From Candidatus Poribacteria bacterium (GTDB lineage Bacteria; Poribacteria; WGA-4E; WGA-3G), in NCBI GenBank assembly GCA_022822215.1, contig JAJECD010000224.1:1-33920 (forward strand): 33,920 nucleotides of DNA. The letters are read 5' to 3'. The position numbers and the translations under genes were made by a program. Positions 1 to 33,920 of this stretch are shown here, piece by piece (position 1 is the stretch's first letter; the number at the start of each line of letters is the position of its first letter). The notes under the pieces are model-generated. The model ran no database searches. It worked only from the letters and a program-made list of their open reading frames with translations, and was not told the DNA's origin.

Positions 1-1703
1 TAGACGTAACCGCGACTCCCAAGCATAGCGATGGTGCAATTTTTGTGCAGACGGTCTCGGACTATCCGCTCGTAGAAGCGATTTCGCAAAATGTCGTCAA
101 ACACCCAGTCCTGCCCAATGCTGAAAGCAGAGCGAAACTTGTTGAACGCCAGAGCATAAAGTACACCGAGAAATACGCAGACTACCTCGACCTCGGTATC
201 ATTGAATGGCAAAAAGCAGCCGAAGAACACGAAAAAATGGGAAAGAAAGCCATCTTGTTTGTGATGACCGACAATACCCAGAACTGTGATGAGGTTGCAG
301 CGTATCTCGAAAGCCACTATCCTGCGCTCAAAGATGCAGTGTTAACAATTCACACCAATAAAAGCGGCGAAATCTCTGAAGCGAAATCCAGTAAAAAGCA
401 AGCAGAACTTAAGAAACTCCGTGAACAAGCGAATAAGATTGATTCACTGGAGAGTCCATACAAAGCGATTGTCTCGGTGTTGATGCTCAAAGAAGGGTGG
501 GATGTCAAAAATGTAACGACTATCGTCGGACTTCGTGCCTATTCCGCTAAAGCCAATATCCTACCCGAGCAGACCTTGGGACGCGGGCTACGTCTGATGT
601 ACGCTGGTACGGAGGAGGAAACCGTCAGTGTTATCGGCACCGATGCCTTCATGGAATTCGTCGAATCCATTAAATCAGAAGGCGTTGAATTAGAACGGCG
701 ACCCATGGGTGAAGGCACAAAACCGAAAGCACCTATCGTCATTGAGGTAGACAAAACAAATATCAACAAAGATATTGACGCACTCGATATTGAAATTCCG
801 ATACTCACGCGCCGCATCTACCGCGAGTACAAGAATCTGGCGAATTTAGACCCTACACATCTCAATTTTACGCCCGTTTCGTATCAGACATTTGGCGAAA
901 CAGAACTACGGGAAATTGTGTTTAAGGACATGACAACAGGCGAGGTTACACACACTACGGTGATGGATAGTAACGGAATCGCCGATTACCGCAGCGTGAT
1001 CGGCTATTTTGCAGAGACGCTTCGCAAGGACTTACGGCTCGTCAGCGGTTACGATGTCTTGTACGGAAAGGTTAAAGACTTTGTGCGGGATCAACTCTTC
1101 GGCGAGACGATAGCGTTGGCAGATCCCAACACCTTGCGAAATCTGGCAGAACTCCCTGCCACAAAAACCGTCATGGAAACCTTCAAGTATGCTATTAACG
1201 ACCTCACGATACAAGACAGAGGCGAGGCACAACTGAACGAGACAACACGTGCCCAAGACGCACGTCCCTTTATGGTGAAAGAGCAGGAATACCTAATTCC
1301 CCAAAAATCTGTATTTAACAGAATCACCGGTGACAGCCATTTTGAATTGGAATTCGCCGCATTTCTTGAAAGTTGTCCCGATGTCGCCTCCCACGCCAAA
1401 AACTACGCTGGAATGAATTTCAAACTTGATTATATCAATGCCGACGGCGACATCAGCAACTACTACCCGGATTTCCTCGTCAAGCTGACCGATGGACGCG
1501 TAATTGTTGCCGAAACTAAGGGGAGAGAAGATTTAGATGTACCCCGTAAGATGCAACGCTTATCGCAATGGTGTGAGGATGTCAATAGAGTTTCGCCAGA
1601 TGTTGATTATGATTTTGTCTATGTGGATCAAGAAAATTTTGACACGTATAGACCGCAAACATTTCAGCAACTGCTTGATGGCTTTATGGAATATAAGACC
1701 TGA
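1..1703 (+). CDS. res: Type III restriction endonuclease Res subunit (helicase-nuclease), 5' partial
   Basis: ATP-dependent helicase/endonuclease subunit of a Type III-like restriction system. The reading frame is open to the left edge (first full codon at base 3), so about 566 C-terminal residues are visible and the Walker A/B part lies outside. A GTG at 45 is internal, not the start. The sequence begins in a motif III-like DVTATPK, then has the second RecA domain with motif V GWDVKNV and motif VI QTLGRGLR (about nt 500-590). Near nt 1465-1520 YYPDFLV followed by IVAETKG forms a PD-(D/E)XK nuclease core (D...ETK). It probably pairs with the Mod methyltransferase at 3939, although in classical Type III loci mod comes first and the two are adjacent. 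Family assignment is strong; activity is inferred. Confidence 0.92.
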   Translation, partial: DVTATPKHSDGAIFVQTVSDYPLVEAISQNVVKHPVLPNAESRAKLVERQSIKYTEKYADYLDLGIIEWQKAAEEHEKMGKKAILFVMTDNTQNCDEVAAYLESHYPALKDAVLTIHTNKSGEISEAKSSKKQAELKKLREQANKIDSLESPYKAIVSVLMLKEGWDVKNVTTIVGLRAYSAKANILPEQTLGRGLRLMYAGTEEETVSVIGTDAFMEFVESIKSEGVELERRPMGEGTKPKAPIVIEVDKTNINKDIDALDIEIPILTRRIYREYKNLANLDPTHLNFTPVSYQTFGETELREIVFKDMTTGEVTHTTVMDSNGIADYRSVIGYFAETLRKDLRLVSGYDVLYGKVKDFVRDQLFGETIALADPNTLRNLAELPATKTVMETFKYAINDLTIQDRGEAQLNETTRAQDARPFMVKEQEYLIPQKSVFNRITGDSHFELEFAAFLESCPDVASHAKNYAGMNFKLDYINADGDISNYYPDFLVKLTDGRVIVAETKGREDLDVPRKMQRLSQWCEDVNRVSPDVDYDFVYVDQENFDTYRPQTFQQLLDGFMEYKT

Positions 1704-1720
1704 GACCTGCTTGTGGAAGG

Positions 1721-1745
1721 GTAGAAGCGATCTCCGAATCGCGAC
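1721..1745. repeat. Short imperfect palindrome (dispersed-repeat type A)
   Basis: GTAGAAGCG followed by a stem GCGAT / ATCGC (1727-1731 and 1738-1742) around a 6-base loop. It starts with GTAG like the hairpin at 1777 and the one at 28726. The three look like diverged members of one dispersed palindromic family. No coding content seen. Confidence 0.5.
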
Positions 1746-1776
1746 TAAAAACCTCCGAGCATTTATTTCTACACCG

Positions 1777-1802
1777 GTAGGCGAGGTTTCCTAACCTCGC
1801 CG
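1777..1802. repeat. Perfect 9-bp hairpin, dispersed-repeat type A
   Basis: GGCGAGGTT (1780-1788), loop TCCT, AACCTCGCC (1793-1801), preceded by GTAG. A strong 9-bp stem with no following T-run, so a dispersed REP-like element is more likely than a classic terminator. It separates the res gene from the parA promoter and could still reduce read-through or protect mRNA ends. Confidence 0.65.
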
Positions 1803-1830
1803 ATCCTCCCTTAAAAAACCTGAAAACTCC

Positions 1831-1860
1831 TTGACATACCATACCAACTTACGTTAGAAT
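1831..1860 (+). promoter_or_regulatory. Sigma70-like promoter for the parA-like gene
   Basis: TTGACA at 1831-1836, 18-base spacer, TAGAAT at 1855-1860. The -35 is a perfect match to the bacterial consensus and the -10 matches at five of six positions. The start codon at 1909 is 48 bases downstream, with a purine-rich Shine-Dalgarno AGAGGGGG at 1894-1901. Confidence 0.65.
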
Positions 1861-1908
1861 TTAAAGGGGCTTTCCACAAGTTTCTATTTTTTTAGAGGGG
1901 GTGGCATT

Positions 1909-2937
1909 ATGACTGCTTATGCATTTTGGAACAATAAAGGCGGTGTTGGCAAGAGTTTCTTAAGCTTTGTTGCAGCGACTGAGTATGCACATGCCTATCC
2001 AGACACCGATGTCTATGTGATAGACCTTTGCCCGCAGGCGAATGTCTCTGAGATGTTGCTCATTAATCCCGATGTGATTCATAAACTGATAGGGCAAACA
2101 CCCCGTGCAACTGTTGCAGGTTACCTTGAAGCACGGCTAAATTCCCCATTCCGTTCTCTCAAGGATGTGTCTCCCTATATATGTCGTCCGCGGGACTTCA
2201 ACGCCAAACTTCCAGTGAATTTACTTTTGGTGTGTGGCGATAATTTGCTGGAAATTCTATCCGAAGCAATTCGTCAAACATCTCAGTTCACGCTTCCAGA
2301 AGATGCATGGAAACAAGTCCTCAGTTGGATCAAAGATTTAACGATTGCGTTGCGTCAGCGGAGTGTCACCAGAGATACGCTCTTTATCCTTGATTGTAAT
2401 CCCAGTTTTGCTATCTACACCCAATTGGGACTCGTTGCAGCAGAAAATGTCATTGTGCCTTTTACACCCGATGACGGTTCGCGTCGAGCTGTGGAGAATG
2501 TTATCGCGCTACTTTATGGCAACGGTATGGGCAACCCAAATATAGAAACTTATGCCCAAATCAACTTTGCCAAAAGCGCGAAAGAGGAAGGTCTCGCGAT
2601 TCCAAAACTCCACACTTTTATTGGTAACCGCATAACACTTCATAAAGGCAGAGCAAGCAAAGATTTCGAGGTTGTGAGTGCCGCTATCAAGAAAACGCTG
2701 GATGCACTTCACAAAAAACATCGTCAAATTTACGCAACCCCGAAAGAGCTCCCAAGTGAAAGGTTTATAGAAATACCGGATTATTCCAGAGCCTGCACGA
2801 TGATGACAACAACCGGGACTCCCTTATATAACCTTCAACCCGGACTGAATAAGTTCCGAGGCAAGCAAGTCCAACTCGATCGCGAAGCATTGGAACGGTA
2901 TCAGGGTGCACTCGCCCATTTTGTGGCGTATCTTTAG
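1909..2937 (+). CDS. ParA/Soj-family P-loop ATPase
   Basis: A 342-residue deviant-Walker ATPase of the ParA/MinD group. The N-terminus carries KGGVGKS (K10-S16), including the signature lysine K10 and the P-loop lysine K15. VYVIDLCPQANVS around residues 35-47 matches the switch I/Walker A' region, and LFILDCNPS near residue 160 the Walker B strand. Family members position plasmids, chromosomes or protein clusters by ATP-dependent dimerisation on DNA or membrane. No ParB, parS-like repeat array or replication gene is seen nearby, so a plasmid partition role is doubtful. It sits between res and mod, has its own promoter and leads into a membrane-protein gene 103 bases on, so a role inside the defence-like cluster is plausible. 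The start is supported by a strong Shine-Dalgarno sequence. Confidence 0.9.
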   Translation: MTAYAFWNNKGGVGKSFLSFVAATEYAHAYPDTDVYVIDLCPQANVSEMLLINPDVIHKLIGQTPRATVAGYLEARLNSPFRSLKDVSPYICRPRDFNAKLPVNLLLVCGDNLLEILSEAIRQTSQFTLPEDAWKQVLSWIKDLTIALRQRSVTRDTLFILDCNPSFAIYTQLGLVAAENVIVPFTPDDGSRRAVENVIALLYGNGMGNPNIETYAQINFAKSAKEEGLAIPKLHTFIGNRITLHKGRASKDFEVVSAAIKKTLDALHKKHRQIYATPKELPSERFIEIPDYSRACTMMTTTGTPLYNLQPGLNKFRGKQVQLDREALERYQGALAHFVAYL

Positions 2938-2974
2938 AGGTTTTTTGTGGCATCACCCGCAGCATCAAAGCATA

Positions 2975-2987
2975 GCCCCAGCGGGGC
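2975..2987. repeat. Small GC-rich hairpin between parA and the membrane gene
   Basis: GCCCC AGC GGGGC, a 5-bp perfect stem with a 3-base loop, followed by GAAATG. No T-run follows. It may be another short dispersed palindrome or a weak pause site. Confidence 0.4.
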
Positions 2988-3040
2988 GAAATGTGTATCC
3001 TTAAAAAATTGTCTAAACTTTAGTGATGTCCTGATAAACT

Positions 3041-3508
3041 ATGAAACATCTTGAACGTATCGGTCCCGCGCTGCTACTTTTTTTCTCAATAGTTGTATCT
3101 GTTATTTTCGCATATACAGCGACACAGCGCACTTTGACCGGCTTAGAGAGTATGATTTGGCAAATTTTTGCCTTCGGTGCCGGACTTGCGGGTTCGTTTA
3201 TTTTCGGCCGTCAGTCGGCCCGTGAAGCAGCAACAGAAGTCATCAAGCCGTATGCTCGATCTGCGTTCCGACGACTTATCTTTCTTTATTTAACTCTTCG
3301 GAGGGCAGCAATAGCAGTAGAATTAGCACAACATTCAGAATCTCAAGAAAACTACCAAGTAATACTTGCACGGCTTGAAGAAATTATCGCTGCACAGCTA
3401 ATGACAGCAGATGATGCATTAGAGGATTGGAACGACATTGTTCCTGAAGATGTAGAAGAGTTAAAACAAAAACTCCAATCTGAAGATACAATGGAGGATA
3501 GAAAATGA
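3041..3508 (+). CDS. Small two-helix membrane protein with cytoplasmic helical tail
   Basis: 155 residues of unrecognised family. Two hydrophobic segments (about residues 9-27 and 38-58; LLLFFSIVVSVIF and IFAFGAGLAGSFIFG) suggest a hairpin membrane anchor, followed by about 95 polar, helix-forming residues rich in Glu and Ala that end in a very acidic tail. The stop overlaps the next start (ATGA at 3505), so it is translationally coupled to the FlgT-C-like gene. Small anchored proteins in defence operons often act as membrane effectors or anchors; that role is an inference from context. The ATG at 3041 has no clear Shine-Dalgarno sequence, so the exact start is less certain. Confidence 0.72.
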   Translation: MKHLERIGPALLLFFSIVVSVIFAYTATQRTLTGLESMIWQIFAFGAGLAGSFIFGRQSAREAATEVIKPYARSAFRRLIFLYLTLRRAAIAVELAQHSESQENYQVILARLEEIIAAQLMTADDALEDWNDIVPEDVEELKQKLQSEDTMEDRK

Positions 3509-3909
3509 ATGAACCGATTCGTGGAAAAGTTGCCCAAGTGCTTAACGAACGAGAAATCGCAATAAATGTCGGAACTGAGCATGGCGTATATGTCGGCATG
3601 TACTTTGATGTGATAGATACTCAAGATGAAAAAATAAAGGATCCCGATACAGGCCAAGTGTTAGGATCTATTGAACGCGCGAAGGTCAAAGTACAGGTTA
3701 CACATGTTCAAGAGAAATTATCTGTAGCAACAACATACCAAGTCCAGAGAATGAATATTGGAGGAGATTTATTCACGAACTTTCTTATGCCACCTAAGTG
3801 GGTAGAAAAGTACGAAACATTGAGAATAAAAGATAAAGGCTGGTCTCCGCTTCGTGAGATAGACAGTTATGTAAAAGTTGGAGATCCCATTGTTCAAGCT
3901 GATTGGTAA
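3505..3909 (+). CDS. Small beta-rich protein with FlgT C-terminal-like domain
   Basis: 134 residues. The stretches GKVAQVLNEREIAINVG, GVYVGMYFDVID and KDPDTGQVLGSIE, then a strand with KVKVQVTHVQEKLSVA, follow the pattern of the FlgT C-terminal domain, a small barrel found at the end of flagellar assembly protein T and in free-standing bacterial proteins. No signal peptide or membrane helix is seen, so it is probably cytoplasmic, docked to the preceding anchored protein. No flagellar genes are present, so a motility role is unlikely. It overlaps the upstream gene by 4 bases and lies 29 bases before the mod start. The domain assignment is by pattern only. Confidence 0.68.
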   Translation: MNEPIRGKVAQVLNEREIAINVGTEHGVYVGMYFDVIDTQDEKIKDPDTGQVLGSIERAKVKVQVTHVQEKLSVATTYQVQRMNIGGDLFTNFLMPPKWVEKYETLRIKDKGWSPLREIDSYVKVGDPIVQADW

Positions 3910-3938
3910 ACAATTTGGAAATTGAAAGAAATAACACT

Positions 3939-6212
3939 ATGCCAAGACTCACAGACCAAGAACAACAAGAAATCATCCGATTTATCGAGGCAGACAAACC
4001 GCTGCCCGACAAATACCGCTTCCTGCTATTTGAAGACAAACGCGAGGTCGAACTCGTCTGGAACGGCAAAACCAACGAAGTCTGCAATAGCGTCCTCCCC
4101 TTTCAGACAATTGAGCAGGTGGACGAACCCCGGACCGAAAAAACCTCCGAAGACGACCTGCAACTTACGATGTTTGACGAACGCGGACGACAACTTAAGG
4201 GCTGGACAAACAAACTGATATGGGGCGATAACAAACTCGTTCTGTCATCCCTCAAGAACGGTCCACTGCGCGAGGAAATTGAATCACAAGGTGGACTTAA
4301 GCTCATCTATATCGATCCGCCTTTTGATGTAGGCGCGGATTTTTCCATGGATATCGAAATCGGTGATGAGACCTTTACCAAAGATCCCAATATCCTTGAG
4401 GAGATAGCCTATCGCGACACCTGGGGCAATGGAGCAGATTCGTTCATCGCTATGATCTATGAGCGGCTCAGTTTAATGCATGATCTACTCGCAAAAGACG
4501 GAAGTATTTATGTCCATTGTGATTGGCGGGTAAGTGGCTATATGAGATTGGTGTTGAATGAACTGTTTGGCAGAGATTTTTTTGTAAATGAAGTAATATG
4601 GCAAAAGATTAGATCATCAAAGGGACAAGCTAACGGATTTGGCAATGTCCACGATACAATCTACTTTTTTTCTAAAGGTTCCAACTATCTACATAATAAA
4701 CAATATACCTTACACGATCCAAAGCGGTTGGAGACCCACTACAATTTGATAGACGAAAAAACAGGTAAAAGATACCAACTTGCGGATTTCACGCAGAAGG
4801 GATCGGGTGAACCGAGACAGTTCGGTGATAAGGGACTTATGGCTCCTCCTCCTGGCAAACATTGGATTTGGTCACAAGAAAGAATTACTGAAGGGTTAGA
4901 GAAAAATTTAATAGTTTTCACGCAATCAGGGAAGCCGAGAGTAAAGAGATTCTTAGATGAATCCAAAGGGCAGCCTGTAGAGGATATATGGACTGATATT
5001 TATCCTATTAATTCACAAGCTAATGAAAGTATAGGTTACCCTACCCAAAAACCGGAAGATCTCCTTGAACGCATTATCAAAGCGTCTTCCAACGAAGACG
5101 ACCTTGTCGCTGACTTTTTCTGCGGCTCCGGCACGACTGCCGCCGTGGCTGAAAAACTCGGACGTAAATGGATTGCCACAGACCTCGGCAAATTCGCTAT
5201 CCATACGACCCGCAAACGAATGATCGGAGTCCAACGTCAACTAAAAGCAGACGGTAAAGACTACCGCGCCTTTGAAATCCTCAATCTCGGCAAGTACGAA
5301 CGTCAACACTACATTGGTGTCAATCCTAATCTACGCGAAGTTGAACAACAGAAACAATTGGTAGAGAAGGAAAAGGCATTCATTAACCTCATCTTGTGTG
5401 CCTACGCTGCAGAAAAGATCGAAGGATTCACCAGTTTTCAAGGTAAAAAAGCCGGGAGGCTTATCGCAATCGGTCCCGTCAATCTACCGGTAACGCGACA
5501 ATTTGTGGAAGAAATTATTTTTGAATGCCGCAAGCATCAGATTACGCGTGTAGACGTTCTCGGCTTTGAATTTGAGATGGGGCTGTTTCCCAACGTATTA
5601 GATGAGGCGAAAAGTGGAGGCATTGACCTTGCTCCCAAATACATCCCCGCTGACGTATTCGATAATCGCGCAGTCGAACAAGGTCAAGTTGTATTCCACG
5701 ATATGGCTTTTATTGAAGTCAAATCACATATCACGGCAGGCGAAAAAGACAAATCGGCAACGGTGTCAGTAGAATTGACCGACTTTTCCGTCTTTTACTC
5801 ACAGGACTCCATCTCCCACACCGAGCAGACGCTCAAGAACAGACGCAGTCGGATTGTGGTAGAGCAAGGGCAGGTCGTAAAAGTAAGCAAAGATGCAGAT
5901 GAGATTGTTAGTCGTGAAGTGCTAACGAAACACTGGACAGATTGGATCGACTACTGGTCTGTTGACTTTGACTTTGAGAGCAAACGCGAAATTATTCGCG
6001 TGCAAGACCCTGACACGGGTGAATGGTCAGAGCAGTGGACAGGTGATTATGTCTTTGAAAACGAGTGGCAGAGCTTCCGTACGAAGAAGGATCGCTCGTT
6101 AGAATTGACCAGCGTCGCCCATGAATGCCCTTCCGGTCGCCGCAAACTTGCTGTCAAGGTTGTAGACATCTTTGGGAATGATACGATGACGATTGTGGAG
6201 GTGGCGATTTGA
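3939..6212 (+). CDS. mod: Type III-like site-specific DNA (adenine-N6) methyltransferase Mod
   Basis: Beta-class DNA methyltransferase of 757 residues. The catalytic motif IV DPPF is at residues 126-129 and the SAM-binding motif I DFFCGSGTT at about 392-400, the order (IV, recognition domain, I) expected for Type III Mod proteins. The N-terminus (LTDQEQQEIIRFIEADKPLP, then FLLFEDKREVELVWNGKT) supports ATG 3939 over the in-frame TTG at 3903. The target-recognition part (about nt 4560-5040) is visibly AT-rich compared with the flanks. It likely methylates adenine and supplies specificity to the Res subunit upstream. A C-terminal extension of roughly 250 residues follows the methylase core. The stop overlaps the next start (TTGA). 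Confidence 0.93.
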   Translation: MPRLTDQEQQEIIRFIEADKPLPDKYRFLLFEDKREVELVWNGKTNEVCNSVLPFQTIEQVDEPRTEKTSEDDLQLTMFDERGRQLKGWTNKLIWGDNKLVLSSLKNGPLREEIESQGGLKLIYIDPPFDVGADFSMDIEIGDETFTKDPNILEEIAYRDTWGNGADSFIAMIYERLSLMHDLLAKDGSIYVHCDWRVSGYMRLVLNELFGRDFFVNEVIWQKIRSSKGQANGFGNVHDTIYFFSKGSNYLHNKQYTLHDPKRLETHYNLIDEKTGKRYQLADFTQKGSGEPRQFGDKGLMAPPPGKHWIWSQERITEGLEKNLIVFTQSGKPRVKRFLDESKGQPVEDIWTDIYPINSQANESIGYPTQKPEDLLERIIKASSNEDDLVADFFCGSGTTAAVAEKLGRKWIATDLGKFAIHTTRKRMIGVQRQLKADGKDYRAFEILNLGKYERQHYIGVNPNLREVEQQKQLVEKEKAFINLILCAYAAEKIEGFTSFQGKKAGRLIAIGPVNLPVTRQFVEEIIFECRKHQITRVDVLGFEFEMGLFPNVLDEAKSGGIDLAPKYIPADVFDNRAVEQGQVVFHDMAFIEVKSHITAGEKDKSATVSVELTDFSVFYSQDSISHTEQTLKNRRSRIVVEQGQVVKVSKDADEIVSREVLTKHWTDWIDYWSVDFDFESKREIIRVQDPDTGEWSEQWTGDYVFENEWQSFRTKKDRSLELTSVAHECPSGRRKLAVKVVDIFGNDTMTIVEVAI

Positions 6213-7750
6213 GAATAAGGTCCATACACTTGAAAGGTTTTAAGCGATTTGTGGACTTAACTATTAAAGGCATTCCCGATACCGCGAGACTCGTCATTTT
6301 GGTTGGTCCAAGTGGTAGCGGAAAATCATCTTTATTTGAAGCTATTAATGCTTGGGGCAAAGATCACAATGATAGCCGATATGATCCTGAATACTACAAG
6401 AGAGATGCACAACCGATGAATTCTAGGTCTCAGGAACACTTTAGCAATCTTGGCGTAACTATCATTGCTGATGACTCTCCCTCAAATCTGGGAGAAGCTT
6501 GTTATATCCGCTCAGCGTATCGGCATACCCCACAATTTAGCATTTCTAACATGGTAAAAATCGATGAAAGCGAGTATTGGCGATACTACGGAGAACGGAA
6601 TTTTTCCATGCCAGATAGTGAAGTAGAAAGAAATTATCAAAGAGTATACTGGCAAATAATGAAGGAAGTTTTTAACCCAAAAGAACGTACAAACACGGAT
6701 ATTAGGGAACAAGTCATAGGTTTGGTTCGTGATTCATTGCAATCTATTTTTCCTAATTTACGGTTGCATTCCCTTGATGATCCCGAAGGCAAAGGTACTT
6801 TCTATTTTGAGAAAGGAGGGGCTAAAAAGTATAACTATGTCAATTTATCTGGCGGTGAAAAAGCAGCTTTCGATTTATTACTTGATTTTATTGTCAGGAG
6901 AGAATATTATCTAAATGCAGCCATGTGTATTGATGAACCGGAAGGGCATATGGGGTTGAGTGCACAGGGCAAATTGCTTGAGGTGCTGTATACATTAATT
7001 CCTGAGAGGTCCCAACTTTGGCTTGGAACACATTCCATTGGGATTTTACGGGCATCGAAAAAAATTTTAGAAGAGAACCCCGGGACAGTAGTTTTCTTGG
7101 ATTTTTCCGGACACGACTTCGACCAAAAAGTAGAGATAATACCAATTACAAAGCCCGACCGTGAACTTTGGCAAAAACTCCATGAAAGTGTTTTGGAGGA
7201 CCTTTCTGGTTTGTTGGCACCAGAAAAAATAATTGTCTGCGAATCGGATCCAAATAGGGCAGCTTTTGATGCACGTTGCTACAATAAAATTTTCGCCAAA
7301 AATCACCCAGATGCTTTGTTTGTTTCTGCTGGCAGCAAATCGGAATTAAATAAAATCATTCCTGTACTTCAGGATGTCATACAAAAGGCAGAAATCTTCG
7401 TTGTACGAGATCGTGATGGCTTACTTGATGAAAGACGTAACGAGCTCATCCAAGAAGGAATCCGTGTTTTGAACCGCCGCAGCATAGAGGATTATCTTAT
7501 TGATCATGAGGTCCTGGACAAATTTGCTGATGACAAAGGCTTAGATGCCCGCCAATTACAGGAACTAAAAGACATCAACGGAAATAATGCTAAAGCGAGG
7601 GTCGGACAAATATATCAGAAAATTAGTAATGGATACCGTCTAATCGTTGGAGACGATAGAGAGGAATTTCTTTCGGATGTCCTTGCTCCTTTGTTCACCG
7701 AGGAGATGACTGTTTATAGAGAATTGGAGAACGATATTTTTGGGACTTAA
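6209..7750 (+). CDS. AAA/SMC-like ATPase fused to a TOPRIM/DUF4435-like domain (OLD/PARIS-type)
   Basis: 513 residues. An ABC/SMC-type ATPase occupies the first 330 or so: Walker A GPSGSGKS (33-40), signature LSGGEK (213-218), Walker B MCIDEPEG (239-246) and a switch histidine in WLGTHS (H275). The C-terminal part has acidic motifs typical of a TOPRIM fold: IIVCESD (E345), VVRDRDG (D401, D403) and NRRSIEDYL (E427, D428). This layout is known from OLD nucleases and, with DUF4435, from fused AriA/AriB of the PARIS anti-phage system. The start is TTG 6209 with Shine-Dalgarno GGAGG 7 bases upstream, overlapping the mod stop as TTGA. It is more AT-rich than the metabolic genes. The likely role is anti-phage nuclease or tRNA-targeting effector; the precise family needs a profile search. 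Confidence 0.82.
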   Translation: MRIRSIHLKGFKRFVDLTIKGIPDTARLVILVGPSGSGKSSLFEAINAWGKDHNDSRYDPEYYKRDAQPMNSRSQEHFSNLGVTIIADDSPSNLGEACYIRSAYRHTPQFSISNMVKIDESEYWRYYGERNFSMPDSEVERNYQRVYWQIMKEVFNPKERTNTDIREQVIGLVRDSLQSIFPNLRLHSLDDPEGKGTFYFEKGGAKKYNYVNLSGGEKAAFDLLLDFIVRREYYLNAAMCIDEPEGHMGLSAQGKLLEVLYTLIPERSQLWLGTHSIGILRASKKILEENPGTVVFLDFSGHDFDQKVEIIPITKPDRELWQKLHESVLEDLSGLLAPEKIIVCESDPNRAAFDARCYNKIFAKNHPDALFVSAGSKSELNKIIPVLQDVIQKAEIFVVRDRDGLLDERRNELIQEGIRVLNRRSIEDYLIDHEVLDKFADDKGLDARQLQELKDINGNNAKARVGQIYQKISNGYRLIVGDDREEFLSDVLAPLFTEEMTVYRELENDIFGT

Positions 7751-7842
7751 CTTAGAGAAATCGCCATAATATACAACAAATATACACACTTGCAGCTTTG
7801 TTTTCTAACTAAGTTCAGAGGACATTTTCTAAGGAGATAACC

Positions 7843-7929
7843 GTGTCGGAAAGTATTAGAATATCCATGTTTGAAGTCGTGGGTGATGATGTCGATGATG
7901 TAAAGACAATTGTAGAGGTATCCGTATGA
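7843..7929 (+). CDS. 28-residue ORF coupled to the second ATPase, resembling the Mod C-terminus
   Basis: GTG start at 7843 with a strong Shine-Dalgarno AAGGAG 6 bases upstream and a stop overlapping the next start as ATGA. The peptide ends ...VVGDDVDDVKTIVEVSV, which resembles the Mod tail ...VVDIFGNDTMTIVEVAI at 6140-6212. Both lie immediately upstream of an ATPase start with a stop/start overlap. It could be a remnant of a second methyltransferase copy that kept only its 3' end, a free-standing small component, or a leader that sets translation of the ATPase. The similarity is short and was judged by eye. Confidence 0.5.
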   Translation: MSESIRISMFEVVGDDVDDVKTIVEVSV

Positions 7930-9314
7930 GTCTGACAGTCCGCTTAAAAAACATTGGAATCCTAAAACAGGCAGAGTTTTCACTAGGCGACTTGACGCTT
8001 ATCTGTGGTGAGAATAACACTGGTAAGACCTACGCGACTTATGCTCTGTACGGTTTCTTGCAGTCTTGGTCGAGATTTAGCCCTATTCAGATTAGTGAGG
8101 ATCAGATTCGTAATTTACTTACACATGGCACTTTTGAAATTGAGTTGACACAATACGTCGAACAGGCAAATCAGACGCTTATAGATGCATGCAAGAGATA
8201 TCCTAAGCAATTGGATGAGATCTTTGCAGCACCTGAAGACACTTTTCACAACAGCAAGCTCCACATTGATATCGGCGAAAATAACCTACGTAATAGAGAA
8301 ATCAATGGAAAAATCAGGACCACGCAAGAGGGAAATTTTAACTTTTCAAAGCACATAGGTAGCGAAATCCTAACAGTTACGATAGAGATGGAAAAAGAGA
8401 AAAGAAAAATTGATTCGCATTTTGCAAGAATGTGCGTTGAACTTGCTATTCTCCGTGCTTTTTTTTCCGATGCTCTTCCTCGACCTTTTATATGCTCAGT
8501 TGAGCGGACAGGCGCGGCTATTTTCCGCAAGGAACTTAATTTTGCCCGGAACCGACTGCTTGACCAGATCGCAAAGACGAACCAAAAAGTGGATTCACGT
8601 GAACTTTTATTTGAAGGGTACCAAAATTACCCATGGCCAGTAAAGACTAATGTTGACTTTACGCGCCAACTTGAAGACATTGCGAAAAGTAAAAGTTTCA
8701 TCGCTAAAGAATATCCTGAAATATTAGATGACTTTACAGACATTGTTGGTGGCACATACACCATTACACAAAATGATCAACTCTACTATATCCCCAAAGG
8801 TACGCGACCATTGACGATGGTTGAAAGCTCAAGTTCTGCACGCGCCCTCTTAAACCTCAGTTTTTATCTCAATTGTATTGCCCAAAAAGGCGACCTGCTG
8901 ATGATAGATGAACCCGAATTAAGCCTGCACCCCGAAAACCAACGCCGTATCGCTAGGCTTTTTGCACGACTCGCGAACATAGGCGTTAAAGTCTTCGTAA
9001 CCACTCATAGCGACTACATCGTCAAGGAATTGAATACACTCATCATGCTCAACCACGACAAACCTCACTTGAAAAGAGTTGCTGAAGAAAATGGCTATCA
9101 GGATAACGAGTTAATTAACGCCGATCAGGTTAAAGTGTACATAGCGGAAGAAGCGTTAATGCCGTTAGAAGAAGGTCAGAAAAGACGAAGAAGGGGACAT
9201 ACGCTTGTACCTGCCGATATTGATCCCGAGTTCGGCATTGAAGTCGGTAGTTTTGACAAAACAATTGATGATATGAACAGGATTCAGCGCGACATCGTGT
9301 GGGGAGCAAAGTAA
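7926..9314 (+). CDS. AAA family ATPase (AAA_15/AAA_21, ABC-like)
   Basis: 462 residues. The Walker A motif GENNTGKT is at 28-35, Walker B LLMIDEPELSLHP around 324-336 with E329 as the likely catalytic base, and the switch histidine in TTHSD is H361. A helical insert separates them, as in the RecF/OLD-like ATPases. No TOPRIM motif follows; the last 60 or so residues are basic (EGQKRRRRGH) and then acidic. Such ATPases usually work with a separate effector, and the next gene overlaps this one by 16 bases. The start ATG overlaps the stop of the 28-residue ORF. Composition is AT-rich like the first ATPase. The role is inferred to be the sensor/motor of a two-gene defence module. Confidence 0.85.
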   Translation: MSLTVRLKNIGILKQAEFSLGDLTLICGENNTGKTYATYALYGFLQSWSRFSPIQISEDQIRNLLTHGTFEIELTQYVEQANQTLIDACKRYPKQLDEIFAAPEDTFHNSKLHIDIGENNLRNREINGKIRTTQEGNFNFSKHIGSEILTVTIEMEKEKRKIDSHFARMCVELAILRAFFSDALPRPFICSVERTGAAIFRKELNFARNRLLDQIAKTNQKVDSRELLFEGYQNYPWPVKTNVDFTRQLEDIAKSKSFIAKEYPEILDDFTDIVGGTYTITQNDQLYYIPKGTRPLTMVESSSSARALLNLSFYLNCIAQKGDLLMIDEPELSLHPENQRRIARLFARLANIGVKVFVTTHSDYIVKELNTLIMLNHDKPHLKRVAEENGYQDNELINADQVKVYIAEEALMPLEEGQKRRRRGHTLVPADIDPEFGIEVGSFDKTIDDMNRIQRDIVWGAK

Positions 9315-9877
9315 GATTAGTGAACGACATTACCGTATTACAAGAGATGCTCAATGCTGATCCCCAAGTTCCGTTACAACAAAGATCAGGGAAGTATTTC
9401 GTTACACTAACAGACAAACAAGCAAATACAACCGTAGAAATCACAGATCTTCCGCACGACTCAATTGTTATAAGAGCAGAGGCTTTTGAGCCTTCCAACG
9501 TTTTTAAAGGTTTAAAAGGTGAACGCAGACGGGCTGATTTCGTCATTGTGTCGAATACCGAAAATGAAAATTGGATTATCTGTATTGAAACACAGGCAGG
9601 AACAGGTAAAGATCCAGAACATGTTGAACAACAATTGAGGGGCGCGGAATGTTTTATCGGCTACTGTAAATGTATTGGGAAATCCTTCTGGCAATCAGAA
9701 AATTTTCTTGATGTCTACCAGTACAGGTTTGTAAGTATTGTAAACATTAACATTGACAAGCAAACCACGCGCTTCTATAAGCCCGGAAGCCAGCCCAAAA
9801 AGAAGTTGCATGACAGTCCTGAAAATTTCCAAGAAATCCAAGGACATCAAAGTCTCCATTTCAATCAACTGACTTGA
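9299..9877 (+). CDS. Putative effector with a degenerate PD-(D/E)XK-like core, partner of the ATPase
   Basis: Up to 192 residues of unrecognised family. ERRRADFVI (D80) followed about 15 residues later by WIICIETQAG (E97, Q99) has the spacing of a restriction-endonuclease-like D...ExK site, with Gln in place of Lys. DPEHVEQQLRGAECFIGYC reads as the helix that follows the core. Lys-to-Gln changes occur in some active members and also in inactive ones. The gene overlaps the upstream ATPase, which supports a functional pair. The start is uncertain: GTG 9299 has no obvious Shine-Dalgarno sequence; GTG 9320 is the alternative. The nuclease reading is a hypothesis. Confidence 0.6.
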   Translation: MGSKVRLVNDITVLQEMLNADPQVPLQQRSGKYFVTLTDKQANTTVEITDLPHDSIVIRAEAFEPSNVFKGLKGERRRADFVIVSNTENENWIICIETQAGTGKDPEHVEQQLRGAECFIGYCKCIGKSFWQSENFLDVYQYRFVSIVNINIDKQTTRFYKPGSQPKKKLHDSPENFQEIQGHQSLHFNQLT

Positions 9878-9948
9878 TAATATATCTCGACAAAGTAACC
9901 ATCACTGACACAGCAGCAACTGTATCTTTAAACCGAACGGTATAAACA

Positions 9949-10227
9949 ATGGAAGAACCGATAAACCGTACAAAAATCCCACAGATCGACTCAATTCAAG
10001 AACTTGCCCGCTTCTGGGATACACATGATTTAACCGATTTCGAGGACGAACTTGAGGAAGTACCAGAACCCGTTTTTGAATTGCTAACCGAACTTACTGT
10101 TCCCTTAGAACCCGAAGAATTTGAGGCACTTAGCGCACTCGCCAAGGCACATAACACCTCTCCTGTGAATCTGGTTCGAGAGTGGGTCATTGAACATATT
10201 GAAGCTCCATCAGAATCGACAACTTAA
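9949..10227 (+). CDS. CopG-type antitoxin (type II toxin-antitoxin), orphan
   Basis: 92 residues. IPQIDSIQELARFWDTHDL followed by TDFEDELEEV is the recognisable core of the CopG-antitoxin family (PF12441-type, BrnA-like), and the C-terminal stretch (LEPEEFEALSALAKAHNTSP, then VNLVREWVIEHI) is compatible with a ribbon-helix-helix DNA-binding domain. Such antitoxins normally follow a BrnT-like toxin gene, but none is seen: the upstream gene is the ATPase partner, which does not look like BrnT. It may be an orphan, a trans-acting repressor, or paired with an unrecognised toxin. It lies 22 bases before a PhyH gene. Confidence 0.8.
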   Translation: MEEPINRTKIPQIDSIQELARFWDTHDLTDFEDELEEVPEPVFELLTELTVPLEPEEFEALSALAKAHNTSPVNLVREWVIEHIEAPSESTT

Positions 10228-10249
10228 CACTAAGTGAGGAGAAAAACCA

Positions 10250-11125
10250 ATGCTACACACAAACGAAACATCTATCGACTTAGACTGGCACCCACTCTCC
10301 GACGAAGATATACGCCATTTCGACAACAACGGCTATCTCATCGTCCGGAATGTACTGGACTCAGATACCATAGGCGGACTCATTGAGGCAAGCGATCGAC
10401 TCATGGCGAGCGATCGGCGCGAGAATCGTCAACAAAATTTCGACAAATTATACGACAGTTTCCGAAATTCTATCTCCATTGACGATGCCTTCATTCCGCT
10501 ACTCACGCAGAAGACCATCCTCCCTGTTGTCGTCCAACTGCTCGGTGCGCACTTGCAGCTTATGACCTCACACCTCATATACAAACACCCGGATCCGGAA
10601 GGTACACCTGATACTACTCGCAGACCCGGTTGGCATCGCGACTACGCTATGGCAACGACAACACACGGCAACAAGGTGCCACGCATCTTGCTAAAATGTG
10701 CATATTACTTCACCGATCTGAGTGAACCCAATTCCGGCGTAACACTTGTCGCCCCCGGCAGCAACCACCTCCTTGAACGGGTTCCCATTCCAAAAGGACA
10801 AGCGGATCCCGAAGGTGCGCTCGAAGCGAGTTTACAACCTGGGGATTGCTTGCTGTTTGAGAATCGTACTTTTCATGCGGGGGCTGCGAACTTAACCGAC
10901 CAGATCCGTAAAGGTATAATGATCGGCTACGGTTACCGGTGGTTGATGCCGATGGATTATCGGACGCAGGAACAGACGTTGTTAGATAAACTCACGCCAC
11001 TTGAGCAGTATTTGGTGGGTGAACCCTTCACGAAAACGAAAGAATTTATTCCCAGTGGTAGCGAAAGTCCCCTCGCAGCGTGGTGTGAACAACACGGCAC
11101 ACCAGCAGTGAGACCGGTTTCTTAA
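10250..11125 (+). CDS. Phytanoyl-CoA dioxygenase (PhyH) family protein
   Basis: 291-residue Fe(II)/2-oxoglutarate-dependent oxygenase. The metal triad is visible as WHRDY (H129, D131) and FHAGAAN (H209), and an arginine 8-10 residues on (DQIRKG) is placed to bind 2-oxoglutarate. GVTLVAPGSNHLL is the typical strand-turn before the distal histidine. The family hydroxylates diverse small molecules; the substrate cannot be told from sequence. A good Shine-Dalgarno sequence (GAGGAG) precedes the ATG. It is convergent with another PhyH gene, with only 5 bases between the stops. Confidence 0.9.
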   Translation: MLHTNETSIDLDWHPLSDEDIRHFDNNGYLIVRNVLDSDTIGGLIEASDRLMASDRRENRQQNFDKLYDSFRNSISIDDAFIPLLTQKTILPVVVQLLGAHLQLMTSHLIYKHPDPEGTPDTTRRPGWHRDYAMATTTHGNKVPRILLKCAYYFTDLSEPNSGVTLVAPGSNHLLERVPIPKGQADPEGALEASLQPGDCLLFENRTFHAGAANLTDQIRKGIMIGYGYRWLMPMDYRTQEQTLLDKLTPLEQYLVGEPFTKTKEFIPSGSESPLAAWCEQHGTPAVRPVS

Positions 11126-11130
11126 CTTAT

Positions 11131-11940
11131 TTACGTCAACGTAATAACGTCCTTTTTAACAATCTCTTTCGTGTGGAAGTGATCCGCCTGGGAGATGAGT
11201 TCCAACGTTTCCGGCGACAATCGTCCTCTAACCTCTTCCGACACGCGACTCTCACCGCGATGCTGCGGTCTATAGCGTAAGGTTAAGACGCAACGGTACC
11301 GATCTTCCGGTTTCCAAGGCAGCGCACCGTGCGTCAAGAGTTCAGAGATAATCACGAAATCCCCCGCTTTCGGCGTGATGTTAACAACCCCTTCTGGAAC
11401 ATCATCGGCATCTTTGATCCTTCCGTTGTGATAGAGGTGTTCAGGGCGATCAAAAAGGGTCTTGTGTGTGCCGGGAACGACCAGCAACCCACCATCTCCG
11501 GGGTTCACGTCGTACAGATACGGGAAAACGACAAAATCGTCACAAAAGATGCGACCGTTTCGGACTTCATACCGATTGGCGTGCCATCCAAAATCTTCTC
11601 GCGCGCAATGCAAGCGTAAGCCTTCCGCCGACTCCGACGCACCTGCCCGATCCGCAATCATCGTGCCGCGGAACAGTTGCGGTCGGTCATTCGTCAACTC
11701 CTTGATGATCGGCCAGGTGGCTCGGTGCAGTGTGAGTGTTTCTAAAGGTTTCGCGAAGGCAAAACCGTTTGGAAGGTTTTTTTCCCTGGAGTCAAATCCG
11801 GGAGGGAGTTTTTCGGTAGGGGTATTGATGTATTCCTCTGCTGCTGCTTGTGCTGCTCTCAACTCTTCGTCGCTCATAACATTCTTTAGGTGCAGGTATC
11901 CTGTAACATCAAAAAGATAACGCTGTTCAGGGGTCATCAT
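11131..11940 (-). CDS. PhyH-like protein with an atypical metal site
   Basis: 269 residues, starting at the ATG at 11940 with AAGGAG 8 bases upstream; an in-frame GTG at 11949 lies inside the Shine-Dalgarno sequence. The fold is clear from VNPGDGGLLVVPGTHK (about 145-160), a distal THG (H204) and a following arginine. The proximal H-x-D motif is not obvious: candidates are LHCARED (H111) and GWHAN (H120, with Asn at the acid position). This pattern is typical of a PhyH subgroup lacking the canonical HxD, so metal binding may be changed or lost. Substrate unknown. Confidence 0.85.
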   Translation of the reverse strand: MMTPEQRYLFDVTGYLHLKNVMSDEELRAAQAAAEEYINTPTEKLPPGFDSREKNLPNGFAFAKPLETLTLHRATWPIIKELTNDRPQLFRGTMIADRAGASESAEGLRLHCAREDFGWHANRYEVRNGRIFCDDFVVFPYLYDVNPGDGGLLVVPGTHKTLFDRPEHLYHNGRIKDADDVPEGVVNITPKAGDFVIISELLTHGALPWKPEDRYRCVLTLRYRPQHRGESRVSEEVRGRLSPETLELISQADHFHTKEIVKKDVITLT

Positions 11941-11999
11941 AAATCTCACTCCTTGTCATAAAATAGAATTTATGCAAAACCTGCTTCTTTGCCGGTGCA

Positions 12000-12061
12000 A
12001 GTGGAAGACTGGAAGATTGGAGGAAGTATATCCAACCTTCCTGCCCTTCCAGCCTTCCACT
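12000..12061. repeat. Imperfect inverted repeat downstream of the enolase-family gene
   Basis: AGTGGAAGACTGGAAG (12000-12015) and its complement at 12046-12061 pair at 15 of 16 positions around a 30-base loop that itself contains GGAGGAAG and ACCTTCC. It lies within the short gap between two - strand genes and has no T-run on either side. It is probably a low-complexity or dispersed repeat rather than a terminator. Confidence 0.5.
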
Positions 12062-12067
12062 CCCAAT

Positions 12068-13333
12068 CTAAACCAATGCCTCCCATACCGGCCAATCACT
12101 CTCCTGCAAACGCTTGAATAACTTATCAAACGCCTCGCTACCGTCATCTTCCCATTCATCCAAACGTACACCCGGGGCATAAGATTCGTCTACCCCCTGC
12201 TTCATGAGGCGTTCTGCCTGTTGTAGATTGCGGTAATAGTGCTTTACATCACCCGGTAGCGTGACAACAGAGATATGCCGTTTCCATTCCGGTTCAGACG
12301 TTTGGGAATAGCGTCTCACAGCACCTTCGTCCAACACAACACCCAACCCTGCACCCTCTGGCACCTGCATGAACCCGCGCTGGACTTTGTGGGATGTAAC
12401 AATCAAATCATCTTCATAGGCGTGACTGGCGGTTACACCGGGCAAGGTCGCCGTCGGCATCACTGCCCCCAAATGACACGCAAATGCCGCCGTGATACCC
12501 GTGCCGACATACTGCAGCAGAATCGGCGTATTCGCAGCAGCGAAAGCCCACCCCGATGCCAGTGCACTCTTGACACTTTCATGGCTGCATAACGCACCGT
12601 CAAAATCACCCGCTCGTAGTCCAATCCAAGGACCAGAAGGTTGACGCGACGCGCCTTCTCGGATGACACCAACACCGTGCAGATAAAACGGAATCCGAAT
12701 CTCTCGATGCAGTCGCCGCCAGCCCTCTACATCATACGCGAAGATTGGTTCCTCAAGACCTTTGACAACCGGAATCTTCTCCAGTTCTCGCAGGATAGGG
12801 AGTGCCTTCTCAACATTGATAAGCGAACCGTTAAAGTCAAACTCTACACGAAAATCAGGAGGCGCGACCGCTTGAATTGCCCTTGACTGCTCGACGACAT
12901 CATAGAAGGCACGTGCCTTGCACTTGAGACCGCGGTATCCGCGTTCAGCGGCGATTTGAACTTCGGCAGCAGTGTCTTCAGGAGACATACACGGCATCCA
13001 CCATCCCATCGCAACCCAATCCCGAACCTGCTGCCCCATCAGTTTCCACGCAGGTAAACCGAGGTGTTTCCCCATCAGGTCATAGCACGCCATGTCAAGG
13101 TTAAAACGTCCTTCACCCATGACATGGTCAAACGGATTTGTGCCCAGATAGGTGTCCAAAACCTCTTGCTCAAACGGCGGTCCTGGATTTTCTCCGAGTC
13201 CGACGAGACCGGTATCGGTATAAAACTTGTAGACCGTGACCAACTCGGTCATCGCAAAGTGATAGTATTGTTTGCGAATCCGTTTTTCATAAGGCACATG
13301 CAACGGAATCGCTTCAATAGCAGTAATTTCCAT
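12068..13333 (-). CDS. Enolase-superfamily protein (mandelate racemase/muconate lactonizing type)
   Basis: 421 residues. The N-terminal capping domain (MEITAIEAIPLHVPYEKRI) is followed by a barrel with GLKCKAR (K137, K139, the KxK catalytic motif), FDFNGS (D166) and GLEEPIF (E194/E195) as two metal ligands; the third ligand probably lies in RAGDFDGAL. Members abstract a proton alpha to a carboxylate, typically dehydrating or epimerising sugar acids. The C-terminal extension of 60 or so residues is longer than in most relatives. Substrate is not predictable here, but neighbouring dehydrogenases and reductases fit a sugar-acid pathway. Confidence 0.88.
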   Translation of the reverse strand: MEITAIEAIPLHVPYEKRIRKQYYHFAMTELVTVYKFYTDTGLVGLGENPGPPFEQEVLDTYLGTNPFDHVMGEGRFNLDMACYDLMGKHLGLPAWKLMGQQVRDWVAMGWWMPCMSPEDTAAEVQIAAERGYRGLKCKARAFYDVVEQSRAIQAVAPPDFRVEFDFNGSLINVEKALPILRELEKIPVVKGLEEPIFAYDVEGWRRLHREIRIPFYLHGVGVIREGASRQPSGPWIGLRAGDFDGALCSHESVKSALASGWAFAAANTPILLQYVGTGITAAFACHLGAVMPTATLPGVTASHAYEDDLIVTSHKVQRGFMQVPEGAGLGVVLDEGAVRRYSQTSEPEWKRHISVVTLPGDVKHYYRNLQQAERLMKQGVDESYAPGVRLDEWEDDGSEAFDKLFKRLQESDWPVWEALV

Positions 13334-13578
13334 TTTTTTAACTATCGCTCCTGAGCTGCTGCGTCCGTTGTCCTTGCAGGTTTTCTTCTAATTTGTAAGG
13401 AGTTAGGGTCCGTGCGTTTTTATTTTCCTTTCTTTCGGAAGTTGTCGTAGAAAAGATTATCCTTACTTTTCCTTCGTGTCCCCAATTATTTTACCAAAGT
13501 CCTTGAAAAGCGTCAAATCTAAAATTCGGAGTTTCCTCCTACTAAAAATATGAAGGATCCCGATGCCTTATGAAAAAT
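13334..13578. other. Intergenic region without a recognisable gene
   Basis: Between the divergent enolase-family gene and the hic locus. I see no ORF with coding character, RNA gene or strong hairpin. The enolase-family gene has AGGAG about 14 bases before its ATG. The right end leads into the hic promoter. Confidence 0.5.
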
Positions 13579-13607
13579 TTGACAAACTGCCTAAAATGTA
13601 GTACACT
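13579..13607 (+). promoter_or_regulatory. Sigma70-like promoter of the hic locus
   Basis: TTGACA (13579-13584), 17-base spacer, TACACT (13602-13607). A perfect -35 and optimal spacing with a 4/6 -10. It lies directly ahead of the truncated hicA and presumably now drives hicB. HicB proteins usually repress such promoters. Confidence 0.65.
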
Positions 13608-13665
13608 TCTTAACAACCTCAAGAACTAACAAATAACTTTGGCATCCTCATGCTTCCACTGGCGG

Positions 13666-13782
13666 AGCCATCAATACCCAACTAAACCTGGCACCGTAAC
13701 TGTTGCCGGAAATTTAGGTGAAGATGCAACACCTGGGATGCACAACAGTGTTCTCAAGCAAGCAGGACTTAAGAATCGATAG
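13666..13782 (+). pseudogene. Truncated hicA toxin remnant (C-terminal part only)
   Basis: Reading from 13666 gives SHQYPTKPGTVTVAGNLGED and then a segment ending VLKQAGLKNR before TAG (13780-13782). This matches the conserved HicA end, from the catalytic SH (the HicA active-site histidine region) to the KQAGL tail. The N-terminal half is absent: the frame upstream has a stop at 13627 and no HicA-like start. TAG overlaps the AGGAG of hicB, the usual hicA-hicB spacing. The toxin is therefore probably dead. Confidence 0.7.
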
Positions 13783-13792
13783 GAGTCAATTT

Positions 13793-14050
13793 ATGCAGTA
13801 CGTTGTTATTTTTGAAAAGGGCGAAAATAGTTACGGTGCTTATGTACCAGATCTCCCCGGCTGTGTCGCAGCAGCAAAAACGTTAGACGAAGTGCAGATA
13901 TTGATTGCGGAAGCTATTGAATTTCATATTGAAGGATTGCGAGAACACGGGGAAGCCATCCCTCCTCCATCACCACTGTCAGATATTCAAGGAACGCTGC
14001 TTGAATCGTCTCAACATCTATTTCCAGCTTTAATCACGGCAACAGCCTGA
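13793..14050 (+). CDS. hicB: HicB-family antitoxin
   Basis: 85 residues. MQYVVIFEKGENSYGAYVPD followed by LPGCVAAAKTLDEV is the HicB partial RNase H-like fold, and AIEFHIEGLREHGEAIPPPS is the usual end of that domain. It is short and lacks an obvious C-terminal DNA-binding domain. ATG 13793 has AGGAG 7 bases upstream; the longer in-frame start at 13718 runs through hicA sequence and is rejected. Normally it neutralises the mRNA interferase HicA; here the toxin gene ahead is truncated, so it may be a solitary antitoxin. Confidence 0.88.
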   Translation: MQYVVIFEKGENSYGAYVPDLPGCVAAAKTLDEVQILIAEAIEFHIEGLREHGEAIPPPSPLSDIQGTLLESSQHLFPALITATA

Positions 14051-14230
14051 TTGCTTTTTCCTGCGAACTTACTTGACTGTATTGACCGATGTCCTGTAGG
14101 TACAATGCTCCGGACGTCCCTGTGTACGGTATTATGAGTGATAGTGAACGTTGACAATAATGCCGTCTTTAACGCTCCCCGTCAAATTCCATGCTTTAGG
14201 TTGCCGGATGTAGACAGAAGGTTTAGTACA

Positions 14231-14875
14231 ATGGCATTTAGCGATTTTAAAAGGATCTCTGAAGTTCAAGAAAAATTCAGAATCAAATACACAGTAAACG
14301 ACTTTTTCGAGACTGAGGAAGCGAATCCATCAACGCAATTCTTGGAAGAATTCAGGTTCACTATGGAAAACGTCAACGTTTTCTCGTCTGAGGCATCACG
14401 CTGTGAAGCGATTATCTTTCCTATTTTAAGGGAAGCTTATAAAGCTTATGCCGACACCTACGCGCTTTGGATAAGAGAACCTATTATCTACGATGAAACC
14501 TTAAACGGCACGCCAGATTACCTCGTCGCTACAAAATCCGAATTAGGCATGACGGTTGTCGGTACACCCGTCGTAATACTCGTTGAAGCGAAGAAGAACG
14601 ATTTTGAACAAGGCTGGGGGCAATGTCTCGCAGAACTGGTAGCAGCACAGAAAATCAACAGTGATCCAGATGTCCCCGTCTACGGCATTGTCAGCGATGG
14701 TGAACGATGGCAATTTGGGTATCTTGTGGGTGATAATTTCACCCAAAACAGAACGAGTTTTAGCATAGATAATTTGCCAGGCCTCTTTGGGGCGATTAAC
14801 ACCGTTTTTAAAGCGGCAAGTGAGACAGAATCAGCGCGGGGCAAAGACTGGGAAGGTGATATAGGAAAAGTGTAA
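14231..14875 (+). CDS. PD-(D/E)XK nuclease-like protein
   Basis: 214 residues from ATG 14231 (an in-frame GTG at 14138 adds 31 residues with poor coding character). GTPDYLVA (D96) followed by VVILVEAKKND (E119, K121) gives a complete D...ExK active site, then QGWGQCLAELVAAQ, the helix with a Gln seen in many restriction-like nucleases. YGIVSDGERWQFGYL resembles the end of Type I HsdR-like N-terminal domains and many free-standing homologues. No methyltransferase is adjacent. It lies downstream of hicB and is convergent with a dehydrogenase, with 3 bases between stops. Its role in defence or DNA repair is an inference. Confidence 0.78.
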   Translation: MAFSDFKRISEVQEKFRIKYTVNDFFETEEANPSTQFLEEFRFTMENVNVFSSEASRCEAIIFPILREAYKAYADTYALWIREPIIYDETLNGTPDYLVATKSELGMTVVGTPVVILVEAKKNDFEQGWGQCLAELVAAQKINSDPDVPVYGIVSDGERWQFGYLVGDNFTQNRTSFSIDNLPGLFGAINTVFKAASETESARGKDWEGDIGKV

Positions 14876-14878
14876 CCC

Positions 14879-15952
14879 TCACGGCACCAACTGCACCTTA
14901 ATGGAATCCGACCCTTCCTGAACCATCTCAAATCCTGTAAGATAATCCTCCAACGGCAATTGATGCGTTACCATAAGACTCACATCAATCAAACCGCGAT
15001 GGATATAATCTATCGCCAACGGATACGCATACGGACCCAGATGTGAGCCGTGGATATTCAATTCCTTTGTATCCCCAATGATAGTCCAATCCACAGTTAC
15101 CGGTTCCCGCATGACGCTGAATTCTACAAATGTGCCAGCCTTTCGGATCATGTGCAATCCCTGTTCAACCGCTTTCGGATGTCCCGTCGCCTCAATATAG
15201 ACATCACACCCATAGCCTTCCGTCAAATCTAACACCGCCTGCACAGCATCCGTTTCCGATGGATTAATCCCGATATCCGCGCCCAACTTCTTAGCAACCT
15301 CCAACCGGTTTGGCATCAGGTCAACAGCGATAAGCACCCCTGGGCTTTTCAATTTTGCCGCGCCAATCATACCGAGTCCGAGCGTCCCTGCTCCCGCAAC
15401 TACGACGACATCTCCAAACTCAATGTTCCCGCGTTGCACAGCGTGAATTGAACAAGCGAGCGGCTCAATCACCGCTGCATTCGCCGTCGGAATGTCAGAA
15501 GGCACCTTGTAAACGAGCGAACGCGCCGGAAACTTCATATAGTCCGCCATCCCGCCGTTGACAACAGGTTGAAACCCGTAAATATTGTGGACCTGGCAGA
15601 GCCAATACTTCCCCGTTCGGCAGTAACGGCACTCCCAACACGGGACGATCTGCTCAGCAATGGCAGTATCACCCATCTGGAGACTATACTTCTCACCCGC
15701 GCCTTCACCGAGTTCCACAACCTCACCGATGAATTCGTGTCCAGCGATAACAGGTGCTTCTACATAAGGTTTGCGATGTTCATCCCCCCAGAAAAGTGGC
15801 GCGCCTGTCCAGCATTTGATGTCGCTGGCACAGATACCGCAGGCGTTTACCTTAATAACAACTTCACCGGGACCCGCCTCCGGCATCGGGACCTCTTCAA
15901 GACGGTAATCCCACGGTTCACGACACATAATCGCACGCATCGTTTCCGACAT
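14879..15952 (-). CDS. Zinc-dependent alcohol/polyol dehydrogenase (MDR family)
   Basis: 357 residues. Catalytic zinc motif GICASD (C41) and GHE (H72, E73); structural zinc loop CWECRYCRTGKYWLC with four cysteines; nucleotide-binding GAGTLGLGMIGAA. This is the threonine/sorbitol dehydrogenase-like branch that oxidises secondary alcohols with NAD(P). AAGGAG lies 8 bases before the ATG. It is convergent with the nuclease-like gene. Substrate cannot be told. Confidence 0.92.
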   Translation of the reverse strand: MSETMRAIMCREPWDYRLEEVPMPEAGPGEVVIKVNACGICASDIKCWTGAPLFWGDEHRKPYVEAPVIAGHEFIGEVVELGEGAGEKYSLQMGDTAIAEQIVPCWECRYCRTGKYWLCQVHNIYGFQPVVNGGMADYMKFPARSLVYKVPSDIPTANAAVIEPLACSIHAVQRGNIEFGDVVVVAGAGTLGLGMIGAAKLKSPGVLIAVDLMPNRLEVAKKLGADIGINPSETDAVQAVLDLTEGYGCDVYIEATGHPKAVEQGLHMIRKAGTFVEFSVMREPVTVDWTIIGDTKELNIHGSHLGPYAYPLAIDYIHRGLIDVSLMVTHQLPLEDYLTGFEMVQEGSDSIKVQLVP

Positions 15953-16059
15953 GCAAATACTCCTTATCGAATTTAGTCATCAGTTGTTCGTGCAGCGGTT
16001 GCCAACGTTTGTAATACCACACAACCTCTTTGCTGACCGCTGAGAGCGCAGCGACCTAA

Positions 16060-16093
16060 CCACTAATTGCTAACTGCCAACGGCTATTAGTGG
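16060..16093. repeat. 8-bp inverted repeat at the end of the SpoU-family gene
   Basis: CCACTAAT (16060-16067) and ATTAGTGG (16086-16093), with 18 bases between. The right arm covers the stop of the - strand SpoU gene. It could form a weak hairpin in its transcript; no T-run follows. Confidence 0.4.
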
Positions 16094-16596
16094 TGTAAGA
16101 TGTGATAGGCAGCAATGCCCAGCGAGACGTGAACGTTCAGCGATGCACCCGCCCCGTACATCGGTAGGAAGATGACACTATCGCAAACAGCAAGCGTCCG
16201 CTTTGTTACGCCATGATCCTCATGTCCCACGATAAGACAGACTTTATCAGGGTAGTCCACCGCATCGTAACGGATGGATTGCGCCGTGATCTCCAAAGCG
16301 AAACTCGTGTAACCGCCCGCTCTCAGAGATACAATTGCGTCCGCTGCCTGCGCGACATACCGCCAGTGGACGCGGCGGTGCTTGCCTCGCGCGACTTTAC
16401 GAATAAGTGGATGCGGTGGTTGCGCACTAATACCCGTCAAGATGAGTTCTTTCACACGGCACGCATCAGCGATCCGAAACGCAGAACCGACATTAACCGG
16501 GTCTTGCACGTCTTGGAGAATAAAAATCAGTTCTCTCTCTGGCGGTCTCACCTGCTTCAGAAAGTCTTTAAGCGGTTTGCGGCGAAGCTGCTTCAT
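16087..16596 (-). CDS. SpoU/TrmH-family RNA 2'-O-methyltransferase
   Basis: 169 residues, SPOUT trefoil-knot fold. Motif 1 DPVNVGSAFRIADA (about 32-45), motif 2 LIVGHEDHGV (about 122-131) and motif 3 LPMYGAGASLNVHVSLGIA (about 144-162), with the knot Asn in SLNVHVS, are all present. This is a compact member without the N-terminal substrate-binding domain of TrmH/RlmB, closest to small tRNA/rRNA methylases. The start is 7 bases after the aldo/keto reductase stop, so it may be co-transcribed. Target RNA unknown. Confidence 0.9.
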   Translation of the reverse strand: MKQLRRKPLKDFLKQVRPPERELIFILQDVQDPVNVGSAFRIADACRVKELILTGISAQPPHPLIRKVARGKHRRVHWRYVAQAADAIVSLRAGGYTSFALEITAQSIRYDAVDYPDKVCLIVGHEDHGVTKRTLAVCDSVIFLPMYGAGASLNVHVSLGIAAYHILHH

Positions 16597-16603
16597 GTAA
16601 ACT

Positions 16604-17380
16604 TTAAGCCGCTCTGCTCTGTATCAGACGGCGTCTCGCACTCGCACGTGCAAGTCCGACATCCAATGTGATATGGGGATAATCGCTAATACCGAGGTTG
16701 ATAGCGTGTGCTGTTTCGAGATTGAAACCCCATTCGATCCATTCCGACATAGCCGCCTCTGGAATATTACCCGCGACGATAACCTTCATGATACTAATGC
16801 CTTTACCCAAGTTGTATGCGCGTCGGATATATTCGAGATGCCGATCAAACGGACCGCCTTCTAACATCCGACCCTCTTTATTCGCCGTCGTCAGAATAAC
16901 CGCAAGTTCCGGGTGGTCAATCACGGCATCCATGACAGGACCTGTGTAGATGTGCGTCGAGCAGCCAATAACTCGGATTTTACCAGCAGCTTTTGCCTCC
17001 CGAAACGCATCCAGCGCACCTTCCCGCGATACCAAGTCTTCAGGCGAGGCAATACCGTGCAAGAGTAAAACATCTAAGTAATCCGTCTGCATCTCCTCAA
17101 GCGAACGCGTAATGCTCGCCTTGGCACCCTCATAATCCTTCGCACCGGTCTTCGTTTGAATGACGACTTCTGCCCTGTTAATTTGACGGACCGCCTCGCC
17201 GAGGTGCGGTTGACTCCCATAGCCTTCAGCGGTATCCCAGAAGGTAATCCCTTCGTCAAGTGCCTTCAACATTAGTTTACCACCGGCTTCATAACTTTCA
17301 CAGGTATTGTTAAGATGTCCTGCTCCGAAGCAGAGACGTGAGATCTCTAAACCCGTTTCTCCATAAACTAAATATTCCAT
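16604..17380 (-). CDS. Aldo/keto reductase
   Basis: 258 residues. The catalytic tetrad is visible: FWDTAEGYG (D49, Y54), QTKTG (K77) and LLLHG (H108). VIGCSTH and the following barrel strands fit the NADPH-dependent family. The ATG at 17380 is preceded by GGAGG with a 5-base spacer; an in-frame GTG at 17392 overlaps that Shine-Dalgarno sequence and is less likely. The C-terminus is somewhat short compared with typical 300-residue members. The likely substrate is a carbonyl of a sugar or related small molecule. Confidence 0.9.
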   Translation of the reverse strand: MEYLVYGETGLEISRLCFGAGHLNNTCESYEAGGKLMLKALDEGITFWDTAEGYGSQPHLGEAVRQINRAEVVIQTKTGAKDYEGAKASITRSLEEMQTDYLDVLLLHGIASPEDLVSREGALDAFREAKAAGKIRVIGCSTHIYTGPVMDAVIDHPELAVILTTANKEGRMLEGGPFDRHLEYIRRAYNLGKGISIMKVIVAGNIPEAAMSEWIEWGFNLETAHAINLGISDYPHITLDVGLARASARRRLIQSRAA

Positions 17381-17577
17381 TTTGTCCTCCACGTCCAGAT
17401 GTAGTATAAGAAAGTCCGACTATGATTCTACAAACCGGTTGAAATCTCTTTTGATATACTTTAACCGAATTCTACTGAACAATGCAACCTTTTTTCTTGG
17501 CAACAAATCGGTTTTCAGGTATCATAAGGGCAAATACACGGTCGGTTAAAATCTTTCCTGCCAAATTATATCAAAAC

Positions 17578-18720
17578 ATGAAGCTCAACGGACAAACTCT
17601 TTTCAATAATACACCCGTCGAAATCGTCCTTGCCGACACACGCGTTCAGGAGATCCGTGAAGTCTCCGCCACTGACAGTACAACTTATGTCGCACCGGCA
17701 TTGATAGACATTCAGGTAAACGGCTTTGCCGGTTTTGACCTCAATGTCGCTACCGTTACATCAGAAGACGTATGTGCGATGGTGCGCGCCCTCTGGAAAG
17801 TTGGCACCGGATTCTTATGCCCGACAGTTGTAACCGGCTCTTTCGATCGGATTTGTAACTCGCTACACGCCATTACAGAAGCATCTAAAGCAGACGCGTT
17901 AGTTGCCCACGCCATGCTCGGTATCCACCTTGAAGGACCCTATATCTCCGCGGAGGATGGACCGCGCGGGGCACACCCGTTGGAACACGTTAGAAATCCA
18001 GATTGGGACGAATTCCAGCGATGGCAGGATATCGCTGAGGGGAAAATCACTATCGTAACCCTCGCGCCTGAAAAACAGGGCGCTATCCCGTTCATCGAAA
18101 AACTGGTTGCAGAGGGGACGGTCGTCGCGTTGGGGCATACAAACGCCGCCGCAACCGACATCCAAGCAGCAATTGATGCCGGGGCAAGACTCTCCACACA
18201 CCTCGGCAACGGGGCACACGCTTTAATCCGACGGCATCCAAACTACATTTGGGAGCAACTCGGTGCCGATGCACTCTGGGCAAGCCTGATTGTGGACGGA
18301 CATCACCTACCGCCCTCTGTCGCCAAGTCGATGATGCGTGCGAAGACCCTCGACCGATGCATCCTCGTTAGTGATGCGGTGGCTCTGGCAGGCATGAAAC
18401 CCGGTATCTACGAGTTCGCTGAGAAATCCGTAGAATTGACCGCTGACCGATGTGTCCGCTTGGTCGGCACTGAATATCTCGCCGGTTCTGCCATTGAATT
18501 GGCGCGCGGTATCGAAAACAGCGTCCGATTCGCAGGCATCTCGCTTGAAGAAGCCGTCTCACTCGCCACGCTACAACCGATGTATCTGCTGGACGCGAAG
18601 GCACACGTAGAAACACAGACAGACTTGATCCTCTTTGAATGGAATGAATCACAGTGTGAAATCAATCTAATAGCGACAATCGTCAACAACAAGTTGGTTT
18701 ACCACGCGGAGACGGAATGA
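17578..18720 (+). CDS. nagA: N-acetylglucosamine-6-phosphate deacetylase
   Basis: 380 residues of the amidohydrolase superfamily. LIDIQVNGFAGFDLN is the strand-1 region, HLEGPYIS carries the metal-binding glutamate, ALGHTNAA and STHLGNGAH hold the two metal/substrate histidines, IVDGHHLPP the substrate-binding histidine and LVSDAVALAG the catalytic aspartate. The reaction removes acetate from GlcNAc-6-P, giving GlcN-6-P, in amino-sugar recycling or chitin use. The usual THLYNAM is replaced by THLGNGA, so a related substrate is possible. An upstream in-frame ATG at 17482 adds 32 residues without family similarity. The stop overlaps the TPR gene start. Confidence 0.88.
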   Translation: MKLNGQTLFNNTPVEIVLADTRVQEIREVSATDSTTYVAPALIDIQVNGFAGFDLNVATVTSEDVCAMVRALWKVGTGFLCPTVVTGSFDRICNSLHAITEASKADALVAHAMLGIHLEGPYISAEDGPRGAHPLEHVRNPDWDEFQRWQDIAEGKITIVTLAPEKQGAIPFIEKLVAEGTVVALGHTNAAATDIQAAIDAGARLSTHLGNGAHALIRRHPNYIWEQLGADALWASLIVDGHHLPPSVAKSMMRAKTLDRCILVSDAVALAGMKPGIYEFAEKSVELTADRCVRLVGTEYLAGSAIELARGIENSVRFAGISLEEAVSLATLQPMYLLDAKAHVETQTDLILFEWNESQCEINLIATIVNNKLVYHAETE

Positions 18721-20324
18721 TGTCCCAGAGATCGGTTCGTTATAATAGCACCGGCATAAGAAAAGTCTGGGTCGTAGGAAGTCTTTTCGTCTTCTATTTT
18801 CTGATATCCCCTGCAGCACAACAAACTAACGACGCACAGTCCAAACACTACGCACATGGCATGCGCGCAATTCAGTTAGGACTGTACGATGAAGCGGTTG
18901 ATGCCTTTCAGCAGGTCTTGAAATTAAATCCACAAAACGCTGAAGCATACTGTCAACTCGGTGCTGTTTACACATTGAAAGAAAAGACCAACGATGCTTT
19001 GGTGGCATACCTTCACGCCCTGGAATTGCCCGCACCTTCACAGACACACGGCGTTGCACACGTCTGTCTGGCGCGGATTTACCATTCGCAAGGCAAGTTC
19101 GCAGACGCTGAAAACCACGCGCAACACGCCACCGCTATGTTGCCGAAGAACGCTGAAGCCTTTTTTCGTCTCGCCGATACATACCTACAACGCGGAAAAT
19201 TCGACTTAGCACAACAAGCGTATCAACAAGCACTGACCCTTGATGCGAACCTTGCGCCAGTCTATCACGGCTTAGGGAAAGTCGCGTTTCTCCAGAACAG
19301 GTTGACGGAAGCCGGGCAATATTACCAGAAAGCTCTCTCTCTTTCACCCTATCACGCCGAAACCTACTACAACCTCGCACTCGTCCATCGACGTTTAGGA
19401 CAGCGTTCCGTAGGAGAGGGTTCTAACCCTGATCCCTCACAGCACATAGCAGAAGCAAAAAGCCTCATGGACTCCTTTCAAGAAGTAAAAGCCTATAACG
19501 AACAGACGAATCAATACCGTAGACACCTGTTGGAAGAACCCACTGCCTTAGAGCCACGCCTTAAGTTGGCAGCGGCGCACTTTGAGATTGGAAACCATCA
19601 AGAAGCAATACGTGCCTATCAAAACGCAACAGCACTATATCCAGATGCCCCGGCACTCTACCACAATCTCGGTGGACTTTACATGCAGATGGGACAATTT
19701 CCAGAAGCGGTCAAGGCATTTCAACGACTTATTCAACTCGATGATACCGACGCTGAAGCATATCTTAACCTCGGTTGGCTCCACGCACGCCTCCGTAAAT
19801 TCACCGACGCACAGACCTACCTACAAACCGCAATTCAGAAAGACAAGCGTCTGACACCCGCCTATTACGGACTCGCAGAAGTCTACGTGCAACAACGCCA
19901 GTTTGCTGAGGCAACCGCTGTCTATCGGCAGTTAGCAGAAACAATTCCGAACGATGCCACACCGTGGGTACGGTTAGGCGTGCTACACATTAAACAGCAA
20001 CAGGCATCAGACGCTATCGCCGCCTTTACGCAAGCGATTACAGTGGACGAGAATTCGGCAGACGCACATAACAACCTCGCGTGGCTTTATGCGACAGAAG
20101 AAAAAGAACTCGGGCGCGCCGTTGAATTGGCAGAACGTGCCGTCGTATTAGACACGAATGCCTCCCGCTTGGATACCCTCGCCTTCGTATATTATCGTCA
20201 CGGTGCCTATCCAGAGGCGGAAGAGGCTATCTTACGCGCGATTACCTTGGAACCCAATAACGCCGCTTACAAAACCCGTCTGAATGAAATTCGGCAGGCA
20301 ATGGAGGATACCGACCAACAATGA
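18717..20324 (+). CDS. Exported or membrane-anchored TPR protein
   Basis: 535 residues. A hydrophobic N-terminal stretch (VWVVGSLFVFYFLIS) serves as signal or anchor, then about ten 34-residue TPR units fill the rest, e.g. YDEAVDAFQQVLKLNPQNAE, FPEAVKAFQRLIQLDDTDAE and AYYGLAEVYVQQRQFAEATA. TPR superhelices are binding scaffolds. The start overlaps the nagA stop and the stop overlaps the next start (ATGA at 20321), so translation is coupled to the ASPIC/UnbV gene. TPR + ASPIC/UnbV pairs recur in many uncultured bacteria. Function unknown beyond binding. Confidence 0.9.
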   Translation: MMSQRSVRYNSTGIRKVWVVGSLFVFYFLISPAAQQTNDAQSKHYAHGMRAIQLGLYDEAVDAFQQVLKLNPQNAEAYCQLGAVYTLKEKTNDALVAYLHALELPAPSQTHGVAHVCLARIYHSQGKFADAENHAQHATAMLPKNAEAFFRLADTYLQRGKFDLAQQAYQQALTLDANLAPVYHGLGKVAFLQNRLTEAGQYYQKALSLSPYHAETYYNLALVHRRLGQRSVGEGSNPDPSQHIAEAKSLMDSFQEVKAYNEQTNQYRRHLLEEPTALEPRLKLAAAHFEIGNHQEAIRAYQNATALYPDAPALYHNLGGLYMQMGQFPEAVKAFQRLIQLDDTDAEAYLNLGWLHARLRKFTDAQTYLQTAIQKDKRLTPAYYGLAEVYVQQRQFAEATAVYRQLAETIPNDATPWVRLGVLHIKQQQASDAIAAFTQAITVDENSADAHNNLAWLYATEEKELGRAVELAERAVVLDTNASRLDTLAFVYYRHGAYPEAEEAILRAITLEPNNAAYKTRLNEIRQAMEDTDQQ

Positions 20325-22003
20325 TAGTCTCCGCTGTACGCCTTGGCAAAACCGCCTTACTTCTCTTTTTTTTTCTTGGCTGTACAATGCTCAGCACATC
20401 GGCAGGACACGCCGTTACCTTCGTTGAAGTGGCTGCGGAATCCGGTATCGACTTCAAACACACAGACGGTGAGAGCGGCAAACGCCTATTTAATGAACAA
20501 TACGGGTCGGGAGGCGGGCTTTTTGACTACAACAATGACGGCTATCTCGACATCTACCTTATCAATGCCCGTCCACAGGGAGAACAGGCGGACACTGCAT
20601 TGCCTACCAACGTCCTCTATCACAACAACGGCGACGGTTCATTTACAGATGTTACCCAGCTCGCAGGTGTTGGGGATACCGGCTACGGGGTCGGCGCAAC
20701 AACTGGCGACTACGATAATGACGGCGACCTGGATCTCTACTTAACGAACTTCGGACCCAACGTTCTCTACCGGAACAACGGAGACGGCACTTTCACAGAC
20801 GTTGCCGAAACAGCACAGGTCGTAGATACAGGGTGGGGGACGAGCTGCGCATTCGCCGATTTTGATAATGACGGATACTTGGAACTCTACGTAACCAATT
20901 ACGCAAACTATACCCTCGAGGCACACAAAACGTGCTATCGACACAACACCCCTGTCTATTGCGGTCCCAGCTCGTATCCACCGCAACCAGACGTGTTTTA
21001 TCACAACAACGGGAACGGCACTTTCACGGATTTAACTGAACAAAGCGGTCTGCTAAGTATCCCCGCAGCGCACGGTCTCGGCGTTGCCGTTGGAGACACC
21101 GACAACGACGGCGACCCCGACATCTACATCGCCAACGATCAAGACTTCAACTTCCTTTTTGAAAACCGCGGGAACGGCATCTTTGAAGAAATTGGATTGC
21201 TCTCTGGCGTGAGTTGCAGCGACATGGGGAAAGCAGAGGCAGGCATGGGGGTCGCCTTCGCAGACTACAACAACGACGGCAGATTGGATCTCACGGTCAG
21301 CAACTTTCAGAACGAAACGAACACGCTCTATCGCAATGAAGGTGGAAACTTTTTTATAGATACCACGATTATCGCTGGCATCGCTGAACACACGCACCGC
21401 TACCTCGGTTGGGGCATCGGTTTTCTCGATCATGATAACGACGGCTACAAGGATATCTTCGTCGCGAACGGGCATACGATGGATAACATCGCTGAAGTTG
21501 ATCGCTCCACGACGACACCACAGCAGAACCTACTCTTTCGGAACTTAGGAAATGGGCAATTTGAGGACATCACGGCACAACTCGGAGCAGGTCTCGCACT
21601 ACGTAAAACAAGCCGCGCCGCCGCTTTTGGCGACTACGACAATGACGGCGACGTTGATATCCTCGTCACGAACTGGAATCAGACCGTTGATCTGCTAAGA
21701 AACGAGGGTGGAAACAAAAATAATTGGATACAGGTCCAGGCGGTTGGGACGAAAAGCAATCGTTCAGCGATTGGGGCGCGCGTCAAAGTTGTTGCAGGTG
21801 AACTGACACAGTCCGCAGAAGTCAAGAGCAGTGGGAGTTATCTCGCATTTAACGACCTACGCGTCCATTTCGGATTGAACGATGCTGAAAACGTAGATTT
21901 GCTGGAGATTCGTTGGCAAAGTGGGATTGTTGACAAGGCGACCAACCTTACGGTGAATCAACGGCTCATCGCAATTGAGGGTGAAAAAATTGCGTCTGAA
22001 TAA
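20321..22003 (+). CDS. CRTAC1-like FG-GAP/VCBS repeat protein with ASPIC/UnbV domain, secreted
   Basis: 560 residues. Signal peptide (ALLLFFFLGCTMLSTSAGHA), then a seven-bladed-type propeller with repeated calcium-binding loops such as DYNNDGYLDIYL, DYDNDGDLDLYL, DFDNDGYLELYV, DTDNDGDPDIYI and DYDNDGDVDILV. The last 110 residues have the ASPIC/UnbV pattern: NRSAIGARVKV, GSYLAFNDLRVHFGL and LLEIRWQSG. A cysteine in the signal region (LGC) could make it a lipoprotein, though the lipobox is not ideal. It is probably an extracytoplasmic binding protein working with the TPR partner. Confidence 0.93.
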   Translation: MIVSAVRLGKTALLLFFFLGCTMLSTSAGHAVTFVEVAAESGIDFKHTDGESGKRLFNEQYGSGGGLFDYNNDGYLDIYLINARPQGEQADTALPTNVLYHNNGDGSFTDVTQLAGVGDTGYGVGATTGDYDNDGDLDLYLTNFGPNVLYRNNGDGTFTDVAETAQVVDTGWGTSCAFADFDNDGYLELYVTNYANYTLEAHKTCYRHNTPVYCGPSSYPPQPDVFYHNNGNGTFTDLTEQSGLLSIPAAHGLGVAVGDTDNDGDPDIYIANDQDFNFLFENRGNGIFEEIGLLSGVSCSDMGKAEAGMGVAFADYNNDGRLDLTVSNFQNETNTLYRNEGGNFFIDTTIIAGIAEHTHRYLGWGIGFLDHDNDGYKDIFVANGHTMDNIAEVDRSTTTPQQNLLFRNLGNGQFEDITAQLGAGLALRKTSRAAAFGDYDNDGDVDILVTNWNQTVDLLRNEGGNKNNWIQVQAVGTKSNRSAIGARVKVVAGELTQSAEVKSSGSYLAFNDLRVHFGLNDAENVDLLEIRWQSGIVDKATNLTVNQRLIAIEGEKIASE

Positions 22004-22018
22004 AAATGTTATTTTTTC

Positions 22019-22047
22019 TTGACAAAAAAGGTAGATTATTGTATGAA
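22019..22047 (+). promoter_or_regulatory. Sigma70-like promoter for the LamG gene pair
   Basis: TTGACA (22019-22024), 17-base spacer, TATGAA (22042-22047). It lies just after the ASPIC/UnbV stop and would give an mRNA with a leader of about 245 bases before the GTG at 22300. Confidence 0.5.
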
Positions 22048-22062
22048 TTAGTGCAATAGTTA

Positions 22063-22119
22063 AACCTACGGGAACCCCTTTACAGCATACCACACACCAA
22101 AAGGCGTTGCCCATAGGTT
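22063..22119 (+). repeat. Long imperfect hairpin in the leader before the LamG genes
   Basis: AACCTACGGGAACCCCTTT (22063-22081) pairs with the segment at 22099-22119 that ends in CCCATAGGTT, with one mismatch (C/T) near the outer end, one bulge and one further mismatch, around a 17-base loop. It is followed by no T-run. It may be an mRNA leader structure or a dispersed inverted-repeat element. From 22120 to 22280 I see nothing recognisable. Confidence 0.5.
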
Positions 22120-22299
22120 CAGGGCGCAAAATATTCAAGCGCTAATACCTACTTAATCGACAACTTGCGTTATTGGAATCGTAACTGCTCCCAAGAAAGC
22201 AGGCCTATCTTGCGTCTGTCTATTTAGTCAAATTTGTTTGGAAAAGGTTCGTTAAAATTTTTATTCTCAACCAAAACTCATTAAAGGAGGCTAATTTAA

Positions 22300-23142
22300 G
22301 TGAAATTGCTTATTTCAACACTCACTATCGCTGTATTGGCGATTTGTATAACAACGTCTGCGTTGGCAGACCTAAATGATGGCGTCATCGCTGCCTGGAC
22401 CTTTGACGACGGAAAAGTAACGGATGCCATTGGTGATGCCCACGGTGAACTCTTTAAGGGTGCTAAAATCACCAATGATGGTAAATTTGGCAAGGCACTG
22501 GATGTTGATGGAAATCAAGATTCCCGTGCAGACATTGAATTCGACAATGACCTTGAGTCAATTATTGAGGGACCGCACACTGTCTCCTACTGGCTCTTTG
22601 TTCGAGAGGGTAGAGACCACTCCGGCGTTTGGAAAGGCGAAAAGGTCGGTTGGGGTGCAAATTTCACCTTCCGTATGGTAACGACCAGTAGTACCAATAT
22701 GACGTGGGGAACAACAAGTGGCGGCAACGAAAACTGGTTCGCGACGGATGGTGCCATTGAACCGAATACGTGGCTCCATATTTGTCAAACAGCGGACGGC
22801 AAGGAAGCTATCGGGTACGTCGGAAATAATGGTAAAGTCGAAATACCTGCCAGTGGTCAGGCAAATCCGCAAGTTGCTCCGGAACCCTACAACCTGTTCC
22901 CAGATCGTCCCTTGGAACTTGGCGCAGGTCGAGGTATCGGTGGTAATGATGGAAACGATACGTTCCTTGACGGCATCATCGACGATGTCATTATCTGGGA
23001 CCGCGCCCTCTCTGAAGATGAGGTCGAGGAACTCGCGAACGAATCGCGCCCAGATAAAGCACTCGCAGTCAAGGCGGAAGGCAAATTAACCACGTCGTGG
23101 GGGAAGGTCAAATCCTATCACCACCGCGATAACCGCCGCTAA
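22300..23142 (+). CDS. Secreted LamG/concanavalin-like domain protein (copy 1)
   Basis: 280 residues. Signal peptide with likely cleavage after ALA (residue 23 or so), then one jelly-roll LamG domain: DGVIAAWTFDDG at the start, WKGEKVGWG and TNMTWG in the middle, GIGGNDGND and IIDDVIIWDRALSEDEVEEL at the end, the classic last strand. It lacks an obvious catalytic residue, so it probably binds carbohydrate or protein outside the cell. The tail LAVKAEGKLTTSWGKVK is shared with the next gene. GTG start with AAAGGAGG 9 bases upstream. Confidence 0.92.
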   Translation: MKLLISTLTIAVLAICITTSALADLNDGVIAAWTFDDGKVTDAIGDAHGELFKGAKITNDGKFGKALDVDGNQDSRADIEFDNDLESIIEGPHTVSYWLFVREGRDHSGVWKGEKVGWGANFTFRMVTTSSTNMTWGTTSGGNENWFATDGAIEPNTWLHICQTADGKEAIGYVGNNGKVEIPASGQANPQVAPEPYNLFPDRPLELGAGRGIGGNDGNDTFLDGIIDDVIIWDRALSEDEVEELANESRPDKALAVKAEGKLTTSWGKVKSYHHRDNRR

Positions 23143-23194
23143 GCCTAATTGAGAATCTAAAAATAGAGCGTGAAATAGTAAGGAGCTTTTTATC

Positions 23195-24040
23195 ATGAAA
23201 CACATTGGTTTACTTTTCATTTTAGCACTTATGGTATTCGCTACCAACGGTTACGCCGAACTCGCTGACGGTCTCGTCTCTGTCTGGAACTTTGACGACG
23301 GCTCAGCAAACGATTCTATCGGCAGTAACGATGGGGCATTTATGAACGGTGCCGGCACTGTAGATGCCGAATTCGGTATGGCACTTAACCTTGATAATCC
23401 CGAAAATCCGGCGACGGGTGAAAACACCGGACAATACGTCGAAATCCCCTCATCCGCAAGCCTTGAACAAGAAGACGGTGTTTTCTCTGTCTCGTTGTGG
23501 GCCTACGTCAGAACCGATGGCGGCAGAGACCACGCTGCGATGTTCTGGAAAGGTGAAAAAGTCGGTTGGGGTGCTCTTTTTATGGTTCGGATGTGTACCA
23601 CGAACGCCACTAACATGACGTGGGGCAGCTGCTGGGAAGGCACGGAAGGGTGGTTCGCTACGGATAATGTTTACGCAGAAGAGGAATGGGTCCACGTCGC
23701 TTATGTTGCCGATGGCACAGAAGCAAAGGCGTATGTAACCTCTTCCGCTACCGGTGACACTGTTGTACCCGCGAGCGGACAAGAAAACCCGAAACCGATT
23801 ACACCACCGCTGTTCACATTCGCAGACCAGCCTGTTGAAATCGGTGTCGGACGGCAGGTCGGGGGCAACCTCGGAAACGACAACTGGCTTGACGCCATGA
23901 TTGATGAGGTCTACTTCTGGGATCGTGCCCTCAGTGAAGATGAAGTCCGGGAACTTGCTGGCGGTGCACTTGTCGGTGCTGTCAGTGTGGAAGCGCAAGG
24001 CAAACTCGCTACCACATGGGCACACATCAAGAAACACTAA
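23195..24040 (+). CDS. Secreted LamG/concanavalin-like domain protein (copy 2)
   Basis: 281 residues, a paralogue of the gene 52 bases upstream. Signal peptide ends near GYA|E. Shared blocks include WKGEKVGWG, TNMTWG, WFATD, GGNLGND and WDRALSEDEVRELA, and the C-terminal LATTWAHIKKH parallels LTTSWGKVK. Overall the two look about half identical. AAGGAG lies 9 bases before the ATG. A strong terminator 20 bases after the stop ends the two-gene unit. No membrane anchor is seen, so it is probably periplasmic or released. Confidence 0.92.
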   Translation: MKHIGLLFILALMVFATNGYAELADGLVSVWNFDDGSANDSIGSNDGAFMNGAGTVDAEFGMALNLDNPENPATGENTGQYVEIPSSASLEQEDGVFSVSLWAYVRTDGGRDHAAMFWKGEKVGWGALFMVRMCTTNATNMTWGSCWEGTEGWFATDNVYAEEEWVHVAYVADGTEAKAYVTSSATGDTVVPASGQENPKPITPPLFTFADQPVEIGVGRQVGGNLGNDNWLDAMIDEVYFWDRALSEDEVRELAGGALVGAVSVEAQGKLATTWAHIKKH

Positions 24041-24060
24041 GCGTCATTAACCTGAAACAA

Positions 24061-24096
24061 AAAAGGCTCCGGATTTCATGAATCCAGAGCCTTTTT
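24061..24096 (+). terminator. Rho-independent terminator after the LamG pair
   Basis: AAAAGGCTC then GGATT pairs with AATCC then GAGCCTTTTT around TCATG, with one C/A mismatch. The stem has about 14 pairs and ends in five Ts. The A-run on the left arm means it could also work on the other strand. Confidence 0.9.
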
Positions 24097-24132
24097 GCTT
24101 ATGAAGTGCTACGACATCGGAGGGCATACGCG

Positions 24133-24519
24133 ATGGAAGGTTATTACGGCATTGGGGAAGTTTTCGTCAAAGTTGAAAACCTTGAACGCGCAGCGGAATT
24201 CTATCGGGACCTGCTCGGATTTGAGGTCGTCGAACGCAACAATCGGCAGCTGTATATCTACTTAGCAACTGGACACCTCGTCCTTAAGGAAGCCGGGAGT
24301 CCCGGACACGACGCAGGTGGACCCATGCACTTCGCCTTTGTGACAAGCACTGAAAGGATTGAACAACTCGTTGAACAATTCGCGCCTTTACCTTACCGGA
24401 CTCGCGGACCTTTTGATTTTGACGACCCGCGCGGTAAATGCAGAGTTTTTTTTATTTTCGATCCAGACGGAAACGAGATTGAGTTTAATGACCTCTACTG
24501 TCCAGACAACTCAACTTAG
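24133..24519 (+). CDS. VOC/glyoxalase-fold protein
   Basis: 128 residues with two beta-alpha-beta-beta-beta units. VFVKVENLERAAEFYRDLLG is the first unit and PMHFAFVTSTERIEQLVEQF starts the second; FIFDPDGNEIEFND supplies the terminal metal-binding glutamate and MHF a histidine. The first-strand residue that usually binds metal is not a His here. GGAGGG lies 8 bases before ATG 24133, which decides the start over the upstream GTG at 24106. VOC proteins include lyases, dioxygenases and antibiotic-binding proteins; no substrate is suggested. Confidence 0.85.
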   Translation: MEGYYGIGEVFVKVENLERAAEFYRDLLGFEVVERNNRQLYIYLATGHLVLKEAGSPGHDAGGPMHFAFVTSTERIEQLVEQFAPLPYRTRGPFDFDDPRGKCRVFFIFDPDGNEIEFNDLYCPDNST

Positions 24520-24533
24520 TGGAGGAACTGAAA

Positions 24534-25328
24534 ATGATAACCGCTTCAGAGATTAACGCCTTTGTTGAAAACGGCTACATCATTCGTAAGGAGGCACTCT
24601 CCGAGACCGACATCCAGACCTACCGACATGCGATTGATCGGATTCTCCACAAATGCCGTGTTGAAGGCCTACACGCCAATCATCTCCGTTATATAGATGG
24701 AGAACGCGACGACATCTGGGGGGTCAATAACATTTTTCACCCAAGTATCCGCGAGCAGGCACTTGTGAACTCACTTGCACACCCAGAGATATTGGATGTT
24801 ATCGAAGCACTGATCGGGGAAAGACTCAGGTATCATCTCTGCACCTTGCTTGTCAGTTCGGAAGAAAAACCGTATCACATCAACTGGCATCGGGATTCCG
24901 CCCCTGACGGAGAAGTGCCGCTTGAAACGCTTCTCAGTCGCCTCAGGAGCCACGTGCAACTCAACGGTGCCCTCTATCAAGACGAAACACTTTACATCGT
25001 TCCCGGTAGCCATCGGCGTGAACTGACAGATGCGGAACGTACCGTTTTACAGCAGACACCAAAGGCAGCGATGCCCAATCAGCTCGCAGTGAAGTTGGCA
25101 CCCGGTGACATCGTCTTCTATAACTCAAGTCTGCTGCACAAAGGATACAATTTGGTTGGCGCAAAACGGCAGACGCTACATTATGCGATTGTTGTCGCGC
25201 CACCACAGACCAAACCTGCCAATCCAGAAAGCCCAACGAGTCAGGAGTGGCTCAACGAACCGACGTTTTTGGATAGTCTCCCACCGCGACTTAAACCGTT
25301 GTTTGATAATTGGTTGAAGTATGGGTAA
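24534..25328 (+). CDS. Phytanoyl-CoA dioxygenase (PhyH) family protein
   Basis: 264 residues. NWHRDSAPDG gives the H-x-D pair (H119, D121), TLYIVPGSHRREL the typical turn, and LLHKGYNLVGAKRQTLHYAI the distal histidine (H202) and the 2-oxoglutarate-binding arginine. ATG 24534 lies 8 bases after GGAGG; the in-frame GTG at 24519 overlaps the Shine-Dalgarno sequence. It follows the VOC gene by 14 bases and is probably co-transcribed with it. Not closely similar to the PhyH at 10250. Confidence 0.9.
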   Translation: MITASEINAFVENGYIIRKEALSETDIQTYRHAIDRILHKCRVEGLHANHLRYIDGERDDIWGVNNIFHPSIREQALVNSLAHPEILDVIEALIGERLRYHLCTLLVSSEEKPYHINWHRDSAPDGEVPLETLLSRLRSHVQLNGALYQDETLYIVPGSHRRELTDAERTVLQQTPKAAMPNQLAVKLAPGDIVFYNSSLLHKGYNLVGAKRQTLHYAIVVAPPQTKPANPESPTSQEWLNEPTFLDSLPPRLKPLFDNWLKYG

Positions 25329-25477
25329 CTTATTGGCTGCTTGGATTCCCGGCTGCGTTCTCATCTTCTTGTAGGAGCGAGTGTTTTTGCTTGGGGTGTT
25401 TTTGATAGGGTATTTCTGCGTATTGCTTGGGTATTTCTGCGGATTTCTTCATGCTCGCGACTTCTATACGACGAAAG

Positions 25478-26236
25478 CTAATCTTTATGACAAATCATCG
25501 CCGTGATCCAACAGAATCGCTTGAGGACAGGGAAGCATTTGAGGAGAAACGTATCAATTGCTTTGAGGATACGGAAGGTCCACCTATAAAACAGCGGGAT
25601 AGAGATGCATTTCTGCCAGAACAGCGCACCGACTGCGGAGAGATGAAATTCACGATGCTCCAACCCCTCAAACTCGGCACCGACTGCCGCAACATCATGG
25701 AGTGAAAAGTAGTGCAACTTGCCGGAGTATCTCAAAAATGCTTTCCGATAGAGCCATACTGCTGGATGGTGCCGCATATTCTCGATGAAAATTGCTTTTC
25801 CACCCGGCTTTAGTACGCGGTAACACTCTTGAGCGGTCCGCGTGTGTTCTGTAAACACCAGCACGGATTTTGAAATAATAAAGTCGAAGGTATCGTCTGG
25901 AAAGGCGAGATGCATCGCATCCATGAGCGCGAATTCAACCGATTCGGCGACATCATGTTCCGCTGCGCGTGCCCTCGCCTCAGTGAGTCGAAAGGGGAGT
26001 AAGTCTATACCGACGACAGATGCCCCGCGTTTCGCCAGTAGCGCCGCAGTTCCACCCGTGCCGGTGCCTAATTCCAACACCTTTTTCCCTTCCAACTCCC
26101 CCATTTTCGGAAGAATGTACGCAAAGATGGGAAGATAGAAATCTTCCCACCAGAGTAAGAGATCTGCTTCAACACTATCCGAACGACTGGCAGATCCCTG
26201 CCCTTTAAGTGTCAACATATTTTTGGATTTTAGCAT
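25478..26236 (-). CDS. Class I SAM-dependent methyltransferase
   Basis: 252 residues from ATG 26236 (a 47-residue longer frame to 26377 looks non-coding). Motif I VLELGTGTGGTAALL, then VVGIDLLPFRLTEARARA with the ribose-binding aspartate, FALMDAMHLAFPDDTFDFII and RVLKPGGKAIFIENM follow the Methyltransf_11 order. A C-terminal part rich in aromatic and hydrophobic residues (LFWQKCISIPLFYRWTFRIL) may bind a hydrophobic substrate or membrane. Substrate unknown. No clear Shine-Dalgarno sequence, so the start could also be 26218. Confidence 0.88.
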   Translation of the reverse strand: MLKSKNMLTLKGQGSASRSDSVEADLLLWWEDFYLPIFAYILPKMGELEGKKVLELGTGTGGTAALLAKRGASVVGIDLLPFRLTEARARAAEHDVAESVEFALMDAMHLAFPDDTFDFIISKSVLVFTEHTRTAQECYRVLKPGGKAIFIENMRHHPAVWLYRKAFLRYSGKLHYFSLHDVAAVGAEFEGLEHREFHLSAVGALFWQKCISIPLFYRWTFRILKAIDTFLLKCFPVLKRFCWITAMICHKD

Positions 26237-26325
26237 AAAAAGCGCGCAGCTTGAAACGCAGTGGAAAGCGGGTCTACGGGAAGGTGTTTTCAATCCCGCA
26301 CCCGCCTCAACGAACGTAAGGAAAG

Positions 26326-27087
26326 TTAAGAAATTTTTCCCATCTTTCTTAGATTTGTGATGCAGCGTTCGGCACACTCAATCGGGGGATAGGCGTAACT
26401 TTCCTGCTCCACGATATACCACTCAGTACCGCCGACAGTCTCACAGGCGTGAAACACAGCCTCCCAAGGGATGTCCCCTTCACCGACGTTTGCCTTATCA
26501 TTTGTGGCGGAATATTCCTTAAGATGCACCAGTTTCGCTCTGCCTGCATAGCGTTCGATATACGCGACAGGATCCGCACCCGCACGAAGGGCGTGACCAA
26601 TGTCAATCTGCATCACGACATCGGCGCGGGTATTGCTACCGAATATATCCCACGGGATTTCACCGTCCAGCGATTCAAATTCACCCGTGTGATTGTGATA
26701 ACCAGTAGCCATCCCTTGGTCAGCGATCTTTTCAGCGATGTCGTTGAAGAGTTTTGACGTGTCGCGCCACGCTTGTCCTGAACTTCGGTATTCTTCGGAT
26801 AACCCGGGAACAATCAGATACGGGTTGCCGAGCACTTTGTTGAATTCAACGGTTTTGGCGAGTGCGTCACCGAGAAGTGTGTTGATACCCGTATGTGTCC
26901 CAGCGACTTTCAGTCCGAGATCCTCACACATATCGCGCAATTCTTCGGCAGTCCGATCATAGTAACCCGCAAACTCAACGCCTTCATAGCCCATCTGTGC
27001 AACCGCTTGCAGCGTTAAAGATAAATCGCCAGCACAATCGTCTCTGACGGAATAGAGTTGTAATGCAATCGGGATTCTACTACTCAT
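26326..27087 (-). CDS. Sugar phosphate isomerase/epimerase (xylose isomerase-like TIM barrel)
   Basis: 253 residues, AP_endonuc_2 family. IALQLYSVRDD at strand 1, GYEGVEFAGY at strand 2, GYHNHTGEFE and MQIDIGHALRAGADP carry conserved His/Asp metal positions, and VHLKEYS is the later histidine strand. These enzymes isomerise or epimerise sugars, inositol derivatives or hydroxypyruvate. The AAGGAG before the ATG is clear. It lies in a - strand set with a Gfo/Idh/MocA oxidoreductase, a frequent pairing in myo-inositol or oxidised-sugar catabolism. Confidence 0.9.
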   Translation of the reverse strand: MSSRIPIALQLYSVRDDCAGDLSLTLQAVAQMGYEGVEFAGYYDRTAEELRDMCEDLGLKVAGTHTGINTLLGDALAKTVEFNKVLGNPYLIVPGLSEEYRSSGQAWRDTSKLFNDIAEKIADQGMATGYHNHTGEFESLDGEIPWDIFGSNTRADVVMQIDIGHALRAGADPVAYIERYAGRAKLVHLKEYSATNDKANVGEGDIPWEAVFHACETVGGTEWYIVEQESYAYPPIECAERCITNLRKMGKIS

Positions 27088-27097
27088 AAAATTCTCC

Positions 27098-27610
27098 TTA
27101 ATTTACGGTGTTAACAGCATGTTCGGTCTTGCGCGCTTCCATCTCTTGCCGCAACGCTTCAATCTGTTCGTGCTGCGCTTCGATTTGTTTTTGCTGCGCC
27201 TCAATTTTCTCGTCTTGTGCCCGTTGGTGTTTTCGCTGCGTCGCAACGATGATTTGCGGTATCCCTACAACAACACCAATAAAAGCAACTAACACTATAA
27301 CCAGCCCGAAGATCTGCTCCAACCGCTTGTCCATCTCCGAGATTGTCATATTAACAATCTTAATTTCTTGAGAGACGTATTCGCGCATCCGCTTTTCAGA
27401 GGCAGTAATCTCTGTTTTCGTCCGCTTTTCAGCGGCAGCGATCTCTGCTTTCATCCGCTTTTCAGAGGCAGCAATCTCTTCTCTAACGATAATGCGGACA
27501 TCCTCTCTAAGCAGCGTGCGGATTTTTTCAAAATCCTCCAAGCTGAGTTCGCTGGATGCTGGCATAGCCCAAATCAATAAACTGAGGCTTAAAATTAGTG
27601 TCAACCGCAT
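27098..27610 (-). CDS. Coiled-coil protein with signal peptide and one membrane segment
   Basis: 170 residues from ATG 27610 (AAGGA 8-10 bases upstream). Signal-like N-terminus LTLILSLSLLIWAMPASS, then hydrophilic helix with three 11-residue repeats (AASEKRMKAEI, AAAEKRTKTEI, TASEKRMREYV), a membrane segment IFGLVIVLVAFIGVVVGIP, and a tail with heptads (KIEAQQK, QIEAQHE, QIEALRQ). Predicted topology: coiled coil outside, short coil inside. The 33-base DNA repeat behind it lies at about 27385-27480. Function unknown; such proteins may brace envelope structures. Confidence 0.75.
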   Translation of the reverse strand: MRLTLILSLSLLIWAMPASSELSLEDFEKIRTLLREDVRIIVREEIAASEKRMKAEIAAAEKRTKTEITASEKRMREYVSQEIKIVNMTISEMDKRLEQIFGLVIVLVAFIGVVVGIPQIIVATQRKHQRAQDEKIEAQQKQIEAQHEQIEALRQEMEARKTEHAVNTVN

Positions 27611-27667
27611 CTCTTTTTCCTTCACGCTGTGAGAGGCGGGGTTTGAAACCAACCACGCCTACAATAT

Positions 27668-28687
27668 TTATGACACCGATAGGTTCACGACCTGGCCACT
27701 ATCTGCCGAGACGAGCCCGGCTTCAAGGATTTCTTGCGCATCCCGACTCACTTTGGCGTTACAGAGACCTTCAATCGGTTCACCCGTTTCCAAGCAGTGA
27801 ATGAAGTACTCCGCAGCGTTGCGTCTCCCCTCTGGGAGTGCTTCAGGTGTTATCACTTCAGCATCACCCCCTGCAGGATGGAGATGGACCTCGTTTCCGC
27901 TTACCATCAAAGCACCTTCCGTCCCATAAACCACTGGGTTCGGTGTAATATAACCGACCTTTTGGGTCCAAGACGCCTCCGTGATGCCGAAAGCGTTTCC
28001 GTACTTCATAACGATGACAGCGTTATCATCAGGGATTGGATAATCTTTGACGAAGGTACCACGGAAAGCCGTCACCTGTTGTGGCAAACCGAGGAGGTAG
28101 GCACACATATCGGCACAATAACAGCAGTAATCCATCAACGCACCCGCCCCATTCTTTTCTTCATCGTAGAGCCATTCGTAGAAATAGCGGGAGCAACCGA
28201 TCTCCATCGGTCCGTTATGCGCAGAACGCCACTTGAAATAGAAAATGTCTCCAATGCGTCCGTCTTTGATGAGATCCATTGCAGTATTAAGTGCTGGACT
28301 CCACGCCGTGGGCCAATTCACCATGAGTTGGATACCGGCACTCTCTGCAGTAGCCAGCATCTGATCTGCCTGCGAAAGGCGTGCAGCCATCGGCTTTTCA
28401 GATACGACATGGGTACCTTTTGCCGCCGCAGCCGCAACAATATCTGCACCGGCGTTGTTCTCTGCAGCTGCTTGGACGATGTCCAATTCCTCTTTTTCTA
28501 ACAACTCTTGCCAAGAGTCGTAGACTTTCTCAACACCCGATTCCTCACTGAATTGTGCGCGTAACTCCGCATTGACATCGCCCGCTGCAACGATTTCAAC
28601 GTTCGGGTGTGCCTTCCAATGACGGAGTTCACCCCACACATGGTCATGCACCAGAGATGCGAAGCCAACGCGATACGTTTTTGACAT
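27668..28687 (-). CDS. Gfo/Idh/MocA-family oxidoreductase
   Basis: 339 residues. N-terminal Rossmann fold begins YRVGFASLVHDHVWGE, slightly unlike the usual GxGxxG, then VSEKPMAA with E97-K98-P99, the signature of the family. YYCCYCADMCAYLLG... in the C-terminal domain includes the helix with the usual catalytic region. These enzymes oxidise or reduce sugars, inositols or nucleotide sugars with bound NAD(P). AAGGAG is present before the ATG. Exact substrate unknown. Confidence 0.9.
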   Translation of the reverse strand: MSKTYRVGFASLVHDHVWGELRHWKAHPNVEIVAAGDVNAELRAQFSEESGVEKVYDSWQELLEKEELDIVQAAAENNAGADIVAAAAAKGTHVVSEKPMAARLSQADQMLATAESAGIQLMVNWPTAWSPALNTAMDLIKDGRIGDIFYFKWRSAHNGPMEIGCSRYFYEWLYDEEKNGAGALMDYCCYCADMCAYLLGLPQQVTAFRGTFVKDYPIPDDNAVIVMKYGNAFGITEASWTQKVGYITPNPVVYGTEGALMVSGNEVHLHPAGGDAEVITPEALPEGRRNAAEYFIHCLETGEPIEGLCNAKVSRDAQEILEAGLVSADSGQVVNLSVS

Positions 28688-28725
28688 TTAGTATGACTCC
28701 TTGTTAATTTTATGAGTAATGAATC

Positions 28726-28750
28726 GTAGGGACGAGGTCAACTCGCCCGG
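28726..28750. repeat. Short palindrome, dispersed-repeat type A
   Basis: GTAGGGACGAGGTCAACTCG then CCCGG. CGAG and CTCG pair, as do the outer GGG and CCC with a bulged A and C. It shares the GTAGG...CGAGGT core with the hairpin at 1777. The gap 28688-28844 otherwise holds no recognisable gene. Confidence 0.5.
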
Positions 28751-28844
28751 TATACAAAAAAATACTCACACGTTCAAACTTGAAAGATGAGTCGTTAGCA
28801 ATCAGCCGTCAACTATTGGCAATGAGCCAGACACCAACTGCTGT

Positions 28845-29900
28845 CTATTCTTCAGCTCGAACCGCAATTTTAATCGCAGTTTCACCAGCGATACGGTAGT
28901 CCCCATTAAGTGCGTGAAAACCGTCGCCGACCTGCGAGAGTGGCAGCTGATGGCTAATCATATCCGCGAACGGAAGCTCGCTCTGTTCAAGGAGCGGCAA
29001 ACCGCGGACGAAATGCTCATAACTGCTTCCCCAGATCGCCTCGACCCGAAGGTTTTTGCGCATCAGCAACTGGTTAATGTTAAAGTCAATAGACCCCATA
29101 TCCACAAAGTGACCAACCTCAACAAAAGTGCCGCTACGGCGAGTATACCCCAATCCTTCAGGCGTGGCAGGAAGGAAACCTGCGCATTCAAAGACAACGT
29201 CTGCCCCCTCTTTGCGCGGTGTTTCCGCTTTCACCAGTTCCGTCCGCTCTTCGACAGAGGTAACCTTCTCAATGTCGATTGTTACGTCGGCACCGAGGCG
29301 TTTCGCGAGTTCCAACCGTCCAGCAGGACCCCCAACCATAATCGCTTTCGCAGCACCGCTCAATTTCGCGCAAGCGAGCGTCACAAGCCCGATGGCACCC
29401 GAACCCTGCACAACAACGGTATCGCCGAGTTTTATTTCCCCGCGCATTGCTGCATGGACACCGACAGTAAAAGGCTCTGTGAGGACCGCCACTTCAGGCG
29501 ATGCGTCGGTTTTTATAAAACAGGTATTCGGATGGACGAGGTACATATAATCAGCGAACCCACCGCGAAAATGCGGTGCCTCGTCCGGATTCCACTGGAA
29601 CCCATAAGCACCGTAACTCGTCCCGGGCGCGAAGATAATTCTATCCCCTTCTTTAATCGGGTTTCCAACATAATCCGTCTCAACCCCTTCACCAAGTGCC
29701 TCAATGATACCTACGTTTTCGTGTCCCAACAGCACTTCCTCTTGGAAACCGTTCTGCCAGTTATGCAAGTCGGTTCCGCAGATGCCCGCTAACTCCTGAC
29801 GGAGCAGCACCGTGTTAGGTTCAGGATCGGGAACTGGATACTCCCGAATCTCAAAATCTTGTCCGTGTGCGACCACGGCTCTCCCTGTTCGACTCATCAT
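28845..29900 (-). CDS. Zinc-type medium-chain dehydrogenase lacking the structural zinc loop
   Basis: 351 residues. GICGTDLH and GHENVG give the catalytic zinc site, and VVQGSGAIGLVTLACAK the NAD(P)-binding Rossmann motif. The usual four-cysteine structural loop is missing: that region reads KEGDRIIFAPGTSYGAYGF with no cysteines. It is distantly related to the dehydrogenase at 14879. ATGATG at the start follows GAGGGAG. Likely an alcohol or polyol oxidation step; substrate unknown. Confidence 0.9.
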   Translation of the reverse strand: MMSRTGRAVVAHGQDFEIREYPVPDPEPNTVLLRQELAGICGTDLHNWQNGFQEEVLLGHENVGIIEALGEGVETDYVGNPIKEGDRIIFAPGTSYGAYGFQWNPDEAPHFRGGFADYMYLVHPNTCFIKTDASPEVAVLTEPFTVGVHAAMRGEIKLGDTVVVQGSGAIGLVTLACAKLSGAAKAIMVGGPAGRLELAKRLGADVTIDIEKVTSVEERTELVKAETPRKEGADVVFECAGFLPATPEGLGYTRRSGTFVEVGHFVDMGSIDFNINQLLMRKNLRVEAIWGSSYEHFVRGLPLLEQSELPFADMISHQLPLSQVGDGFHALNGDYRIAGETAIKIAVRAEE

Positions 29901-29965
29901 GCTCTCCCTCTCGTAAGCTTAGGACACCTGTAACACATCTACAGATATCCTATATTGACTCTCGT

Positions 29966-30253
29966 TCAGATATATTTCCTCTTATTTCGCGAGGAAATAA
30001 TCACAATAGCAACAATAGCGACAACCGTAATTGGCAGCCAGAACGCTTCAAAGATCTCCCAGAAAAAGTTGAACCCTATCCAGAGCAGGACTTCAATCCC
30101 GACAATGGATGCCGTCTTGCCCCACGGGAAATCTGCGTTGTACTGTTTCTTTAACCGACTGGCATATATCCACGAAACGACTAATGTCCCCACAATAGCC
30201 ACGAAGAACAGGAGATTCACAAGCCCTTGAATGCTGTTTAAAATGCTTAACAT
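29966..30253 (-). CDS. Small membrane protein
   Basis: 95 residues with three hydrophobic segments (LVNLLFFVAIVGTLVVSWIY, TASIVGIEVLLWIGFNFFWE and AFWLPITVVAIVAIVIISS) and a basic C-terminus (RNKRKYI). AAAGGAG lies about 10 bases before the ATG. No family recognised. The short basic linker KLKKQY-like segment after helix 1 suggests a cytoplasmic loop. Confidence 0.7.
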   Translation of the reverse strand: MLSILNSIQGLVNLLFFVAIVGTLVVSWIYASRLKKQYNADFPWGKTASIVGIEVLLWIGFNFFWEIFEAFWLPITVVAIVAIVIISSRNKRKYI

Positions 30254-30336
30254 GAGAATTTGACTCCTTTTAAGTTTTTCTTGCTATTATAGAGACAGGC
30301 TATCTGAAAAAGATAGTAAAAAAACCCGGCCACTGC

Positions 30337-30355
30337 CACAAACTAACAGTTTGTG
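30337..30355. repeat. Perfect 8-bp palindrome, dispersed-repeat type B (copy 1)
   Basis: CACAAACT AAC AGTTTGTG. It directly abuts the stop of the - strand fdhD gene. The same 19 bases occur at 33740-33758. In the fdhD direction it is followed 13-20 bases later by GGCCGGGTTTTTTT, so it could also contribute to termination. Confidence 0.7.
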
Positions 30356-31192
30356 CTACACGGAACTTATCCGCTCTGGACAACTGTAGACCGCCATACT
30401 TTTCCCGCGCATGAAACCGACTAACGTGAGATTGCCTTCCGCTGCGAGGTCAACGGCGAGTGTAGATGCAGCGGAAACAGCAACAACGATCGGGATACGG
30501 GCAAAGAGTGCTTTCTGGACGATTTCAAAACTCGCCCGTCCGCTCACCATCAAAATATGCCGTTCAAGCGGCAGAAGATCCGTCAGCAATGCATGCCCTA
30601 TCACTTTATCAACGGCGTTGTGTCTGCCTATATCTTCCCTGACAATCAGGAGTTCACCCGTCTCGTCAAACAATCCAGCGGCGTGAAGGCCACCCGTCCT
30701 TTCAAAAACAGATTGTGCCGCTCTTAACCGGTCATTGAGCTGATAAAAGACGGCTTGGTTAACGTGCATCCGTGAATTCAAGGGAGGCACCTGATGTTTA
30801 ACAGATTCAATCGTCATCTTGCCACAGAGTCCGCAGCTGGCATTCGCGTGGAAATTCCGTTGCCAACCCGATTGCGTCTCAAGGTCGAGTGCTCCCGTGA
30901 GGTGGACGTTGACAATGTTCTGCAGCGACGAGAAACCCGTGGGCTGATCTTCAGAAGGCACCTCATCACAATACGCAATAATTGCGATGTCATCGCAAGA
31001 AGTTATGAGGCTTTCTGTGTAGAGAAAGCCCGCCGTCAATTCAAAATCGTGTCCTGGCGTCCGCATGACAACGATTAAACTTTGTTGCCCCACCCGGATC
31101 TCAAGCGGTTCCTCAACAACCAACTCGTCTTCGACTTGGGTCGGTTCAGCATAAGCCCAGCGTGTAATAGATTTTGTAGATGTCGGTTGCAT
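30356..31192 (-). CDS. fdhD: Formate dehydrogenase accessory sulfurtransferase FdhD
   Basis: 278 residues. The sulfur-carrying CxxC is NASCGLCGK (C120, C123); VVMRTPGHDFELTAGFLYTE near the start, FERTGGLHAAGLFD, REDIGRHNAVDKVIG and ILMVSGRASFEIVQKA are all conserved FdhD blocks. FdhD transfers sulfur from IscS to the molybdenum cofactor of formate dehydrogenase. No formate dehydrogenase gene lies in the window, so its client is elsewhere. It starts 24 bases after the stop of the TPR/propeller gene. Confidence 0.95.
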   Translation of the reverse strand: MQPTSTKSITRWAYAEPTQVEDELVVEEPLEIRVGQQSLIVVMRTPGHDFELTAGFLYTESLITSCDDIAIIAYCDEVPSEDQPTGFSSLQNIVNVHLTGALDLETQSGWQRNFHANASCGLCGKMTIESVKHQVPPLNSRMHVNQAVFYQLNDRLRAAQSVFERTGGLHAAGLFDETGELLIVREDIGRHNAVDKVIGHALLTDLLPLERHILMVSGRASFEIVQKALFARIPIVVAVSAASTLAVDLAAEGNLTLVGFMRGKSMAVYSCPERISSV

Positions 31193-31216
31193 TTTTTTAA
31201 GTTAGGACTAACGAAC

Positions 31217-33313
31217 TCATTGGACGCTCACGGTTGCCAATCCGTTGGCGGTCGCTATCCATGCTCTATTATTCGCCACAACAAGAGACTGAATTGTTGT
31301 CAATTCACCCGATACGATTTGAGGGGTCGTCGTATCCTGCCACGCGCCAGACCGTGTGTGATGTGTGTAAAACAGATCGTTCGTTGCTATCCACAACACT
31401 AATGGCACTTCGGGTGTAGGCAGTAGTGGTTGCGCTTCTTCTTCGACTCCCATTTCAGCGGAGAATTCGGATTCCGACGGATCTTCTATTTCCACGATCT
31501 CCTCCGGCACTATTTCAGCCTCTTCCACAAAAGGTGCCTCGACCGCTTCCTCGATAGCAGCTTCCTCAAGAATAGGCGAAGTATCAAGAGCTCCCCGAAT
31601 ATAAATGTTCTTCAGTTTGTTTTCATCGTCTACGCCGGTGTGGAGCGTCGTCGATTTCCCGTTCCGACCATCTAAATCTGCCCGAAAATAACCGTTGGAC
31701 TTCTCATCAGTGTTGAACCATGTGAAGAGAAGCTGCTCGGCCGCGGCCTCAATCCCGACGATTGTCATACCTTCTCGAATTGCTATCGAATGGTATGTAT
31801 ACCACTCTTCTATCTCTCGATCAAAGGTCCCAATCACGCCATCTTCCGAGACACACCAGACCCGTTCAGGTGTAAGGACCAACGTCTCAAGGTCGTCTGC
31901 TGGCAGTTGGCTGTTCGGAACGTTGTAGACAAGAGGCGGATCAAGACTCCCGCGAATCCGACGGATAGCACCGATACCGGTTGCGAACCAGATTTCTGTT
32001 TCGTCCATCTTGATGTCCCTGACCCAATCGGGGAAGCCATCTATGGGTGAATACGCCTGAATTTCGCCGGTTAACCTGTCGTAATGGATCGCGCCTTGCG
32101 AACGCGTGCCGATCCACACCTCTTGTGCGTTGACAGCGATGGCTCTAACATCTGGAACCGTTTCGACGGCACTATTAATAAGTTGCGGGATATCTTCAAT
32201 AGGTATCCATTTATCATACGCAGTCTCAAACAGCATAATACCTTTCGCGGTGCCGATCCACAACTTTGTTTCATCATTGACGATAGCCTGTATCTGATTG
32301 TCTGGCAGTCCGTCTGCGTCTGTGTAAACCGTCCATCGCGTCTGATCAAGAATCTGTTTCGCCCGTTCCTTCACAGGCTCATCTATGCTTGACTCGTAGA
32401 TGAGACTCGCTTCACTCGCAGCCTCTGAGATCCGACCAAGTTTTAAATTGACCTCAGCGCGGGTAAGGCGCGCTTCATAAACCCACTCGCTTATCGGGTA
32501 GCGGATAATAAATCCCTGTAAAGTATGAAGGGCATCTTCTAAACGATCCGTTTCTGCTTGGAGTTTTCCTATCAGGAAAAACGCCTTTTCGTGTTCGGGC
32601 CTGTCCGGATACGCTGTGATCGCTGATTCAAGGAGCGTCAGCCCCGCAGCCGCATCCTCCAACTGTTCAACGAATAGAAATCCGGTAATATAACGCAATG
32701 CGGGAACGGATGGGTGTTCTGGATAATGGGTCAGGATTAACTGATAGTTATCCACGGCTTCAGCATACGCGCCACTGGCGAGTGCGGTATCGCCGAACTC
32801 CTGAAAGAACGGCACGAGGTCATAATTGGCGGCATCAAGGATCGCCACAGAGCGGAAGCGTTCCAACGCGCTGGCAGTGTCGCCCTCTGCTTTGTGAAGC
32901 AAGCCGAGTTGATAGTGCGCAGCGGGGTATTTTGGGAGTTCCTCAATCGCGGCTTTAAAACGCCCTTTCGCGTTCTCGGGGAGTCCTAACTCCAAGAGCA
33001 TGCGTCCATTGCGGAAATACTTCGCAGCGGTTCGATCTGGAACGTGTGTGGTATCTGACGTGAAATCAAGACTATAACCTGTCACGGGCAGCCGTAACAC
33101 CTGTCCATTATACTCAATTTCAAAATGGGTTTCGGTGGCACCACGCCAAGTACCGGTTAATCTATCACCGTTCTCTCCATCTACGACGACGTACTGCTGA
33201 CTGTAAGCAGGGGACTGATAGATGAATAGAACGGCTGATATTATTAGCGCGAATAGACGGTAAGTTTTCTGTTTTTTTGTTTGTGTCTTTTTTTTACAGG
33301 TCTGATGCAACAT
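31217..33313 (-). CDS. Large exported TPR + beta-propeller protein
   Basis: 698 residues. Basic N-terminus and signal segment (LFALIISAVLFIYQSPAYS), a small beta domain (QQYVVVDGENGDRLTGTWRG), then TPR units from about residue 100 to 310 (e.g. YPAAHYQLGLLHKAEGDTAS), followed by repeated blades of the two-component-regulator-propeller kind: IQAIVNDETKLWIGTAKGIM, VWIGTRSQGAIHYDR and IWFATGIGAIRRI. An acidic linker (EEAAIEEAVEAPFVEEAEIV region) interrupts the last blades. No kinase domain follows. Likely a periplasmic binding or sensing scaffold. Confidence 0.85.
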   Translation of the reverse strand: MLHQTCKKKTQTKKQKTYRLFALIISAVLFIYQSPAYSQQYVVVDGENGDRLTGTWRGATETHFEIEYNGQVLRLPVTGYSLDFTSDTTHVPDRTAAKYFRNGRMLLELGLPENAKGRFKAAIEELPKYPAAHYQLGLLHKAEGDTASALERFRSVAILDAANYDLVPFFQEFGDTALASGAYAEAVDNYQLILTHYPEHPSVPALRYITGFLFVEQLEDAAAGLTLLESAITAYPDRPEHEKAFFLIGKLQAETDRLEDALHTLQGFIIRYPISEWVYEARLTRAEVNLKLGRISEAASEASLIYESSIDEPVKERAKQILDQTRWTVYTDADGLPDNQIQAIVNDETKLWIGTAKGIMLFETAYDKWIPIEDIPQLINSAVETVPDVRAIAVNAQEVWIGTRSQGAIHYDRLTGEIQAYSPIDGFPDWVRDIKMDETEIWFATGIGAIRRIRGSLDPPLVYNVPNSQLPADDLETLVLTPERVWCVSEDGVIGTFDREIEEWYTYHSIAIREGMTIVGIEAAAEQLLFTWFNTDEKSNGYFRADLDGRNGKSTTLHTGVDDENKLKNIYIRGALDTSPILEEAAIEEAVEAPFVEEAEIVPEEIVEIEDPSESEFSAEMGVEEEAQPLLPTPEVPLVLWIATNDLFYTHHTRSGAWQDTTTPQIVSGELTTIQSLVVANNRAWIATANGLATVSVQ

Positions 33314-33588
33314 AATTTACCTTCAAAATATAGGTTGATATTTATAGACTTAATAATTACTTCGTCAAGCGTATCGCGCGGTATCCATGCCCAATATTGA
33401 TGGGCGCGACAGTGGGTACGCAGACACGCCACCAAGCGGTGACGCTGCTCATATCTACCCCTATGATACCATCATTATACTACATTTTGGCGATAATATC
33501 AAGAGAAAACATAGGTGCGGCAGAGGCATTCAATTCTCCAAAACTTTTAGAAATGGTATAAATCCCGTAAGGACGCAAAGAGGTTGGA
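33314..33588. other. Intergenic region without a recognisable gene
   Basis: AT-rich near the start of the propeller gene, then mixed. Short frames here have no coding character. I see no RNA gene. Confidence 0.5.
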
Positions 33589-33714
33589 ATGAGAATTAAA
33601 TGGAAAGGGGTCAGCATCAACGATGCTCGAATTTTTCAGGAGGGGTTTGCCAAGAAGTTATTGCGTTTCGCGGCTTTTGTTGAGCGACCGGTGGACGGCG
33701 TAAGTCCTATCTAA
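33589..33714 (+). CDS. Possible 41-residue ORF
   Basis: ATG 33589 with AGAGG 5 bases upstream; begins MRIKWKGVSINDARIFQEGF and ends before TAA at 33712. No family recognised, and it may be the relic of a longer gene. Alternative: chance ORF in an intergenic region. Confidence 0.25.
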   Translation: MRIKWKGVSINDARIFQEGFAKKLLRFAAFVERPVDGVSPI

Positions 33715-33739
33715 TGCAATACCTCTCAAAGTGCTGTAG

Positions 33740-33758
33740 CACAAACTAACAGTTTGTG
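33740..33758. repeat. Perfect 8-bp palindrome, dispersed-repeat type B (copy 2)
   Basis: CACAAACT AAC AGTTTGTG, identical to 30337-30355. The flanks are also related: TGTAG before and CCACC after match the complement of the flanks of copy 1, so the element is probably about 27 bases long and sits in opposite orientation. Confidence 0.7.
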
Positions 33759-33801
33759 CCACCACCTTCACTTTCAGAAAAGGTATCACTACCCACTCAG
33801 G

Positions 33802-33920
33802 TTATACCAAAGGGTCGCTCTTAGCATCGGGAGACTGGTGTTTCTGAAGGGCTGCGTCCTTATACGCAGCAACCAACTCATTTTCAAAGTCGATCCAGAC
33901 TTGATGTTTTCGCCAGCGCG
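33802..33920 (-). CDS. 3' end of a gene running off the right edge
   Basis: The - strand frame is open from the window edge to TAA at 33802-33804, giving at least 38 residues that include HQVWIDFENELVAAYKDAAL and end SDPLV. The amphipathic character looks coding. No family can be named from this tail. Confidence 0.5.
   Translation of the reverse strand, partial: RWRKHQVWIDFENELVAAYKDAALQKHQSPDAKSDPLV

Follow-up and report, generated by a model that had tools for sequence, protein, structure and literature searches.

The type IX secretion system (T9SS) is common in Bacteroidota, and the GlyGly-CTERM and PEP-CTERM tags contain a membrane helix. The type-A C-terminal domain (CTD) of T9SS, of about 72-85 aa counted from (Y/F)PNP, is a C-terminal signal placed on many Sec-exported proteins per genome, while in the sortase, exosortase, rhombosortase and myxosortase tags the signature is followed by a hydrophobic segment. 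GlyGly-CTERM/rhombosortase (PMC3237569) and PEP-CTERM/exosortase exemplify short signatures found right at the C-terminal end of exported proteins that are not related to each other. The MYXO-CTERM/myxosortase tag is a phylum-wide C-terminal tag of dozens of proteins per genome and is tripartite around an invariant cysteine (PMC11980579). With respect to the sponge-associated Poribacteria, Kamke et al. 2014 found the T9SS C-terminal domain in this phylum and did not find the structural genes (PMC3909097). Here we describe, in the same genomes, a C-terminal tail of about 17 aa that looks like an address label new to description. Pfam and NCBIfam gave no match naming it, and our literature search with the motif strings found no paper naming it. 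As in the general class of modular C-terminal sorting signals, one signature is found on unrelated exported proteins and many times per genome.

The tail was noticed in a stretch of 33,920 nucleotides from a Candidatus Poribacteria draft genome (contig JAJECD010000224.1), hereafter the window, which carries two LamG genes in tandem with the following features.

22300..23142, plus strand: LamG gene 1, an open reading frame (ORF) of 280 aa with a GTG start and the stop codon TAA at 23140-23142
22300..22368, plus strand: predicted Sec/SPI signal peptide of gene 1, MKLLISTLTIAVLAICITTSALA, from the sequence and a heuristic predictor
22567..23025, plus strand: LamG/ConA-like domain of gene 1 (PF13385, aa 90-242, E=7.2e-13)
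23062..23112, plus strand: C-terminal tail of gene 1, LAVKAEGKLTTSWGKVK (aa 255-271), then SYHHRDNRR
23195..24040, plus strand: LamG gene 2, an ORF of 281 aa
23195..23257, plus strand: predicted Sec/SPI signal peptide of gene 2, MKHIGLLFILALMVFATNGYA, from the sequence, a heuristic predictor and a helix at residues 2-18 of the AlphaFold2 (AF2) model
23426..23947, plus strand: LamG/ConA-like domain of gene 2 (PF13385, aa 78-251, E=1.1e-15)
23981..24031, plus strand: C-terminal tail of gene 2, VSVEAQGKLATTWAHIK (aa 263-279), then KH

The C-terminus of gene 1 runs through WDRALSEDEVEEL, a variable linker, LAVKAEGKLTTSWGKVK and SYHHRDNRR, and that of gene 2 through WDRALSEDEVREL, a variable linker, VSVEAQGKLATTWAHIK and KH. 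The two paralogues are 45% identical over their full length and share the ending V-x-x-x-G-K-L-x-T-(T/S)-W-(G/A)-x-(I/V)-K, after which 2-9 residues remain; the shared tail that the original prediction placed past the LamG domain, behind a variable linker, is therefore confirmed in both ORFs. Although LamG (PF13385) is the carrier in both window genes, the domain does not extend into the tail, which is also found on 27 other clusters of host proteins. Other secreted-looking ORFs of the window (18717-20324, 20321-22003, 27098-27652 and 31220-33316) are devoid of it, so only some of the exported proteins are marked by the tail. Immediately upstream of the two LamG genes lie a TPR protein (18717-20324) and then an FG-GAP-type repeat protein (20321-22003), both assigned by eye, secreted-looking and without the tail.

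How often the tail occurs was estimated with the motif back-translated to degenerate DNA (strict pattern, roughly K[LF]xT[TS]W[GA]x[IVM]K), the reversed pattern serving as control. In the 4.3-Mb draft genome of the window, 21 matches were obtained versus none for the control, all 21 lying 1-9 residues from a stop codon, a frequency far beyond chance. A relaxed pattern gave 45 matches versus 2 in the same draft, 73 versus 0 in a complete genome of 5.06 Mb (G080) and 32 versus 1 in a single-contig genome (G047). At the scale of the phylum, 83 of 85 Ca. Poribacteria genomes contain strict matches (1 to 56 per genome; reversed control 0), and the two others, G021 and G009, have 5 and 1 relaxed matches, respectively. 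G021 belongs to the same order as the window genome and possesses SprA with just these five tails; G009, of the same class, possesses SprA, PorV and 27 CTDs with its single tail. None of 198 Bacteroidota genomes matched the strict pattern. The GTDB-220 contig collection was scanned with one variant (the tail with K(R/S)-stop after it) that covers a minority of tails, and yielded 22 loci, among which all long in-frame ORFs are from records labelled Poribacteria and the others are chance frames of 13-57 codons. By this one-variant scan, the tail is likely absent outside Poribacteria, less surely so for other phyla of the FCB group.

The original prediction proposed recurrence on unrelated signal-peptide proteins as its test, and the outcome was positive. 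When 160 host proteins were stripped of signal peptide and tail and compared (between-cluster similarity cut-off E<1e-4), 28 clusters resulted that share no detectable similarity, the LamG cluster accounting for 83/160. Aligned together, 55 non-LamG hosts have a mean column identity of 10%, and none of them deviates at the tail L, T, W and K, all four being part of the search pattern. Our anatomy set of 167 distinct ORFs, collected with a slightly relaxed pattern, has the motif at most 12 residues from the stop in every case (167/167), and its column counts define a 17-residue signature, [L]-[A]-V-[DE]-P-x-G-K-L-[TA]-T-T-W-[GA]-x-[IL]-K, beyond which 1-12 mostly polar or basic residues follow. 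Neither pattern demanded V-14, found in 147/167, and only the strict one demanded K-9, found in 144/167, so that their conservation is largely independent evidence; with one representative per host cluster, each is found in 25/28 and the full signature is kept. Synonymous codons of every kind occur at the conserved tail residues, as exemplified by T-6 (ACC 52, ACA 51, ACG 45, ACT 19, i.e., all four), and over the 45-nt tail segment the DNA sequences are on average 60% identical in pairwise comparison; this freedom of synonymous codons indicates selection on the peptide. No conserved cysteine occurs in the tail columns, C being listed only at position -5 (3/167). We are nearly certain that the tail is genuine and acts at the peptide level as a modular C-terminal signal on exported proteins of Poribacteria.

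Proteins bearing the tail are small, mostly 220-440 aa. A simple heuristic detected a signal peptide in 142/151 complete ORFs versus 2/151 for internal starts, and several of its nine misses resemble signal peptides by eye. A lipobox, searched by pattern, was found in 0/151 complete ORFs, and a hydrophobic segment (17-residue window of mean hydropathy >1.6 within the last 45 aa) in 0/150 proteins; on these two counts a lipoprotein or a membrane-anchored CTERM tag was rejected. The tail is also borne by a DUF362 protein whose signal resembles the twin-arginine type (L028:1495-2718, minus strand), which suggests that the tail acts following either Sec or Tat export.

The tail proteins share with T9SS cargo the Sec signal (142/151 by the heuristic) and the C-terminal position of the signature (167/167), but the tail has only a fraction of the length of a CTD. 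Unlike MYXO-CTERM, it has neither a conserved cysteine nor a hydrophobic segment, and it differs from GlyGly-CTERM and PEP-CTERM in that no membrane helix was found in 150 tail proteins; the hydrophobic segment that follows the signature in sortase, exosortase, rhombosortase and myxosortase tags is likewise missing from these 150. The tail is thus outside the T9SS CTD, MYXO-CTERM and the membrane-anchored CTERM families, since it departs from each in a tested defining feature. By functional analogy, it would nonetheless work most like the known CTERM and CTD tags.

We consider that the most likely role of the tail is sorting or anchoring in the envelope after Sec export, with a probability of roughly 0.6. 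The sorting or anchoring reading of the original prediction is in this respect supported, and the step that the tail serves we infer as follows. The host protein would be exported by Sec, rarely by Tat, and would fold in the periplasm with its tail left exposed, a reading for which the position of the tail beyond the fold in two AF2 models (see below) also speaks. The tail may then fold into a short helix of amphipathic character; with their spacing of 4 and 3, L-8, W-4 and I/L-1 would fall on a single face if the segment is helical. A putative envelope receptor would hold this helix and either deliver the host to, or anchor it at, the outer membrane or the cell surface. This receptor could belong to the PorV family, with its 13-25 members per genome, and the exit could be a SprA-type translocon; alternatively, a separate machine could fulfil both tasks. 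If correct, the tail would be a phylum-wide unannotated label that predicts tens of envelope proteins per genome, and the labelled proteins would sit in or on the envelope of an uncultured sponge symbiont, where host contact happens. Against sorting, it must be said that G009 keeps SprA, PorV and 27 CTDs with a single tail, and that the linkage to SprA is inconsistent.

The T9SS components of these genomes deserve attention in this regard. The classical C-terminal domain (TIGR04183) exceeds the cut-off in 30/30 genomes of the phylum, with 26-79 copies each; the window's own genome has 33 type-A domains (e.g., C225:2615-2875), mostly on large proteins. The PorV family is also over cut-off in 30/30 genomes (13-25 matches each), an example from the large paralogous set of the window genome being C132:5000-5980, and it is possible that PorV paralogues are shuttles for different C-terminal signals. 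A divergent SprA/Sov homologue of 2,259 aa is encoded on contig C193 of the window genome (L053:4536-11315, minus strand); it matches TIGR04189 in five stretches with E=2.9e-40 and 137.5 bits, below the curated cut-off of 200, and the homologue was found in 82/83 Poribacteria genomes. PorU-like proteins were found in 7/7 genomes with up to 323 bits, which does not reach the model cut-off of 420, and the PorU model also matches in two control genomes. The GldL model gave no match over cut-off in Poribacteria and a clear one in a Bacteroidota control, and the GldM model was silent wherever it was run, so that Poribacteria are not singled out. The SprA-, PorV- and PorU-like genes are candidates for the T9SS structural genes missing in PMC3909097, and they bear on the question raised by that study in the form of one exit or two for both signals.

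It is tempting to go one step further and to assign the tail to T9SS itself, a narrower version of sorting that overlaps with the envelope reading; we regard it as possible though on the unlikely side. The phylum does encode the SprA/Sov homologue, the PorV family and the PorU-like proteins, and the tail and the classical CTD never occur together, TIGR04183 being found on 0/103 tail proteins at E<=0.01, by which a classical CTD on the same proteins was rejected. Moreover, of 30 loci from the window's genus (L054-L083), 25 have a tail gene at most 1.5 kb from SprA when a looser regular expression is used; the first strict expression gave 3/30 in the same loci. The SprA-adjacent tail genes are usually LamG genes, often with the looser form KLAVTWGYLK. 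However, the ends of CTD proteins in these genomes (SGIYFYxLxxGxFxxTRKMxIxR) are unlike the tail, and together with the 0/103 they make the tail a second, distinct C-terminal signal. The linkage to SprA is lost outside the genus (1/20 loci) and is for this reason not taken as proof; the 25/30 genus loci are orthologous and amount to few independent events. The lack of strict matches in the 198 Bacteroidota genomes and the situation of G009 also argue against a T9SS-specific signal. Returning to envelope sorting, we would tentatively propose a second phylum-specific pathway beside T9SS, in which a receptor-bound helical tail without a membrane anchor is recognized by its own putative receptor. 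With equal reserve, the clients of such a pathway could be tens of small surface proteins per genome, lectin-like and others.

A more unlikely explanation is that the tail is a docking peptide that binds non-covalently, in a dockerin-like manner, to a scaffold or outer-membrane partner after export, and thus anchors without any role in transport; in full, small sugar-binding proteins would assemble into a surface complex. The nature of the hosts speaks for it: most contain small binding-type domains (LamG, CBM9, F5/8C, NPCBM, CBM4_9, PD40), they lack a transmembrane segment, and 73 relaxed-pattern matches occur in one complete genome. Pfam names among the hosts include PD40/TolB-like propellers, 3-keto-disaccharide hydrolase, CBM9, F5/8 type C, NPCBM, CBM4_9, rhamnosidase D2, ankyrin, LDL-receptor class B and DUF362. 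The structure models are also compatible with docking, as they depict the tail as flexible with one predicted hydrophobic helix face. In the AlphaFold2 model of window gene 2 (47 homologues, pTM 0.80), the last strand of the LamG sandwich spans aa 234-242 and is followed by a helix at aa 248-255, and the tail is drawn as a loose low-confidence helix (pLDDT <50 over 264-277 and 279-281). In an unrelated second host, from the 3-keto-disaccharide-hydrolase-like cluster, the domain ends at the strand 204-214 and the tail has pLDDT below 50 over 226-240 with a loose helix at 228-239, so that the tail is outside the modelled fold in two different hosts. Yet the presence of the tail on the Tat-type DUF362 protein and on TolB-like propellers makes the set too broad for a complex of binding proteins.

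It is quite improbable that the tail serves as a propeptide to be cleaved off, as a tag for folding or quality control, or as a periplasmic retention tag, in all cases with no role in surface sorting. An exposed, flexible and often basic-ended tail without a membrane anchor is what such a function would look like, and no NCBIfam surface-signal model matches the hosts (103 tail proteins scanned), but unrelated hosts conserve the very side chains of L-8, T-6, W-4 and K0, which suggests recognition by a specific receptor. Finally, we give practically no credit to a last LamG strand, a trait inherited among LamG paralogues or a repeated DNA element at the ends of genes, in spite of the LamG share of hosts (83/160) and of the strict or loose tail in 127/128 LamG-like ORFs with a complete 3' end (fetched loci, a tail-enriched sample), since the sandwich of gene 2 ends at aa 242 and the tail spans 263-279, 27 other host clusters rule out a paralogue trait, and the scatter of synonymous codons rules out a DNA repeat. 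The tail beyond the domain, as the original prediction had it, is accordingly neither limited to LamG paralogues nor the last LamG strand in the model. As for the carrier itself, a Foldseek search confirmed the concanavalin-A-like fold, with 5hon (arabinanase domain) as best PDB match (E=4.5e-10).
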